Origin: Geothrix sp.
GTDB taxonomy: Bacteria > Acidobacteriota > Holophagae > Holophagales > Holophagaceae
Assembly: GCA_030681515.1 (NCBI GenBank)
Contig: JAUXSE010000011.1
Span: 1-64,000 of the forward strand
Length of the DNA: 64,000 nt
Direction: 5' to 3'
The notes beneath the pieces are model-generated. The model did no database searches and was not told the origin of the DNA. It saw only the letters and a program-made list of their open reading frames with translations. The stretch's first letter is position 1. Each line of letters begins with the position of its first letter. Below, in pieces: positions 1 through 64,000 of this stretch. The position numbers were made by a program, and so were the translations under genes.

Positions 1-101
1 CCCACAACGACCAGAACCGACAACCTCGACCCCAGCCGAAGGCCTATCGCATAACCGTTTCCCGAAGCCCATAGCCACTGCCGATCACTCCGAACACAAT
101 G

Positions 102-129
102 AAAAGCGCCTCAAGATGCCGAGGCGCTT
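102..129 (-). terminator. Hairpin terminator after the RHS-locus genes
   Basis: A perfect 9-bp stem (AAGCGCCTC at 104-112 pairs with GAGGCGCTT at 121-129) has an 8-nt loop. Read on the minus strand it is followed by a short T-rich run (TTTCATT). It overlaps the stop codon of the last minus-strand frame, so it probably ends the RHS-locus transcript. The U-tract is weak. Confidence 0.6.
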
Positions 130-589
130 AGGTCAGGATGATAGAGATGTGCCGTGGCTTCATAATGGCTCCAGGAACCTTTACATCTAGCGCCTTTTGA
201 ACCCCTTTTGGCACAGCTTCCATATGGGTTTCGAGCCTCAGCTTGCCTCCCAAGGTGTTAATTGGCTGCGACTTGGACCCGCCTGCGGCAGCTGCTTCTG
301 TGACAGCCCCCTGTAATGGCTTTCCTGCCCCTAGAAGTTGAGGTGCTGCCGTGAGTGCTACCTGCCCTAAGGCAAGCCCGCCCGCCACAGCCAAATCCTT
401 CGTTGGAACATCTTCACCATTCTGAGCGCGTGCATTGACCTGCGATAAGCGATCACCGCCGGGGGTGAAGACCTCGTATGCGGCATTGAGGAACCCGAGA
501 CCAATCCAGCTTGCGGTGTTGCCCTTCTCATAAGCCTCTTGACCCTTACGATCAAGCAACTGCCCAACGGATTCGCTTGTTTGCGCCAA
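128..589 (-). CDS. Orphan RHS C-terminal tail fragment (hypothetical)
   Basis: This 153-residue frame starts only with TTG and has no clear Shine-Dalgarno sequence. Its middle (AAYEVFTPGG followed by a Gly/Ala-rich hydrophobic stretch, roughly residues 35-90) resembles the linker that follows the RHS core in polymorphic toxins. The C-terminus (about 105-153) ends abruptly against a terminator. It lies 26 bp downstream of the candidate immunity gene on the same strand. I read it as a displaced tail remnant left by cassette exchange. It could also be a short live protein. No catalytic motif is recognisable. The region is visibly more AT-rich than the rest of the window. Confidence 0.45.
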   Translation of the reverse strand: MAQTSESVGQLLDRKGQEAYEKGNTASWIGLGFLNAAYEVFTPGGDRLSQVNARAQNGEDVPTKDLAVAGGLALGQVALTAAPQLLGAGKPLQGAVTEAAAAGGSKSQPINTLGGKLRLETHMEAVPKGVQKALDVKVPGAIMKPRHISIILT

Positions 590-615
590 TAGTTGTCAAA
601 GAATCATCAATTTAT

Positions 616-1023
616 CTAACTTTTTGTTCTGAACCCCTTAATAACAATCTTCTTTCCCAAATCGAAGACAACCACATCACTGGCGCGAGTCGGGGTTGTC
701 GCTAGAAGATACTGGATTGTAACGGTGAATTCCGTAGGGTCGTGCTGAAGGAATTTCCATTCAGAGATCATCTCCTTTGCTGCATTCACCAGCATTGGCG
801 GTCCTTCAAGCGAGATGACCTTCGCAACAGAGCCACCATCCGTAGAAACCTTCATCTTCACGGTGCCATTGATATTGGCGATTCGAGCATTAGCAGGATA
901 AATGGGGAGCTTGGCAGAAGAGATAATTGGAATAGAGCCTCCACTTCCTTTCTCCATCGCCCAGAGTGCGCTTGTCGAAAAGAGAATGCACAAGACCGCC
1001 AGAATGGTGATTCGAGCCCTCAT
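616..1023 (-). CDS. Exported TonB C-terminal-domain-like protein, candidate immunity protein
   Basis: The 135-residue product opens with a signal peptide (residues 1-22, hydrophobic core ILAVLCILF, likely cut after ALWA). The remaining ~110 residues fit a TonB_C fold: a PIYPANARIANINGTVKMKV opening strand, then ISLEGPPMLVNAAKEMISEW and a final strand. There is no membrane anchor or proline-rich linker, so it cannot work as a complete TonB. Its ATG shares a base with the stop of the RHS gene upstream (TAATG), so the two are translationally coupled. That position is where polymorphic-toxin immunity genes normally sit, which suggests a periplasmic immunity role. This role is an inference; a generic TonB-C domain protein is the alternative. 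Confidence 0.65.
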   Translation of the reverse strand: MRARITILAVLCILFSTSALWAMEKGSGGSIPIISSAKLPIYPANARIANINGTVKMKVSTDGGSVAKVISLEGPPMLVNAAKEMISEWKFLQHDPTEFTVTIQYLLATTPTRASDVVVFDLGKKIVIKGFRTKS

Positions 1024-2513
1024 TAGTTCACCCCCTTCATGAAGTCACTCAGCCCAACCTCTGCAACTACACCCTTGGCATCGTAGAAGTAGACTCTGCG
1101 ACTCGCGGCACCCACGACAATGTTCGTGGGCAAGAACTCATCCGCAGGTCGCTTCAAATCTCCAGGGCTCGGTCCCTGTAGAAACCCGCGCTTCCCGTTT
1201 AAGCCATCCCCCATCGGATGGATGTGCCATTTACCATCCGTCGTAGCCAAATTGTTGATTTTCCCTTGCTGATCAACAGCTTGCCCAGAGTCAACACTGG
1301 CTTCCTTATCGCCCGGCTTACTGACCTTCCCTGGAACTGCTGGGTAGACGAGCACATTGCCATCAACCCCTTTGCCCCATTGCCCCCCTTCCTCGTGGAA
1401 TCTTCCGGTCTTGTCGTCTTCTGTGGGGGCGTTGCTAGCATCCAGAGATTTCTGAATTGCTCGTTTCACTTCAACTGGAACCGAACCCACTAAGGCGTCA
1501 GTTTTTGTTTGCGCCTTCGCCGCTTCTTCCCTCTTTCTTTGTTCCTCTTTCCTTTGCTCCTCGTTCAAACCTACCTGCATGCCCGTTTCATCGTTGTCTG
1601 CGCCCTTCTGGTTTGGAACGCTTATGGCCTCCTGCATCCCCGTCGGGTCGGTACTCATGATCGGGCTGTTCCGCACATAGCTGTAGATGTTCCAACTCTG
1701 TGTGTTCTCGAAGTGTTGGTCCATGGCGGGGTCAGGGCTTGCGAAGCGTCCGAACCAGGGCACATAGAAACGTGCCTGCATGTATATCAGGCCGCTTGCA
1801 TCGGTCTGCTCGTGGTTGGTGTAGCCCTTGGAACTCTTGAAGGTGTCTGACTGCTCCAACAGCTCACCGTAGGGCAGGTACTTCTGCTGGCTTTCTTTGA
1901 GCCCAGTTGGACCCGTCACGATCCGCGGGCTTCCCAGATGATCCACCTGGGTCACGTGCATCCCTGCCGCATCGAACTCCGCAGCTTCACGGGTGCCCAG
2001 GTAGACGATGTCCCGCTTCCAGGCCAGGGTTCCGGCGGCGGCCTTTTCGTACTGCGAGACCAGCTGCCGGCCATCGTTGTAGAGGTTCACGCGGGTCTTC
2101 AGCAGCGTCGTCCCGCTCCGCTCCTCGATCACCGCCCTCAGACCCTCGGCGGTGTACTGGTACTTCTCCGTGATCCCGGTCTTCGAACTGGACAGCTGGA
2201 TCACCCGCCCCAACGCGTCGTAGACCATGGTCACTGACTTGCTCGCGTCTCCCGGTTTTTCAAAGATCTGCGTCAGGTTTCCCTGAGCATCATAGACCGC
2301 GCCTGTCAGCACGCCAGCACTGGTCGTGGCCGGAAGCTGGTTCTTCTGCCACAGCGCGGTGTCCGAGGCGCTGAGGGCCGCATTGATCACCGTCGGCACC
2401 GTGCTGGCCGTCACATAGGCCGTGGAGGCACCCTTCACCCCGCTCCACCCGGTCACCCGCTGGAGGTTGCTGGAAACCCGGTTCCCGAAAGCGTCGTAGT
2501 CGAATTGCTGCAA
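1023..2513 (-). CDS. RHS-repeat protein, 5'-truncated, with JAMM-like metallopeptidase toxin tail
   Basis: The 496-residue frame begins in the middle of RHS (YD) repeats: FDYDAFGNRV, VYDAQGNLTQ and VYDALGRVIQ are recognisable. The RHS-associated core follows (YMQARFYVPWFGRFASPDP, then NIYSYVRNSPIMSTDPTGM). After the core a variable tail carries E374/E375, HIHP (H430, H432) and SPGD (S449, D452). This order, E...HxHP...SxxD, is the JAMM/JAB zinc-peptidase signature seen in JAB-like toxin tails of polymorphic toxins, with an unusually long gap between HP and S. The N-terminal shell is missing. Upstream codons stay open back into the preceding gene, so the TTG at 2513 may not be a true start. 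A full RHS toxin exceeds 1000 residues, so this is probably a truncated or displaced 3' module. GC falls from the core into the tail. Confidence 0.8.
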   Translation of the reverse strand: MQQFDYDAFGNRVSSNLQRVTGWSGVKGASTAYVTASTVPTVINAALSASDTALWQKNQLPATTSAGVLTGAVYDAQGNLTQIFEKPGDASKSVTMVYDALGRVIQLSSSKTGITEKYQYTAEGLRAVIEERSGTTLLKTRVNLYNDGRQLVSQYEKAAAGTLAWKRDIVYLGTREAAEFDAAGMHVTQVDHLGSPRIVTGPTGLKESQQKYLPYGELLEQSDTFKSSKGYTNHEQTDASGLIYMQARFYVPWFGRFASPDPAMDQHFENTQSWNIYSYVRNSPIMSTDPTGMQEAISVPNQKGADNDETGMQVGLNEEQRKEEQRKREEAAKAQTKTDALVGSVPVEVKRAIQKSLDASNAPTEDDKTGRFHEEGGQWGKGVDGNVLVYPAVPGKVSKPGDKEASVDSGQAVDQQGKINNLATTDGKWHIHPMGDGLNGKRGFLQGPSPGDLKRPADEFLPTNIVVGAASRRVYFYDAKGVVAEVGLSDFMKGVN

Positions 2514-2529
2514 CTGTTCCCCGTAGGTA

Positions 2530-3078
2530 TCAGCCGTCCCGCTTGAAAACGAGTTTGTAGCTGAAGGGGTTGTCCAGTTTGGGGTGGGTGTAGGTCACCT
2601 GGAGGGCCAGGGTGTGGCCGTCCTTCCGCATGGAGTAGACGTGCTTCAGGGTGTAGCCGTCGCCCACGAGGGTCTGGATCATGGTGGGGCCGTCCTTGGT
2701 GAGGGTGGCCTTGAACACGGCGTCGTCGCTGCGCTTCCAATCGCTTTCGGTGCCGTCGGCGGGGGTGTCCACGGGCCGCTCCTTGCCCAGGGTCACGGTG
2801 AAGCTGTCGCCCGCCAGGATGTCGAGCTTGTTGAATCCGCGGCAGGCGGACTGCAGCTTCTTTTTCCAGAAGAGCTTCATGGCGAAGTTCAGATCCTTCA
2901 CGTGGGCTTCGATCTGTTCGTCAATCTTGTCACTTTGCGAAGCATGGAGCGTCCACTCGCCATCCCAGTCAATCTTGGACTCCTTGGACGGATCGGCGGT
3001 CTTCACGGGCGCTTTCGTCTTCTGGGCGGCGGCGGGAAGGGCCAGCAGGCAGGGCAGCAGGAACGGCAGGATGCGCAT
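2530..3078 (-). CDS. Exported hypothetical protein
   Basis: The start is placed at ATG 3078, where a signal peptide begins (MRILPFLLPCLLALPAAAQ); upstream codons in the frame lack one. The mature ~163-residue protein holds WDGEWTLHASQSDKIDEQI and a run of alternating strands (FTVTLG, VFKATL, TMIQTL, LKHVYSM, LALQVTYTH, YKLVFK). This suggests a small lipocalin-like beta barrel, but no named family is recognised. Its TGA at 2530-2532 lies directly against the first recognisable RHS codons, so it marks the chromosomal side of the RHS junction. It is divergent from maeB. Confidence 0.75.
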   Translation of the reverse strand: MRILPFLLPCLLALPAAAQKTKAPVKTADPSKESKIDWDGEWTLHASQSDKIDEQIEAHVKDLNFAMKLFWKKKLQSACRGFNKLDILAGDSFTVTLGKERPVDTPADGTESDWKRSDDAVFKATLTKDGPTMIQTLVGDGYTLKHVYSMRKDGHTLALQVTYTHPKLDNPFSYKLVFKRDG

Positions 3079-3256
3079 GGGGTCTCCGGTGGGATGGAAG
3101 GAGCCTACCTCCAGGCGGGGCGGTCTGGAAGGTTTCCATGTGACCGGCGCAACAAAGGCCTGGATTGATGACCTTCCAGGCAAGATCGCATGTCGCGAGG
3201 TGTAAGCTGGGGGCATCCAGCCCGAGGACAGGGCACTCAAACCAGGGAGTGTGGCC

Positions 3257-5505
<2,249 letters not shown>

Positions 5506-5506
<1 letters not shown>

Positions 5507-5589
5507 CTATCAGCTATCAGCTATCAGCTATCGGCTATCAGCTATCGGCTATCAGCTATCAGCTATCGGCTATCAGATGTCAGTTGTTA
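5506..5589 (+). repeat. Tandem heptamer repeat array (GCTATCA/GCTATCG)
   Basis: Ten exact 7-bp units lie end to end from 5506 to 5575: GCTATCA seven times and GCTATCG three times. Two decayed units follow (GATGTCA, GTTGTTA). The first G is the last base of the maeB TAG stop codon. The same unit family recurs at 55130 and 57516. It is not a CRISPR: there are no spacers. Confidence 0.95.
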
Positions 5590-5593
5590 GTCA

Positions 5594-5615
5594 GCGGGGG
5601 CCGATCGGCCCCCGC
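5594..5615. terminator. Bidirectional terminator hairpin between convergent genes
   Basis: A 22-bp perfect palindrome (GCGGGGGCCGA and its complement) can fold as a 9-bp GC-rich stem with a GATC loop. It lies between the convergent maeB and SirB1-like genes, and TTATGTTT follows on the plus strand. It probably serves both transcripts. Confidence 0.7.
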
Positions 5616-5616
5616 G

Positions 5617-6408
5617 TTATGTTTCCAGCTGCTGGAGCCAGGCCTGGAGCTCGGGGTCGGGATCGGGGCTGAGGCGCAGGGCATCGCGGAGGTCCGAGAG
5701 GGCCGGGCCGGGCTCGCCCCGCTGGAGGTGGACGAAGGCGCGCTCCTTCAGGGGGCGTGGGTTCGCGGGGTCCAGCAGCGCCAGGTGGGTGGCGGTCCAG
5801 ATCGCCTCGTCCCAGGTTTCCGCCAGCATGAAACGGCCGTGGAGGTTCCGGACCAGCCGGGTGAGGATCTCGCGTCCGGAAGTGGGGCGAAGCATATCCC
5901 GGTGGAAGGCGATGCGCCCCGCCGTGGCCGCCTTCACCAGTTCGGCGCCGCCTTCCTCCCCCACCGCGCGTCCCCTGTGGAAGGGGTCGAAGCAGAGCAG
6001 GCCGAGGTCGGTGCGCAGGGCGACGAGGAAATGGCCCGGCAGGCCCACGCCCACGGCATCGAAACCCAGGCGGCGGGCCAGATCCACCCACAGGATGGAT
6101 AGGGCGATGGGAAGGCCCTTCCGGCGGGAGATCACGGAGGGCAGGAGGGCGTTGTGGGGGTCGTCGTAGGTCTCGCGGTCGCCCTCGAAGCCCAGCTCCA
6201 CGAAGAGCAGGTGGTTCAGGGCGTCCAGGGCCTTGTGGATGTTCCAGGGCAGGGGCATGCGGCTGGCGAGGGTGAAGGCCCAGTCATCGAGCTGGAGGAT
6301 CACCGGGGCCGGATCAGGCTCATCCAGGGCCGGAGCCACGGCATGGATGGCGCCTTCGGCCAGGTTCCGGCAGTCCGGATCCTCGCGGAGGTAGTCCAGA
6401 AGCGACAT
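5617..6408 (-). CDS. SirB1/transglutaminase-like family protein with C-terminal TPR
   Basis: The start at ATG 6408 shares a base with the stop of the gene upstream (TGATG). Residues ~30-190 match the Transglut_core2 (SirB1) family: HKALDALNHLLFVELGF, then SRRKGLPIALSILWVDLARR and VGLPGHFLVAL, with a FDPFHRG segment. A TPR-like tail follows (about 195-263, LDPANPRPLKERAFVHLQRG). Members are cytosolic, of unclear biochemical role, and often near regulatory genes. It ends a three-gene run with a coiled-coil membrane protein and a PP2C phosphatase, so a part in that signalling path is possible. Confidence 0.8.
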   Translation of the reverse strand: MSLLDYLREDPDCRNLAEGAIHAVAPALDEPDPAPVILQLDDWAFTLASRMPLPWNIHKALDALNHLLFVELGFEGDRETYDDPHNALLPSVISRRKGLPIALSILWVDLARRLGFDAVGVGLPGHFLVALRTDLGLLCFDPFHRGRAVGEEGGAELVKAATAGRIAFHRDMLRPTSGREILTRLVRNLHGRFMLAETWDEAIWTATHLALLDPANPRPLKERAFVHLQRGEPGPALSDLRDALRLSPDPDPELQAWLQQLET

Positions 6409-6899
6409 CAACGCCTCCGCTGGACCACCGAGCGGGCCATGAGGGCCAGCGCCACCAGGATGAGGGCCCCCCAGACCCAGCGTTGCCATGCGTGGGTGGC
6501 GGTCTGGATTTTCTTGGATGCCTCGGCCTTGCGGATGTTCTCTTCGATGGACAGCTTGGACTGGGCTTCGCGGGCCTCCTTCACGGCCTTCTGGGCGGAC
6601 TCCCGGGAGGCCTGGAGATCCTTCGTGGCGGCCTCCTGCTCCTCCTGCACGCCCAGCACGGCGATCGTCTTCGGCGGAGCCGGCTTGGGCCTGAATCCGG
6701 CGGGGACGGCGGGGGCGTCCTCCTCGAAGGAGACGGGGCCCAGGCCGTTCTCGATGGATTCAGTCAGGGCCTGGATATCCTCCCGCAGGGCCTGCAGCAC
6801 CTGGTTCTGGCGGTGGAGCTGGGCGCCCTGGATCCAGAGCAGCCCCAACTGGAGGGCCAGGAAGGTCGGGATGGCCCATCGAAGGGACGTGCGGATCAT
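6408..6899 (-). CDS. Two-TM coiled-coil membrane protein (hypothetical)
   Basis: The protein (163 aa) has a hydrophobic segment near the N-terminus (about 8-25, WAIPTFLALQLGLLWIQ) and one near the C-terminus (about 142-159, WVWGALILVALALMA). Between them are two charged helical stretches (residues 28-55 and 85-130, rich in E, K, A and Q) separated by a proline-rich segment (AVPAGFRPKPAPP). Its start overlaps the end of the PP2C gene by 4 bp (ATGA), and its stop overlaps the SirB1-like gene, so the three are one translationally coupled unit. No family is recognised. Confidence 0.8.
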   Translation of the reverse strand: MIRTSLRWAIPTFLALQLGLLWIQGAQLHRQNQVLQALREDIQALTESIENGLGPVSFEEDAPAVPAGFRPKPAPPKTIAVLGVQEEQEAATKDLQASRESAQKAVKEAREAQSKLSIEENIRKAEASKKIQTATHAWQRWVWGALILVALALMARSVVQRRR

Positions 6900-9454
6900 G
6901 CGTGCTCCCTCCCCAGGATAAACAAAGTCCGGTCATCGCGGTTCTGGGTATCGAAGGCGGCCACGTCCTGGAAGACGGCTTCGCAGGCCGCCCGGGGGCT
7001 GCCGGTGCCCCAGAGGCGGCGCAGCTGGGCGCTGAGACGGCCCAGGCCGTAGAGTTCGCCTTCCCGGTTCATGGCTTCGGACAGCCCATCGCTGTAGAGC
7101 ACCATCCAGCCCTTCGGGGGGAGGACGCCCTCGATCACCTGCCAGTCGCTGGGCCCCGCGGGGCGCAGGCCCAGGCCTCGGCCGTGGGGGACCATCTCGC
7201 GGGAGGTCTCCTCGGTCAGTCCCTGGAGCACCAGGGCGCCGGGGTGGCCCGCTCGCGCCAGGCGGTAGTTCCCGGCCGCGTCCCATTCCAGCAGGATCAG
7301 GGTGAGGAAGCCCTGCTGGCCGAGCAGTTGCCGCAGGGTCTGGTCCAGGGAACAGAGCATCTCCTCCAGCGATTGATCTTCCCGCTGGGCGGCCTGCTCA
7401 AGCAGCGCGGTGGCCTGGGCCATGTAGAGGGCCGCGGCGAGCCCCTTGCCGCAGACATCGCCCACGGCCGCGAGCCAATGGCCGCTGGGACGGCGCTTGA
7501 CGAAGAGCAGGTCGCCGCCGGTTTCGAGGGCCGGTTCCAGGCGCAGGGCCACCTGGAAGCCCGGGATGGGGGGCAGGTGGGAGGTGATCAGGCTTTCCTG
7601 GATGCGCCGGGCCGTCTCCAGCTCCTGGCTGAGGCGCTCCTGGGCCACCAGGCGCTGGTGCATCACGGCGGTCTCCAGCACCTGGCCGGCGGTCAGGGCC
7701 ACCTCGCGCAGCAGTTCGCGGTCCTCGCGGCCATAGTTCAGCTCGGCGTACTTGCCGCCCAGCAGCACCAGGCTGTGGGGGGCGTCCCCGGCGAGGATCA
7801 GCAGCAGGAGCTGGGCTTCCAGCGCGTCCACATGGGCCCGCAGCGTGCCGCCCTGATCCCGGATCCAATCGGCCTCCTCGCTGCCCATGCCGAGCACCAG
7901 CTCGCGGTTTTCGCGGGCGAGGCGGAGCAGGCCCGGGGGGATCCGGAGCGGCTGGGGCGGGAAGTGGATCCGGCGGTCGTCCCGATCGGTGGATTCGGCC
8001 GCGGGGAGCATCACCTGGCGATCCTCGATGGGGAGGATCTCCAGGAGCTGAGGCTGGAAGGCCTCGCCCAGGGCGCGCCGCAGCGACTTGAGGAGGGATG
8101 TCTCGCTGAACCGCTTCCGGGGCTCGCGCACGGCGCTGAGGGCGATGTCGCGGGTGCTGGAGAAGTCCCGGCGGAAGCGGCGGCGGATGCCCTTCAACAG
8201 ACCCCGCAGGGCCCAACCCAGGGGCAGGGCGAGGAAGCCGATCAGGGCCCCGGCCCAGCCCGGAGGAATCGAAGCCAGGTGCGAGAAGGCCCAGGCCAGG
8301 CCGCCCAGGTAGGCCGCGGCCGTGAGGCCAAGGATCGCCATGTAGCTCACCCAGCGCAGCAGCACCTTGCGAACGTCGAAGAGGCCGTGGCGGAAGATGG
8401 CGAAGGCGAAACTCAGCGGCAGCAGCGGCGCCGGCAGCATGAAGATGAACGTCTGGCGCCGGAAGAGCAGGCTGTCCCCGAACCTGGCCCGGAGGACGGT
8501 CCATGCCACGAGATCCAGACACAGGACCGCCGCCACCAGCAGCGAGGGCAGAAGGGCCTTCCGGAGGCGCTCCGGCGCGCGGAAGGTCCCCGCCACGAAG
8601 CATCCGAGGCCCGTGAGGGCTGCGGCGAGGTAGAGCGGGATCGGCAGCGATCGGAAGGCGAGGAGCAGGTGGCGGAACACGCCGTCCGGGGGAGTTCCCG
8701 CGGGCGTCCTCAGCAGGCCATCGCCGGCCAGCATCCAGAGGCGCAGGAGGACCTGCACGAGGGCCAGCAGGGCGAAGGTGCCATAGATCGCCTGGAGGAA
8801 CCGCCGGTTCTTCCGCCACTCGAAGGGGTGGGGGAAACGCAGGAAGAAGTGGATCCAGAGGGGGGGCAGCAGGGCTCCCGCCGCGCCGGCCATGAGGGTG
8901 ACGACGATGCCCATGGCCACCGGCGCGCTGCCCGAGAGGATCGCTCCGGACAGGAGGAGGGTGGTGGCCGCCAGGTAGAAGAAATGCCGCGAGGATTTGC
9001 GCTCCGGGGCCGACAGCACCACCAGCAGGCTGATGGCCCAGGCGAGGAAGCCGTTCGCCAGCAGGGCCAGTTGCACCAGGTCCAGGGGTTTCACCAGACG
9101 GATGGGGATCAGGATCTGCCGGCCCTGGCGCTTCACCGTGTAGATCAGGATGGTGCCCTCGGATTTCCCGTTGATGAAGCGCTGGGCCTTCAGCGTGCCT
9201 TCCTGGGTGGCCTCATAGGCCCGCCCCTGGATCTTCACCAGCTCGTCGCCCTCCAGGAGCCCCGCATCCTCCGCGACCCCCTCCGGCAGGATCTCGCGGA
9301 TGACGATCTTTCCGTTTTCCACCACCCAGGAGCACTGATCATCCGAGGCGGCATAGACCCACTGATTGAGCGCGAACGAACCGATGGCCAGACCGAGGCA
9401 GACGAAACTGATCCAGAGCAGGCGCCAGCGGATGCGTTTCAGGTAGGGATTCAT
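6896..9454 (-). CDS. Membrane PP2C/SpoIIE-type serine phosphatase with N-terminal PDZ domain
   Basis: The 852-residue protein begins with one TM helix (about 11-31) and a PDZ domain (about 40-105, ILPEGVAEDAGLLEGDELVKI). A polytopic region follows (about 115-400, seven or so hydrophobic segments), then a cytosolic linker that may hold a degenerate GAF fold (about 430-600). The C-terminal SpoIIE/RsbU domain (about 615-850) keeps its metal-binding motifs: GGDLL, GDVCGKGLAAAL, YSDGLSEAM and DDRTLFIL. RsbU-type phosphatases dephosphorylate anti-sigma-factor antagonists in partner switching. No anti-sigma or STAS partner is in this window, so the target is unknown. Its ATG overlaps the divergent SDR region. 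Confidence 0.9.
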   Translation of the reverse strand: MNPYLKRIRWRLLWISFVCLGLAIGSFALNQWVYAASDDQCSWVVENGKIVIREILPEGVAEDAGLLEGDELVKIQGRAYEATQEGTLKAQRFINGKSEGTILIYTVKRQGRQILIPIRLVKPLDLVQLALLANGFLAWAISLLVVLSAPERKSSRHFFYLAATTLLLSGAILSGSAPVAMGIVVTLMAGAAGALLPPLWIHFFLRFPHPFEWRKNRRFLQAIYGTFALLALVQVLLRLWMLAGDGLLRTPAGTPPDGVFRHLLLAFRSLPIPLYLAAALTGLGCFVAGTFRAPERLRKALLPSLLVAAVLCLDLVAWTVLRARFGDSLLFRRQTFIFMLPAPLLPLSFAFAIFRHGLFDVRKVLLRWVSYMAILGLTAAAYLGGLAWAFSHLASIPPGWAGALIGFLALPLGWALRGLLKGIRRRFRRDFSSTRDIALSAVREPRKRFSETSLLKSLRRALGEAFQPQLLEILPIEDRQVMLPAAESTDRDDRRIHFPPQPLRIPPGLLRLARENRELVLGMGSEEADWIRDQGGTLRAHVDALEAQLLLLILAGDAPHSLVLLGGKYAELNYGREDRELLREVALTAGQVLETAVMHQRLVAQERLSQELETARRIQESLITSHLPPIPGFQVALRLEPALETGGDLLFVKRRPSGHWLAAVGDVCGKGLAAALYMAQATALLEQAAQREDQSLEEMLCSLDQTLRQLLGQQGFLTLILLEWDAAGNYRLARAGHPGALVLQGLTEETSREMVPHGRGLGLRPAGPSDWQVIEGVLPPKGWMVLYSDGLSEAMNREGELYGLGRLSAQLRRLWGTGSPRAACEAVFQDVAAFDTQNRDDRTLFILGREHA

Positions 9455-9479
9455 GGAGCCTTTATGGAAGAATGCCCGG

Positions 9480-10214
9480 ATGGGGCGGATCGCGCGGAAG
9501 GACAGGGCCTGCTGGGTGCTGGTGGGCGGACGGCGGCGGCTGGGACGGGCCCTGGCGGAGGATCTGGCCCGGGATCACGATCTGGTGCTGACCAGTTCAG
9601 GGCCATGGGAGGGCGAAACCTGGGTGGAGGGCTTGTCTGGGACGGCTCGGATCCGGACGCTCCAGTGGGATGCGGAGAGCCCGGAACTGGTTTCCCGCAT
9701 GATGGCAGATCTGGACACGTTGGAGGCCGAGGGCTGGGTTATTTCCGGCGCCGTGCTGCTGGCCGGCACCTTCCCTGAACAGCCCTTCGGAACCTGGACA
9801 GCGGAAGGGCTGGACGCCACCGGGCGGATGAATCTGGCCTTCCCCTTCCTGTGCGCCCAGGCCCTCGCCCCCCGCTTGTCAGAAGGCGCCTGCCTCCAGA
9901 TCCTGCTGGACACATCCATCCACCAGCCCTGGCTCCAGCGGCTGCCCTACAGCGCCGCCAAGGCCGGTCTGGCCGCCCTGGTGCCGGGGCTCGCGCAGCT
10001 GCTCGCACCCAAGATCCGCGTGGTGGGCCACGCCCTGGGAACCCTGCTGCCCGCCGAAGGCAGCGACGCGGGCTTCCTGGCGGACCGCACGCTGCTGAAA
10101 CGGCTGGGGGAGCCCGCCGACCTCTGCCGCGCCGTGCGCTTCGCCGCCGACAGCCCCTTCCTCACCGGCGAGATCCTCACCATGGATGGAGGGCGGCGAT
10201 GGATGGATCGTTGA
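9480..10214 (+). CDS. SDR-family oxidoreductase
   Basis: The 244-residue product is a Rossmann-fold short-chain dehydrogenase. It has a nucleotide loop near the N-terminus (VGGRRRLGRAL in place of the usual TGxxxGIG), the catalytic YSAAK motif (PYSAAKAG), and a C-terminal GEILTMDGG typical of classical SDRs. The substrate cannot be read from sequence. The GGRRRLG loop recalls the pteridine-reductase-like branch, but only weakly. The ATG at 9480 is preferred, with GGAAG about 10 nt upstream. The ATG at 9453 overlaps the start codon of the divergent phosphatase gene and would leave no leader. Confidence 0.8.
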   Translation: MGRIARKDRACWVLVGGRRRLGRALAEDLARDHDLVLTSSGPWEGETWVEGLSGTARIRTLQWDAESPELVSRMMADLDTLEAEGWVISGAVLLAGTFPEQPFGTWTAEGLDATGRMNLAFPFLCAQALAPRLSEGACLQILLDTSIHQPWLQRLPYSAAKAGLAALVPGLAQLLAPKIRVVGHALGTLLPAEGSDAGFLADRTLLKRLGEPADLCRAVRFAADSPFLTGEILTMDGGRRWMDR

Positions 10215-10248
10215 CGGGGTCTACCCACAGGTGAGGGCATGGCGCTCA

Positions 10249-10292
10249 CGCTGCGCGTGAGCGTGAGGACGCGCCCGGGGGCGCGTCCGATC
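10249..10292. repeat. REP-like hairpin element, copy 1
   Basis: This ~44-bp element contains a 9-bp stem (10267-10275 with 10280-10288, 4-nt loop). It sits next to a second hairpin with arms 10243-10251 and 10255-10263. It matches copy 2 at 10388-10430 over almost its whole length, with a G:C pair here where copy 2 has C:G. Confidence 0.8.
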
Positions 10293-10321
10293 AAGGGACA
10301 ATGAAGAAGGCCAGGTGGTGG

Positions 10322-10399
10322 ATGAGGTTCAAGGTCAACGAGGTGTTCCATTCGATCCAGGGGGAGGGACGGGGCCCCGTCCGCGAACGCAGCGCGTGA
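10322..10399 (+). pseudogene. Duplicated queE 5' fragment
   Basis: About 50 bp here are an exact copy of the first codons of queE (through the codons for SIQGEG). The copy diverges after GGGGGAGGG and runs into a TGA at 10397-10399, encoding at most 25 residues. It is out of frame with the real queE. Together with the REP-like hairpin after it, it makes a tandem duplication of the leader plus start region. Confidence 0.85.
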
Positions 10400-10430
10400 G
10401 CGGGAGCACGCGCCAGTGGCGCGTGCGATC
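10388..10430. repeat. REP-like hairpin element, copy 2
   Basis: This is the second copy of the element at 10249-10292. Its 9-bp stem is 10406-10414 with 10418-10426 and the loop is AGT. The second base pair of the stem is swapped relative to copy 1 (C:G for G:C), a compensatory change that preserves pairing. Confidence 0.8.
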
Positions 10431-10503
10431 CGGGGGTAGTCATGGGCGCCCCGCGATCGCCCGAAGGGCGGGAGTGGAGGACGATGAAGATGGCAGGTGG
10501 CGG

Positions 10504-11172
10504 ATGAGGTTCAAGGTCAACGAGGTGTTCCATTCGATCCAGGGGGAGGGCGCCCGCATCGGGCGGCCCTGTCTGTTCATCCGCCTCACAGGCTGTCCCC
10601 TGCGCTGCACCTACTGCGACACCGAGTACGCTTTCTATGACGGAACGATGGTGGAACTGGAGGCTCTTCTCACCGAGACGCGTCAGCGTCTCGGCCCCCC
10701 CCACAAGGGCCCCAACGCGCCCTTCGTGGAACTCACCGGCGGCGAACCTTTGGCCCACCCCCAAGCACCCGAGTTGCTGCGGGCCCTGCTGAGCCTCGGT
10801 TATGAAGTGGCCCTGGAAACCGCGGGCAGCCACGATCTGGCGCCCGTGCCCCCCGAGGTGATCAAGATCGTGGACCGCAAGACCCCCGGCAGTGGCGAAG
10901 TCCACCGCTGGCTCGAGTCCAACCTCGACCACATGATCCCCGGCCAGGATGAGCTGAAGTTCGTCCTCTGCGACCCGGCCGACTACGCCTGGGCCAAGGC
11001 CTGGTGCGCCGAGCGGGCGGTGTGGGATCGTCTCGAAGTCCTCTTCAGCCCCGTCTGGGGCGGCCTCGACCCCGCCTGGCTGGCGGAGCAGGTGGTCGCG
11101 GATGGCCTGCCTGTGCGGGTGCAGGTGCAACTGCACAAGATCCTCTGGGGGGTGGAGCGGACGGGCATCTAG
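10504..11172 (+). CDS. queE: 7-carboxy-7-deazaguanine synthase (radical SAM)
   Basis: QueE rearranges 6-carboxytetrahydropterin to 7-carboxy-7-deazaguanine in queuosine and preQ0 synthesis. The 222-residue protein has the N-terminal FHSIQGEG signature and a CPLRCTYC cluster-binding motif (CxxxCxxC), followed by a GGEPL loop. Length is normal. The ATG at 10504 begins the conserved [16 protein letters not shown]; the frame is open further upstream, but that part crosses the duplicated 5' fragment and REP-like element and does not look coding. Its TAG overlaps the stop of the convergent hybrid kinase gene. No other que gene is in the window. Confidence 0.93.
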
Positions 11173-13127
11173 CCCAACGATGGGGGCAACCACTTGTCAA
11201 TCATGGCCTGCAGGTCCTTGGCACGCACCGGCTTGGTCAGAACGTCGTTCATGCCGGACTCCAGGCAGCGTTCCTGATCCTCCAGGCGCACATTGCCGGT
11301 CAGGGCGATGATGGGGGTCTTGCCGCAGGGGCCTGCCAGGCTCCGGATCCGCCGGGTGGATTCGAACCCATCCATGTGGGGCATCTGGCAGTCCATGAGC
11401 ACCAGATCAAATGGCTCTTTCTGGTGAATGTCCAGGGCTTGAAGGCCATCCGAGGCCGTGCCGATGCAGTGGCCCATGTGCTCCAGGATTTCCGCAAAGA
11501 CATCCCGGTTCATGTCGTTGTCATCCACCACGAGAATCCGCCTTCCCTGTTTGCTCGGGGTCAATTCGAGATTGCGAAGCGACTCGACCCGGGAGTCCGG
11601 CGGGGGATGGCTGGACTCGGAGGGAGAAAGCAGGCCTCCGGTTTCGCAGGTCTTGAAGGGAAGGGTGAGCCTGAGGCAGGTTCCCCCTTCGGACCGGGAC
11701 ATGGCCTCCAGGGTGCCCCCCATCAAGGTGGCTAAACTCTGACTGATGGAGAGGCCCAGCCCGGAACCTCCATGGCGCCGGGTGAAGGAACCATCCCCCT
11801 GGGTGAAGGGCGTGAACAACCTCGGCAGCAGGTCAGGGGGGATGCCGATGCCTGTGTCGAGTACCTCGAAGGTCCAGTCCCCTGGGCGATCCGGCGAGGG
11901 GCTGACCCGGAGGATCACCGATCCCCGTTCGGTGAACTTCACGGCATTCCCCAGGAGGTTCAACAGCACCTGGGAAAGCCGACTGGGATCTCCGAGGACT
12001 TTCCGTGGAACATCCCGGGCCACCTCGACGGATAGTTCCAGACCCTTGGCATCCGCCTGCATGGACACCACCTCGGCCAGGTTCCGCACCACGCGTTCGG
12101 GATTGAATTCGATGGGTTGCAGGGCGACCTTGCCGGCTTCGAGCCGGCTGAAGTCGAGAACATTCCCGAGGACGGACAGCAGGGCTTCCGCCGCGATGCC
12201 AATTTTCTCGACGAGCTGACGCTCCCTGGGCGGAACGGAGGAATCCAGGAGCAGGGTGCTGATGCCCAGGATGCCGTTGAGGGGGGTCCGGATCTCGTGG
12301 CTCATGGTGGCAAGGAATTCCCCCTTGGCCTTGTTCGCGGATTCAGCCTTCACCATGGCCTTGGACAATTCCCGGGTGCGCTCCTGGATCAGGATCTCCA
12401 GTTGGCCGCGATGCCTCCGCAATTCCTGATCCGAGGCTTCGATCTGGGCCAGCATGCCGTTGAAATCCCTGAGCAGCTGTCCCAGTTCATCCTGTCCTCC
12501 CCCGGGGACCCGGACGGAATAGTCCCCGCGCTGGCTGACGCGGCGCGCGGTCCGGGCCAAGGTCTGGAGGGGGCGGATGAGGCTGTGGCGGACGGGACGG
12601 GAAAAGGCCAGGGCCAGCCCGAAGGAGCCCGCTCCGATGACCAGGGCCGCGCCCAGCGCCCAGGCGAGGCGTTTCCAGAGGTCATCCATGCGGAGCTCAA
12701 GTCGCAGACGGCCGACCTCCTCCCCCTGCAACCGGATGATCTGATCCCTGATGAGGCGACGGGGCCGAAGGGAAACACCCTCTGAAAAGGGTTTGCGCTC
12801 CAGGCTGCCGTCCGGTTGGCCCAGGGACGCAAGGGGTCGGCCGTCCTTCAGATAGAGGGTGACGGAGGCCACCTGGGGTTGGTCCTCCAGGATCAGCAGG
12901 CTCTGCATGGCCAGCTCGATGTCCTCGAAGGTCAGGGCCGCCAGGCTGCTGGCGGCCACCAGATCGCCGATGATCTGCGATTCACGGATCGAGACCCGGC
13001 GTTGCTGATAGGTCTCTTGGACCATGTAGGCCGTCAGGGATACGAGCAGGGCCACCACCGCGACCATCATCACCGCCCAGGTGAACTTCCGCTGGATGGT
13101 CAGCTGCTCGAACCTGGCACGGAACAC
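11169..13127 (-). CDS. CHASE8-type sensor hybrid histidine kinase
   Basis: The 652-residue protein has TM1 (about 14-34), a short periplasmic region fitting CHASE8 (about 40-150, [20 protein letters not shown] then [14 protein letters not shown]), TM2 (about 155-178), HAMP, HisKA ([14 protein letters not shown]), HATPase ([25 protein letters not shown]) and a C-terminal receiver ([26 protein letters not shown]). The start is GTG with GGAGGAG 9 nt upstream. CHASE8 is the sensor domain of the diguanylate cyclase YfiN, which YfiR represses. A YfiR homologue lies just upstream, so this kinase probably replaces YfiN as the YfiR target. That link is an inference. It begins 101 bp after yfiR, with no separate output regulator nearby. 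Confidence 0.9.
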
Positions 13128-13228
13128 GATACGGATCTCCTCCGTAGATCATGTCGGACTGGCCTGGATTTGTATGAGTTAAATTCGATGCGGCCGGGCC
13201 CGGAACACACTTTGAAACTGTTATGACA

Positions 13229-13753
13229 TCACCTTTTTTTTGCCACCTGAAGGAAGGACGAAGCCAACTGGATGCCGGCGGCCTTGGCCGCGGAAAGGTT
13301 CACTTCAAAGCCGAGGTGCGCCTGGTCCCGGATGATGTTCACCATCACGCCCCTGGCGGCGTAGCCATCGCTATCGCCGACCGTCAAGGTGGGCCGCTTC
13401 GCCACCTGCTGAAGGATGTCGGGGAGCCGGGCCTCCTCCGAACTGGAGATGAAGAGCAGGTCACAGGGGCCGAGATCCTTTGGACCGCGGAAATACTTCA
13501 CCGAGACCGCGCGTCCTTTGACCTTGTGGGTGAGGAAGTAGGCCTCCAGTTCATCCCCGAAGGGACTTCGGCCCACCACGGCGAGGATGAAGGGCCCTCC
13601 CCGCTCGGAGGGCTGGGGCGGCGCGGGCCATTCCACGAAGCGGCTGATCCGCTCCAGGAGCACCACCTTGGCGGAGTACTCGGTGGCAGACGGTCCCTGG
13701 GCAGGGGCCAGGCTCACCCCCGCGGCCAACAGGAAATGACGGTGGAACCGCAT
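13229..13753 (-). CDS. YfiR-family periplasmic protein (DUF4154)
   Basis: The 174-residue product has a signal peptide (residues 1-18, FLLAAGVSLAPAQG). The YfiR fold follows: EYSAKVVLLERISRFVEWP, FILAVVGRSPFGDELE, CDLLFISSSE, TLTVGDSDGYAARGVMVNII, and the family ending VNLSAAKAAGIQLASSFLQVA. YfiR is a periplasmic, redox-sensitive repressor of CHASE8 proteins in Pseudomonas. The start overlaps the stop of the TonB-dependent receptor (TGATG), so the two are coupled. The CHASE8 kinase follows downstream. Confidence 0.88.
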   Translation of the reverse strand: MRFHRHFLLAAGVSLAPAQGPSATEYSAKVVLLERISRFVEWPAPPQPSERGGPFILAVVGRSPFGDELEAYFLTHKVKGRAVSVKYFRGPKDLGPCDLLFISSSEEARLPDILQQVAKRPTLTVGDSDGYAARGVMVNIIRDQAHLGFEVNLSAAKAAGIQLASSFLQVAKKR

Positions 13754-15735
13754 CAGAAGCGCCACCCCAGGGTGATCCGCCAGGTCCGGCCATCTGAGGC
13801 CATGCGGGCGATGGGTGCGTAGTCGAGGGCCACCAGGTCCATCCGTCGCGCATCCGTCAGATCCTCCATGGAGGCTGAAACCCAGGCCTGCCGCCCCTCC
13901 CAGCGAAGGGCGGACCGGAGGGTGGTGGCCGCCGGGGCCACGACCCCAAGGGCGGCATCTTCCCGGCGGCCCACATGGCGGGCCTCGCCCGTGAGACTCC
14001 ATGGCCCCCAGATCCGGGTGACTCGAAGCCCGGCCTGGATGCGGGTGCTATCCGGGAACCGGGCGCCGTCATCGCGGAGCCAGTGGTAGGCGCCGCCCTG
14101 AAGCATCCAGGTCCACCCGGGATGCCGTCCCAGAAGTTCCACCTCGGCGGCCCGGCCCCGGGTGGTCCCCGGTTTGTTCTGGGCCTGCACCAGGCCATTG
14201 CCATCGTCCTCGTATTCGATGAGGCGTTCCCAGCTGGATTCGCTCCATCCGACCTGGGATTGGATGCCGCCGCCCCAGGTCCGCACCCAGATGGCCTGGG
14301 CCGTTCGGATGGTCTCTGGTTGCAGTCCAGGGTTGGCCAGATAGCCCTGGCCATCCTGGTAGTAGCGTTCGACGTGGGTGGGATACCGGTAGCCGCCCCC
14401 GTAGAGCAGTTTCAGGATATCCATGGAGGTGGGATTGAGGATCAGGGCGAACCGGGGGGTCCAGTCCTGATGGGTGGATGGCTGGAAGGAGGTGGTCTGC
14501 CCTGAAACGAAACTCTCCGCCAGGGTGATGCGATGGCTGGCGTGCTGGATCCCGAGCACGAGCTGGGCCCACTCATTCAGGGTCGAATCCATCTGGAGGT
14601 AGCTGTTCCCCGATCGGCTATCCACCCGGCCCCCGAAGGGGGAGCCTTCGTTGATTCCTTCGATCCGGAGCTGGCCCCATTTCTGTTCGGACCCGACCGT
14701 CAACATCTGGGAGCCCGATACCGGGAATCTCGCCTGGACTTCGAGCCCTTGGCCCTGGCTGGGATCCCGCTCCGAAAAGGGCTGGGTGAAGGCGGGATCG
14801 CGGACCCCGTCGTAGCTGAAGACATCCGAGAACACATAGTGATCGGCATAGACCCTCACCAGGGTTTCCACCTTCCCGAACCTGGGCTCGGCCTTGAATT
14901 CTCCGAACACCAGCGAATCCTTGTAGTGGTTCGAGGCATCGCCGATCACGCTGCTGTAGGGGGCCGAAGCCAGCCTGCGGAGGTTGCTCATGGCATAGCC
15001 CGCCAGGCTCCAATCCTTGCCCTTGGCGCGAAGGTAGGCGCTCTGGCGTTCCTCCCGGTCCAGGTCCGCGGGAAGCGTGCCCACGCCCAGTTCCGGGAAG
15101 TCCAGGGCGGTGCCCTTCCGTTGCCATCCGCTGGCCATGATGTCCCAGGTGGCTCCGGAACCGGTCCATCCCGCCCGGCCCCAGCCTCCGAAGCCGCCCC
15201 GGGACTGGCCTTCCAGGGCACCCTCCGCGCGACCGCCGGGGGGCCGGGTGATGACATTGACCATGCCCATGAAGGCGGTGTTGCCGTAGAGGGCGGAAGC
15301 AGGCCCACGGATGATCTCGATGCGTTCCACGCGTTCCAGGGGGATTCCGAAATCCTCCCCGATCATGCTTCCGGCCAGGCTGTCAGATGAATTCAGTGTG
15401 TGGCCATCCAGCAGGATCAGGACGCGGGTGTTGAGATCCCCGACGATCTGAAGACCGCGCACCGCAAGGTTGTCGTAGGCCCGATCGCGCACGGTCCGGA
15501 AGCCCAGCACGCCATCCAGGGCCTCGGACAGGGTGCGATAACCCAGGCGGCGCAGATCCTCCCCGGAGAGGACCGTGGCGTCCACCGGGGCCTCCTTGAG
15601 CCGCTGGAGGCGCTTGCTGGCGGAGGAGATGACCGGCTGCTTCAGAAGATCCTGAAGGTCTTTCAGATCATCGAGGCCCGGTTCCTGGGCCAGCAAAAGG
15701 GTTGGCAGGATGGCGAGGGCAAGAGATCTGGACAT
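13753..15735 (-). CDS. TonB-dependent outer-membrane receptor
   Basis: The 660-residue protein has a signal peptide, an N-terminal plug (about 35-150: ISSASKRLQRLKEAPVDATV, YRTLSEALDGVLGF, NLAVRGLQ, RVERIEIIRGPASALYGN) and a C-terminal 22-strand-like barrel ending in an aromatic residue (ITLGWRF). ATG 15735 is chosen for its GGAGG ribosome-binding site. The ligand is unknown. Being coupled to YfiR and a CHASE8 kinase makes this a receptor tied to a sensory pathway, so it may be a signal transducer or a porin-like channel for a sensed ligand. No TonB/ExbBD genes are in the window apart from a lone TonB-C-like protein at 616. Confidence 0.92.
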   Translation of the reverse strand: MSRSLALAILPTLLLAQEPGLDDLKDLQDLLKQPVISSASKRLQRLKEAPVDATVLSGEDLRRLGYRTLSEALDGVLGFRTVRDRAYDNLAVRGLQIVGDLNTRVLILLDGHTLNSSDSLAGSMIGEDFGIPLERVERIEIIRGPASALYGNTAFMGMVNVITRPPGGRAEGALEGQSRGGFGGWGRAGWTGSGATWDIMASGWQRKGTALDFPELGVGTLPADLDREERQSAYLRAKGKDWSLAGYAMSNLRRLASAPYSSVIGDASNHYKDSLVFGEFKAEPRFGKVETLVRVYADHYVFSDVFSYDGVRDPAFTQPFSERDPSQGQGLEVQARFPVSGSQMLTVGSEQKWGQLRIEGINEGSPFGGRVDSRSGNSYLQMDSTLNEWAQLVLGIQHASHRITLAESFVSGQTTSFQPSTHQDWTPRFALILNPTSMDILKLLYGGGYRYPTHVERYYQDGQGYLANPGLQPETIRTAQAIWVRTWGGGIQSQVGWSESSWERLIEYEDDGNGLVQAQNKPGTTRGRAAEVELLGRHPGWTWMLQGGAYHWLRDDGARFPDSTRIQAGLRVTRIWGPWSLTGEARHVGRREDAALGVVAPAATTLRSALRWEGRQAWVSASMEDLTDARRMDLVALDYAPIARMASDGRTWRITLGWRF

Positions 15736-15865
15736 GGGCGCACCTCCAGCAGAGGACCGTCTCATCGCCAAATCTATCTCATACCTGTATTTTAGATATC
15801 CCGATTATCGGCCACCCCCCGCTCGAAGCGCAGGAAGCCGCGATGCCGCAGAAAAGGCCTTGGGA

Positions 15866-16717
15866 TCAGGGCTTCCACGCCGCCAGTTCCTTCTCCAGGT
15901 TTTCGGTGTATTCCTTCGGCGCCTTGCCCTTGGACAGGTCAATGGCTTTCTGGAGGTGGGTGCGGGCTTCGGGCATCCGCTTCGCGTCTTTGTAGATCCG
16001 GGCGGCGGTTTCATGGTTCCAGAAGCTATCGCTGGCCTTCAGGCTCTTCTCGATCCAGGCCAGGGCCTTCGCGGGTTCGATGGCCTGTTCCTGGCAGTAC
16101 TTGGCGGCCTGGTACCAGGGCACCCAGTCGGTTTCGGGCGCCTTCTTGAGGGTGTCTTCCAGGTGGGCCCAGTAGATGGCCCGGGTGTCGAAGGCCACGG
16201 GGAAGCTCACGCGCAGCTTCTCCCAACCGAGTTCGACGGTGGCGCTGCCGGTACCGGTGGGCAGCACGCGGTAGTCCAGGTATTCGAGGAAGGGCCCGGC
16301 CTGGGGCGTGGCCTCCCAGCGCAGCACATCGTCCTCTGCCTTGTAGTCGTAGGCGCCCCACTGCTTGGCCTTCTTGTTGAGGATGAGTATCCAGGTCTTT
16401 TCGCCGGGGATGACGAAGAAGCCGTAGGTGCCGGCAGGTACATCCTGGCCCGCGGCTTTGGCGGCGTGGCTGAAGGTGATCACGGTGGCGTTGTTGGCGC
16501 CCGCCCGCCACACCTGCCCGAAGGGCACCAGCTCGCCCCAGATTTTCCGCCCCTTCACGGCGGGCCGGGCGAAAGTGATGTCCACTTTGCTGATGCCAAG
16601 TTCCTGCGACACCGTGCAGGCCGGGCTCACACGCAGGGGCGTCAGGCGCACGGGCGCGGGCTTCTCCTGGGCGGCCAGCGACATCGCGAAAAGGGCGGGG
16701 AGCAGCAGGCTACACAT
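15866..16717 (-). CDS. DUF2911 domain exported protein with TPR tail
   Basis: The 283-residue product has a signal peptide (about 1-16, LLLPALFAMSLAAQE). The DUF2911 domain (about 25-180) shows the family motifs VDITFARPAVKGRKIWGELV, PFGQVWRAGANNATVI, PAGTYGFFVIPG and GAYDYKAEDD. A TPR-like region (about 195-270) ends it. The biochemical function of DUF2911 is unknown. ATG 16717 is chosen because it opens the signal peptide. The start overlaps the 3' end of the Gcr-family gene by 8 bp, so it is the last gene of a long minus-strand run. Confidence 0.88.
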   Translation of the reverse strand: MCSLLLPALFAMSLAAQEKPAPVRLTPLRVSPACTVSQELGISKVDITFARPAVKGRKIWGELVPFGQVWRAGANNATVITFSHAAKAAGQDVPAGTYGFFVIPGEKTWILILNKKAKQWGAYDYKAEDDVLRWEATPQAGPFLEYLDYRVLPTGTGSATVELGWEKLRVSFPVAFDTRAIYWAHLEDTLKKAPETDWVPWYQAAKYCQEQAIEPAKALAWIEKSLKASDSFWNHETAARIYKDAKRMPEARTHLQKAIDLSKGKAPKEYTENLEKELAAWKP

Positions 16718-18644
16718 GGGAATCTCCGGGGTCGGGGTGGGGGGAATCGAGGGTAGCAGAAGCCTTCGGTGCCAGCAGGAAGCGCCCCGGCTGGCGGTTG
16801 AAGGCCTTGAGGATGCTCCACCCAAGGTGGCGGCTGGCGCGGCCGCCAAGGCCTCGGGCGCGCAGGGCGGTCCACAGAGCCAGGGCGAAAGAGACGGCGA
16901 AGTTCGTGATGCCGATGAGGCCGATGCCCAGCAGACCCCAGAGGACGTCCCGCCAAAGGAGGGTGCCTTCGACCCAGAGGGTGGCGGAGGCCAGCGCCAG
17001 CGAAGCCGCCTGCAGGGTCACGTGGCGCACTTCCAGGTGGATGCCCGCGAAGGTGAAGGCCATGGGCACGAAGACCAGCAGGCCACCCAGGGCCAGGTAG
17101 CCGATGAAGCCGGAGATGTGGTGATGGACGAAACGGCCCAGGCTCTCGGCACGTTGGACTCCGAGCAGCGCTCGGATCCGGTGGTTCTGGGCCAGGGCCT
17201 CCGGCAGGCGGCGGTAGGCGCTCCAGTTGGCGGCCCAACCCGAGACCAGGCTGGACAGCCACAGCAGCACGCCCGTGGCGGCCGCGAAGACGAGGGCCCA
17301 GCTATGGAAGGGGTGGTTGCCGTGAAGGCTGTGCAGGGCGGTCTCTGGACCGACGGGACCGTGAGCGGTGAGCCAGATCCACAAGGCCGAGATGAGGAGG
17401 GCGGCGGGAATGGCGGCGAAGACGTTCCCCAAGGTGGCGATGACCTGGGTCCGCGTGATGGCCGCCACCAGTTCAATCTCGCGGGCCTGATCCTCGCCGG
17501 CTTCCAGGGCACGGGCGAGGGCCGCGGCGGTCATGGCGGGCTGCTTGGAGGCCAGGCTGAATCCCAGCAGCTGCATGAGGAAGAAACTCAGGGTGTAGTT
17601 GAAGGTGAGGGAAAGGCCCAGCAGCAGCGGCGCCAGGGGCAGGGCGGAGACACCGTATTTGAGCAGGGCTGTGCCCGCGGTGAGGAAGCCGCCCCCCGCG
17701 GCGGACCAGGCCATGGCCCACCATTCGTGGCGGTTCCGGGCGATGTAGTGCTCGCCGGTGTCGCCGGTGTGTTCGACCACCTTCCGGGCCAGGCGCTTGA
17801 CGGTGGTGCGGAGCAGGGCCATCAGGCCATGCTGCGAGGCGCTGCCGCGTACCAGCTCGGCGGTGAAGGCCGCGCCATCGCCATCTCCCGATACGAACAT
17901 CAGCAACTGGGCGATGCGATCGAGCTGGGCGTTCAGCAGTTCAAGGCGGAACACCAGGTCGGTGGATACGCCGCTTTCCTCGATCCTGTCGTGGGCCTGA
18001 TCCAGGGCCCGGCAGCATTCGGCCCGGCAGTGTTCCCAGGCGAGGCGGGCCTCGGGGTCCCGGGGCCGCTCACCCCGTTCCCGCACGGCCCGGGTCAGGG
18101 TGAAGAAGGGCGAATCCGCGTCGCTTCCCCCTGGATCCAAGGACAGCAGGTCCCGGGACAGTCCCACCGCCGCGGCCCGGTGGGCGAGCAATCGTGCGGC
18201 CTGCACCCAGGCCTCTTGGGGTGGAGTTAGCAGGTTTCCCCAGGTGGCCTGCAGGTCCTTGGGCAGGTGCTCGATCCAGATGGCATCGGCTTCATCCAGG
18301 TTCAGGCGATCCAGTAGGGCGTAGAGATCACCCTCGGGATCGAGGCGGGGGATGATCCGGTCCACCACCCGCAGGAACCCTTCGCCGAGCAGGGAAGTCC
18401 GGTCGGGCAAACCTGTTTCAGCCAGAAGGCGGATGGCCGAAGTATGGTTCCATGCGTCCGCCAGCGGGCCGGTGAGCCCCCGTTCGGCCAGGGCCTTGTG
18501 GAGCTTTCGCAGGCGGGTGGTGCGGCGGGCCTCGCCCCCCATGGAACCCACCGGCGCGGCCGCCAGCAGCCAGCGCAGGAGGGGCTCCAGCTTCGGGGCA
18601 CCATCACTCAGCAGCTCATCCAGCCTGGGGTCGGGCAGGGGCAT
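16710..18644 (-). CDS. Gcr-family membrane protein (so-called site-specific recombinase)
   Basis: The 644-residue protein resembles the SpecificRecomb/Gcr family. It has a large soluble N-terminal part (about 1-310) and a C-terminal membrane part with about six hydrophobic segments (for example PLAPLLLGLSLTFNYTLSFF and LWIWLTAHG). The family name comes from an old link to pilin gene recombination in Neisseria. I see no serine or tyrosine recombinase active-site motif, and the topology argues for an inner-membrane protein. Treat the recombinase label with caution. It sits between a hypothetical gene and the DUF2911 gene in a coupled run. Confidence 0.72.
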   Translation of the reverse strand: MPLPDPRLDELLSDGAPKLEPLLRWLLAAAPVGSMGGEARRTTRLRKLHKALAERGLTGPLADAWNHTSAIRLLAETGLPDRTSLLGEGFLRVVDRIIPRLDPEGDLYALLDRLNLDEADAIWIEHLPKDLQATWGNLLTPPQEAWVQAARLLAHRAAAVGLSRDLLSLDPGGSDADSPFFTLTRAVRERGERPRDPEARLAWEHCRAECCRALDQAHDRIEESGVSTDLVFRLELLNAQLDRIAQLLMFVSGDGDGAAFTAELVRGSASQHGLMALLRTTVKRLARKVVEHTGDTGEHYIARNRHEWWAMAWSAAGGGFLTAGTALLKYGVSALPLAPLLLGLSLTFNYTLSFFLMQLLGFSLASKQPAMTAAALARALEAGEDQAREIELVAAITRTQVIATLGNVFAAIPAALLISALWIWLTAHGPVGPETALHSLHGNHPFHSWALVFAAATGVLLWLSSLVSGWAANWSAYRRLPEALAQNHRIRALLGVQRAESLGRFVHHHISGFIGYLALGGLLVFVPMAFTFAGIHLEVRHVTLQAASLALASATLWVEGTLLWRDVLWGLLGIGLIGITNFAVSFALALWTALRARGLGGRASRHLGWSILKAFNRQPGRFLLAPKASATLDSPHPDPGDSHV

Positions 18645-18681
18645 CGGGACTCCGGGAAGGAGCCTTCAGTGTGACACCAAG

Positions 18682-19173
18682 CTACGACGCGGCCCCGAAG
18701 CGTCTCGCCCCCTTCTGGGATCGGTCCAGGAACCGCTGCACGGCGGCAGGATCCACGGTCGCGGGGGTGCCCGACCAGGTCTGAGAAGGCCTCAGCATGG
18801 CAAGCATGTCCTCGGGGCAGCCCACCTGCTCGTAGAGCCGTTCCACACGCCGCGCCAGGTGGGCGGCGGTGGTTTCCGTGGCCAGGGCCTCGCGCAGCAG
18901 GGCGTCCCGCCAGCGGTCCTGGGCCTGGGACCAGCGGGCGCTGCCGGGGCGCGGCGTCTTGCCCACGGCCTCGGCACAGGCGGCCCAGAGGTGGGCCTCG
19001 AAGGTCCGCAGGGCTTCGCCTTCGAGGGTGCGCAGGCGCACTGCGGCCGGGCCCTCCCCGGGGGTCCAGGCCTGAATCTGCGCGGGGCTCAGGAACCCGA
19101 AATCGTGGCCGGTGACCATATCGTCCCAGGTGGGTTCACCGTGGGTGGCACGGAAGGCGTCGAGAGATCTCAT
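18682..19173 (-). CDS. Hypothetical cytosolic protein
   Basis: This 163-residue, mainly helical protein has no signal peptide or TM segment. It opens with MRSLDAFRATHGEPTWDDM and has arginine-rich helices (residues 85-125). It begins 7 bp after the arginase-family stop and is followed 37 bp later by the Gcr-family gene, so it is transcribed with them. I do not recognise the family. Confidence 0.7.
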   Translation of the reverse strand: MRSLDAFRATHGEPTWDDMVTGHDFGFLSPAQIQAWTPGEGPAAVRLRTLEGEALRTFEAHLWAACAEAVGKTPRPGSARWSQAQDRWRDALLREALATETTAAHLARRVERLYEQVGCPEDMLAMLRPSQTWSGTPATVDPAAVQRFLDRSQKGARRFGAAS

Positions 19174-19180
19174 GGGTACC

Positions 19181-20119
19181 TCAGGCGAGCAGATGCAGGG
19201 CGAGGTGGACGGCGATGCGGGCGCTGGCCTCGGCGCCCTCCAGCGTGGGGGCCAGTTCCATGATGTCGGCGCCCACCCAGGGCGCGGGCCACTGCCGGGC
19301 GGCGTGGATCAGGCTCAGGGTTTCGGGCAGGTCCAGGCCGCCGGGTACGGGCTCGGCCACCGCGGGCACCAGGACGGGATCGAGGACATCCAGGTCCAGG
19401 CTCAGGTAGGCCGGGCCCTGGCCCACGGCGGCGAGATCCTCCTTCAGGCGCGGGGCCAGCAGGGGATCGCGCAGATCCGCGGGCGTCCACATGCGCACGC
19501 CGGCCGCCTGCAGGAAGGCCAGTTCCTCATCGTCGAAGCGCGGGGCCCGCAGGCCCGCCTGCATCACCCGGTCCGGATCCACCAGGCCTTCTTCGAGGGC
19601 CTGCCGGAGCCAGGTGCCATGGTGGATGTCCGTGCCCCAGGCGGCGCCATCCGCGGCGTCCGGGTGGGCGTCCAGGTGGAGCAGGCCCAGGGGCCCGTGC
19701 TGGAGGGCCAGGGCGCGGAGGGCGCCCAGGGTGAGGGAATGATCCCCGCCGAGCATGAGGGTGCGGCAACCGGTCATGGCCCAGGCGCCCACGGTGGCCT
19801 GCACCGTCGCCAGGGCCTCGGCCAGCGAAAAGGGCAGGGTGGGGATGTTGCCGCCATCCAGCCACCCGTGGGCCGCCGCAGGGCCGAGCACCGGACGGCC
19901 CTCTCGGAGCCGTTCTGGCATCGGATGGGAACCGAGCCCCATGGAGGCGGCGCGCATGGCCCAGGGGCCCAGGCGGGCGCCAGGCCGGTTGATGACGCCG
20001 GCATCGCAGGGCGCGCCGAGCACCACGCCGGTGGCGGGACGGGGATCCACGCAGAGGGGCAGGCCAAGGAAAGGCGTCAGGCCCGTGCGAAGACCCTGCA
20101 TGAGGACATCAGCGGACAT
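19181..20119 (-). CDS. Arginase/agmatinase/formimidoylglutamase family protein
   Basis: The 312-residue protein carries the ureohydrolase metal-binding motifs in order: GGDHS, HLDAHPD and SLDLDVLDP, with a final DIMELAP. The family uses two Mn ions to hydrolyse guanidino or formimino groups. Sequence alone does not separate arginase (giving ornithine) from agmatinase or HutG. ATG 20119 is supported by AGGAG 6 nt upstream and overlaps the PlsC-like gene by 11 bp. Its neighbours, a PlsC-type acyltransferase and a GNAT acyltransferase, raise the idea of ornithine supply for an amino-acid lipid. Confidence 0.9.
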   Translation of the reverse strand: MSADVLMQGLRTGLTPFLGLPLCVDPRPATGVVLGAPCDAGVINRPGARLGPWAMRAASMGLGSHPMPERLREGRPVLGPAAAHGWLDGGNIPTLPFSLAEALATVQATVGAWAMTGCRTLMLGGDHSLTLGALRALALQHGPLGLLHLDAHPDAADGAAWGTDIHHGTWLRQALEEGLVDPDRVMQAGLRAPRFDDEELAFLQAAGVRMWTPADLRDPLLAPRLKEDLAAVGQGPAYLSLDLDVLDPVLVPAVAEPVPGGLDLPETLSLIHAARQWPAPWVGADIMELAPTLEGAEASARIAVHLALHLLA

Positions 20120-20789
20120 CGGAGCTCCTGGGTGCAAGGGCGGTCCTGAAGGCGGAGATCCACGCCCCTGGGCAGCTGAAATCGGTGGGAAACAGCGGTG
20201 CCTCTGCGGACACGGTGACGGGCGTACGCGTGGAGAAGAGGGTCTGGAGGTGCGGCAGCAGGGTTTCGTCACCGGTCCATGGATAGTGCGGGGCGGGACT
20301 GGAGATCCGCATGGGCTGGGCGGGCAGGCCCAGGTGGTAGGCCGCGCGCAGGCCGCCCTCGTAGAAGCCGGCCAGCCGCTCGCCGCGGGTGGTGGTGCCC
20401 TCGGGGAACAGCAACATGTCACGGCCGTTCTGGAGTGAGGCTGTGAAGCAGGCCAGGGTCGCGGCGCGGCTGGTGGCGTCCTCCCGGTCCACGAAATGGA
20501 TGCCGGACTTCCGGGCCCAGCGGCCGATGAGGGGGTAGCTGGTGACTTCGCCCTTGGCGATGGTGCCCATGGGGCGGAGGCTCCCGAGGATCACGCCATC
20601 CACCCAACTGAGGTGGTTGGCCACCCAGAGGGGGATATCCGATCTCGGGTGTCCCCGAATCTCCAGATCCACGCCCAGGGCCGGAAGCAGGCGCCGCGCC
20701 CAGCGGTGCATGCCCGGCTGGGGTTCCGCTCTGACCGCCAGATCCGGCAGCAGGGCGAAGGTGGGCCAGAGAACGCCGGCCCAGGACAT
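20109..20789 (-). CDS. PlsC-family 1-acylglycerol-3-phosphate acyltransferase-like protein
   Basis: The 226-residue protein shows the acyltransferase motifs: block I NHLSWVD (HX4D), then KGEVTSYPLIGRW, and block III FPEGTTTRGERL. The family transfers a fatty acyl chain to lysophosphatidate or other hydroxylated lipid acceptors at the inner membrane; OlsA of ornithine-lipid synthesis belongs here too. The start at ATG 20789 shares a base with the GNAT stop (TGATG). Substrate is not decidable from sequence. Confidence 0.87.
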   Translation of the reverse strand: MSWAGVLWPTFALLPDLAVRAEPQPGMHRWARRLLPALGVDLEIRGHPRSDIPLWVANHLSWVDGVILGSLRPMGTIAKGEVTSYPLIGRWARKSGIHFVDREDATSRAATLACFTASLQNGRDMLLFPEGTTTRGERLAGFYEGGLRAAYHLGLPAQPMRISSPAPHYPWTGDETLLPHLQTLFSTRTPVTVSAEAPLFPTDFSCPGAWISAFRTALAPRSSDVR

Positions 20790-21325
20790 CAGGAGACCAG
20801 CCTGAGGCGGGTGTAGCGGGCCCGGACGCGCTCCAGATCGTCGCGCGTGATGGCCGACCACAGCCGCGTATCGCCGGGAGCGTAGAAGTCCTGGACTTCC
20901 TCCACCACCCGGGCGCCCAGGGCGTTGTGGACGCTGCGGGCATCGGTGTTGCCGGGCTCGACCAGGAAGCGGCACTCGTCCACGTTCTCGTTCAGGAGCT
21001 TGGAGACCATGGCCCGGATGAGCAGATAGTTCACCCGGCCCTTCTGGTATTCGGGATGCACGGCGAGGGTGGCGCAGTAGACCGTGGTCCCCCGCACGAA
21101 GTTCAGCACGTAGCCCACGGGCCGGTCGCCATCAAGGGCCAGGAAGCACCAGTCGCGGTACAGCTCGGTGCAGAGGCGCAGGTAGTGGGGGCAGAGCTCC
21201 CCGGTGCCGTCACCGGACCAGATCTCCGATTCCAGACGGCGGAGGTGGACGAAGTCGGAACTGCCCAGGGGGCGGACGGTGTAGCGAGCGCCTTCGGGAT
21301 GGGGGGTGAGCTGCTCGATGGTCAT
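20789..21325 (-). CDS. GNAT-family N-acyltransferase
   Basis: The 178-residue protein has the GNAT core: GDRPVGYVLNFVRGTTVY (strands 2-4), then YCATLAVHPEYQKGRVNYLL, which holds the acyl-CoA-binding loop, and SVHNALGARVV near the end. ATG 21325 is chosen over 21346 because GGGAGG lies 6 nt upstream. It heads the coupled run GNAT, PlsC-like, arginase-like, so it may modify an amino acid or polyamine. This is an inference; the acceptor is unknown. Confidence 0.82.
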   Translation of the reverse strand: MTIEQLTPHPEGARYTVRPLGSSDFVHLRRLESEIWSGDGTGELCPHYLRLCTELYRDWCFLALDGDRPVGYVLNFVRGTTVYCATLAVHPEYQKGRVNYLLIRAMVSKLLNENVDECRFLVEPGNTDARSVHNALGARVVEEVQDFYAPGDTRLWSAITRDDLERVRARYTRLRLVS

Positions 21326-21512
21326 GTCGTGCCTCCCTGGGTTCATGTCCAGGGTCGGTCACGGTGATGACGGCGGCGTGGCGGCGGTGCCAACTTGGCG
21401 AGAATAGACTGAAACCAAGCGGTGACGGGCATCCGCGAAGCAGGGATTGCAAGTTTCGGATCCGGATGTGACGGAGGAATGTCCTGGCTGTCACATGTCT
21501 GGAATTAACGGC

Positions 21513-22529
21513 TCAGAAGAAGGGCGCCACCAGCTTGAGGAAGCCCGCCGCCAGCAGGGCGCTGATGGGGATGGTCAGAACCCAGGCCACGACGATGTTT
21601 CCGGCTACGCCCCAGCGCACGGCGCTGGCGTTCATGGAGGTGCCCACGCCCATGATGGCGCCGGTGATGCTGTGGGTGGTGCTGACGGGGATGCCGAAGT
21701 GCGCGGTGGTGAAAAGTACCGCCGCGGCGGCGGTTTCGGCGGCGAAACCGTGGATGGGACGCAGCTTCACGATCCTGGATCCCATGGTCTTGATGATCTT
21801 CCACCCGCCGGAGGCGGTGCCGAGGGCCATGAAGGTGGCGCTCCCGATCTTCACCCACAGGGGGACGACCACATTCGCCTTGGCATCCATGGGCAGGTGG
21901 AACTTGTAGGCGATCATGGCGAGGCAGATGATCCCCATGGCCTTCTGTGCGTCATTCTGGCCATGGGTGAAGGACATGGCGGCGGCGCTGACGAGCTGCG
22001 CCTTCCGGAACACGACATTCACCTTGTGTCCCGGGAAGTGCCGCACGATCCACAGGATGGCCAGGATGAGGACCATGCCCACGATGAAGCCCATGGCGGG
22101 CGAAATGAGGATGAAGGCGCCGATCTCCTTGAGCTTCTTCATGTGGAGGGCGTCGAAGCCCGCGTGGGCCACCACGGCCCCGGTGAGTCCGCCCAGCAGC
22201 GTGTGGCTGGTGCTGGAGGGGATGCCGAACCACCAGGTCAGGAGATCCCAGGTGATGGCGGCCATCAGGGCCGCGGCGATCACCGCGGGGACCACATGCT
22301 GGCTTTCGGCGATGCCCTTGGCGATGGTCGTGGCCACGGAGGTTCCGGCCAGCGCCCCGGCGAAATTCAGGGTCGCGGACATGGCCAGGGCGTATTTGGC
22401 GGGCAGCACGCCGGTGCTGACCACGGTGGCGATGGAGTTGGCGGTGTCGTGGAAGCCGTTGATGTAGTCAATTCCCCAGGCCAGCAGGACCAGTACGGCG
22501 AGGGAGGGGATGAGGAACACTTCGAGCAT
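21513..22529 (-). CDS. pit: PiT-family inorganic phosphate transporter
   Basis: This 338-residue inner-membrane protein has the PiT signature repeats: DYINGFHDTANSIATVVSTG near the N-terminus and FTHGQNDAQKAMGI in the second half. It also has the duplicated IPSSTSHTLLGG and IPVSTTHSITGA loops, and about ten TM helices. PiT carriers move metal-phosphate by proton or sodium symport with lower affinity than Pst. It lies 7 bp downstream of its usual partner, a DUF47 protein. Confidence 0.95.
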   Translation of the reverse strand: MLEVFLIPSLAVLVLLAWGIDYINGFHDTANSIATVVSTGVLPAKYALAMSATLNFAGALAGTSVATTIAKGIAESQHVVPAVIAAALMAAITWDLLTWWFGIPSSTSHTLLGGLTGAVVAHAGFDALHMKKLKEIGAFILISPAMGFIVGMVLILAILWIVRHFPGHKVNVVFRKAQLVSAAAMSFTHGQNDAQKAMGIICLAMIAYKFHLPMDAKANVVVPLWVKIGSATFMALGTASGGWKIIKTMGSRIVKLRPIHGFAAETAAAAVLFTTAHFGIPVSTTHSITGAIMGVGTSMNASAVRWGVAGNIVVAWVLTIPISALLAAGFLKLVAPFF

Positions 22530-22536
22530 GGCCGGC

Positions 22537-23184
22537 TCAGGCGTTCTTCATGACGGTGGAGCCGACGACCTTCGCCACCAGTTCGATCTTGTCCGTCGCG
22601 TCCTCGATCCGGTTGAGCAGTTCCTTCCACTTGATGAGCTCGATGGGATCCTTGGGATCCTCGAAGATCTGGGCGAGCGCGGTGTGGTAGATGGAATCCG
22701 CCTTGTTCTCCAGGGTATGCACCCGCCGGATGCGGTCCCGGATCTCCTTCTGGTTGGACATGTTCCGGAGGGACCGGATGAGGTGGAGGAGCTCCCCGGA
22801 ACCCTCGACGATGATGGAGCTGATCTCCGTGACGGCCGGCAGCACGTGCGCGATGCGGTAGAGGATGAGGCGCTCACAGACGGCATGGATGGCGTCCACC
22901 ACGTCATCGAGGGCGTGGGCCAGCTGCATGATGTCTTCCCGGTCTATGGGGGTGACGAAGGTCTGATTCAGGCGGTCCATGATTTCGCGGGTGAGATCGT
23001 CGCCCGCGTGTTCCAGATCCTTCATCTGGCGCCGGAGCTCGGCGAAGCGGGCGGGATCGTTGCTCCGGATCTCCCGGTCGAAGAGCTGGGAAGCCTGGTA
23101 GGCGTTGGCGGCGGCGGACTCCAGCAGGTCGTAGAAGACCATCTCCCGGGGTTTGAGCCAGCGCATCAGGGTATTCAAAGACAT
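22537..23184 (-). CDS. DUF47 (PhoU-like) Pit accessory protein
   Basis: The 215-residue, all-helical protein has the DUF47/PhoU_div pattern: DLTREIMDRLNQTFVTPIDR, DIMQLAHALDDVVDAIHA, and a late ENKADSIYHTALAQIFED. Such proteins are encoded next to Pit carriers and control their activity. It is cotranscribed with pit and divergent from phoR, with about 113 bp between the two starts for promoters. Confidence 0.92.
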   Translation of the reverse strand: MSLNTLMRWLKPREMVFYDLLESAAANAYQASQLFDREIRSNDPARFAELRRQMKDLEHAGDDLTREIMDRLNQTFVTPIDREDIMQLAHALDDVVDAIHAVCERLILYRIAHVLPAVTEISSIIVEGSGELLHLIRSLRNMSNQKEIRDRIRRVHTLENKADSIYHTALAQIFEDPKDPIELIKWKELLNRIEDATDKIELVAKVVGSTVMKNA

Positions 23185-23297
23185 TGGAAGCTCCCGGGAT
23201 CAGCTTTCAACTGTACCGGGTCCAAGGCCGTTACCGGAGCGTAAATTCGACGGCCCCCGCTGGGCGGCGGGCTCCCGGCGGTGTATGGTCAAAGGGC

Positions 23298-24665
23298 ATG
23301 GACCAGCCGGAATCCCCGCGTGGTGACGGATCGGGACTCCCGGTCTTCCTTGGCCGGGCGCTGATCTGCCTGGCCTCGATGCTGTTCCTCGGCTTCGGGC
23401 TGGGCATGAACGTCCACAAAGGGGCGTCCATGCTCTGGACGCTGGGGCTGCTGGCCACCCTCGGCCTGGTGCTGATCCTCATGGCCCGCTGGCAGGTGCG
23501 GACCTTGGCCGAGCCCCTGGGCCAGCTGCTGGGAGGAACCCGGCCCCACGCCATCGAGGATCTCCCCCGCGCCTGGTCGGCGCTGGAACGGGAGAACCTC
23601 GACCTGAAGGAGAAGGCGGCCCGCGAGGACCGGCTGCTGCCCGGGATCATGGCCCGGCTGGAGGAGGGGGTGCTCCTGTTCGGCCCCGGCGGCGGCCTGG
23701 AGCAGTTCAACCCCGCCGCCCAGCGCCACCTGGGGCTCGGCGCGCCCCTGGCGAAGGGCATGGCGGTGGGCGAGGTGTTCCGCGATCCCGAAGGCCCCCG
23801 GGCGGTCCAGAAGGCCTACCGCGGGACGCCCTGTGAATGGCGCCTGGCGCGGGCCGGTCGGACGCTGCGCGTCCGGGCGATCCCCTTCGCGCCACTGGGC
23901 TCCGTGAGTGGCGTGCTGCTCACGCTGGACGATGTCACCAGCCAGGAGGCCCTGGAGACCACCCGCCAGAAATTCATTTCCAATGTGAGCCATGAGTTGA
24001 AGACGCCGGTGACGGCCATCCGCATCGCCGCGGAAAACCTCCAGGCGGAGGAGATTCCGGATACGGCCCGGGAAAGCGCCCAGTCCCTCCTCCGCTCCGT
24101 GGACCGTCTGGCCCTGCTGCTCGGCGATCTGTCGGAGCTGAGCCGGATCGAGAGCGGCGCCCTGAGCCTGGCTCCCGAGCGCCTGGATCTCGCCGCATTC
24201 CTGGATGCCTTGATGAGGGATCTCCAGCCTCGGGGCGCGGCCTGCGGCGTCCTGCTGGCTCTGGAGGCCGATGCGCCCGCCGGAGCGACGATCCTGGCGG
24301 ATCCGTTGCGGCTTCACCAGGTCATCGAGAACCTCGTCTCCAACGCCCTGAAATTCAGTCCGCGCGGGGGGCGGGTCGAGCTGGTGGTCCGCGTCACGGG
24401 CCAGGGGCAGACCTGGGAGGTGCGGGACCAGGGCCCGGGCATCGCCGAGGCCGAGCAGGGGCGCATCTTTGAACGCTTCTACCGGGCCCAGGCCGCCCAA
24501 GCGAAACCGGGCACGGGCCTGGGCCTGGCCATCGTGAAGCACCTGTGCCGGCTGATGGGGGGCGAAGTCACGGTGGAAAGCAGGCCTGGCGAGGGCGCCA
24601 CCTTCCGGGTGATGCTGCCGCCCCATCCCGGGCGCCCGGATCAGGAGGCCGCCGTCCCAAGATAG
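23298..24665 (+). CDS. phoR: PhoR-type phosphate-sensing histidine kinase
   Basis: The 455-residue kinase has two N-terminal TM helices close together (about 16-34 and 42-60), so there is almost no periplasmic sensor, as in PhoR. A PAS-like region follows (about 110-210), then HisKA (SNVSHELKTPVTAIRI) and HATPase (NLVSNALKFSP, RDQGPGIAEAEQGRIFERF, GTGLGLAIVKH). It would phosphorylate PhoB when phosphate is low, with PhoU and Pst as the sensor. The gene lies between pit/DUF47 and phoB but on the opposite strand, converging on phoB with only 26 bp between stops. ATG 23298 begins just before the first TM. Confidence 0.87.
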   Translation: MDQPESPRGDGSGLPVFLGRALICLASMLFLGFGLGMNVHKGASMLWTLGLLATLGLVLILMARWQVRTLAEPLGQLLGGTRPHAIEDLPRAWSALERENLDLKEKAAREDRLLPGIMARLEEGVLLFGPGGGLEQFNPAAQRHLGLGAPLAKGMAVGEVFRDPEGPRAVQKAYRGTPCEWRLARAGRTLRVRAIPFAPLGSVSGVLLTLDDVTSQEALETTRQKFISNVSHELKTPVTAIRIAAENLQAEEIPDTARESAQSLLRSVDRLALLLGDLSELSRIESGALSLAPERLDLAAFLDALMRDLQPRGAACGVLLALEADAPAGATILADPLRLHQVIENLVSNALKFSPRGGRVELVVRVTGQGQTWEVRDQGPGIAEAEQGRIFERFYRAQAAQAKPGTGLGLAIVKHLCRLMGGEVTVESRPGEGATFRVMLPPHPGRPDQEAAVPR

Positions 24666-24691
24666 CGGGACGGGTTCTTTCTAAATGGATC

Positions 24692-25393
24692 CTAATCCGC
24701 GGTCCCACCCAGCCGGTAGCCGACACCCACCACGGTCTCGATCAGTTCCGCGGCCCTCTCGCCGATCTTGGCGCGGACCCGGCGGACGTGGGCGTCAATG
24801 GTGCGGCTTTCGCCCAGGTACTCCAGCCCCCAGACCTGCTGGAGGATCTTCTCGCGGGTGAGCACGCGCCGGGGATTGGCCAGGAAATAGGTCAGCAGCT
24901 CGAATTCCCGCCGGGTCAGTTCCACGAGTTGACCGTCCACCCGCGCCGCGTGCATATCCAGATCCACGGTGATGGGACCGAAGCTCAGCTTGGGCACCCG
25001 CTCGGGAGGGCCGGCCGGGGCGGAGCGGCGGAGGATGGCGCGCAGCCGGGCCGCGAGCTCCCGGGCCGAGAAGGGCTTGGAGATGTAGTCGTCCGCGCCG
25101 AGTTCGAGGCCCAGCACCCGGTCAATCTCTTCGCTGCGGGCCGTGACGAGAAGCACGGGCAGCGCCTTCAGCGAAGGGTGGGAACGGATCGCCCGCAGGA
25201 CATCGAGGCCGTCCATGTCCGGAAGGCTGAGATCCAGCAGGGCGGCATCGAGTCTCGCCCCGGAGGCGTTGAGGGCGTTGAGGGCGTCCCGGCCCGTGCC
25301 CACGGCCACGAGGCTGAAACCCTCCCGGCGGAGGTGCTGTTCGAGGCCCAGGCGGATCTCGGCGTCGTCTTCCAGGAGGAGGATGTGGGTCAT
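24692..25393 (-). CDS. phoB: PhoB-type response regulator
   Basis: The 233-residue OmpR/PhoB regulator has a receiver (LLLEDD; LLDLSLPDMDG with the phospho-acceptor Asp; LLVTAR; YISKPF) and a winged-helix domain (LTRREFELLTYFLANPRRVL; ESRTIDAHVRRVRAKIG; VVGVGYRL). It is the last gene of the pst-phoU-phoB run, 14 bp after phoU. Dimeric PhoB activates the pho regulon. The receiver and DNA-binding signatures are intact. Confidence 0.9.
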   Translation of the reverse strand: MTHILLLEDDAEIRLGLEQHLRREGFSLVAVGTGRDALNALNASGARLDAALLDLSLPDMDGLDVLRAIRSHPSLKALPVLLVTARSEEIDRVLGLELGADDYISKPFSARELAARLRAILRRSAPAGPPERVPKLSFGPITVDLDMHAARVDGQLVELTRREFELLTYFLANPRRVLTREKILQQVWGLEYLGESRTIDAHVRRVRAKIGERAAELIETVVGVGYRLGGTAD

Positions 25394-25407
25394 GGGTACC
25401 TTCGATC

Positions 25408-26073
25408 CTATTCTGCGGAATCGCTTTGGAGATAGGCGTGCTTGGCGCTCCGGCCCTCGAGGATGAACAGCACCTCTTCCGCGATGTTGGTGGCCTGGTC
25501 CGCGATGCGCTCCCAGTTCTTGATGACCAGGATGAGGTGGCTGGCCCGCTCGATGCACAGGGGATCGGACATCATCAGGCGGAGCAGCTCCCGGTAGATC
25601 TGGCCGTACAGTTCGTCCACGGAGTCGTCGGCATTGATCACCGTGCGGGCCAGGCCCGCGTCGCTGCCGATGAACGCATCCACGGCCCACCGGACCATCC
25701 CGCGGGTCTCCTGGCCCATGCGTTCGAGCAGGCCGCCGGTAAGAATGGGAGGGTGCACGAAGGTGGCACGCCGGGCGATGTTGCAGCAGTGGTCGCCGAT
25801 GCGCTCGATCTCCGGGACGATCTTGAGGCTGGAGGCAATCAGGCGCAGATCCCCGGCTGCCGGCGACCTCAGCGCGAGCAGGTCCACGCACAGCCGGTCC
25901 AGTTTCAGCTCCCACTCGTCGAGGCTCCGGTCCATGGCCATCACCTGCTCGGCCTTGGCCTGGGACCGTTCGCCTAGCGCCTGGTTCGTCAGATCAATCA
26001 TCTGCTCGGCCAGCCCCGCCATGGCCAGGATGCCATCCCGCAGATCCTTCAGTTCCTGGTCGAATTGGCGCAT
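25408..26073 (-). CDS. phoU: Phosphate signalling protein PhoU
   Basis: The 221-residue protein has two PhoU three-helix repeats. Acidic metal-binding signatures are visible in the first (MDRSLDEWELKLDRLC, then LRLIASSLKIVPEIERIGDH) and the second (DDSVDELYGQIYRELL, ASHLILVIKNWERIADQATN). PhoU connects the Pst transporter to PhoR and keeps the regulon off when phosphate is ample. Its ATG overlaps the pstB stop (TGATG). Confidence 0.94.
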   Translation of the reverse strand: MRQFDQELKDLRDGILAMAGLAEQMIDLTNQALGERSQAKAEQVMAMDRSLDEWELKLDRLCVDLLALRSPAAGDLRLIASSLKIVPEIERIGDHCCNIARRATFVHPPILTGGLLERMGQETRGMVRWAVDAFIGSDAGLARTVINADDSVDELYGQIYRELLRLMMSDPLCIERASHLILVIKNWERIADQATNIAEEVLFILEGRSAKHAYLQSDSAE

Positions 26074-26981
26074 CAGCCGAACCTCCCCGTGATGTAGTCC
26101 TCGGTCATGCGATGCCCGGGATTGGTGAACAGTTTTTCAGTGAGTCCCGTCTCGATGAGCTTTCCCATCCAGAAGAAGGCGGTATGGTCGCTCACCCGGG
26201 CGGCCTGCTGCATGTTGTGGGTGACGATCACGATGGTGAATTCGCGCTTCAACTCGAGGATAAGCTCCTCGACCCGGGCCGTGGCGATGGGATCGAGCGC
26301 CGAGCAGGGTTCGTCCATGAGGATGATCTCCGGACGGACGGCCAGGGCCCGGGCGATGCAGAGCCGCTGCTGCTGGCCGCCCGAAAGCCCCTGGGCCGAC
26401 TCCTTCAGGCGGTCCTTCACTTCCTCCCAGAGGCCGGCGCCCTTCAGGCTGCGTTCCACGGCCTCTTCGAGGACGACGCGGTCGCCCTGGCCCTGGATGC
26501 GCAGTCCGTAGGCCACGTTCTCGTAGATGGACTTGGGGAAGGGGTTCGATTTCTGGAAGACCATCCCGGCCCGTTTCCGGAGGGAGATCACATCGGTTCC
26601 GGGGGCATAGACGTCGGTATCCCCCATCATCACGCGGCCCTCGATCCGGACATCGTCAATGAGGTCGTTCATCCGGTTCAGGCATCGCAGGAGGGTGCTC
26701 TTCCCGCATCCCGAGGGTCCGATGAAGGACATGACGGAGTGGCGGGCCACCTGGAGGTTGATGTCGTCCAGGGCCTGCTTCTCCCCGTAGAAGAGGTTCA
26801 GCCGTTCCACCTTGAGCAGGGTGGGCGCGGAGAGCACGGAGGGATCCGTGAGTGGAAGATCGGGCTGGGGGAAGATCCCAGCCCGCCTGGCGGCTCCGTC
26901 GAGAGGCGCGTGCAGGAGGGCGGGCTCCGGCACGGGGCGGGGGTCGTCGATGTCCATGTCGATGGCTCCGGTGATCATCAT
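26073..26981 (-). CDS. pstB: Phosphate ABC transporter ATP-binding protein
   Basis: The 302-residue ATPase has Walker [10 protein letters not shown], the Q-loop [18 protein letters not shown], signature [15 protein letters not shown], Walker [13 protein letters not shown] and the H-loop [18 protein letters not shown]. Together these are diagnostic of PstB. It is about 40-45 residues longer than usual because of a proline-rich N-terminal extension before [17 protein letters not shown]. The ATG at 26981 shares a base with the pstA stop (TGATG). A downstream GTG could give a normal-length protein, so the true start is not certain. Confidence 0.95.
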
Positions 26982-28579
26982 CAGAAGGTGCTTCCGCCCA
27001 GGCGTTCCCGCAGCTTCCGCCGGAGGTTCAGGGCGAACAGGTTCAGGATGACCACCACCAGCAGGAGCAGGAAGGAGGCCATGAACACCATGGGCTTGGC
27101 TGCCTCGGAATTGGGGCTCTGGAACCCCACGTCGTAGATATGGAAGCCCAGGTGCATGAACTTGCGGTCCAGGTGGAAGAAGGGGAAGGTGCCGTCCAGG
27201 GGCATGGAGGGCGCCAGCTTCACGACTCCCGTGAGCATCAGGGGTGCCACTTCCCCCGCCCCGCGGGCGATCGCCAGGATCATGCCGGTGAGGATGCCCG
27301 GCGTGGCGCTCGGCAGCACGATGTTCCACAGGGTCTGCCACTTGGTGGCGCCCATGGCGAGACTGGCCTCCCGCTGGGAGCGGGGCACGGCGCCCAGCGC
27401 CTCCTCCGTGGCCACCACGACCACCGGAACGGTCAGTAGCGCGAGGGTCAGGGAGGCCCAGAGGATGCCGCCCGTGCCATAGGTCGGGGTGGGCAGGCTA
27501 TCGGAGAAGAAGAGCTGATCAATGGTTCCGCCCAGGCTGTAGACGAAGAATCCCAGGCCGAACACGCCGAAGACGATGGAAGGCACGCCCGCCAGATTGT
27601 TCACGGCCACGCGGACGGCCCGGACCATCCAGCCCTGCCGCGCATATTCGCGGAGGTAGAGCGCCGTGATGACGCCCAACGGGACCACCAGCACTGACAT
27701 CACCAGCACCATCATCACGGTGCCGAAGATGGCCGGGAAAATGCCCCCTTCGGTATTCGATTCGCGCGGGTCGTCCGCGAGGAATTCCCACAGGCGGGAC
27801 AGGTAGACGCCGAGCTTGTCGAGCCGGCCCATGGCATTGGCGGGGACCATCCGGACCACGCTGGCCAGGGGCAGCTCCCGGACCTGTCCATCCACCGTCT
27901 GTAGGCTGAGGGTCCATGATCTGGATTCCGACCGGGACTGTTCAAGTCCCGCCTGAAGCTCGTCATAGGCGGTCTGGAGGACGGCGTCCTTGGCGTCCAG
28001 GGCCTGGAGGGCGGACGGATCGCCCCCTCGCTCCAGTTTCTTGCGGGACAACCGGAGCCGGTCCATGCGGCGATTAAGATCTCCCACCTGTCCTTTTTCG
28101 GTGGACTGGATGCGGCGCCGGATCCGAAGGGTCTCCGGCAGGCGGTTCGCGGCCTCGGAGAGGGCGGAGGGGCCTGTCGCGACCAGCCGGCCGTCATGGC
28201 TGACGGAGACGATCCTTCCGATGAAGGGACCGTATTCGAGGCGCTCGATCAGGAGCGCGTCCTGCGGGATCTCCGGCGCGCTCAGCCCGGCGGTGAGGAT
28301 CCAGCGGAAATCCTGGCCGTAGATATCCCGGTTCCCGACCCGGAACTGGGTCTTGGCGGGCTCCTCGCCATGGGCGGGTTCGCGGCCCGTGATCTCGCCC
28401 AGGACTGGACCGTCGGGGGTCTGCACCTGGACCAGGGGGCTGGGCCAGAAATACCCCATCCCCTTGGCCGCGATGAACCCCACGAGACCGAGGATCATGG
28501 CCAGACAGAAGGCCAGCACCGTGGCGGAAAGCCACACGAAGACCCCACCCTGCCGGAAGCGTTCGGCCAGGCGGCTCAT
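26981..28579 (-). CDS. pstA: Phosphate ABC transporter permease PstA, long form
   Basis: The 532-residue permease is nearly twice the usual ~290. TM1 (about 12-34) is followed by a ~220-residue extra-membrane insert that contains a charged coiled coil (about 150-210). The BPD-transporter permease core comes after (about 285-520), with [19 protein letters not shown] and the EAA loop [20 protein letters not shown]. Long PstA/PstC pairs are known in some Pseudomonas and Vibrio relatives. Start and stop overlap pstC and pstB respectively. Confidence 0.92.
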
Positions 28580-30750
28580 CAGATGGACTCGTAGCGGCGG
28601 CGCAGGCGCTGGCGTACCAGCTCCGCGGCGGTGTTGAGGATGAAGGTGAAGATGAAGAGCAGGAACGCGGACAGGAACAGCACGCGATAGAGGGTTCCGT
28701 GGAGGGGGGCTTCGGGGATTTCGACGGCGATGTTGGCGGCGAGAGTCCGCATGCCGTTGAAGGGGCCCCAGTCCATGATGGGCGTGTTGCCCGTGGCCAT
28801 GAGCACGATCATCGTTTCGCCAATGGCTCGCCCCAGGCCCACCATGGTGGCCGAAAAGATGCCGGGGCTAGCGGTGGGCAGCACGACGCGCCAGGCCGTC
28901 TGCCAGGGACTGGCTCCGCAGGCGAGGCTGGCGGAGGTCAGGGACCGGGGCACGCTGGAAAGGGCGTCCTCGCTGATGGTGAAGATGATGGGGATGACGG
29001 CGAATCCCATGGCGAAGCCGACCACCACGCTGTTCCGCTGATCGTAGGTGATGCCCATGGCTGTCTGCAGCCAGGTGCGGTAGCTGCCATCCATCATCGT
29101 GCGCTCGATCCACGGCCCGGCCAGGCTGGCCACCCACAGGCCCGCCAGCAGCACCGGGACCGCCCAGAGAACCTCCCGGCCGCTCCCGAAGGCGTTGCGG
29201 AACGTCAGGGGGAGTCTGCCCCAGAAGGGGGCGAACAGCAGCGCGAGCAGGAGCACGGCGAAGGGGTAGACGAGGATCTCCATGGCCAGCCGTTCGAGCA
29301 GAGGGGCCATCACGAGGGCCGCCAGGAACCCGAGGACCACCGACGGAAGCGCCGCCATGATCTCCACGGTGGGCTTGATGGCGTTCCTGAGGCGCGGAGA
29401 GGCGAACTGGGAGGTGTAGAGGGCGCCGAGGACCGCCAAGGGGAAGGCGAAGAGCATGGCGTAGAGGGTGCCCTTGAGGGTTCCGAAGACGAGCGGCACG
29501 AGGCTGAATTTGGGCTCGAAGTCGTCGGCCCCCCCCGTGCTCTGCCAGACGTACTCGGATTTCCCGTACCCCTCGTAATGCGTCTTCCCCCACAGGAGGC
29601 CGAAACTGACCTCGGGATGGGGCGCGTCGAGGGACCAGAGCCGAAGGGCCCCGGTGGCGTCGTTCGCGTGCAGGATCAGGTCGCCCCTTGGCGCCAGGGT
29701 CGCCATGCCCGGGCCGTCCAGCTGGACGGAGAACAGCCGGCGCTCCGTGGTGAGGTGGTCCACGACCGCCTGGGACGGGGTCCATGCGAGGAACCGCTTG
29801 TCCCGCTGGCTGGGCTGGAAACCCAGCACGGGACCGTGGAGGCGGGGGAAGCCATGAAAGGCCTGGAGCTGGAAGACCTCGTTCACGCGGACCCACTGGT
29901 AGGCACCGAGCTTCCCGAGGGCGCCCCCGACGAGAAGACTCTGCTGTCCGAGGACGAATCCCAGGGATTGGATGGGCTCCCCGAAATCCGCGGATGAAAG
30001 AAGGCTCCCGGCCTCTGGATCAAGGTCGAGCAGGCGGCCTTCCTGGGTGCCGACGAAGAGGTTCCTGCCATCGCCACTCCAGACGGCGGTCGTGGGGTGC
30101 AGGGCGGGATCGTGCGGGAGCGGTTTCCAGACGAGCGCCGCGGAAGCCTCCAGCGGGGATTCCGCCCACACGATTCCATCCCGGGTGCGGGCCACGACCC
30201 TCAGGGTGAGTCCCCCGCCCAGGCCCCCTCCCTCCAGAAGCCTGAAGTGGAGGAGCTCGATGGGCACCTGCGCCAGGGGAAGTCCGCCCTGCCAGTGGGG
30301 TTCCAGGGTCCACTGCGCGGGGTCGTTCTCACCGGGGGGCTTGGACCAGGCCAGGCGGGCGATGGACAGGCGGCCATCCGCCCCGATGACCAGGCATTCT
30401 CCCCGCGGGTTGGGCGGGGTGAAGGCCTGCCAGGGCAGGGGGGGGCCTCCGCCGGGCGCGGGAAGCGCCGTGCCCTCCGGGAAGCGCAAGGCCCTCAAGC
30501 CCTCTGCCCGGGAAACGAGTACTCCGGCCTTTCCGGATTCATCCAGCCAGGAGCCGCCGGAACGATGGGCCTGGAGGGTCCCCACGGACCTGACCAGCGG
30601 CGGAACGAACAAAGGAACGGCTTCCTTCATGATGAACAGGAGCATGGCCAGCACGGCGCCGATGATCAGGATGCCGCCACCGGAGATGGTGAAGGCCATG
30701 AAGCGGTCCATGCGCTGGGCGCGGCCCTGGTTTGAAGGAGTGCTGGGCAT
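28579..30750 (-). CDS. pstC: Phosphate ABC transporter permease PstC, long form with propeller-like insert
   Basis: The 723-residue permease has one TM near the N-terminus (about 18-42). A ~360-residue domain follows (about 50-415), whose repeated short strands with GDGR, GTQEGRLLDLD and DATGALRLWSLD turns look like a WD40-type beta propeller. The permease core comes last (about 430-715), with the EAA loop EDALSSVPRSLTSASLACGAS. Standard PstC is about 310 residues. The insert should face the periplasm, where it could contact PstS, the outer membrane or the PstA insert. It lies 89 bp downstream of pstS, past a strong hairpin. Confidence 0.92.
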   Translation of the reverse strand: MPSTPSNQGRAQRMDRFMAFTISGGGILIIGAVLAMLLFIMKEAVPLFVPPLVRSVGTLQAHRSGGSWLDESGKAGVLVSRAEGLRALRFPEGTALPAPGGGPPLPWQAFTPPNPRGECLVIGADGRLSIARLAWSKPPGENDPAQWTLEPHWQGGLPLAQVPIELLHFRLLEGGGLGGGLTLRVVARTRDGIVWAESPLEASAALVWKPLPHDPALHPTTAVWSGDGRNLFVGTQEGRLLDLDPEAGSLLSSADFGEPIQSLGFVLGQQSLLVGGALGKLGAYQWVRVNEVFQLQAFHGFPRLHGPVLGFQPSQRDKRFLAWTPSQAVVDHLTTERRLFSVQLDGPGMATLAPRGDLILHANDATGALRLWSLDAPHPEVSFGLLWGKTHYEGYGKSEYVWQSTGGADDFEPKFSLVPLVFGTLKGTLYAMLFAFPLAVLGALYTSQFASPRLRNAIKPTVEIMAALPSVVLGFLAALVMAPLLERLAMEILVYPFAVLLLALLFAPFWGRLPLTFRNAFGSGREVLWAVPVLLAGLWVASLAGPWIERTMMDGSYRTWLQTAMGITYDQRNSVVVGFAMGFAVIPIIFTISEDALSSVPRSLTSASLACGASPWQTAWRVVLPTASPGIFSATMVGLGRAIGETMIVLMATGNTPIMDWGPFNGMRTLAANIAVEIPEAPLHGTLYRVLFLSAFLLFIFTFILNTAAELVRQRLRRRYESI

Positions 30751-30791
30751 GTCGTCTCGTCAAAGGCGGCCCGGGTGGGGCTTGGGTCAAC

Positions 30792-30830
30792 ACGCGGGTG
30801 TGCCGGAGGTTCGCTCCGGCACACCCGCGT
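30792..30830 (-). terminator. 17-bp hairpin between pstS and pstC
   Basis: A perfect 17-bp GC-rich stem (30792-30808 with 30814-30830) has a 5-nt loop. No U-tract follows on the minus strand. Its place after the binding-protein gene fits a partial terminator or an mRNA-stabilising stem that keeps PstS more abundant than the membrane subunits. This effect is inferred. Confidence 0.75.
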
Positions 30831-30839
30831 CAAGCTGGG

Positions 30840-31814
30840 CTACTTCAGTTTGGCGACTTCCTCTGCCTCCATCTTGGCGGTGAGAGGAAGGAAACCATCC
30901 TTGACCACGATCTCCTGTCCTTCCCTGCTGAGCACGAATTTCAGGAACTCGCGGGTCAGGGGATCCACGGGCTTCTTCGGATCCTTGTTGATGTAGACAT
31001 AGAGGAACCGGGACATGGGGTACTTCCCGCTCAGCGCGTTTTCATAGGTGGCGGCGAACACGGCTCCACCGTTCTTCTTCTCGTCGGACAGGGGCACGGC
31101 CCGGACACCGGAGGTCGCGTAGCCGATGCCGCTGTAGCCGATGGCAAGCCGGTCGGAACCGACACTCTGAACGACGGAGGAGGAACCAGGCTGCTCTTTG
31201 ACCGTGTCCTTGAAGTCCCCCTTGAAGAGGGCATGCTCCTTGAAGTAGCCGTAGGTGCCGCTGGCGCTGTTGCGGCCGTAGAGGCTGAGGGGCTTGGGGG
31301 CCATGTCACCGGTCATGCCCAGGTCAGCCCAGGTCTTGATCTCCTTGGCATGGCCACCCTTGCGGGTCTTCGAGAAGATGGCATCCACCTGCTGCATGCT
31401 CAGGGACTGGATGGGATTCCCCTTGTTCACGAACACGGCCAGGGTATCAATGGCGACGGCGATCTTGGTGGGCTTGTAGCCGAACTTCTTCTCGAACTTG
31501 TCCGTCTCCTCGTTCTTCATTTCCCGGCTCATGGGGCCCAGCTGGCTGGTGCTTTCGATGAGGGCCGGAGGGGCGGTGGTGGAACCCTTGCCTTCCACCT
31601 GGATCTTCACGGCGGGGTATTTCTTGTTGAACCCCTCGACCCAGTAGGCCATCAGGTTGTTCAGGGTGTCGGAACCGATGGAATTCAGGTTTCCGCTGAC
31701 GCCGGACACTTTCTTGTAGGTGGTGACCTTGGGGTCCACCTTGATGGTCTGCGCGGTGGCAGACAGTCCCACCAGAGCGGCCAGCATGGCCTGGGCCAGG
31801 ATTCGGATCCTCAT
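30840..31814 (-). CDS. pstS: Phosphate ABC transporter substrate-binding protein
   Basis: The 324-residue protein has a signal peptide (residues 1-22, MLAALVGLSATAQ) and the PstS fold: a GNLNSIGSDTLNNLMAYW phosphate-loop region, GKGSTTAPPALIESTSQLGP, and GRNSASGTYGYFKEHAL contributing phosphate ligands. It binds phosphate in the periplasm and delivers it to PstCA. ATG 31814 is chosen, with GGAGG about 6 nt upstream. It heads the pstSCAB-phoU-phoB run and is divergent from the rne/rng gene. Confidence 0.95.
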   Translation of the reverse strand: MRIRILAQAMLAALVGLSATAQTIKVDPKVTTYKKVSGVSGNLNSIGSDTLNNLMAYWVEGFNKKYPAVKIQVEGKGSTTAPPALIESTSQLGPMSREMKNEETDKFEKKFGYKPTKIAVAIDTLAVFVNKGNPIQSLSMQQVDAIFSKTRKGGHAKEIKTWADLGMTGDMAPKPLSLYGRNSASGTYGYFKEHALFKGDFKDTVKEQPGSSSVVQSVGSDRLAIGYSGIGYATSGVRAVPLSDEKKNGGAVFAATYENALSGKYPMSRFLYVYINKDPKKPVDPLTREFLKFVLSREGQEIVVKDGFLPLTAKMEAEEVAKLK

Positions 31815-32142
31815 GGATGCCTCCTTCGATGTCCGTGATCCTGAGGGGCAATCGTGAAGTCCATCCATATGGGCTGTGACATCCTTGTAACTTCGATCCA
31901 GGGATCCAGCTTGCCTCGCGGGAAATAAGTGGGTCTAATGCTTGAAGATCCCGCGTGCTGTCCGAGGCACCGCCCGCGCACGGGGGTCGCGACCATCCCG
32001 TTTGTTCCATCCCCGGGTGGCCGAAGTCAGGGCAGGGCCCCCTTCGGTTTCCCAACCTCCCATCCCGTCATCCATCCCCAGGGCCGCCGAGCCTGCAGGG
32101 CGTAAGCCGCAGCCAGGTCCCTGGGCCCCTAGAGGAGCCTCC
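31815..32142. promoter_or_regulatory. Divergent pstS / rne intergenic region with a possible Pho box
   Basis: This 328-bp region separates the divergent pstS and rne/rng genes and should hold both promoters. At 31874-31891 two heptamers, CTGTGAC and TTGTAAC, are spaced 11 bp apart start to start. That is the spacing of PhoB box repeats (CTGTCAT consensus), although on the strand opposite to pstS. The right half (about 31940-32140) shows no clear gene. I see no riboswitch or RNA gene here. Confidence 0.35.
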
Positions 32143-34374
32143 TTGAGCCCCAAGAAAACCATGATGATCAACGCCACGGATCCAGAAGAGATCCGCGTGG
32201 CCACCCTGATTGACGGCGTGCTGTTCGACTACGACGTCGAGTTCCTCCATAACGAGAAGATCAAGGGCAACCTCTACAAGGCCCGGGTCGTCCGCGCGGA
32301 CACCAGCTTGCAGGCCGCGTTCGTCCACTTCGGCGGCCAGAAGAACGGGTTCCTCCCCATGGGCGAACTGCCGCGGGATCTGAGTGGCGATGGCCGCCGG
32401 GGCCGCATCCAGGACGTGCTCCAGCGGGACCAGGAGATCCTCGTCCAGGCCGTGCGCGAGGAGCTGGGCAGCAAGGGCGCCATGATGACCGGCCAGATCA
32501 GCCTGGCGGGCCGCTACCTGGTGATCACGCCGGGGAATCCCGTGAACGGCATCAGCCGGAAGATCGAGGCCACCGAGGAACGGCGCCACTTCAAGCAGCT
32601 CATTGACACGCTGGAAATCCCGGAAGACATCGGCGTCATCGTCCGCACCGCCAGCCTGGGCGTCACCCGGGAGGACTTCCAGCGCGACCTGGAGTACCTG
32701 CTGGATACCTACAAGGAGGTGCTGAACCGCTACAAGCACCGCCATGGCGTCGGGCTGGTGTGGCAGGAGGACGATGTCGTCACCCGCACCCTCCGCGACA
32801 CCTTCAGCGCCGACGTGGAGGAAGTCCAGATCGACGACGAGGACACCTTCCACGCCGCCCAGTCCTTCTTCAAGCGCACCATGCCCCAGTACCTCGACGT
32901 GCTGAAACACTACACGGGCAAGAAGCCCCTGTTCTCCCGCCACCAGCTCGAGGAGCAGATTGACCGGGTCTATGGCCGCAAGGTGCCCCTGCCCAGCGGC
33001 GGCGCCCTGGTGCTGGACCAGACCGAGGCCCTGGTGGCCATTGACGTGAACAGCGGCAAGACCTCCGGCGACGGCGTGGAGGACATGGCCTTCAAGACCA
33101 ATATGGAAGCCGCGGACGAGGTGGCCCGCCAGCTGCGCCTGCGCGACCTGGCAGGGCTGATCGCCATTGACTTCATTGACATGAAGCGCGAATCCCACAT
33201 CCGATCCGTGCAGGACCGCCTGGTGGACTGCCTCAAGGCCGACAAGGCCCGCATGGAGGTGGGGAAGATCAACCGCTTCGGCGTGCTGGTCATGACCCGC
33301 CAGCGCATCCGGCCCAGCCTCCAGCACGTGAACCACGAGGCCTGCCCCACCTGCACCGGCACCGGCAAGGTGAAGACCATCGAGGCCATGGCCCTCTCCG
33401 TGGTGCGCAAGCTGCACGGCATCCTCGCCAAGGGCGGCATCGGCGAGATCCGGGTCAAGCTGGCTCCGGCCATCGCCGCCGCGGTACTCAATCAGAAGCG
33501 CCGCGAGCTGACGCAGATGGAGGAGGAGAGCGAGGCGAAGATCCTCATCCAGGCCGACTGGTCCATGGGCTACGGCGAGATGGCGGCCGAGATCGAGCGG
33601 GCCGAGGAGGCCCCGGTCGAGAAGCCGGCCCCCAAACCCCATCGGGAGAAGGGTACCCCTGAGGACGAGACCGTGGTGCTGGGCGGCGACAGCCCCATCT
33701 CCTTTGAAAAGGCCCTGGGCATTCATGGTGATGGCCCCAAGGAGCCCAAGAAGGAGGCCTTCAAGTACGACCGCCGCGATCTCCAAAGGGCGGCCCTGGA
33801 TGAACGGGAGCGCCTGCGGGCCCTCTTCGAAAGCGCCAAACCCGAGGACGACGAGGCCGAGGACGGTTCCGAGGAATCCGGTGACGAGCCCAAGGGCGAT
33901 GGCACCAAGCGCAAGCGCCGCCGGCGCCGGCGCAAGGCCGGACCGGACCGGGCCGGCGAGGCCGCGACCCTGGCCACGCCGTCCGGGAACCGGGCCGAGT
34001 CCCTGTCCCCGCCCGAAACGCAGCCTGAGCCCCCCAAGGCCACACCGGGCCTGGTGGCCAGCCTCCTCACGCCCAGCCCACGCCCGCGGATCGGAGCCGC
34101 CAAGCCTGCGTCCGTGGCGGCTGTGGAGCCCGCCAAGCCCAAGCGGACGCCCCGGGCAAAGGTGGCCTCCACCCCGGCACCAGCCCCGGCTCCGGAACCT
34201 GTGATCGAGACTCCGGCCAAGACGAAGGCCGCCCCGAAGGCCAAGGCCGCCAAGCCCCCCGCGAAGAAGGCCGCCAAGGCCGCGGATGCGGTTCCGGCCC
34301 AGGCCGCGGAGGTCCAGGTGGTGGGGGCCCCCAAGCCCAAGACGACCCGGGCCAGGAAGGCCAAAGCCGAGTAG
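32143..34374 (+). CDS. Ribonuclease E/G family protein
   Basis: The 743-residue protein has an N-terminal S1 RNA-binding region (about 15-125) and the RNase E/G catalytic core, with GGALVLDQTEALVAIDVNSG and IDFIDMKRESH carrying the metal-binding acidic residues. A CPTCTGTGK zinc-link motif follows, then a long disordered tail (about 495-743) with an Arg-rich patch (KRKRRRRRRK, about residue 590) and Ala/Pro/Lys repeats. The tail resembles an RNase E-type RNA-binding scaffold more than plain RNase G. The family processes rRNA and decays mRNA. TTG 32143 is chosen because GAGGAG lies 5 nt upstream; ATG 32161 has none. Confidence 0.92.
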   Translation: MSPKKTMMINATDPEEIRVATLIDGVLFDYDVEFLHNEKIKGNLYKARVVRADTSLQAAFVHFGGQKNGFLPMGELPRDLSGDGRRGRIQDVLQRDQEILVQAVREELGSKGAMMTGQISLAGRYLVITPGNPVNGISRKIEATEERRHFKQLIDTLEIPEDIGVIVRTASLGVTREDFQRDLEYLLDTYKEVLNRYKHRHGVGLVWQEDDVVTRTLRDTFSADVEEVQIDDEDTFHAAQSFFKRTMPQYLDVLKHYTGKKPLFSRHQLEEQIDRVYGRKVPLPSGGALVLDQTEALVAIDVNSGKTSGDGVEDMAFKTNMEAADEVARQLRLRDLAGLIAIDFIDMKRESHIRSVQDRLVDCLKADKARMEVGKINRFGVLVMTRQRIRPSLQHVNHEACPTCTGTGKVKTIEAMALSVVRKLHGILAKGGIGEIRVKLAPAIAAAVLNQKRRELTQMEEESEAKILIQADWSMGYGEMAAEIERAEEAPVEKPAPKPHREKGTPEDETVVLGGDSPISFEKALGIHGDGPKEPKKEAFKYDRRDLQRAALDERERLRALFESAKPEDDEAEDGSEESGDEPKGDGTKRKRRRRRRKAGPDRAGEAATLATPSGNRAESLSPPETQPEPPKATPGLVASLLTPSPRPRIGAAKPASVAAVEPAKPKRTPRAKVASTPAPAPAPEPVIETPAKTKAAPKAKAAKPPAKKAAKAADAVPAQAAEVQVVGAPKPKTTRARKAKAE

Positions 34375-34380
34375 CTCCGC

Positions 34381-35103
34381 ATGTCCCTCTATTGGCTGGC
34401 ACCTCTCGCGTCCCTAGCCACCCTTCTGGGTGGCTGGGGCGTGGTGCGTTTCCTCCAGGGCCGGGCCCAGTTCATGCGTCTGCTCTCCGGCGTCGCGGCG
34501 GGCTACCTGCTGTCGCTGACCCTGGTCCGCATCATCCCCGAAAGCCTGGAGGCGAAGGGTGGGGAGGTCAACGCCCTGTGGGTTCTCGGGGGCTACCTGC
34601 TGGTCCACGTCATGGAGCACGGCATCACGCTGCACTTCCATTACGGCGAAGAGACCCACGCCGAGGGTTCGCCCCTCAGTGGCGTGCTGGCCCTGGTGGG
34701 CCTTTCGCTGCACAGCCTCATGGACGGCGTGGCCATCGCCGCGGCGCTCTCCACCAACAGCAACCTGGGCCCCCTGGTGGTGATGGGCATCCTGTTCCAC
34801 CGCATCCCCGAGGGTGGCACCATCGCCTCGATCTTCCTGGCCCGCGGCTTCGGGAACCGCGCCGCCCTGCTGGCCTCGGGAACGCTGGCCCTGGCCGCCC
34901 TGGTGGGGTCCGCCGGGCAGTCCCTGCTGAACCTTCCCACGGGCCCGATCCTGGGTCTCACGGCGGGTCTCACGCTCTATGTCGCCAGCTCCGACCTGCT
35001 GCCCGAGGTCCAGAAGGTGTCGGGCTTCCGCAGCACGGTGGCCCTGCTGTCAGGCGTGGGGATCTTCCTCCTCAGCGCGCGGCTGCTGCCGCACCTGCAC
35101 TGA
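34381..35103 (+). CDS. ZIP-family metal transporter
   Basis: The 240-residue membrane protein has about eight TM helices and the ZIP metal-site motifs HSLMDGVAIAAAL (TM4) and HRIPEGGTIA (TM5). A His-rich loop (HGITLHFHYGEETH) precedes TM4. ZIP proteins bring Zn or related divalent metals into the cytosol. It starts 6 bp after the RNase gene and ends 7 bp before lptD, so the three are one transcription unit. The exact metal is not decidable. Confidence 0.88.
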   Translation: MSLYWLAPLASLATLLGGWGVVRFLQGRAQFMRLLSGVAAGYLLSLTLVRIIPESLEAKGGEVNALWVLGGYLLVHVMEHGITLHFHYGEETHAEGSPLSGVLALVGLSLHSLMDGVAIAAALSTNSNLGPLVVMGILFHRIPEGGTIASIFLARGFGNRAALLASGTLALAALVGSAGQSLLNLPTGPILGLTAGLTLYVASSDLLPEVQKVSGFRSTVALLSGVGIFLLSARLLPHLH

Positions 35104-35110
35104 GCCCTCC

Positions 35111-37426
35111 ATGCGCGGGATCCGGAAAGGGAGCCAAGGCCTGATGCTGGGAGCCCTGTCGGCTCTGCTGGCGGCGCAGGAGATTCCATCCATCCCGGTA
35201 CCGCCGCCCCTGGATGCGCCAACGCCGGCGGAACTGCTTCCGCTCCGGCCCTTCCAGATGGAGCGGGGACCGGGTGCCTCCCGGGTGCCCTTCGACTGGC
35301 GCGGGGAGAAGGTTCGGGAAGAGGGGGATGTCTGGATTCTGGAGCAGGGCGCCATCCAGACCGAGGGTCTGCTGCTGCTGGCGGATCGCATCGAGTACCG
35401 GATCCCCGACGGACGCCTCGTGGCGGAGGGGCATATCCGGCTGGAGGGCCCTGATCTCCGCCTCCGGGGCGAACGCCTGCAGATGGACTGGAAACGGCGC
35501 TCGGGCGAGGCCTGGGCACTCCAGATGGACCTTCCGCCGAACTGGACGCTGCGGTCCAGCCATGTGGCCTTCACAACCCTCCGGACCTGGGCCTTCGACG
35601 AGGTGGAGCTGAGCCCCTGTCCCGAGGAGAAACCTGGCTGGAAGGCCCGGCTGTCGAGCCTCAAGGTGGATCTGGATGGGTTCGCCACCCTGTGGAACGC
35701 GAGGATCCTGATGGGGGCCGTGCCCATCTACTACGTGCCCTACGCCATCTATCCCGCCCAGGCCCAGCGCACCTCCGGATTGCTGCCCCCCCGGCTGGGC
35801 GCTTCCAGCACCTTCGGCAGCACGGTCGGGCTGTCCTACTACCAGACCCTCGGCGACCGGGCGGATATGACCTTGGCGCCGGAGTACTTCAGCAAAGAGG
35901 GCGTCCTCTGGGGCGGCGAGGCCCGCTGGCGGCCGGATCTGACCCACCAGGGCAGCTTCTCGGGCCAGACCATCCAGCAGCGCAGCCTGGACGCGCGGAG
36001 GTATCGCTATTCGCTGAAAGAAGTCTGGCAACGGGAGGACGGCTGGCAGTTCACCGCCGACGTGAACCAGGCTTCGGACAGCCTGGTGGACGCGGATTTC
36101 GGCAAGGGGCTCGGCTACCTCGGCGCCACCAGCTTCGACTCGGCCCTCTACCTGGGCCGAAACTTCACCTTTGGAAGCCTGAGCCTCTCCGCGGCGGAGC
36201 AGCGCAGCTTCTTCTTCACGACGGATCAGGGCGATCCCTTCTACAGCCCGGAATTTCCAGCCTCCCTGCGGCGGCAGACCCTGCCCCAGGGGGAGTTCCG
36301 GTTCTTTCCCGTTTCGCTGCTGGGCCCGCTCTACCTGGACGGCGGTGTCCGGATCAGCCGGTTCGCCTATCGCATCGAAGGCAGCACGGCGGCCCCGGAC
36401 AGCAGCTACGCCTGGGGCCGCCAGGATGCCAGCACCCGCCTCCACGGGCGTCTGGGCCAGTGGGGCCCCTTCCGGGCCGATCTGGAAGTGATGGGGCGCG
36501 GCACCCACTACGGTTCCACCCTCGCCTCCCCCGTGTTCGATCCGGCGGCCGGGGCCGATGGCACCGTGGTCAATCCAGCCACCAGCCCTTTCGTGGTGAA
36601 TGGAGCCGCGGCCACGCGATTCCTGGCCTCGGGGCATCTGCGGCTATCCGGCCCCCAGGTCGGCCGCACCTTCAAGGACGTGTCCATCCTCGGCTACAAG
36701 GGGGAGTTGAAGCACGTGGCGGAGCCCTACTTCGGACTGACGGAAACGAGCCGGTACGGAGAGGCGGGCCTGCTGCCCCGCTTCGACACGGTGGATTCCT
36801 TCCCCGGTGTCAATGAAAGCGCTTCCGGCGAGCGCAGCTTCGAAGTGGGGCTCAAGCAGCACATCCTTGGACGGCCATCGGCCGGCGGAGGATTCGCGGA
36901 TCTGGCCCGCCTGCGGATCGCCACCCGCTACCATGCCTCGCCGATCATCCTCAGCGACGGGCGCTACAAGAAGGGCTGGTCGTCCGTGGATACGAATCTC
37001 GACGTGGAACCCGATGACCGCCTCCGCATCAGCCTGCATCGCTCTTCGGATCTGGGCGCCGGTGGGTCCGACGACGCCTTGAGTGTGGACGTGAAAGCCC
37101 GGAATGGCAGCCGGCTGAACCTCGCCTATTTCTCCACGGGCATCAACCGGTTCCTGGTGCGTCAGCAGGGCCTTCAGTTCGGGGGGATCCAGCGGGTCTG
37201 GGACGACCGGCTGCGCCTCGAATTCAGCGCCAACTACGATTTCAGGACGCGCGGTTTCGCCTCCAGCCAGGTGGCGCTGGCCTATGTGGAACCCTGCGTG
37301 GCCTATGTCCTGAAATACACGCATGTGGCCTTGAACACCGTGCTGGTGTCCGGGGGCCGGGAGGATCGCCTCGACCTCACCCTGACCCTGAGAGGGTTGG
37401 GCGATCTCTTCAGCTTCCGCCAATGA
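35111..37426 (+). CDS. lptD: LPS-assembly outer-membrane protein LptD
   Basis: The 771-residue protein has a signal peptide (about 1-22), an N-terminal OstA/LptA-like beta-jellyroll (about 60-180: GDVWILEQGAIQTEGLLLLA, LVAEGHIRLEGPDLRLRGE) and a large C-terminal LptD barrel (about 190-771). The barrel start shows the conserved GAVPIYYVPYAIYP. LptD with LptE inserts LPS in the outer leaflet. ATG 35111 starts the signal peptide. Its 3' end overlaps the convergent diguanylate cyclase gene by 17 bp. With KdsB and GmhB elsewhere in the window it indicates a real LPS layer. Confidence 0.9.
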   Translation: MRGIRKGSQGLMLGALSALLAAQEIPSIPVPPPLDAPTPAELLPLRPFQMERGPGASRVPFDWRGEKVREEGDVWILEQGAIQTEGLLLLADRIEYRIPDGRLVAEGHIRLEGPDLRLRGERLQMDWKRRSGEAWALQMDLPPNWTLRSSHVAFTTLRTWAFDEVELSPCPEEKPGWKARLSSLKVDLDGFATLWNARILMGAVPIYYVPYAIYPAQAQRTSGLLPPRLGASSTFGSTVGLSYYQTLGDRADMTLAPEYFSKEGVLWGGEARWRPDLTHQGSFSGQTIQQRSLDARRYRYSLKEVWQREDGWQFTADVNQASDSLVDADFGKGLGYLGATSFDSALYLGRNFTFGSLSLSAAEQRSFFFTTDQGDPFYSPEFPASLRRQTLPQGEFRFFPVSLLGPLYLDGGVRISRFAYRIEGSTAAPDSSYAWGRQDASTRLHGRLGQWGPFRADLEVMGRGTHYGSTLASPVFDPAAGADGTVVNPATSPFVVNGAAATRFLASGHLRLSGPQVGRTFKDVSILGYKGELKHVAEPYFGLTETSRYGEAGLLPRFDTVDSFPGVNESASGERSFEVGLKQHILGRPSAGGGFADLARLRIATRYHASPIILSDGRYKKGWSSVDTNLDVEPDDRLRISLHRSSDLGAGGSDDALSVDVKARNGSRLNLAYFSTGINRFLVRQQGLQFGGIQRVWDDRLRLEFSANYDFRTRGFASSQVALAYVEPCVAYVLKYTHVALNTVLVSGGREDRLDLTLTLRGLGDLFSFRQ

Positions 37427-38789
37427 CCGGCCGGGGAGGCAATTCCCCGCCGTCGGTGACCACCACGCGATTCCGGCCGAGGCGCTTGGCCTGGTAGAGG
37501 GCCTTGTCCACAAGCACCAGCAGGGCGGCCGGGTCTGGGGGGCCCGGTCCACCCACGCCGAAGCTCATGGTCGGGAAGATCGTCTGGCCGCCCGGAAGCA
37601 GCACGGGTTCCTGGTCAATCCGCCGGCGCAGTTTCTCGGCCACTTCCGCGCCGGCTTTGAGACTGGTCTCGGTCAGCAGCACCGCGAATTCCTCGCCGCC
37701 GATGCGGAAGGCGAGGTCGGACTTGCGGAGCGTGGTGCGGATGCGGGCGGCCATCTGCCGGAGGACCTCGTCGCCCACCGGATGGCCGAAGCGGTCGTTG
37801 ATGAGCTTGAAGTGGTCCACGTCGCCGAGCAGCAGGACGAAGGCCCGCCGATGGCGCTCCCACTGCCGGACCGCGTGCTCCAGATTCTGGTCGAAGGCCC
37901 GGCGGTTGAGCAGCTCCGTGAGTGGATCGGTGAGCACTTCGTTGCGCAGCGCCGCCGCCTCGATCTCCAACATGCCCCGGCGTTCCCGCAGGTCGTGGAT
38001 GGCGGACTCGTACTCGGTCTGGATCCGCCGGGCGTGCAGGCATTCGATGGCCCGCTTGCATGCGTGCAGGAGCCTCGGCGCGGGCAGGGGCAGGGGCACC
38101 CAATCGGAGATGCCGGCGAGCAGCAGCTTCCGCTGGGCCGTCTCATCCTTCACCTGGCCCACGAGGATGGTGTAGGGCAGGCGGTTCTGCTCACGCAGCT
38201 GCGCCAGGAGCGACAGCGCGCCCTCCACGCCGCCGGCGGAGAGTCCCAGGAGCAGGATGGGCGCCTTCAGCACCCCCTGGGCCTCCCTTGCGTTCCGCGC
38301 GGGCGGTGTGTGGACCTCCATGAAGTAGTGATGGAGGAGATCCCGGGCCTGCTGGGCCAGCCCCGCGTGAAGCCCCACGGCGAGAATGGGGACCCGCTGC
38401 CCCTCCTCGCGCGACGCCCCTCCCGCCATGACGGGGCCGAGGTGGTTCAGGATCTGCTGGATGGTGTGCCCGGCGCGGATGAACCCATCCCCATCCGAGT
38501 CCTGAAGGGCCAGCTGGTCCTGGTCGGTCGGCGCATGATCGAGGATCAGGAAGATCGGGAGATTCCGGAAGAGCACCCGGGCTTCGCCGCGCAGAAGGCG
38601 GCAGAGGCGGTAGCCATCCATGGGATCGCCCCCGGAGTCCACCAGCAGCACCTGAGCCTCGCCCCAGGCATCCCGGGCCAGGGCCTCCAGAGGATCCTCC
38701 GCGTGGAGGATGCGATGGCCAGCCCCTTCAAACGCCATTCGCAGGCGTTCGACGAGGCCGTTATGACGGGAAATAACAAGCAGGTTCAT
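37410..38789 (-). CDS. Diguanylate cyclase with two receiver-like domains
   Basis: The 459-residue protein has an N-terminal receiver (about 1-115; VLLVDSGGDPMDGY with the acceptor Asp) and a second, degenerate receiver-like domain (about 130-245) that lacks the acceptor Asp (ILLLGLSAGG). A helical linker and a GGDEF domain (about 285-450) follow. The active site is GGEEF, and an RxxD inhibitory site (RKSD) lies 5 residues before it, so it should make c-di-GMP with product inhibition. It is the last gene of the kdsB-trxB run, 57 bp after trxB. Confidence 0.9.
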   Translation of the reverse strand: MNLLVISRHNGLVERLRMAFEGAGHRILHAEDPLEALARDAWGEAQVLLVDSGGDPMDGYRLCRLLRGEARVLFRNLPIFLILDHAPTDQDQLALQDSDGDGFIRAGHTIQQILNHLGPVMAGGASREEGQRVPILAVGLHAGLAQQARDLLHHYFMEVHTPPARNAREAQGVLKAPILLLGLSAGGVEGALSLLAQLREQNRLPYTILVGQVKDETAQRKLLLAGISDWVPLPLPAPRLLHACKRAIECLHARRIQTEYESAIHDLRERRGMLEIEAAALRNEVLTDPLTELLNRRAFDQNLEHAVRQWERHRRAFVLLLGDVDHFKLINDRFGHPVGDEVLRQMAARIRTTLRKSDLAFRIGGEEFAVLLTETSLKAGAEVAEKLRRRIDQEPVLLPGGQTIFPTMSFGVGGPGPPDPAALLVLVDKALYQAKRLGRNRVVVTDGGELPPRPVIGGS

Positions 38790-38846
38790 GGGGAGCCGGA
38801 CACGGGTGCCCCATGGTAGTGCAGATCATTCCTGCCAGGGAGGCCT

Positions 38847-39815
38847 TCAGTCTGCCAGTCCCTGTTCCGCGAGCCACCGCTCGGCGTCAATGGCGGCCAT
38901 GCACCCGCTGCCGGCGGCGGTGATGGCCTGCCGGTAGACATGGTCCTGCACGTCGCCGCAGGCGAAGACGCCCGGAATCGAAGTGCGGCTGGAGCCCTTC
39001 TCCACCTGGAGGTAGCCGGTCTCGTCCATGGGCAGCTGGCCCGCGAAGAGACTGGTGTTGGGCCGGTGGCCGATGGCCACGAAGAGGCCTTCCACGGCCA
39101 GCTCGGATTCGGAGCCATCCACCGTATCCTTGAGCTTCAGTGCGCGGATTTTTTCCACCTTCTCGCCCATGGGTGTTTCAAGGGTGGAGGTGAGGACATC
39201 CAGCACGACCTTGTTCCAGAGGGGCTGGATCTTTTCGTTTTTCAGGGCCCTTTCCTGCATGGCCTTGGAGGCCCGGAGCTTGTCGCGGCGGTGGATGAGG
39301 TGGACCCTGGTGGCGAACTTCGTGAGGAACGTGGCCTCTTCCACCGCGGTATCGCCGCCGCCCACCACGGCGATCTCCTTGCCCCGGAAGAAGAAGCCAT
39401 CGCAAGTGGCGCAGGCACTGACGCCGCCGCCGGACCGGGAAAGCTGCTCGTCCTTGCCGATGCCCAGCCACATGGCGGAGGCGCCGGTGGCGATGATCAC
39501 GGCATCGGCGGTGTACTCGCCCTTGTCGGTGGTGAGCTTGAAGGGGCGGCCCTGGAGATCGGCCTGGAGGACGGTTTCCGGCTTGAGGGTGGTGCCGAAG
39601 CGGATCACCTGCTCGCGCATTTCGTCCATCAGCGCGGGCCCGGCGATGCCCTGGCGGAACCCGGGGAAGTTCTCGACCTCGGTGGTGATGGTGAGCTGGC
39701 CGCCGGGCTGGGCGCCTTCGAACACGAGGGGCGCGAGGTTGGCCCTGGAAGCGTAGAGTGCGGCGGTATAGCCGGCCGGGCCCGTTCCAACGATGATGAC
39801 TTTGTGGTGGCTCAC
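38847..39815 (-). CDS. trxB: Thioredoxin reductase
   Basis: The 322-residue FAD/NADPH enzyme has GTGPAGYTAALYASRA (FAD), the redox-active CATC, GGGDTAVEEA (NADPH) and GVFACGDVQDHVYRQA (C-terminal FAD). It reduces thioredoxin in the cytosol. GTG 39815 is chosen because AGGAG lies about 6 nt upstream and the conserved N-terminus begins right after it; ATG 39845 would add ten non-conserved residues. It lies 44 bp after kdsB. Confidence 0.95.
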   Translation of the reverse strand: MSHHKVIIVGTGPAGYTAALYASRANLAPLVFEGAQPGGQLTITTEVENFPGFRQGIAGPALMDEMREQVIRFGTTLKPETVLQADLQGRPFKLTTDKGEYTADAVIIATGASAMWLGIGKDEQLSRSGGGVSACATCDGFFFRGKEIAVVGGGDTAVEEATFLTKFATRVHLIHRRDKLRASKAMQERALKNEKIQPLWNKVVLDVLTSTLETPMGEKVEKIRALKLKDTVDGSESELAVEGLFVAIGHRPNTSLFAGQLPMDETGYLQVEKGSSRTSIPGVFACGDVQDHVYRQAITAAGSGCMAAIDAERWLAEQGLAD

Positions 39816-39859
39816 GGCATCTCCTGGCAGGGAACGGGCGCTCATTCCAACGGATGAGT

Positions 39860-40657
39860 CTATCGTGCCAGGCCCCGTTCCCGCAGCAGGGCCTCCACGG
39901 CGGCCACATCTCCCGGGACATCCACACCGAGGCTGAGGTAGGCCGTATGCGCGACGCCGATGGGGATGCCCGCGGCCAGCGCCCGCAGCTGCTCGAGCAT
40001 CTCCAGCTGTTCCAGGGGGTGCGGGGGCAGCTTCGTGAAGGCGCGCAGGGTTTGGGGCCGGTAGGCGTAGAGGCCGAGATGGCGCTTGAAGTGGACGAGC
40101 TGTTCCGGAGCCATCCAGGGGCGGAAATCGGCTTCAAAAAGGGCCGAATGCCGCAGGTAGGGAATGGGGCTGCGGCTGAAGTAGAGGGCCCGGCGATGGT
40201 CATCCACCACCACCTTCACGGCATTGGGGTTGAAGATCTCGTCGGCGTGCGTGAAGGAGCAGGCGGCGGTGCCCATGGGCAGGTCCGGCTGGTCGCGCAT
40301 CAGGGCGACCAGGGCCGCCACCGTATCGGGATGCATGGCGGGCTCGTCGCCCTGGATGTTCAGCACGCAGTCAAAGGGCACGACCCCGGTCTCCAGCAGG
40401 GCCCCCAGGGCCGCGGCGGTGCGGTCCGTGCCGGAGGGCAGGGCGGGGTCGGTCATGATGGCCTCGCCCCCGAAGCCGCGAACGGCCGCCGCGATGCGTT
40501 CGTCATCCGTGGCCACCACCACCCGATCCACCCCCTCCGCCTGGCGGGCCGCCTCGAAGACCCACTGGATCATGGGCTTCCCGGCGATGGGAGCCAGGGG
40601 CTTGCCCGGAAACCGGGAGGCCTGAAAGCGGGAGGGCAGGACGGCAAGGGTGCGCAT
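39860..40657 (-). CDS. kdsB: 3-deoxy-manno-octulosonate cytidylyltransferase
   Basis: KdsB activates Kdo with CTP to CMP-Kdo for LPS inner-core synthesis. The 265-residue protein has the family motifs PSRFQASRFPGKPLAPIAGK (nucleotide loop), VVVATDDERI, LPSGTDRTAAA and VLNIQGDEPAM with its Mg-binding Asp, plus YFSRSPIPYLR. Length is normal. It heads a minus-strand run with trxB and the diguanylate cyclase. Upstream lies a palindrome and direct-repeat segment. Confidence 0.95.
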   Translation of the reverse strand: MRTLAVLPSRFQASRFPGKPLAPIAGKPMIQWVFEAARQAEGVDRVVVATDDERIAAAVRGFGGEAIMTDPALPSGTDRTAAALGALLETGVVPFDCVLNIQGDEPAMHPDTVAALVALMRDQPDLPMGTAACSFTHADEIFNPNAVKVVVDDHRRALYFSRSPIPYLRHSALFEADFRPWMAPEQLVHFKRHLGLYAYRPQTLRAFTKLPPHPLEQLEMLEQLRALAAGIPIGVAHTAYLSLGVDVPGDVAAVEALLRERGLAR

Positions 40658-40672
40658 GGGACCAGTCTAAAG

Positions 40673-40740
40673 CAGACTCCAGACTCCCCCGGGCAACGCA
40701 TGCGTTGCCCGGGATCTTTGGTCAGACTCCAGACTCCCCC
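40673..40740. repeat. 26-bp perfect palindrome flanked by 18-bp direct repeats
   Basis: CAGACTCCAGACTCCCCC occurs at 40673-40690 and again at 40723-40740. Between them, overlapping the end of the first copy, a perfect 26-bp palindrome spans 40688-40713 (half-site CCCGGGCAACGCA). It lies between the divergent kdsB and cheA-like starts. It may be a small mobile or REP-type element, a regulator site, or a terminator-like stem. Confidence 0.9.
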
Positions 40741-40775
40741 GCCCCTTGCCGATGCCTCCTGGAACGGGAGTTCCC

Positions 40776-42797
40776 TTGGACCAGTCCTTCGAAGATGTGT
40801 GGGCGGAGTGGGAGGACCTGTTCGCGCAGGCCCGGCAGACCCTCGCCACGCTGAAGGAGCCCCAGCCGGCGCATGTGGTCCAGGCCTCGGTGAACGCGCT
40901 GTTCAGGACGACCCACACCCTCAAGGGCATGGCCGGGATGCTGGGATTCCCCCGTTTCAGCCGGGCAGCCCACCGCCTGGAGGACATCTTCGACCTCATG
41001 CGGAAGGGGCGCTTGCGCTCCACGGATTCCCTGATCGAGACCCTGGAGGCGGGAATCCAGGCCCTGGAATCAGGCCTGGCCGGGCTGCGCCGGGGGCGTC
41101 CCGAGCCCGAGGACTACCTGCTGGCCCTTCGCCGGCAGCTGGGGGAACTGGAGGCCCTGGCCCGTCCTGCGGAGGGCGGAACCCAGGACCTGGCTTCCCT
41201 GCTGGACCTCCCCCTGGAGGCCCGGAAGGCCCTTTCGGAGTACGAACGGACCCGGGTGACGGCGGTGCTGATGGAAGGCACGCCCATTCACGGGGTGACG
41301 GTCTGTCTGGAATTCGCCACGTTTGACGAGCGCCTCCGGGCGTTCAGCGAATCGCTATCGGCGCACGGGGAGCTGATCTCCACCCTTCCATGGGATGTGC
41401 CCGAGGGCCGGGAGGGCCTGGCCTTCCTCTTGATGACCGCCTGCCGGGGGTTCGACGCCCGCCGTCTCCCGGGCCTGCCGGACGAAATCCTGGGAACCTC
41501 GCTCCTGGGGGATCCCTCCCGGGTGCCTGCCAGCCTGCGGGAGGAGATCCCTGTGGAGGCGCCGCCCGCCCAGGCGCCCGCCGTTCCCGACGCTTCATTC
41601 CCTCCCGTTCCGGCGCAGGAAGTGGAGATCCTCCGGCTGCCGGTCCATCGCGTGGAGGCGCTGGAGGTCCGTCTGATGGCGGTGGGCCAGCTCAGGGATG
41701 CGGCCAGTCTGTTGATGCGGGATGCCGGAGCGGCCGGCCCGGAGCGGCCTTTGGCGCTCATGGCCCGGATCGAGGATGGCCTTCTGGAGGTTCAGAAAGA
41801 CCTGCTTCAGATGCGCATGGTCAAGGTGGAGAGCCTGTTCGCCCGCATCGAGCCCATGGTGAAGAGCCTGAGCCGGGACATGGGCAAGCCCGTGAAGCTC
41901 TCCTTCCAGGGGGGGGATCTCGAGCTGGAGAGGAACCTGCTGGGCCGCCTGACGGAACCCTTCCTCCATCTGATCCGGAATGCGCTGGACCACGGGCTCG
42001 AGACGCCCTCGGAACGGCTGGCCCAGGGGAAGGCCGAGGCTGGCTCTCTGCGGATCTCCGCCTCGCAGCGGGGACGGAACCTGCGCTTCGACATCCGGGA
42101 CGATGGCCGGGGTTTCGACCTGGCCCGGATCGAATCGCGCGGCGTGGCGCTGGGCCTCATCAGGGCGGGAGAGCCCCACTCCCCCGAGCGCCTCCACCGT
42201 CTGGCCCTGGAACCGGGTTTTTCAACCCAGGACCGGGCGTCCCACATCTCGGGGCGGGGCGTGGGGATGGATATCGTGAGGACCGAGATTGATGGCCTGG
42301 GGGGCGAGATCCACCTATCGAGCGAAGCCCGGAGAGGGAGCCTCATCCGGTTGAGCCTTCCCCTCAGCCGCGCGGTGGTCAGCTGCCTGAAGGTGCGGTG
42401 TGGTGGACAGGGGTTCGGAATTCCCATCGGCAGCGTTCTGCGGGTCCAGGCGGGGCGCCAGATCCTCCATGGCGGGGAGCATGTAGCAGTGCACGGCATG
42501 TCCCTCCCCCTGGAGTCCCTGCAGGCCTGCCTGGGGCTTCCGGAGCCGGATGGACAGCGGGCCTTCGTGGTATTGACTCAGCAGGGGGCCTCGGCGCGGA
42601 GCGTGGAAGTCGCCATCGGCGTGGACGAGGTGGGGGGCCGGGGCGAGGTGCTGCTCAGGAGCCTGCCCGAACTGGCGCACGCCCCCGGCATCATGGGCGG
42701 CAGCCCGCAGGAGGACGGCATCCTGTGGGTGCTGGATCCGGAGGCGATCCTGGGCCTCGCCATGGATTCCCTGATGCGCCGGGTGGCCCGTGTCTGA
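40776..42797 (+). CDS. Divergent CheA-type chemosensory histidine kinase
   Basis: The 673-residue protein has an N-terminal HPt domain (about 5-110; FRTTHTLKGMAG with H47 as phospho-acceptor). A ~170-residue variable region holds no typical P2 domain. A P3 dimerisation helix pair follows, then the HATPase (HLIRNALDHGLETPSER, RDDGRGFD, GRGVGMDIV) and a C-terminal CheW-like P5 domain (about 535-670). TTG 40776 is chosen because GGGAG lies 6 nt upstream; the ATG at 40752 has no site. It is coupled to a CheW-like gene by an 8-bp overlap. No CheY, CheB or CheR is in the window, so it may signal through the receiver protein at 49047 or elsewhere. Confidence 0.9.
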   Translation: MDQSFEDVWAEWEDLFAQARQTLATLKEPQPAHVVQASVNALFRTTHTLKGMAGMLGFPRFSRAAHRLEDIFDLMRKGRLRSTDSLIETLEAGIQALESGLAGLRRGRPEPEDYLLALRRQLGELEALARPAEGGTQDLASLLDLPLEARKALSEYERTRVTAVLMEGTPIHGVTVCLEFATFDERLRAFSESLSAHGELISTLPWDVPEGREGLAFLLMTACRGFDARRLPGLPDEILGTSLLGDPSRVPASLREEIPVEAPPAQAPAVPDASFPPVPAQEVEILRLPVHRVEALEVRLMAVGQLRDAASLLMRDAGAAGPERPLALMARIEDGLLEVQKDLLQMRMVKVESLFARIEPMVKSLSRDMGKPVKLSFQGGDLELERNLLGRLTEPFLHLIRNALDHGLETPSERLAQGKAEAGSLRISASQRGRNLRFDIRDDGRGFDLARIESRGVALGLIRAGEPHSPERLHRLALEPGFSTQDRASHISGRGVGMDIVRTEIDGLGGEIHLSSEARRGSLIRLSLPLSRAVVSCLKVRCGGQGFGIPIGSVLRVQAGRQILHGGEHVAVHGMSLPLESLQACLGLPEPDGQRAFVVLTQQGASARSVEVAIGVDEVGGRGEVLLRSLPELAHAPGIMGGSPQEDGILWVLDPEAILGLAMDSLMRRVARV

Positions 42798-43221
42798 TCA
42801 TGGATCCTGGCTCCAGGCGAGGGCGGCGGGCCGGGACCTGCTGCTCTCCACGCGGGATCTCCGGGAGGTGGTGGCTCCGGTACCCGTCTCCCCGCTGCCG
42901 GGAGGCCCCCGCGGCATCGGAGGTGTGGTGATCCATCAGGGCGAGTTCCTTCCGGTGCTGGCCTGGGGCGATCTTCCGGGATGCCGGGTGGGCTCCGGGC
43001 CCCCCGTGGCCCTGGCGGTTCTGCGGCTGCGCCTGGGGATGCCCCTGGACCGGCTGGCGGGGACCCTGGAGCTGGGGCCCGAGGCCTGGCGCGACCCCCC
43101 GGAGGACGATCCCTGGCGCCCCTGGATTGATGCCGTGGGCCGGGTCGGGGACAGCGATCTGCCCCGGGTGGACCTGGACCGCCTCATCGCGTGGCTGCGC
43201 CGGTTCCGAGGCGGGCGCTGA
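42790..43221 (+). CDS. CheW-like adaptor protein
   Basis: The 143-residue protein fits a divergent CheW domain: a DLLLSTRDLREVVAPVPVSP opening, GGVVIHQGEFLPVLAWGD in the middle and a short C-terminal part. It starts with GTG inside the end of the CheA-like gene (8-bp overlap). CheW links CheA to chemoreceptors; the nearest receptor gene is 1.6 kb downstream at 44781. It is a compact member, and the usual C-terminal strands are hard to see. Confidence 0.75.
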   Translation: MSDHGSWLQARAAGRDLLLSTRDLREVVAPVPVSPLPGGPRGIGGVVIHQGEFLPVLAWGDLPGCRVGSGPPVALAVLRLRLGMPLDRLAGTLELGPEAWRDPPEDDPWRPWIDAVGRVGDSDLPRVDLDRLIAWLRRFRGGR

Positions 43222-43269
43222 CTCGGAGGGCCGTTCATGCGATGATGGCGGTTTCGTTACGGAGGCCCC

Positions 43270-44271
43270 TTGAACCGTCGCCTTGCCGCCCCCGTCGGAA
43301 TCACGGCCACCGGAGAGTGTTTCCCGCCCAAGGTGGTCACCAACGACGATCTCTCCAGGATCATGGATACCAACGACGAATGGATCCGGTCCCGCACCGG
43401 CATCCGTGAACGCCGCTGGGCGGAACCCGGCACCGGCGCCTCCCAGCTGGGGGCCCCGGCCCTTCAGATGGCCCTGGACAACCGCGGCATCAAGGCCTCC
43501 GAGCTGGACCTGATCCTGGTCACCACCGTGACGCCTGACACCCTGTTCCCGGCGACGGCCTGCCGCATCCAGGACATGATCGGGGCCCGGAATGCCTGGG
43601 GTTTCGACCTGAACGCGGCTTGTTCCGGCTTCCTGTACGCCCTCACCACCGCCGCGAGCCTGGTGGCTGGCGGGGCCATCCGCCGGGCCGCGGTGGTCGG
43701 CGTGGACATCATGTCCACCATCATCAACCTCGAGGACCGGGCCACCTCGGTGCTGTTTGGCGACGGGGCCGGCGCCGTGATCGTGGAGCGGGTGGAAGAT
43801 GGCCTCGGCATCCTCGACTTCGAGCACAAGGTGGATGGTACGGGTGGCTGTTTCCTATACATGCCGGCCGGGGGTTCCCTCAAACCGGCCACTGCTGAGA
43901 CGGTCGCGGCGAAGGAGCACACCATCCACCAGGCCGGCAGCGAGGTCTTCAAGAACGCCGTGCGCGAGATGGCCGACAACAGCAAGCTGCTGCTGGACCG
44001 CAACGGCTTCACCGGGGATCAGCTCAAGCTCTTCGTGCCCCACCAGGCGAACATCCGCATCATGGACGCCGCCGCCAAGCGGCTGGAGCTGGATCCTTCG
44101 CGCATGATGGTGAACATTGACCGCTACGCCAACACCACCACGGCCACCATCCCCACGGCCCTCCACCAGGCCGGGGAGGAGAAGCGCATGGCCAAGGGCG
44201 ACCTGGTGGTGCTATCGGCCTTCGGCGCGGGCTTCACCTGGGGTTCGACGCTGATGCGCTGGGCCTACTGA
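43270..44271 (+). CDS. fabH: 3-oxoacyl-[ACP] synthase III
   Basis: FabH starts fatty-acid synthesis by condensing an acyl-CoA with malonyl-ACP. The 333-residue protein has the full Cys-His-Asn triad: NAACSGF (C118), VPHQANIRI and RYANTTTATIP. Its N-terminus carries DEWIRSRTGIRER. TTG 43270 has GGAGG 5 nt upstream. It is the only fab gene here and is placed between chemosensory genes, 48 bp after the CheW-like gene, so it may simply share their transcript. Confidence 0.95.
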   Translation: MNRRLAAPVGITATGECFPPKVVTNDDLSRIMDTNDEWIRSRTGIRERRWAEPGTGASQLGAPALQMALDNRGIKASELDLILVTTVTPDTLFPATACRIQDMIGARNAWGFDLNAACSGFLYALTTAASLVAGGAIRRAAVVGVDIMSTIINLEDRATSVLFGDGAGAVIVERVEDGLGILDFEHKVDGTGGCFLYMPAGGSLKPATAETVAAKEHTIHQAGSEVFKNAVREMADNSKLLLDRNGFTGDQLKLFVPHQANIRIMDAAAKRLELDPSRMMVNIDRYANTTTATIPTALHQAGEEKRMAKGDLVVLSAFGAGFTWGSTLMRWAY

Positions 44272-44287
44272 GCGTCCGCCGCCGCCC

Positions 44288-44818
44288 GTGCGCGTCATCG
44301 CCGGAATCCTGAAGGGCCGCCGGCTCTCGGCGCCTCCCCCGGGGGACCAGCGGGTGCGCCCCACGTCGGACCGGGCCCGGGAGGCCCTGTTCTCGATCCT
44401 CCAGCGATGGCCCTCCGGGCCCTTTCTCGACCTTTGTGCTGGAACGGGCGCGGTCGGGGTGGAGGCCCATTCCAGGGGGTACGGGCCCGTCACCTGCGTC
44501 GAGGCGGCGGAACCGGGCTGGTCCTGCCTGCTCCGGAATGCGGGAGGCACCGGGGTGAAGGGGCTCCGCACCGATCTGCGGCGCCTGGAGGAAGGCTCCT
44601 TCGCAGGCCAGGCTGTGATCTTCCTGGATCCGCCCTACGACCAGTGCGAAGCCATCTGGGCCCGGATGGGGGCCCGCCTGCGGCGCTGGATCGCCCCCGG
44701 GGGGGTCCTGGTCGTCGAGACGGACCGGCAAACCAGGCTGGAAGTACAGACGGGGTGGACTCCGGCCGAAACACGCGAGTATGGTGCGGCCCGATTTCAT
44801 TTCTGGAGCCCGGTCTGA
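44288..44818 (+). CDS. rsmD: 16S rRNA (guanine(966)-N2)-methyltransferase
   Basis: The 176-residue SAM-dependent methyltransferase opens with MRVIAGILKGRRLSAPPP and VRPTSDRAREALFSIL. The SAM-binding DLCAGTGAVGVEA and the catalytic FLDPPYD motif (NPPY-type) follow. It modifies G966 of 16S rRNA in the 30S subunit. The start is GTG. Its last 38 bp overlap the start of the receptor gene. Confidence 0.93.
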   Translation: MRVIAGILKGRRLSAPPPGDQRVRPTSDRAREALFSILQRWPSGPFLDLCAGTGAVGVEAHSRGYGPVTCVEAAEPGWSCLLRNAGGTGVKGLRTDLRRLEEGSFAGQAVIFLDPPYDQCEAIWARMGARLRRWIAPGGVLVVETDRQTRLEVQTGWTPAETREYGAARFHFWSPV

Positions 44819-47330
44819 GTTCAGACCGGAAACATCCGTTCGTCTGGGCGAACCCGAGCGGGATCTGATCCTGACCCGGCTCCGCCAGAGCAATGGAATC
44901 ATCTGGTTCGCGACCTCCTTCGTGGCCACTGTCGTCTACCTGTTCACGGCTCCGTCCGGTTTCCATCTGACGGTCCCAGGCGTCGCGGCCTCCCTGGGCC
45001 TGCTCCTGCTGGCGGTGGGTGGATCCCTCCTCCAGATCCGGCAGCTCGGCCGCACCCTGGCCAGCCAGCCCCTGGGCCCGGATCTCTACCGGTCCCTGAC
45101 GCGATTCCCCCAATCCGCTTCGCTCCTGTTTTTCTATCTTGGCGCCTGTCTCAGCGGGGGGGCCTACCTATGGGTGAAGCTCTATCTGGGCCAAAGCCTG
45201 TGGGTGAGCTCCACCACCGTGGCCATGTTCCTGGTGCTGGCGGCCCTGGGGAGCATCTGCCAGTACTTCCTCTCCAAGCAGAACCTCATCAAGGTCTACA
45301 AGATTCTGGCGGGACAGCCGGGGTTCAACGATTCCGCCGCCCGGTTCGCCACCAGCCTGCGGGCGAAGTTCGGTTTCGGCGTGCTGGGCATCTCCGGGGG
45401 CGTGCTTCTGCTGTCCATCCTCGTATCGGGCCTCACCCTGCAGTCCTCCATCCGGACGAAGGTGGCGAGCTATGCCCAGAACGAGCTGGCGAACCTGGCG
45501 GATTCCGTGACCTTCGTCGCGGAGATGAACACCACGACCGAGGATCTCGCGGCCTTCCTGGGCACGCTGAAACTGGGCGCGGGAGGGAGCGTCTCGCTGC
45601 GCCTGCCCGTGTCCCGGGGCGGAGGGATCGTCGGATCCCGGATCGGGCCAAGGGGAGCCGGGGACATTCTCGTGTCCCAGGGTTTGCCCGATGGTTCCGA
45701 GCTCCGCGCGGTGATCCCCGAGGCGGAGTATGCCGACGCCATCTGGAAGGCCCTGCGTCCGAATGTGGCCATCCTCGTCCTGGCCGCGATCTTCCTGACC
45801 TATTTCATCCCCCTGATCCTCCGGGACGTGCAGCAGCCCCTCCTGCTCCTGAGCCGCAATGCCCAGCAGGTGGGGGAGGGCCGCATTGACCGCCTGGAAC
45901 AGGTCTACAGCGACGACGAGGTGGCCTCCCTGGTGACGGGGTTCGGCCACATGGTCGGCAGCCTCCGCGGGATGGTGGTCCAGATCCGCGCGGCGAGCCG
46001 GGATCTGGCCAAGGCCTCGACGCTGATCCGGGAATCCGGAGATGGGGTCCGGAGTTCCAACCAGGGCCAGCGCGAGCTCATCGAAGCCTTCCACCAGGAA
46101 ATCAACGAGCTCACCGATACCTCCATCGGCATCAGCGCAAGCTCCATGGAGCTCAGCCTGGCCTCGGAAAGCACCAATACCACCATCATTGAAATGGCGG
46201 CCAGCGTGCAGCAGATCAACCAGAGCATGGATGAACTGCTGATGGTGGTGGAGGGGATCACCTCGGCCATCCGGGACTTCGACATGGCCATCAAGAGCGT
46301 GGGCAAGAACGTGGACCACCTGGCGGGCCATGCCGAACACACCAGGGAATTCGCGGAAAACCTGGAGCAGAGCACCTCGGCCATTGACGACAGCGTGAAG
46401 ATCGCCCAGCGGTACACCAAGAAGGTGATCCACAACGCGGGGCGGGGCATGGAGCTGGTGGCGAGGAACCGCGAGAAGATCCAGGTCATCGAGCGGGTCG
46501 TCCAGGATTTCCATGGGACCACCCGGACCCTGCTCCAGCTCGGCGCCGAGATCGCCAAGATCCTCGACTACATCGGGGACCATGCCCAGCAGACCAACCT
46601 GCTGGCCCTGAACGCGGCCATCATCGCCTCCCAGGGGGATGGCGCCGGGAACGGACAGGCCAAGGGCTTCTCCGTGGTGGCGGACGAGATCAAGCAGTTG
46701 TCGGAACAGACCGGACGGTCCACCCGGGAGATCCAGCAGATCATCGGCACGCTCCAGGCGGAGATCCGCAAGGCCTATCAGCAGGTGGAGCTGGGCCTGG
46801 ACGCCGTGCGGGATGGAGCCGATTCGGTGGCCCAGAGCGAGGAGGCACTCCAGGCCATCCTCGAGTCCGTGAGCGAGACCGATAGCGTGGTGGAGAGCAT
46901 CCTCAACGAAACCCTCCAGCAGGCGGGGCAGGCCTCGCTCATCCATGAGGCCAACCGCAACATCCACAACCAGGTGGAGACCATCCGGTCGGTCATCGTG
47001 GAGCAGCAGCAGACCAGCAACTACATCCTGTCCCTGGCGATGAACGTCCAGCAGGCCACGGCCGTGGTCCGGGATTCGACCAAGGAGCAGAGCACGGGCA
47101 GCGACGAGATCGCCAAGGCCACCGAGCAGGTGCGGGCCCTCGCCAGCAACCTGCACGAGATCCTGGCCCGCCAGGAGGACCACGTGATCTCCCTGAAGGA
47201 GACGATGAACCGGGTGCTGGGCAAGGCCCTCGAAAGCGAGCGGGCCATCGAGGCGTCCAGCGGCGCCGTGGAGCAGCTGGGCGTCCAGGTCCACATGCTC
47301 AACCGGGAAGTGAACCTCTTCAAACTCTAG
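44781..47330 (+). CDS. Methyl-accepting chemotaxis-type protein with polytopic N-terminus
   Basis: The 849-residue protein has several N-terminal TM helices (about 38-58, 65-84, 110-135, 140-165, 195-220), a short extracytoplasmic region (about 225-325), another TM (about 328-350), HAMP (about 350-405) and a long signalling coiled coil (about 480-830). The hairpin tip reads QQTNLLALNAAIIASQ followed by a Gly-rich insert GDGAGNGQ and then KGFSVVADEIKQLSEQTGRS. Canonical receptors have AAIEAARAGEQGRGFAVVA there, so the tip that contacts CheA and CheW is altered. The ATG lies inside rsmD (38-bp overlap). A later start is possible, but none looks better. Confidence 0.88.
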   Translation: MVRPDFISGARSEFRPETSVRLGEPERDLILTRLRQSNGIIWFATSFVATVVYLFTAPSGFHLTVPGVAASLGLLLLAVGGSLLQIRQLGRTLASQPLGPDLYRSLTRFPQSASLLFFYLGACLSGGAYLWVKLYLGQSLWVSSTTVAMFLVLAALGSICQYFLSKQNLIKVYKILAGQPGFNDSAARFATSLRAKFGFGVLGISGGVLLLSILVSGLTLQSSIRTKVASYAQNELANLADSVTFVAEMNTTTEDLAAFLGTLKLGAGGSVSLRLPVSRGGGIVGSRIGPRGAGDILVSQGLPDGSELRAVIPEAEYADAIWKALRPNVAILVLAAIFLTYFIPLILRDVQQPLLLLSRNAQQVGEGRIDRLEQVYSDDEVASLVTGFGHMVGSLRGMVVQIRAASRDLAKASTLIRESGDGVRSSNQGQRELIEAFHQEINELTDTSIGISASSMELSLASESTNTTIIEMAASVQQINQSMDELLMVVEGITSAIRDFDMAIKSVGKNVDHLAGHAEHTREFAENLEQSTSAIDDSVKIAQRYTKKVIHNAGRGMELVARNREKIQVIERVVQDFHGTTRTLLQLGAEIAKILDYIGDHAQQTNLLALNAAIIASQGDGAGNGQAKGFSVVADEIKQLSEQTGRSTREIQQIIGTLQAEIRKAYQQVELGLDAVRDGADSVAQSEEALQAILESVSETDSVVESILNETLQQAGQASLIHEANRNIHNQVETIRSVIVEQQQTSNYILSLAMNVQQATAVVRDSTKEQSTGSDEIAKATEQVRALASNLHEILARQEDHVISLKETMNRVLGKALESERAIEASSGAVEQLGVQVHMLNREVNLFKL

Positions 47331-47373
47331 GAGCCCTGGGCAGCTGTTAGGCTGGAAGCCGGTTCCCGGGCTC
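47331..47373 (+). promoter_or_regulatory. Intercistronic hairpin
   Basis: GAGCCCTGGG at 47331-47340 can pair with CCCGGGCTC at 47365-47373 with one bulge, leaving a ~24-nt loop. It sits between the receptor stop and the kinase start without a T-run, so it may be a weak attenuator or processing site. Confidence 0.3.
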
Positions 47374-47379
47374 CCATTC

Positions 47380-49050
47380 ATGTACCGCCTTTCCATCAAG
47401 ACCAAGCTGAGCGCCATCATCAGCATCCTGGTCCTCTCGTTCATCGCCTTCAATCTGCTCTACTACCCCCGCTGGGTGGAGCAGCAGATCCGTTCCCAGG
47501 CTGAACTGAGTGCCCGCCAGGTCGCCGAGACCGCGAGCTATGCCCTGGGACCGGCGGTGAGCATCGGAAACACCCGGGATATCGCGAAAGTGCTCCAGGG
47601 GGTCCAGAACATCCCGGCCTTCCGGTTCAGCGCCGTCTTCGGGCCGCAGGGCGAAGCCCTCGACAGCACCCCCACCACGCCGGACTGGGCCATGGGCCAG
47701 ACCCTGCGGGACGGCATCTCCCACACCTACATCCGGCGGGAGGACAACATGCTCGTCGCGGTGGCCCCGGTCTTCTACGAAGAGCCCCGGGCCGACCAGG
47801 TGGGAACCCTCATCATCGGTTTCACGACGGAAGGCACGCAGCGGGCGGTGCGGGACAACATCAGGGCCAGTCTCGCCGTGGGGTTCGTGACCCTGGTGCT
47901 GGGCGTCGGCGTGGCCGTCTTCTTCTCCAACCGCTACCTGCGCCCGGTGATCCAGCTGACGCAGGCGGCCCAGAAAGTGGCCCAGGGAAACCTGGAGGCC
48001 GTGTCCGTGAAGGTCTACACGCGGGACGAGATCCAGGACCTGAGCCGGTCCTTCGAGGTGATGACCGACAAGCTTCGGGTCTCCCGGGATGAGATCGAGC
48101 GGCAGAACCGGCTCCTCGAGTACCGCGTCCAGGAGCGCACCCGGCAGCTGATGGAGACCATCTGGGAGCTGGAGGAGATCCGCGCCAACCTGGAGCAGCT
48201 CGTCCAGGATCGCACGCGGGGCCTGGAGCAGAGCCGCGTGGAACTGAAGGCCTGGGCGAGCACCCTCGAAGAGAAGGTCCACGAAAAAACCCGGGAGCTG
48301 CGCCAGCTCAACGACAACCTGCTCACCAGCTACCAGAAGCTGAAGGAGATTGACCGGCTGAAGGACGACTTCCTGGCCAACATGAGCCACGAGCTCCGCA
48401 CGCCCCTGAACTCCATCATCGGGTTCTCCGGGATGCTGATGCAGGATCCCCAGGGGCGCATGGGCCGGGAGGCCCGCGAGGATCTGCAGATCATCTACCA
48501 GAACGGGCGCTCCCTGCTCGGGCTCATTGATTCGATCCTTGACCTCTCCAAGATCGAAGCGGGCAAGATGGAACTGGACCTGGAGGAGGTTGATCCCGTG
48601 GGGCTGCTGGATGAAGTGAAGGCCATGTCCGCCGGTCTCATCCAGGGGCGTCCGGTGACCCTTCTCTACCAGCGCCCCGAGGCGGAAATCCGGGTGATGG
48701 GGGACCGGGACCGGCTCCGCCAGGTGTTCACGAACCTGGTGGGCAACGCCATCAAATTCACGGAGGCCGGCTCGGTGGAGATTTCCGTGGAGGTGGATGG
48801 CGGCCGGTTCAGGGTCAGGATCAAGGACACGGGCATCGGGATGTCCGGAGAGGAACTGGGCCGTCTCTTCAAGCCCTTCCAGCAGGTGGATGGCAGCATC
48901 ACCCGGCGCTTCGGCGGAACCGGCCTGGGATTGGCCATCAGCCAGCGGTTCATGGGGCTGATGCACGGAAGGATTTCGGCGGTCAGCCGCAAGGGGGAAG
49001 GGAGCACTTTCGAGGTGGAGATGCCCCTGATGAAGCGGGGGGCCGCGTGA
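47380..49050 (+). CDS. Membrane sensor histidine kinase
   Basis: The 556-residue kinase has TM1 (about 10-30), a periplasmic region (about 35-165), TM2 (about 166-188), HAMP, and a long coiled coil (about 235-325). HisKA (NMSHELRTPLNSIIGF) and HATPase (NLVGNAIKFTEAG, KDTGIGMS, GGTGLGLAISQ) complete it. It has no receiver of its own. Its stop overlaps the GTG of the next gene by 4 bp, so it is almost certainly the partner of that receiver-GAF protein. Confidence 0.92.
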   Translation: MYRLSIKTKLSAIISILVLSFIAFNLLYYPRWVEQQIRSQAELSARQVAETASYALGPAVSIGNTRDIAKVLQGVQNIPAFRFSAVFGPQGEALDSTPTTPDWAMGQTLRDGISHTYIRREDNMLVAVAPVFYEEPRADQVGTLIIGFTTEGTQRAVRDNIRASLAVGFVTLVLGVGVAVFFSNRYLRPVIQLTQAAQKVAQGNLEAVSVKVYTRDEIQDLSRSFEVMTDKLRVSRDEIERQNRLLEYRVQERTRQLMETIWELEEIRANLEQLVQDRTRGLEQSRVELKAWASTLEEKVHEKTRELRQLNDNLLTSYQKLKEIDRLKDDFLANMSHELRTPLNSIIGFSGMLMQDPQGRMGREAREDLQIIYQNGRSLLGLIDSILDLSKIEAGKMELDLEEVDPVGLLDEVKAMSAGLIQGRPVTLLYQRPEAEIRVMGDRDRLRQVFTNLVGNAIKFTEAGSVEISVEVDGGRFRVRIKDTGIGMSGEELGRLFKPFQQVDGSITRRFGGTGLGLAISQRFMGLMHGRISAVSRKGEGSTFEVEMPLMKRGAA

Positions 49051-50861
49051 ACGCGCCTTCGCCCAGGATCCTCTGCATCGAGGACAACCCCATGAACTGG
49101 CGGCTCGTCCAGCGCCTGTTGTCCCAGGCGGGATACGAGATGCACTGGGCTGAGGACGGCCTCAAGGGCTGCGAGGCCGCCGCCGGATTGAAGCCCGCCT
49201 TGATCCTGCTGGACATCAACCTGCCCGGCCTCTCGGGTTTCGAGGTGGCCACGAAGCTCCGCCAGAACGGGGAACTGGACGCCACCCTCATCGTGGCGTT
49301 GACGGCGAGGACCATGCGGAGCGACCGGGAGACCGCCCTCGTCACGGGTTGCGACGGGTTCATTTCAAAGCCCATTGATCCCTTCCTGTTCGTCGGCCAG
49401 GTGGAAGCCTACCTCGGCGGGCATCGCGACCTCCTGGAACGGGGACGGGAAGGCGCCGCCCTCCGCCATTTCAGCCATCAGGTCGTGGATCACCTCGAAT
49501 CCCAGCTCCGGGAGGCCCAGGAGAGCAACCAGAAGCTGCTGCAGGTCCAGTCGGAGCTGGAGCAGCGCAGCCACCATCTGTCCCGTCTTCTGGCGCTCAG
49601 CAAAGACATCATCCCCATCCGGGATGAAGGCGAGATCCAGTTCCGCGTCCTCGGCCAGCTTCATCAGGAGTTGCATCTCGACCAGCTGCGCTCCTACCGG
49701 CTCCATGACAGCGGAGCCTATTTCCAGGGATTGAAAAAGGCCGGGGCCGGGTTCGAGGAGACCCCGGCGCTCCCCTTGGATCACCCCCTGCTCGCCTGGG
49801 CCGGGTCGCTTCCCGCGGGCGGGGTATTGGCGGGCGCGGATCTCCGGCAGTCCCAGGCATGGGAACAGGGCATTGATCTGGGTCTGTGGGATCCACGGGC
49901 CCAGGGGCTGCTCCTCCCCATCCTGAGCCGCTCGGAGGAAGGCCATCTCCGCGGGTTCCTCGCCGCGGACCGTTCCGATCGGGCCTTCCAGCCTTTCGAG
50001 ATCGAACTCGCGGCCCTCTACGCGGGCATCCTGCAGGTCAGCCTCGAGAACGCCGGACTCATCGCCCATCTGGATCAAACCAGCCAGGCCCTGGGCACGA
50101 GCTACGAAGGGATGGAATCCACCTACGAGGCCCTGAAGGAAGCCCAACGGGCCCTCGGGGCCCAGAACCAGAAGACCGTTCTGGGCGGCCTGTTCCTGAA
50201 CATGGCCCAGCGCCTCCAGGTTCCGGTCCACACCCTGCAGGAGGAGAGTGTCCTGCTGTCCGCGTTCATGGACCGTTCCGATATTCCCGCCCCGGTGGAC
50301 CGGTTGGAATGCCACCGCTCCATGGATCAGATCCGCGGAGCCATTTCGCAGGTGGACAGGCTGGTGCGGGCTCTGCTCCGGCGGACAGGGCAGGGGGAGA
50401 CCACCAGCCCGGAATGGATCCACCTCCACGACCTCCTTCGCCAGGAACTGGACCTCATGCTGGCCGAAGGTTCCCTGCCCGGGGATCTCCCCGTGAAGCT
50501 GAACCTCCAGGCCCCGAGGGATCTGCTGTTAGGGGTCTACACGGATTTCGCAGAAGTGCTCGGCCACCTGGTCGCCCATGCGATGGAAGGCCGGCCAGAG
50601 CGGCTATCCATCCGGACCTGGGGAGGGAACAGCCACTTCCGGCTCGAACTGGAGGATGACGGCGCTCCCATCGAGCCGGGACTGCTGGCGGGCGCCTTTG
50701 AACCCTTCCTGGACCTGCGGCCCACCGTTCAGGATGCGGGGCGCCGTCCAGGAACCGGCCTGCCGGCCTGCGCTCAGCTCATGAACGCCTACGGGGGCAC
50801 CGTCCAGATCCTGCCCGCGGAACGGGGTTCCCTCGTCCGCCTCAGCCTGCCGATGGAGTGA
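49047..50861 (+). CDS. Receiver-GAF protein with degenerate histidine-kinase C-terminus
   Basis: The 604-residue protein begins with an intact receiver (IEDN, D56 in LLDINLPGLSGF, LTART, ISKPI), then a coiled coil (about 150-190) and a GAF domain (about 195-340). The C-terminus has the outline of HisKA-HATPase, but the H-box reads FLNMAQRLQVPVHTL, where Gln replaces the phospho-His. The N-box reads LVAHAMEG, where the key Asn is lost, while G1 (EDDGAP) and a GTGLPAC G2 remain. It is therefore a likely pseudokinase acting by binding rather than catalysis. The GTG overlaps the kinase stop. Confidence 0.85.
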   Translation: MNAPSPRILCIEDNPMNWRLVQRLLSQAGYEMHWAEDGLKGCEAAAGLKPALILLDINLPGLSGFEVATKLRQNGELDATLIVALTARTMRSDRETALVTGCDGFISKPIDPFLFVGQVEAYLGGHRDLLERGREGAALRHFSHQVVDHLESQLREAQESNQKLLQVQSELEQRSHHLSRLLALSKDIIPIRDEGEIQFRVLGQLHQELHLDQLRSYRLHDSGAYFQGLKKAGAGFEETPALPLDHPLLAWAGSLPAGGVLAGADLRQSQAWEQGIDLGLWDPRAQGLLLPILSRSEEGHLRGFLAADRSDRAFQPFEIELAALYAGILQVSLENAGLIAHLDQTSQALGTSYEGMESTYEALKEAQRALGAQNQKTVLGGLFLNMAQRLQVPVHTLQEESVLLSAFMDRSDIPAPVDRLECHRSMDQIRGAISQVDRLVRALLRRTGQGETTSPEWIHLHDLLRQELDLMLAEGSLPGDLPVKLNLQAPRDLLLGVYTDFAEVLGHLVAHAMEGRPERLSIRTWGGNSHFRLELEDDGAPIEPGLLAGAFEPFLDLRPTVQDAGRRPGTGLPACAQLMNAYGGTVQILPAERGSLVRLSLPME

Positions 50862-50866
50862 CCGGA

Positions 50867-51559
50867 TTACCGGGTGACCACCTTCTCGATGCGCTTCTCG
50901 TAGGAGGCGCCCAGCACCAGGCGATGCACGAAGATGCCGGGCGTGTGGATGGCGTCGGGATCAAGGCTGCCGACCTCGACGATCTCCTCCACTTCGGCGA
51001 TGCAGACCTTCCCACAGGTGGCGGCCATGGGATTGAAGTTCCGCGCGGTCTTGCGGAAGATCAGGTTGCCCAGGCGGTCGGCCTTCCAGGCCTTCACCAG
51101 GGCGAAATCCGCGAAGATGCCGGCCTCCAGCACGGATTCCCGGCCCCTGAACATCCGGGTTTCCTTGCCTTCGGCGACCTTCGTTCCCGCGCCCGTCGGC
51201 GTGAAGAAGGCGGGAATGCCCGCGCCGCCGGCCCGCATGCGCTCCGCCAGCGTGCCCTGGGGCACCAGCTCGACCTCCAGCTCGCCGCTGAGGAACTGCC
51301 GCTCGAACTCGGCGTTTTCTCCCACATAGCTGCTGACCATTTTCCGGATCTGCCGGTTCTTCAGAAGGATTCCGAGTCCGAAATCATCCACCCCGGCATT
51401 GTTGGAATAGCAGGTGAGATCCTTCACGCCGGTCTGGGCCAGGGCGGCGATCAGGTGCTCGGGGATGCCGCACAGGCCGAATCCGCCCACGGCGAGGTGG
51501 GCGCCGTCCGGGATGTCCTTCACGGCTTCCAGGGCGGTGCTGACGCGCTTGTCAATCAT
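50867..51559 (-). CDS. scoA: 3-oxoacid CoA-transferase subunit A (lone)
   Basis: The 230-residue protein matches CoA-transferase alpha subunits: a [17 protein letters not shown] loop near the N-terminus, [13 protein letters not shown], then FFTPTGAGT and [12 protein letters not shown]. The enzyme moves CoA between succinyl-CoA and 3-oxoacids and needs a beta subunit carrying the catalytic Glu. The beta gene normally follows directly, but here the next 5 bp lead to the stop of a convergent gene. The subunit is therefore either encoded elsewhere or lost. Confidence 0.93.
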
Positions 51560-51643
51560 GATCGGGAACCTCGGGATGTCCCATCAGTGTGCCATCTCTG
51601 GCATCCTGCTCCAGTCCCTGTTTGAACCTGAAGGAGACCCCCC

Positions 51644-52690
51644 ATGAAGCGAATGATCCTGGCCGCGCTCTGCCCCCTGCTCCTCGGAGCCCAGGCCGCG
51701 CCGGTGGTGGAACTGAGGGACGCCAGGGAGGTCCATCTCCAGAATGTGAAGAAGCTCACGGGCACCGGCTCCAACGCCGAGGCCTACTGGTCGAACGACG
51801 GGAAGCAGATCATCTTCCAGAGCACCCGGGACGGCCAGCCCTGCGACCAGCTCTACACCATGAACGCCGACGGTTCGGACCAGAAGCGGGTCAGCTCGGG
51901 CCGGGGCCGCGTCACCTGTGGCTGGTTCATGCCCGGAGACCGGAGGATCCTTTTCGCCAGCACGCATGGAGCCGGTCCGGAGTGTCCCGAGGCACCACCC
52001 TTCACTCCCGGCAAGTACCAGTGGCCCGTATTCCAGGGGTACGACCTCTACCTCGCCAACACCGATGGCAGCGATGCGAAGGCCTTCCTCCCCTCTCCCG
52101 GCTACGATGCGGAGGCCACGATCGCTCCCAACGGCAAGTGGGTGGTGTTCACCAGCGAACGCGGCGGCGACGTGGATCTATGGCGGGCGGATCTCGACGG
52201 CAGGCACCTGATGCGCCTGACCGATGGCGTGGGGTATGACGGCGGAGCGGTCTTCAGCCCCGATTCGAAGCTCATCGTCTGGCGCACCAATCATCCCAAG
52301 GCCGGGGCCGCCACGGCCAAGTACCAGGAGCTCCTCAAGCAGCACCTGGTCGAGCCCATGGACATGGACATCTGGGTGATGAACGCGGATGGCGGGGCCA
52401 AGCGGCAGGTCACCCGGCTGCCGGGCGCGGCCTTCGCGCCCATCTTCACGCCGGACGGCAAGGGCATCGTCTTCGCCACCAACCATCACGACAACCTGGG
52501 CAGGGGCCGGGGCTTCGACCTCTTCTTCATCCACCTGGACGGCACCGGCCTCGATCGCATCACCTGGACGGGGGTGTTCAATTCCTTCCCGCACTTCAGC
52601 CCAGATGGGAAGAAGCTGCTCTGGGTGAGTGGCCGGAACCCCCGGGGCTCCCGCCAGTTCGACGTGTGCGTCGCGGAGTGGCTGCCGTGA
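51644..52690 (+). CDS. Exported TolB-like beta-propeller (PD40) protein
   Basis: The 348-residue protein has a signal peptide (residues 1-18, MILAALCPLLLGAQA) and at least five PD40/TolB-like blades with the typical ending pattern: EAYWSNDGKQIIFQSTRDG, ATIAPNGKWVVFTSERGG, AVFSPDSKLIVWRTN, PIFTPDGKGIVFATN, PHFSPDGKKLLWVSGR. AAGGAG lies upstream of ATG. Its job is unknown; such propellers bind proteins or peptides in the periplasm. It begins a run continuing into gmhB and sfsA. Confidence 0.85.
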   Translation: MKRMILAALCPLLLGAQAAPVVELRDAREVHLQNVKKLTGTGSNAEAYWSNDGKQIIFQSTRDGQPCDQLYTMNADGSDQKRVSSGRGRVTCGWFMPGDRRILFASTHGAGPECPEAPPFTPGKYQWPVFQGYDLYLANTDGSDAKAFLPSPGYDAEATIAPNGKWVVFTSERGGDVDLWRADLDGRHLMRLTDGVGYDGGAVFSPDSKLIVWRTNHPKAGAATAKYQELLKQHLVEPMDMDIWVMNADGGAKRQVTRLPGAAFAPIFTPDGKGIVFATNHHDNLGRGRGFDLFFIHLDGTGLDRITWTGVFNSFPHFSPDGKKLLWVSGRNPRGSRQFDVCVAEWLP

Positions 52691-52715
52691 GCACGAAGCA
52701 GGAGCGGGGTGCCAC

Positions 52716-53267
52716 GTGAGGCCGGCCATCTTCCTGGATCGCGACGGCACCCTCAATGAGGAGGTGGACTACCTGTCCGACCCCGGGCAACTGGTGCTGA
52801 TTCCCGGCGCGGCGGCGGCCGTGGCCCGGATCAACGCCAAGGGCATCCCCGTGGTGGTGGTCACCAATCAGAGCGGCATCGGCCGGGGGAAATACGGGTG
52901 GGATGATTTCGCCGCCGTCATGAACCGCATGGGGACGCTGCTGGCCCTGGAAAACGCCGTGATTGACGCCGTCTACGCCTCTCCCCACCACGAGAAGGCG
53001 CTGGGGGAGTACGCCGTGACCGATCATCCGGAGCGGAAGCCGAATCCGGGGATGCTGGTGCGTGCCGCGGAGGAACATGGGCTCGATCTGTCGCGTTCCT
53101 GGATGGTGGGAGACAAGGCCCTGGATCTGGAGGCGGGCCGTCGCGCCGGGTGCCGCGTGGCCCTCGTGCTCACCGGTTACGGGGCGACGGTGGATGGTTC
53201 CGCCGCGGATCTCGTGGCCAAGGACCTTCCCGAAGCCGTGGACCGGATTCTGGCCCTGTGGCCATGA
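52716..53267 (+). CDS. gmhB: HAD phosphatase, GmhB/HisB-N type
   Basis: The 183-residue HAD hydrolase has the DxD nucleophile motif FLDRDGTLNEEVDYL, VVVTNQSGIGRG and KPNPGML, with WMVGDKALDLEAGRRAGC as motif IV. It best fits D-glycero-D-manno-heptose-1,7-bisphosphate 7-phosphatase, in ADP-heptose synthesis for LPS. The zinc-binding Cys cluster of the E. coli enzyme is absent: the segment reads SPHHEKALGEY with no cysteines. The start is GTG, and the stop overlaps the sfsA start (ATGA). Confidence 0.85.
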   Translation: MRPAIFLDRDGTLNEEVDYLSDPGQLVLIPGAAAAVARINAKGIPVVVVTNQSGIGRGKYGWDDFAAVMNRMGTLLALENAVIDAVYASPHHEKALGEYAVTDHPERKPNPGMLVRAAEEHGLDLSRSWMVGDKALDLEAGRRAGCRVALVLTGYGATVDGSAADLVAKDLPEAVDRILALWP

Positions 53268-54004
53268 TCCTGGTCGAGAAGGCTGGCCTGGTTCCGGGCA
53301 CGCTGATCCAGCGGTACAAGCGGTTCCTGGCGGATGTGCGACTGGAGGATGGCAGCGTCGTCACCGCCCATACCACCAACACCGGCTCCATGAAGTCCTG
53401 CTGGGAGCCCGGCGACCGGGTGCTGCTGGAGCCAGCGGCCAACCCGGACCGCAAGCTGAAGTTCACCTGGCTGGCCGTGGAACGGCCCGGAGGCTGGGTG
53501 GGCGTGGAGACTGGCATGCCCAACCGCGTGGTGGCCGAGGCCGCGCGACGGGATGCGCTGCCGGGGTTGCCCGGTCTGCACAGCGTCCGTACGGAGGTGA
53601 AATACGGAGCCGAAAACAGCCGCATTGACGTGCTGGCCCTGGATGGGGATGGGCGCCAGGTGTTCATCGAGGTGAAGAATGCGACTCTGAAAGAGGGCCC
53701 CTGGGCCCTGTTCCCGGACGCGGTCACGGAGCGGGGAACCAAGCACCTGCGGGAACTCCAGGCCATGGCGCAGGAAGGCCATCGGGCCGCCCTCGCCCTG
53801 TTCGTGCACCGGATGGACGTGGACCGGTTCGATGCGGCCCGGGAGATTGATCCAGCCTACGCCGCCGAGCTGGACCGGGCCGCGGAGATGGGCGTGGCCA
53901 TCCTCCCCTTGGCTGTGTGCTTGGTCACAAGCCTGGAAGCCACCGGCCTGTGGAGCCTGGGATGGGAATTGCCGGGCCTTCTGCCCTGGATCCCCCGGCG
54001 ATAG
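53264..54004 (+). CDS. sfsA: SfsA family protein
   Basis: The 246-residue protein matches SfsA throughout: LIQRYKRFLADVRLEDG, VTAHTTNTGSMKSCWEPG, and the nuclease-like core DVLALDGDGRQVFIEVKNATL, TERGTKHLRELQAM. It may be a DNA- or RNA-binding nuclease-fold protein; the name comes from sugar-fermentation stimulation in E. coli. It starts inside the gmhB stop (ATGA overlap). Confidence 0.93.
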   Translation: MILVEKAGLVPGTLIQRYKRFLADVRLEDGSVVTAHTTNTGSMKSCWEPGDRVLLEPAANPDRKLKFTWLAVERPGGWVGVETGMPNRVVAEAARRDALPGLPGLHSVRTEVKYGAENSRIDVLALDGDGRQVFIEVKNATLKEGPWALFPDAVTERGTKHLRELQAMAQEGHRAALALFVHRMDVDRFDAAREIDPAYAAELDRAAEMGVAILPLAVCLVTSLEATGLWSLGWELPGLLPWIPRR

Positions 54005-54026
54005 ACTGGGACTTCACGGAGTCCCC

Positions 54027-55130
54027 ATGCCCGAGCTGATGAAGACGCCACTCAACGCCGCCCATCGGGCACTCAACGCCAAGATGGTGGATTTCGGTGG
54101 CTGGGACATGCCCGTGCAGTACCCCGCGGGGATCATCGCCGAACACGAGGCCGTGCGCACGAAGGCGGGCCTCTTCGACGTGAGCCACATGGGTGAGATC
54201 CGCGTGCAGGGCCCCGGCGCCCTGGCCCTGGTGGAGCACCTGACGCCCAACGCGGTCTCGAAGCTCGCCATAGGGCAGGTCCACTACACGGCCTTCCTCT
54301 ACGAGAACGGCACCTTCGTGGACGATCTGCTGGTCTACCGCGAAGGCGAGCAGGAGTTCCTGCTGGTGGTGAACGCGGGCAACTCCGACAAGGACTTCGC
54401 CTGGGTGCAGAAGCACGCTCCGGCCTACGACTGCACGGTGGTGAACGAAAGCCCCATCACGGGCCAGATCGCCCTCCAGGGACCGCTGTCTGTCCAGATT
54501 CTGCAGCCGCTCACGAAGACCCCGCTGGACCCCATCGGCTACTACTTCTTCACCCACGGCGAGGTGGCGGGCGTGAAGTGCCTCATCAGCCGCACGGGGT
54601 ACACGGGCGAGGACGGTTTCGAGATCTACTGTGCCGCCGGGGACGCCGGAAGGATCTGGAATGCCGTGATGGAAGCCGGGAAGCCCCAGGGCCTGATGCC
54701 CGCGGGCCTGGGCTGCCGCAACACCCTGCGCCTGGAGTGCAAGATGGCCCTCTACGGCCACGAGATTGACGATGGCATCCATGCGCTGGAAGCCGGGCTC
54801 GGCTGGATCGTGAAGCTGGACAAGGGCGAGTTCATCGGTCGCGAGGCCCTGCTGGCCGCGAAGTCCGCCCCCGCGCCTCGCAAGCTGGTGGGCTTCAAGA
54901 CCCTGGAGAAGCGCGATATCGCCCGCGACCACATGCCCGTGGTGCAGGATGGGAAACCGATCGGCCTCGTCACCAGCGCCGCCCCGTCGCCCACCTGCGG
55001 GATCAACCTCGGTCTGGCCTACGTCCCCACGGAGCTGGCCAAGACCGGCGGCCGCATCCAGATCGAGATCCGCGGCCGGGCCGTGGACGCCGAAATCATT
55101 CCCACACCGTTCTACAAGCGGCAGAAATAG
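54027..55130 (+). CDS. gcvT: Glycine cleavage system T protein
   Basis: The 367-residue aminomethyltransferase has AKMVDFGGWDMPVQYPAGI, the folate-site segment GLFDVSHMGEIRV, RTGYTGEDGFEIY and GLGCRNTLRLE. It moves the methylene group from lipoyl-H protein to tetrahydrofolate. It starts 22 bp after sfsA, and no glycine riboswitch fits upstream. gcvH follows after a heptamer repeat array. gcvP is not in the window. Confidence 0.96.
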   Translation: MPELMKTPLNAAHRALNAKMVDFGGWDMPVQYPAGIIAEHEAVRTKAGLFDVSHMGEIRVQGPGALALVEHLTPNAVSKLAIGQVHYTAFLYENGTFVDDLLVYREGEQEFLLVVNAGNSDKDFAWVQKHAPAYDCTVVNESPITGQIALQGPLSVQILQPLTKTPLDPIGYYFFTHGEVAGVKCLISRTGYTGEDGFEIYCAAGDAGRIWNAVMEAGKPQGLMPAGLGCRNTLRLECKMALYGHEIDDGIHALEAGLGWIVKLDKGEFIGREALLAAKSAPAPRKLVGFKTLEKRDIARDHMPVVQDGKPIGLVTSAAPSPTCGINLGLAYVPTELAKTGGRIQIEIRGRAVDAEIIPTPFYKRQK

Positions 55131-55164
55131 CTATCAGCCATCAGCTATCGGCTTTCAGTCTTTG
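55130..55164 (+). repeat. Heptamer repeat array, second site
   Basis: Five units follow one another from 55130: GCTATCA, GCCATCA, GCTATCG, GCTTTCA and the decayed GTCTTTG. As at the maeB site, the first G is the last base of a TAG stop codon, here that of gcvT. Confidence 0.88.
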
Positions 55165-55192
55165 CCATCAACGAATTAACCCTGGAGGATCC

Positions 55193-55576
55193 ATGTTCCC
55201 CGCCGACCTGAAGTACACCAAGGACCATGAGTGGCTGAAGCCCGCGGGCGACGGCACCGCCCTGGTGGGTATCACGCACTACGCGCAGGATGCGCTGGGC
55301 GATGTGGTGTTCGTGGACCTGCCGGAGGCCGGCGCCTCCTTCGCGCAGGGTGAGGAATTCGGCACGGTGGAGTCCGTGAAGACAGTCTCCGAGCTGAGCA
55401 TGCCCTCGGCCGGTGAAGTGCTCGACGTGAACGCCACCCTGGCCGATCACCCGGAAGTGGTGAACGAGGATCCCTACGGCAAGGGCTGGATGGTGAAGAT
55501 CAAGCTGACGGGAGATCTCGCGGGCCTCCTTGACGCCAAGGCCTACGAGGCCCTGGTGAGCGCTGAAAGCCACTAG
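55193..55576 (+). CDS. gcvH: Glycine cleavage system H protein
   Basis: The 127-residue lipoyl carrier has the H-protein layout: TKDHEWLKPAGDGTALVGIT, DALGDVVFVDLPEAG, and the lipoylation site TVESVKTVSE with K63. It shuttles the aminomethyl group between P, T and L proteins. GGAGG lies 6 nt upstream. It is 62 bp after gcvT and 4 bp before the transglycosylase gene. Confidence 0.96.
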   Translation: MFPADLKYTKDHEWLKPAGDGTALVGITHYAQDALGDVVFVDLPEAGASFAQGEEFGTVESVKTVSELSMPSAGEVLDVNATLADHPEVVNEDPYGKGWMVKIKLTGDLAGLLDAKAYEALVSAESH

Positions 55577-55580
55577 GCCC

Positions 55581-57359
55581 ATGCCGATTTCCGTCCTGGC
55601 CACGCTCCTCTGGGGGATGGCGCCGGTGCAAATGCCGGCACCATCCCCCCAGGCGCAGGTCGCCACGGTTCCTGCCCGGGCGGCCGATTCCGACGCCATC
55701 CGCATCCAGCGGCTCCGGGCGCTGGTGGAGGCCGCCGAGATGGCGCTGGAGGCGGACGAGGAGGAGACGGCCACCACCCGGTCCGACGAGGCCGATGTCC
55801 TCACGGCGGATTGGCCCGCGGAGCTCCTCAAGCAGGCGGAGGTCCAGGGCCTCCTTCAGCGGTTGAAGGATGTCCAGGATCAGATCGCGATGGAGGATGC
55901 ACCCGAGGCCGGACCCGGCCTCAAGGCCCAGGAAGAGGTGGTCTCCATCAGCGGGGACGATCTCCGGGCGGAGCTGGAGCGGGTGCGGGCGGCCGAGCAG
56001 GGCGCCACCTATGATTTCCCCATTGATCTGAACGACAAGGTGCTCACCTGGGTGAATCTCTTCGGCACCACCAATCGCGGGTTCATGGAGAATGCGCTGG
56101 GCCGGGCCTCCATGTACATGCCCATGGTCCGCCAGGTCTTCGCCGAGGAAGGAGTTCCTTCGGATCTGGCCTACCTCGCGGTCATCGAATCGGGTTTCCG
56201 GAACGAGGCCAAGAGCCGCGCCAAGGCCGTGGGCATGTGGCAATTCATCCGCTCCACGGGGCGCATCTACGGGCTCACCGCCAACGCCTGGGTGGAGGAG
56301 CGCCGCGATCCCGTGAAGGCCACCCGGGCCTCCGCGCGGTACCTCAAGCGCCTCTACGAAATCACCGGCGACTGGTACCTGGCGGCCTCCAGCTACAACG
56401 CGGGCCCGCTCACCCTGGAACGGGCCATCCAGAACGTCGGCACGCGCAATTTCTGGGACCTGGCCCGTTCCCGGTGGCTGAGGGCCGAGACGAAGAACTA
56501 CATTCCCCAGCTCTGCGCGGCCATTCTCGTGGGCCGGAATCCCGAGCGCTACGGTTTGCGCATCATCCCGCTCATGCCCTACGCCTATGAAACCGTCACC
56601 GTCTCCAGCATGACCAGCCTCACGGTGTTGGCCCGCTTCGCGGGGACTGATGTCGCGATGCTGAAGGCCCTGAACCCCGAACTGCTGCGGGGATCCACGC
56701 CCCCGGGGTCCTACCTGCTGCGCGTTCCCCCGGGCAAGGCCATGGATTGCCTGCGCCAACTGGCCGGCAGGCCCGTCGGCAAGCGGCCGGATTTCCAGGG
56801 CCAGGCCGTGCGGAAGGGCGACACCCTGGTGAAGGCTCTCAGTGATCGTCCTCTATCTCCGCTGCCGGCCGTGCCCCGGGATCTGGGCGGGCCCATCGAG
56901 GCCACCACGAAGCCGGAAATGACGCCCCAGCAGCTGTCGGCCGTGTCTCAGACTCCCGCATCCCTGGCCCCGCCGGCGACCGGGGCTTCCACCGGGGCAA
57001 GGAATTCTGCTGTACCGAGCGAGCCTGAGCCCCGGGCCTACTCCGTGCTCCGCGCCAAACAGGGCGATACTCTGGCGAAGCTCGCGCGGGTCCACAAAGT
57101 CTCCCTCGGCGAGCTGATGCGATTGAATCCCGATTCCGTGAAGGCGCTGCACCCCGGTGATGAAGTGCGCCTTCCCGGCAGCGTCACCGTTCCAACCAGG
57201 ATCGCCACCGCGGCCACGGCCCACCGGGTCCAGAAGGGCGAGACGCTGGCGTCCATCGCCCGCAAGTACGGGGTGGCTACCAGGGACCTCAAGGCCTGGA
57301 ACCGGCTGAAGGGTGATCGCATCCAGGCGGGGCAGCGGCTGCGGTTATCCGCCCGCTGA
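55581..57359 (+). CDS. MltD-type lytic murein transglycosylase with LysM repeats
   Basis: The 592-residue protein starts with a short hydrophobic N-terminus and a charged helical region (about 40-140). The SLT domain follows (about 165-320): PSDLAYLAVIESGFRNEAKS with the catalytic Glu, AVGMWQFIRSTGRIYGL and SSYNAGPLTLERAI. Two LysM domains are clear at the C-terminus (about 480-530, RAKQGDTLAKLARVHKVSLG; about 543-590, VQKGETLASIARKYGVAT), and a weaker one lies at ~350-395. It cleaves peptidoglycan in the periplasm. It is 4 bp after gcvH, probably by chance. Confidence 0.92.
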   Translation: MPISVLATLLWGMAPVQMPAPSPQAQVATVPARAADSDAIRIQRLRALVEAAEMALEADEEETATTRSDEADVLTADWPAELLKQAEVQGLLQRLKDVQDQIAMEDAPEAGPGLKAQEEVVSISGDDLRAELERVRAAEQGATYDFPIDLNDKVLTWVNLFGTTNRGFMENALGRASMYMPMVRQVFAEEGVPSDLAYLAVIESGFRNEAKSRAKAVGMWQFIRSTGRIYGLTANAWVEERRDPVKATRASARYLKRLYEITGDWYLAASSYNAGPLTLERAIQNVGTRNFWDLARSRWLRAETKNYIPQLCAAILVGRNPERYGLRIIPLMPYAYETVTVSSMTSLTVLARFAGTDVAMLKALNPELLRGSTPPGSYLLRVPPGKAMDCLRQLAGRPVGKRPDFQGQAVRKGDTLVKALSDRPLSPLPAVPRDLGGPIEATTKPEMTPQQLSAVSQTPASLAPPATGASTGARNSAVPSEPEPRAYSVLRAKQGDTLAKLARVHKVSLGELMRLNPDSVKALHPGDEVRLPGSVTVPTRIATAATAHRVQKGETLASIARKYGVATRDLKAWNRLKGDRIQAGQRLRLSAR

Positions 57360-57409
57360 TCTATGCTTGCGGAAGCCCGGAGGGGGTGGGATACTGGTTC
57401 TTCCCGATT

Positions 57410-57485
<76 letters not shown>

Positions 57486-57490
57486 AACAG

Positions 57491-57512
57491 AAGGCCACCG
57501 CTAGGTGGCCTT
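57491..57512 (+). terminator. Hairpin after tRNA-Ala
   Basis: AAGGCCACC (57491-57499) pairs with GGTGGCCTT (57504-57512) around a GCTA loop, 5 bp after the tRNA. There is no T-run, so it could be a terminator of the intrinsic-weak type or a processing stem. Confidence 0.6.
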
Positions 57513-57515
57513 CGA

Positions 57516-57585
57516 GCTGTCAGCCTTCAGCCATCAGCTGTCAGCCGTCCCCTCACCGATAGCTGATAGCCGATAGCTGACAGCC
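57516..57585. repeat. Heptamer repeats in inverted arrangement, third site
   Basis: Forward units (GCTGTCA, GCCTTCA, GCCATCA, GCTGTCA, GCCGTCC at 57516-57550) are followed by reverse-complement units (GATAGCT, GATAGCC, GATAGCT, GACAGCC at 57558-57585). The two halves can pair as an imperfect hairpin that ends just before the ABC-F start at 57592. Confidence 0.85.
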
Positions 57586-57591
57586 GCCCCC

Positions 57592-59547
57592 ATGCTCGCC
57601 TCCCTCAACCACGTCAATCTCAGCTTCGGCCCCCAGGAGGTGCTGAGGGATGTCACCTGGGCCATCCAGGAGGGCGAGTGCTGGGGCGTCATCGGGCGCA
57701 ACGGCGCGGGCAAGAGCACGGTCTTCAAGCTGCTGCTCGGCCAACTCGAAGCCGACAGTGGCTCAGTGGTGCGGCCCACCAGGGAACGCGGCATCCGCAT
57801 GGGCCACTACGCCCAGGACCTGGTTCCCGAGACGCAGGGCAGCGTGCTGGAAGAGGCGCTGGCCGCCTTCGGCGACATCGAGAAGCTGCAGCATGAGATG
57901 CGCGAACTGGAACATCGCATGGGCGAGGCTGGCGCCGATCTCACGGAAGTGATGGAGCGGTACCAGAAGGTGACGGAGGCCTTCGAGCACCTGGATGGCT
58001 TCAGCATCCGCGCCCGCGCCGAAAGCATCCTGCAGGCCCTCGGCTTCGCCGCTTCGGCCTTCGACAGCCCCGTGGAGACGCTATCCGGCGGCCAGAAAAG
58101 CCGCGTGATGCTGGCCAAGGCCATCCTCCAGGGCCAGGATCTGCTGCTGCTGGACGAACCCACCAACCACCTGGACCTGCCGAGCCTGCGCTGGCTGGAG
58201 GATTTCATCCAGGATACGGATGCCACGGTGGCCGTCATCAGCCATGACCGCTACTTCCTGGACAAGATCGCCACGGAGATCCTGGAGCTGGACCAGGGCC
58301 GCTCGCGAATCTACGAGGGCAACTACTCGGAGTTCATGGAGAAGAAGGAACAGGAGCTGGAGCTGCTGGAGCGGCACTACGAACAGCAGCAGGCCTACAT
58401 CAAGAACCAGGAAGAGTACATCCGCCGGAACATCGCCGGGCAGAACACCAAGCAGGCCCGCGGCCGCCGCACGCACCTCTCCAAGCTCGACCGCATCCAG
58501 AGCCCCCTGCGCGACCGGCGCAAGGTGAAGTTCAGTTTCCCCGAGACCCAGCGCGGCGGCGATGTGGCCCTGTTGCTGGAGAACGCCAGCGTGGGCTGGG
58601 GCGGAAAGGCGCTCTACACGCCCCTGGAGCAGCTCCAGATCAAGCGCGGACAGAAGCTGGGCATCGTGGGCCTCAATGGCACCGGCAAGTCCACGCTGTT
58701 GAAGGCCATCTCCGAAGAGATCCCCTTCATCACCGGCCAGGCGCGCCTGGGCAGCCAGGTGAAACTGGGCTACTTCGACCAGCACCACCGGAACCTGGAC
58801 CCGCGGAACACCGTGTTCCAGCAGATCCATGCCGTGAATCCCCGATCCCTGAAGCAGGACGTGTTGGGCTTCCTGGCCAAGTTCCAGTTCCGCGGCGACG
58901 AGGTGGACAAGCCCGTCACGGCCCTCTCCGGCGGCGAGCGGGCCCGCCTCAGCATCGCCACGCTCATCCGTCACGGCGTGAACCTGCTGCTGCTGGACGA
59001 GCCCACCAACCACATGGACATCCCGAGCATGGAGGCCATGGAGGACACCATCCTGAGCTTCACCGGCGCCGCCATCGTGGTCACCCACGACCGCTACCTG
59101 CTGGGTCGCGTGGCCGATTCGCTGCTGCGCATCCACGAAGGCCGGGCCGAGTTCCGCGAAGGCAGCTACGAGGAGCACCAGGCCTGGGTGGACCTGGATC
59201 TGGGCAGCGAAGACGAGGCCGGCAGCCAAGAACCCGAGCCACCCAAGAAATCAGCTTCGCCACAGGCGAAGCCCAACTCGGCGGCAAAGCCGCCGAGCCC
59301 CATGGACAGGGACAAACAGCGGGCCGTGAAGCGCTTCGAAAAACAGGTGGCCGAGGCCGAGGCCAGAGTGGCGGGCCTTGAAACGAAGCTGGCGGAGGTG
59401 CATCAGGTGATGGCCACCATGGATCCCGCGGACTGGCAGATCTTCAGCACCCGGCTCGCCGAGCAGAAGGCCCTGGAGGCGGACCTGGCTTACGCCATGA
59501 GCGACTGGGAAGCCGCCCAAGGCGCGCTGGAGGACGCCCAGCGCTGA
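57592..59547 (+). CDS. ABC-F family ATPase (Uup/YheS-like)
   Basis: The 651-residue protein has two ABC domains and no membrane segment. Domain 1 has GRNGAGKST, LSGGQKSRVM and LLLLDEPTNHLD. An ABC-F linker helix pair comes next (about 250-310, rich in E, Q and R). Domain 2 has GLNGTGKST, LSGGERARLS and LLLLDEPTNHMD. A coiled-coil tail (about 580-645) resembles Uup_C. ABC-F proteins act on ribosomes in translation quality control or antibiotic protection; which one cannot be told. The linker before the tail contains two perfect DNA palindromes (59254-59297). Confidence 0.93.
   Translation: MLASLNHVNLSFGPQEVLRDVTWAIQEGECWGVIGRNGAGKSTVFKLLLGQLEADSGSVVRPTRERGIRMGHYAQDLVPETQGSVLEEALAAFGDIEKLQHEMRELEHRMGEAGADLTEVMERYQKVTEAFEHLDGFSIRARAESILQALGFAASAFDSPVETLSGGQKSRVMLAKAILQGQDLLLLDEPTNHLDLPSLRWLEDFIQDTDATVAVISHDRYFLDKIATEILELDQGRSRIYEGNYSEFMEKKEQELELLERHYEQQQAYIKNQEEYIRRNIAGQNTKQARGRRTHLSKLDRIQSPLRDRRKVKFSFPETQRGGDVALLLENASVGWGGKALYTPLEQLQIKRGQKLGIVGLNGTGKSTLLKAISEEIPFITGQARLGSQVKLGYFDQHHRNLDPRNTVFQQIHAVNPRSLKQDVLGFLAKFQFRGDEVDKPVTALSGGERARLSIATLIRHGVNLLLLDEPTNHMDIPSMEAMEDTILSFTGAAIVVTHDRYLLGRVADSLLRIHEGRAEFREGSYEEHQAWVDLDLGSEDEAGSQEPEPPKKSASPQAKPNSAAKPPSPMDRDKQRAVKRFEKQVAEAEARVAGLETKLAEVHQVMATMDPADWQIFSTRLAEQKALEADLAYAMSDWEAAQGALEDAQR
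59254..59297. repeat. Two palindromes inside the ABC-F reading frame
   Basis: An 8-bp stem (GCTTCGCC with GGCGAAGC, 59254-59272) and a 9-bp stem (CTCGGCGGC with GCCGCCGAG, 59277-59297, loop AAA) lie 4 bp apart. They encode the low-complexity linker between the second ATPase domain and the coiled-coil tail. Confidence 0.8.
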
Positions 59548-59577
59548 CGCGCGGCTCGCAGGCTCGACCGGGCTGGA

Positions 59578-60978
59578 TCAGAAATACTTCAGCGTGAGAT
59601 CAATCATCCGCCGCACGAGTCCCGTGTAGGGCGGGTACATGAGCTGGACGGCCGAGAAGCGCGTGCGCTGGCGCAGGACGCCCCGGGCGTTGGAGAAGGC
59701 CGCGAAGCCGTGGATGCCGTGGGCCTTGCCGAAACCCGAGGTGTTCACGCCGCCCGTGGGCAGGCCCGTGTGGGCGAAGTGCAGGATCGTGTCGTTGATG
59801 CAGCTTCCCCCAGCGGTGGTGCGGGCGATGAGATCCTCCGCCCCGCGGCGGCTGCCGCTGAAGACGTAGAGCGCCAGCGGTTTGGGGCGGGCGTTCACGA
59901 AGGCCACGGCGGCGTCCATGTCCGGCACCTTCAGGATGGGCAGCAGGGGACCGAAGATCTCCTCCTGCATGATCTGTGAATCCGGAGAAACGTCCGTGAG
60001 CATCGTTGGGCTGATGTAGCGAGAGGCAGCATCGGTTTCGCCGCCGAAGGCGACCTGAGCGGCGGAGCCGCTCAGCAAGGCCTGAAGCCTGGTGAAGTGC
60101 CGGTCATTGATGATGCGGGCCAGGTCGGGGCTGGCCTGGCGCGCGGCGGCATCGGGGCCGTAGAAGTGCGCGAGCGCCTTCTTCAGCTCCTCCACCAGGG
60201 CGTCGTGGATGGCGGCGTGAACCAGCACGTAGTCCGGGGCCACGCAGGTCTGGCCGCCGTTGAGGCACTTGCCCCAGGCAATCTTGCGGGCGGCCTCGCG
60301 CAGGTTGGCGTCCGCGTCCACCAGCACGGGGGACTTGCCCCCCAATTCCAGGGTGACCGATGTCAGGTTCTCGGCCGCGGCCTTCATCACCAGCTTCCCC
60401 ACGGCGGGACTGCCCGTGAAGAAGATGTGATCGAAGGGCAGGGCAAGCAGGGCCTGGGCGGCTTCGCCATCGCCCTCCACCAGGGCGACCTCCTCCTCGG
60501 GGAAGAGGCCTGCCAAGAGCTTGCGGAGGAAGGTCGTGGTGTGCGGCGTGAACTTGGAAGGCTTGATCACCACGCAGTTGCCCGCGGCGATGGCCGAGAC
60601 CAGCGGTCCGAGTGTGAGGTAGATGGGGTAGTTCCAGGGGCTGATGATGAGGACCACCCCCCGGGGCTCGTGTTGAATCGTGCCCGCGCTGCCGAAGAGG
60701 CCGATGGGTGTGGGCACCTTGCGGGGCTTCATCCAGCGGGACAGATGGCGCAGGGCGTCCTTGATCTCGGAGATGACGGGATAGAGTTCCGTGAGATCCA
60801 CCTCCTCCGGCGCCTTGCGGAAATCCGCCGCCAGGGCCGCCTGGGCTTCGGCCCGCTGGGCCATGAGGGCCTGAAGCAGGGCGCGCAGCTTGGCCTTGCG
60901 ATGATCGGCCGAGGTGGCCGCCACCCGCCAGCGGGCGGCCTGCTGGCGGGCGAAGAGGGCTTCGAGTTCGGAGGTCAC
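59578..60978 (-). CDS. Class 3-type aldehyde dehydrogenase
   Basis: The 466-residue enzyme has the NAD-binding SPWNYPIYLTLGPLVSAIAA, FFTGSPAVGK, TLELGGKSPVLVD with the catalytic Glu, and GGQTCVAPDYV with the catalytic Cys. A hydrophobic C-terminal stretch (PPYTGLVRRMIDLTLKYF) is typical of class 3/fatty or aromatic aldehyde dehydrogenases, which attach to membranes. GTG 60978 is chosen because GGAG lies 5 nt upstream; ATG 61008 has no site. It is convergent with the ABC-F gene. Confidence 0.92.
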   Translation of the reverse strand: MTSELEALFARQQAARWRVAATSADHRKAKLRALLQALMAQRAEAQAALAADFRKAPEEVDLTELYPVISEIKDALRHLSRWMKPRKVPTPIGLFGSAGTIQHEPRGVVLIISPWNYPIYLTLGPLVSAIAAGNCVVIKPSKFTPHTTTFLRKLLAGLFPEEEVALVEGDGEAAQALLALPFDHIFFTGSPAVGKLVMKAAAENLTSVTLELGGKSPVLVDADANLREAARKIAWGKCLNGGQTCVAPDYVLVHAAIHDALVEELKKALAHFYGPDAAARQASPDLARIINDRHFTRLQALLSGSAAQVAFGGETDAASRYISPTMLTDVSPDSQIMQEEIFGPLLPILKVPDMDAAVAFVNARPKPLALYVFSGSRRGAEDLIARTTAGGSCINDTILHFAHTGLPTGGVNTSGFGKAHGIHGFAAFSNARGVLRQRTRFSAVQLMYPPYTGLVRRMIDLTLKYF

Positions 60979-61108
60979 GGGGGCTCCAGATCGGAGAGTT
61001 TCGCCCATCCTAACGAAGATTCACCACGAAAGGCTGTGCAACGATCCAGACCCGAGGGCCGAGAACTCGCCACAAAGACAACTGCAGAAGTGGTGGACCC
61101 TTGGTTTT
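60979..61108. other. Intergenic region with a partial CCACGAA-type repeat
   Basis: This 130-bp gap separates the aldehyde dehydrogenase start from the PLP-lyase stop on the same strand. It includes a CACCACGAAAGG stretch near 61021, related to the motif repeated at 62591 and 62812. No gene or terminator is clear. Confidence 0.4.
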
Positions 61109-62479
61109 CTAAACCCAGCTCATCTCGGCGGTGAAGTGCCGCAGGTACTGGCTCTGCTTGGCGATCTTCACGCCACGGATCTCCTTGGCCTTGGCTTTGA
61201 CATCGGCGATGACCTCGGCGGCGAAGTCGAAGTGGCTCTGGGTGTACATCCGGCGGGGGAAGGCCAGGCGCACCAGCTCCATGCTGTGGTAGGTCTCGGT
61301 GCCATCGTCCATGCGCTTGCCGAACATGACCGAGCCGATCTCCACGCCGCGGATGCCACCTTCCAGGTAGAGGGCGTTGCACAGCGCCCAGGCCGGGTAC
61401 TGCGCCACGGGCATGTCCGGCAGCACGGTCTTGGCGTCAATGTAGACGGCGTGGCCGCCCGTGGGCTTCACGAAGCCCACGCCCGCGGCCTCGAGCTTCT
61501 CGCCCAGGTACTCGGCGGTGCGCAGGCGGTAGCGCAGGTAGGCCTCGTCCATGCCCTCTTCCAGGCCCACGGCCATGGCTTCGAGATCGCGCCCGGCCAG
61601 GCCGCCATAGGTGGGGAAGCCCTCGGTGAGGATGAGCATGTTGCGCACGGGATCCAGCCATTCGTCGCTGCGCAGCATGATGAAGCCGCCGATGTTCACC
61701 ATGCCGTCCTTTTTGGCGCTCATGGTGCAGCCATCGGCGTAGCTGAACATCTCCTGGCAGATGGCCTTGATGGGGGTGTCCTGGTAGCCCGCTTCGCGGA
61801 GCTTGATGAACATGGCGTTTTCCGCGAAGCGGCAGACATCCATGATGAGGGGCTTGCCGTACTTCTTCAGGAGCTGGGCATAGGCGCGGAGGTTGGCCAT
61901 GGAGACCGGCTGGCCGCCGCCGGTGTTGTTGGTCACGGTGATCATGCCGAAGGGAATGCGGTGGCCTTCCTGCTTCAGCGCCTCCTCCACGCGGGCCAGG
62001 TTGATGTTGCCCTTGAAGGGGTGGACGAGGCTGGGTTGGAGCCCTTCGGGGATCACCAGATCCACGGCCTCCACGCCATTGAATTCCAGATTGGCGCGGG
62101 TGGTGTCGAAATGGCAGTTGTTGGGCACCAGGTTCCCCTGCTTGCAGACGGCGCTGAACAATACTTTTTCGGCGGCCCGGCCCTGGTGGGTGGGAATGAA
62201 GTGGGCCATCCCGGTGATGTCTTGCAGCACGGCTTCCAGGCGGAAGAAGCTGCGGGAGCCCGCATAGCTTTCGTCGCCAATCATGATGGCGGCCCACTGG
62301 GCCGAGCTCATGGCGCCGGTGCCGGAATCCGTGAGCCAGTCGAGCAGCACGTCCTCGGCCCGCAGCTTGAACACGTTCAGCTTCGCGGCTTCCAGCATCT
62401 CCAGGCGCTCCTGCGGGCTGGTCATGCGGATGGGCTCGATGGACTTGATGCGGAAGGGCTCGATCATGGTGCGGGGCAT
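61109..62479 (-). CDS. Tryptophanase/tyrosine phenol-lyase family beta-eliminating lyase
   Basis: The 456-residue PLP enzyme has LLTDSGTGAMSSAQWAAIM, IPTHQGRAAEK and the PLP-lysine loop SYADGCTMSAKKDGMVNIG. Family members cleave L-Trp to indole or L-Tyr to phenol, with pyruvate and ammonia. Class-distinguishing positions are mixed: HFDTTR has the Asp of tryptophanase, while AFPRRMYT has the Arg found in tyrosine phenol-lyase. The substrate therefore stays open. ATG 62479 is chosen, with GGAG 6 nt upstream; longer upstream frames are not conserved. Confidence 0.92.
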   Translation of the reverse strand: MPRTMIEPFRIKSIEPIRMTSPQERLEMLEAAKLNVFKLRAEDVLLDWLTDSGTGAMSSAQWAAIMIGDESYAGSRSFFRLEAVLQDITGMAHFIPTHQGRAAEKVLFSAVCKQGNLVPNNCHFDTTRANLEFNGVEAVDLVIPEGLQPSLVHPFKGNINLARVEEALKQEGHRIPFGMITVTNNTGGGQPVSMANLRAYAQLLKKYGKPLIMDVCRFAENAMFIKLREAGYQDTPIKAICQEMFSYADGCTMSAKKDGMVNIGGFIMLRSDEWLDPVRNMLILTEGFPTYGGLAGRDLEAMAVGLEEGMDEAYLRYRLRTAEYLGEKLEAAGVGFVKPTGGHAVYIDAKTVLPDMPVAQYPAWALCNALYLEGGIRGVEIGSVMFGKRMDDGTETYHSMELVRLAFPRRMYTQSHFDFAAEVIADVKAKAKEIRGVKIAKQSQYLRHFTAEMSWV

Positions 62480-62897
62480 GGCGGCTCCAGGCGAAGGATT
62501 CAGAGTACCGGAGGTCAGGGGGATGGGCATCACAAGGCATTGGAACCGGTGCAGATCCGTGGGGCAACGTGAGGGAAATGCCAAAACCCACCACGAATGA
62601 CACGAATACGCCCTGTGGGCGCAAGAAGGGCCACGACGGGGCGCCGACCCACCCTGGACCATCCTTTTCGGTGCGGCGGACATGGCTACCTTTGGAAGTC
62701 GCCCAGGCCGCCGCGCCGAAAACCGATTGCGCATGGCGCAAACGGGGGCCAAGGGCCCGGATGGTCCTCAGCCGAGCGACGAAAGCAAGCCTTCGTGACC
62801 TTGCTCTTTATTCCTTCGTGTCCTTCGTGGAGATCTTTCATCTCTCGTCTTTGACGATGAAGGCCCGACAGGCGATCCTGGATGGCTTGGAGCGCGC
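62480..62897. other. 418-bp intergenic region with inverted CCACGAA-type repeats
   Basis: No gene is convincing here, although a plus-strand frame runs from 62569 to 62901. CCACGAATGACACGAATACG at 62591-62610 is the imperfect inverse complement of the stretch at about 62810-62830 (CCTTCGTGTCCTTCGTGG), so a ~240-bp unit is bounded by inverted repeats. The coaX promoter should lie in its right part. Confidence 0.6.
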
Positions 62898-63692
62898 ATG
62901 AGTCTTCTGCTGGCCGTGGATGTGGGCAATACCAATGTGGTGCTGGGGATCTACGATCTGACCCAGGGGCCGGAGGCGCCGCTGATCTGCTCCTGGCGTC
63001 TGGCCACCAGCCGCGAGCGCACCGTGGATGAGTACGGCCTTTCGGCCCTCGCCCTCATGCGGCACCAGGGCATCGAGGCCGGCCAGATCAAGCACGTGGC
63101 GATATCTTGCGTGGTGCCGCCCCTGCATCCCGTGCTCATGAGCCTCGCCAAGACCTACTTCGGGGTGGACGCCTTCTATGTCGAGCCTGGCGTGAAGACC
63201 GGCGTGAAGGTGCTCATTGACAACCCCGCCGAGCTGGGCGCCGACCGCCTGGTGAACGCCGTGGCGGGCATCGAGAAGTACGGGGCGCCGCTCATCGTGG
63301 TGGACTTCGGCACCGCCACGACCTTCGACGTCATCAACGCCAAGAGGGAATACCTGGGCGGCCTCATCTGCCCGGGCTTGAAGATCAGCGCCGACGCGCT
63401 GTTCCAGCGGGCCAGCCGCCTGCCGCGGGTGGAGATCGCCGAGCCCGAGCGCCTGGTGGGCCGCAATACCGTGCAGGCCATGCAGTCCGGCATCTTCTAC
63501 GGCTATGTGGGGATGGTGGACGGCATCCTGGACCGCCTGCTGGCTGAGTGCCCCGAGGCCAAGGTCGCCGCCACGGGGGGCCTGGCCCGCATCATCGCGC
63601 CCCACACCAGGCACATCAAGCACATCGCCCCGGATCTCACCCTGGACGGCCTGCGCATCCTCTGGTTCCGCAACCAGGGCGGGCGGAAATAA
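62898..63692 (+). CDS. coaX: Type III pantothenate kinase
   Basis: The 264-residue protein has the ASKHA nucleotide-binding motifs of CoaX: LLAVDVGNTNVVLGIYD at the N-terminus, ISCVVPPLHPVL, LGADRLVNAVAG and VVDFGTATTFDVI, then GGLICPGLKIS. It phosphorylates pantothenate in CoA synthesis without feedback control by CoA. It starts at ATG 62898, where the ATG overlaps the TGA of a chance upstream frame. birA begins 5 bp after its stop. Confidence 0.96.
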   Translation: MSLLLAVDVGNTNVVLGIYDLTQGPEAPLICSWRLATSRERTVDEYGLSALALMRHQGIEAGQIKHVAISCVVPPLHPVLMSLAKTYFGVDAFYVEPGVKTGVKVLIDNPAELGADRLVNAVAGIEKYGAPLIVVDFGTATTFDVINAKREYLGGLICPGLKISADALFQRASRLPRVEIAEPERLVGRNTVQAMQSGIFYGYVGMVDGILDRLLAECPEAKVAATGGLARIIAPHTRHIKHIAPDLTLDGLRILWFRNQGGRK

Positions 63693-63697
63693 CCCCG

Positions 63698-64000
63698 ATG
63701 GAGCTGCCGCTGATCCGCCTGGCGGAGATTGATTCCACCCAGGCCTTTCTGCGGCGGAGCCCCCACCTGGGTTTCTGCGTCGTGCTGGCGGACTCGCAGA
63801 CCGAGGGCCGGGGCCGCCAGGGCCACCGTTGGGAAAGCGCCGCCGGGGCCGGGCTATGGATGTCCGCGGCCTTGCCTGCGCCCGCCGGCGTGGCCCCTGG
63901 CCTGGTGCTCCAGCGGGCCATGGCCGCCGCCGCCCGGGTGCTGGATCCCGAAGGCCGCGTCCTGGGACTCAAGTGGCCCAACGACCTCGTGGCCTGGAAG
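63698..64000 (+). CDS. birA: Biotin--[acetyl-CoA-carboxylase] ligase, 5' part (runs off the window)
   Basis: The first 101 residues are visible. They begin directly in the ligase domain (LIRLAEIDSTQAFLRR) without the N-terminal DNA-binding domain of E. coli BirA. The biotin/ATP motif is GRGRQGHRWES, and GLKWPNDLV carries the KWPND motif. It is thus a monofunctional, BirA-short type. Pairing with coaX is common in bacteria. The rest lies beyond 64000. Confidence 0.92.
   Translation, partial: MELPLIRLAEIDSTQAFLRRSPHLGFCVVLADSQTEGRGRQGHRWESAAGAGLWMSAALPAPAGVAPGLVLQRAMAAAARVLDPEGRVLGLKWPNDLVAWK

Follow-up and report, generated by a model that had tools for sequence, protein, structure and literature searches.

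A TonB_C-fold protein as candidate exported immunity partner of a metallopeptidase-type RHS toxin tail in Geothrix sp.

The window, i.e., the whole 64,000-nucleotide stretch of Geothrix sp. DNA that was analysed, carries a small gene at positions 616-1023 (minus strand) whose 135-aa product is, in our judgement with high probability, the cognate exported immunity protein that blocks the periplasm-acting RHS metallopeptidase tail encoded just upstream. The pairing of this TonB_C gene with the toxin tail is well supported. The gene order, the overlap of the two genes, the export signal in the sequence, the fold, the limits of the module, and the repeated pairing with metallopeptidase-type tails are direct observations; we infer direct inhibition, the binding of the toxin tail and its site, catalytic activity, and action in the periplasm.

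On the reverse complement, the junction of the two genes reads ...GTGAAC TAA TG AGG..., and the ATG of the TonB_C gene and the stop codon of the RHS gene have two bases in common (TAATG). A Sec-type signal peptide, MRARITILAVLCILFSTSALWA followed by ME, was predicted by eye for residues 1-22 (958-1023, minus strand); residues 1-28 have low confidence in the structural model. The TonB_C domain (PF03544) comprises residues 40-103 (715-906, minus strand), with a profile score of 29.5 bits against a curated cut-off of 24.6 (30.1 bits in the genome search). The NCBIfam profile tonB_Cterm scored 19.2 bits, under its cut-off of 27.1, and some homologues of the protein also fall under the PF03544 cut-off (23.0, 21.4, and 15.5 bits). 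In the AlphaFold2 model, which was calculated from a six-sequence alignment, the core (residues 31-110) has pLDDT values of 77-91. A Foldseek search of the PDB with this model matched the C-terminal domain (CTD) of E. coli TonB (1u07; E 2.7e-4, probability 1.00, TMt 0.66-0.73). By its profile score and its TonB CTD fold, the protein belongs to the TonB_C family. The model contains two further strands past the domain; this C-terminal extension (619-714, minus strand) is shared by the TonB_C proteins encoded next to toxins, and few ordinary ones have it.

The distance between signal peptide and domain is ~17 residues, which leaves neither an anchor nor a Pro-rich linker. The protein resembles TonB CTDs (PF03544; 1u07, 2gsk) in its fold and in the YP / AR / G / DG / G / W-x-F pattern, but it differs from TonB CTD proteins in having no N-terminal anchor or Pro-rich linker, in its C-terminal extension, and in its location behind an RHS toxin. 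With a cleavable-type signal peptide and these few residues preceding the domain, it is not a TonB energy transducer; we rejected an ordinary TonB identity on the missing anchor and linker and on the different placement. The overlap, the signal peptide, the TonB-C fold, and the absence of an anchor or linker had each been claimed in the original prediction, and each was found as described. A single-protein scan of 85k genomes returned no relatives of the immunity protein; the pattern step of that scan was probably too strict.

In the window's RHS gene, a variable C-terminal tail comes after an RHS core. The core portion (1503-2528, minus strand) corresponds to the C-terminal section of an RHS protein, with YD repeats and a Rhs_assc_core domain (71 bits); it is truncated at the 5' end, where it runs into the final part of an unrelated gene. 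The tail (159 aa plus stop; 1023-1502, minus strand) is unlike the tails of other RHS genes and carries a JAMM/JAB-like signature, E...HxHP.G...SxxD (E38, H93-x-H95-P, S112-x-x-D115), assigned from the sequence and from alignment A1 of JAMM tails. In this alignment the E, the second H, the S, and the D are invariant; the first H of HxH is a Tyr in the tail from genome G095, which may lack activity. Searches of Pfam (up to E 10), NCBIfam, and the PDB sequence families gave no match to the 159-aa tail, and the JAMM alignment, run as a profile against the PDB, gave nothing relevant. The model of the tail has a pLDDT of 74, and its structural matches, to deaminase-fold and JAB proteins, are weak (E at least 0.02). 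The JAMM label is thus based on the motif, with the fold search only suggestive. Like orphan rhs-CT modules, the window's copy is 5'-truncated and has no delivery-competent N-terminus; with its 5' end lost, it may not be delivered.

The original prediction had proposed that co-occurrence of this TonB-C type with JAMM-tailed RHS genes be checked in related genomes. Among 77 genomes of the same family, the JAMM tail and a TonB_C gene of more than 70% identity are each present in two, and these are the same two genomes. The second genome, G035, shares a single DNA match with the window (83% over ~907 bp; 602-1508, minus strand), and the RHS loci are otherwise different. The match opens 6 bp ahead of the tail and ends 14 bp past the TonB_C stop; the flanks are not shared. 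At the protein level, the tails are 91% and the TonB_C proteins 76% identical, whereas identity between the RHS cores does not exceed 40%, and their DNA does not match. Because the match is limited to the tail and the TonB_C gene, these two together are the unit that moves; transfer of the whole RHS gene was rejected on the same grounds. In G035, the RHS gene is full length (2290 aa), its product starts with a signal-peptide-like stretch, and its stop codon is overlapped, as in the window, by the ATG of the TonB_C gene. The TonB_C gene of G035 is followed by a second RHS-CT and by one more small gene with an exported product, and together these have the look of a displaced rhs-CT/immunity array. 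By analogy, the sequence behind the immunity gene in the window (128-589, minus strand) is probably the remnant of a second, displaced RHS linker and tail. Displaced rhs-CT/immunity arrays are known from enterobacterial Rhs systems, in which tail and immunity gene are exchanged as a unit and orphan tails lie downstream. The arrangement described here is similar in both respects; it differs in occurring in Acidobacteriota, in its metallopeptidase-type tails, and in that relatives of the immunity gene are also found as integron cassettes.

A search of 396 Acidobacteriota genomes with the tail alone recovered six more RHS tails. In G095, from another family, a JAMM RHS tail (38% identical) is followed by an exported TonB_C protein whose gene overlaps the stop codon. 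TonB_C genes adjoin three of the nine readable JAMM-RHS loci, which compares with an upper limit of 3.8% for the background in the RHS survey described below (p ~0.004; p 0.035 for 2/8 loci when the two sister genomes are counted once). The other loci have different exported neighbours: at G342, G363, G349, G396, L037, and L038, the next genes encode small proteins of two other families, which also have signal peptides. Export is a feature of every readable JAMM-RHS neighbour, which points to a site of action beyond the cytoplasm and is consistent with the periplasmic toxin action that the original prediction took an exported immunity protein to imply. In tblastn searches of plasmids, the JAMM tail, the immunity protein, a second immunity protein, and the HEGSH tail had no matches, and viral contigs searched with the JAMM alignment had none either. 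At L034 (3754-6453), a JAMM domain forms the C-terminus of an 899-aa protein with a capsid-like gene some distance after it; this protein looks prophage-borne and has no exported neighbour.

A profile of the TonB_C proteins led to loci with two other tails, HEGSH and HELGH, and these tails were then used as queries on their own. In G311 (L080), an exported TonB_C gene directly follows a 1416-aa RHS with a HEGSH tail, and in G318 (L085) one directly follows a stand-alone HELGH tail. A survey of further profile matches added an RHS with a HEFAH tail and a TonB_C gene in G334 (L100). At this last locus, an in-frame stop (L100:2986-2988; G334:C136) separates the RHS core from the HEFAH tail; the tail and the TonB_C gene are still open. 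With the HELGH/HEFAH profile, 376 genomes yielded three loci. An exported TonB_C gene comes next at each of them, and one locus (G145) was new, reached through the tail alone. The HEGSH search of 247 genomes gave six new loci, four of them with an exported TonB_C gene (G156, G125, and two in G257; p ~3e-5 against the 3.8% background upper limit); the tail in G156 is cut by the contig end, and its HExxH is not visible there. In total, 11 toxin-adjacent TonB_C genes were found in ten genomes from six Acidobacteriota families, next to three unrelated metallopeptidase-type tails. A survey covered 95 RHS ends in 16 genomes: a TonB_C gene came next after 5 of the 17 HExxH tails and after none of the 78 others (Fisher p 1e-4), a background whose upper limit is 3.8%. 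Since 8 of the 16 genomes were picked for holding such tails, the 5/17 is biased upward, and 0/78 is the useful figure. The reading of the gene as possible immunity, put forward in the original prediction, is supported by the co-occurrence, the limits of the DNA module, the G095 locus, and the two other metallopeptidase-type tails.

The two remaining HEGSH loci have different neighbours. At L132, the tail is followed by an unrelated small, exported-looking protein. At L134 (671-1231, minus strand; the same as L174, G207:C41), an exported protein without a match in Pfam lies behind a HEGQH RHS tail of the HEGSH type. Its mature end would begin with CLC, a start that recalls the metal-binding N-terminus of TIMP inhibitors. 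The small exported proteins behind HExxH RHS tails at L132, L206, L216, and L218, possibly OB-folds as judged by eye, are candidates for other immunity families against metallopeptidase toxins.

Toxin-adjacent TonB_C proteins have 47-75 residues past the conserved W of the domain, compared to 25-28 in 18 of 20 control TonB_C proteins, and a [LF].P..[VI].[VI] stretch is frequent in this extension. According to the original prediction, the immunity reading would be refuted if the same gene were commonly found without RHS genes. This is so only in part: distant relatives (~25-36%) occur as orphans without toxin genes, four of them in integron arrays, but none of the close homologues is an orphan. 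The orphans in the same genus also carry the extension. In four same-genus genomes they lie in long runs of small genes with canonical attC sites (~124 bp) between them, which identifies them as integron cassettes. These chromosomal arrays (L021, L022, L023, and L024, in G049, G004, G021, and G018, respectively) have attC sites of the form GCCTAAC...GTTAGGC and TonB_C-immunity-like single-gene cassettes; in L021, for example, the cassette gene at 6623-7063 lies between attC sites at 6484-6607 and 7079-7202. TonB_C proteins with a similar extension and no RHS gene alongside were also seen at L078:5646-6122 (G095:C22), L077:7274-8128 (G233), and L079:81-974 (G099). Two of the three are longer, and all may possibly be orphan immunity genes. 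We rejected the notion that every short exported TonB_C gene encodes immunity: an RHS core lies near only 1 of 20 short or stand-alone matches (L100), and many of the 20 are near chemotaxis or other genes and have no extension.

In the mechanism we propose, the RHS tail would be a JAMM/JAB-type zinc hydrolase, probably a peptidase, active in a competitor's periplasm. The 135-aa TonB_C protein would reach the periplasm by its signal peptide, and there its TonB-C-like domain and C-terminal extension would bind the toxin tail and block it, with the zinc site or its surroundings as the most likely place. The meeting of the two proteins in the periplasm is proposed by analogy with the closest proven case, VgrG2b of Pseudomonas aeruginosa, a metallopeptidase toxin that kills from the periplasm and is bound and neutralised by the small exported protein PA0261, which needs its signal peptide (PMC6899460). 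Like the Tpe-Tpi pair VgrG2b/PA0261, the pair in the window would join a zinc metallopeptidase toxin active in the periplasm to a small exported immunity protein whose gene lies alongside. The two pairs differ in the carrier, a T6SS VgrG as opposed to an RHS protein, and PA0261 is described in the consulted parts by its conserved cysteines, with no mention there of a TonB_C domain (PMC6899460); the comparison concerns their way of working. A single fold facing three tail types could be a general inhibitor of zinc sites, a scaffold on which fine specificity evolved separately, or a mimic of a shared target.

The last of these corresponds to a rival reading in which the tails would cleave a periplasmic domain of the TonB/TolA type. 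The immunity protein would then be a soluble mimic of that domain, a decoy or competitor and not a purpose-built inhibitor. The fold is that of the TonB CTD itself, and three unrelated metallopeptidase-type tails share it as their immunity fold, as this reading would have it; against it, most ordinary TonB_C proteins have no extension like that of the immunity proteins, and other exported families also serve the same tails. We regard it as rather improbable. The wider version, in which TonB_C plus extension is a general immunity class against periplasmic RHS metallopeptidases of unrelated folds that mimics a TonB/TolA-type target, with the loose integron cassettes as portable resistance, appears to us equally doubtful. 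It is less probable still that the TonB_C protein helps the RHS toxin to be released, to fold, or to be exported, or that it is a hitch-hiking stand-alone envelope protein. The family does occur as orphans, and solitary exported TonB_C genes, some without the extension, lie away from RHS genes; yet the gene moves together with the tail, independently of the RHS core, other exported families occupy the same place behind related tails, and TonB_C was found at 0/78 of the non-HExxH ends surveyed above.

We give a similarly small chance to the tail being a nuclease, and so a cytoplasmic toxin to which an exported protein would not be the antidote. Zhang et al. 2012 (PMC3482391) proposed JAB toxin families as nucleases and lean to this activity; the same source names Imm65 as the partner of Tox-JAB-1 and Imm-NTF2 as that of Tox-JAB-2, and gives Imm65 a signal peptide and a lipobox. 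Against a nuclease stand this listing, the HExxH tails with the same TonB_C partner, and the exported neighbours of all readable JAMM-RHS loci, which make a nuclease role less likely here. A join made in the draft assembly at the contig end, with no real locus behind it, is unlikely, but is the least improbable of these alternatives. The window starts at base 1 of its contig (G000:C20), and the start of the RHS fragment falls at the final codons of a gene with conserved counterparts in 15 of the 16 sister genomes searched. None of the sister genomes carrying that gene has an RHS core at its location, and several, where the large downstream reading frame is visible, have a hydrolase-like gene there. 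The RHS fragment meets the very end of this gene at 2514-2545, by insertion or by a contig-end misjoin. A contig starting at base 1 allows both an inserted orphan RHS module and an assembly join; the pair of tail and TonB_C gene is itself unaffected either way, and it recurs with a full-length RHS gene inside the single-contig genome G035.

With a cognate exported immunity protein as the preferred reading, the window's pair resembles the Tox-JAB-1/Imm65 and Tox-JAB-2/Imm-NTF2 systems in having a JAB/JAMM-like RHS tail with an adjacent immunity gene and, for Imm65, a signal peptide; it differs in that its tail matches no Pfam family and in its TonB_C immunity fold. The consulted text of Zhang et al. 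2012 (PMC3482391) nowhere contains the word TonB, and the openly accessible papers searched give no description of TonB_C as an immunity fold. The RHS toxin/immunity pair is a known kind of system, and the TonB_C immunity fold is new within that literature. If the reading is correct, the TonB C-terminal fold would join the immunity folds and be tied to one functional class, the metallopeptidase toxins, in at least three unrelated forms. A short exported TonB_C protein with a C-terminal extension behind an RHS gene would then be annotated as immunity and not as iron transport. The finding also raises the question of whether one fold inhibits several peptidase folds or copies their common target. 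The orphan relatives in integron cassettes suggest that immunity genes of this kind may be gathered as portable resistance.
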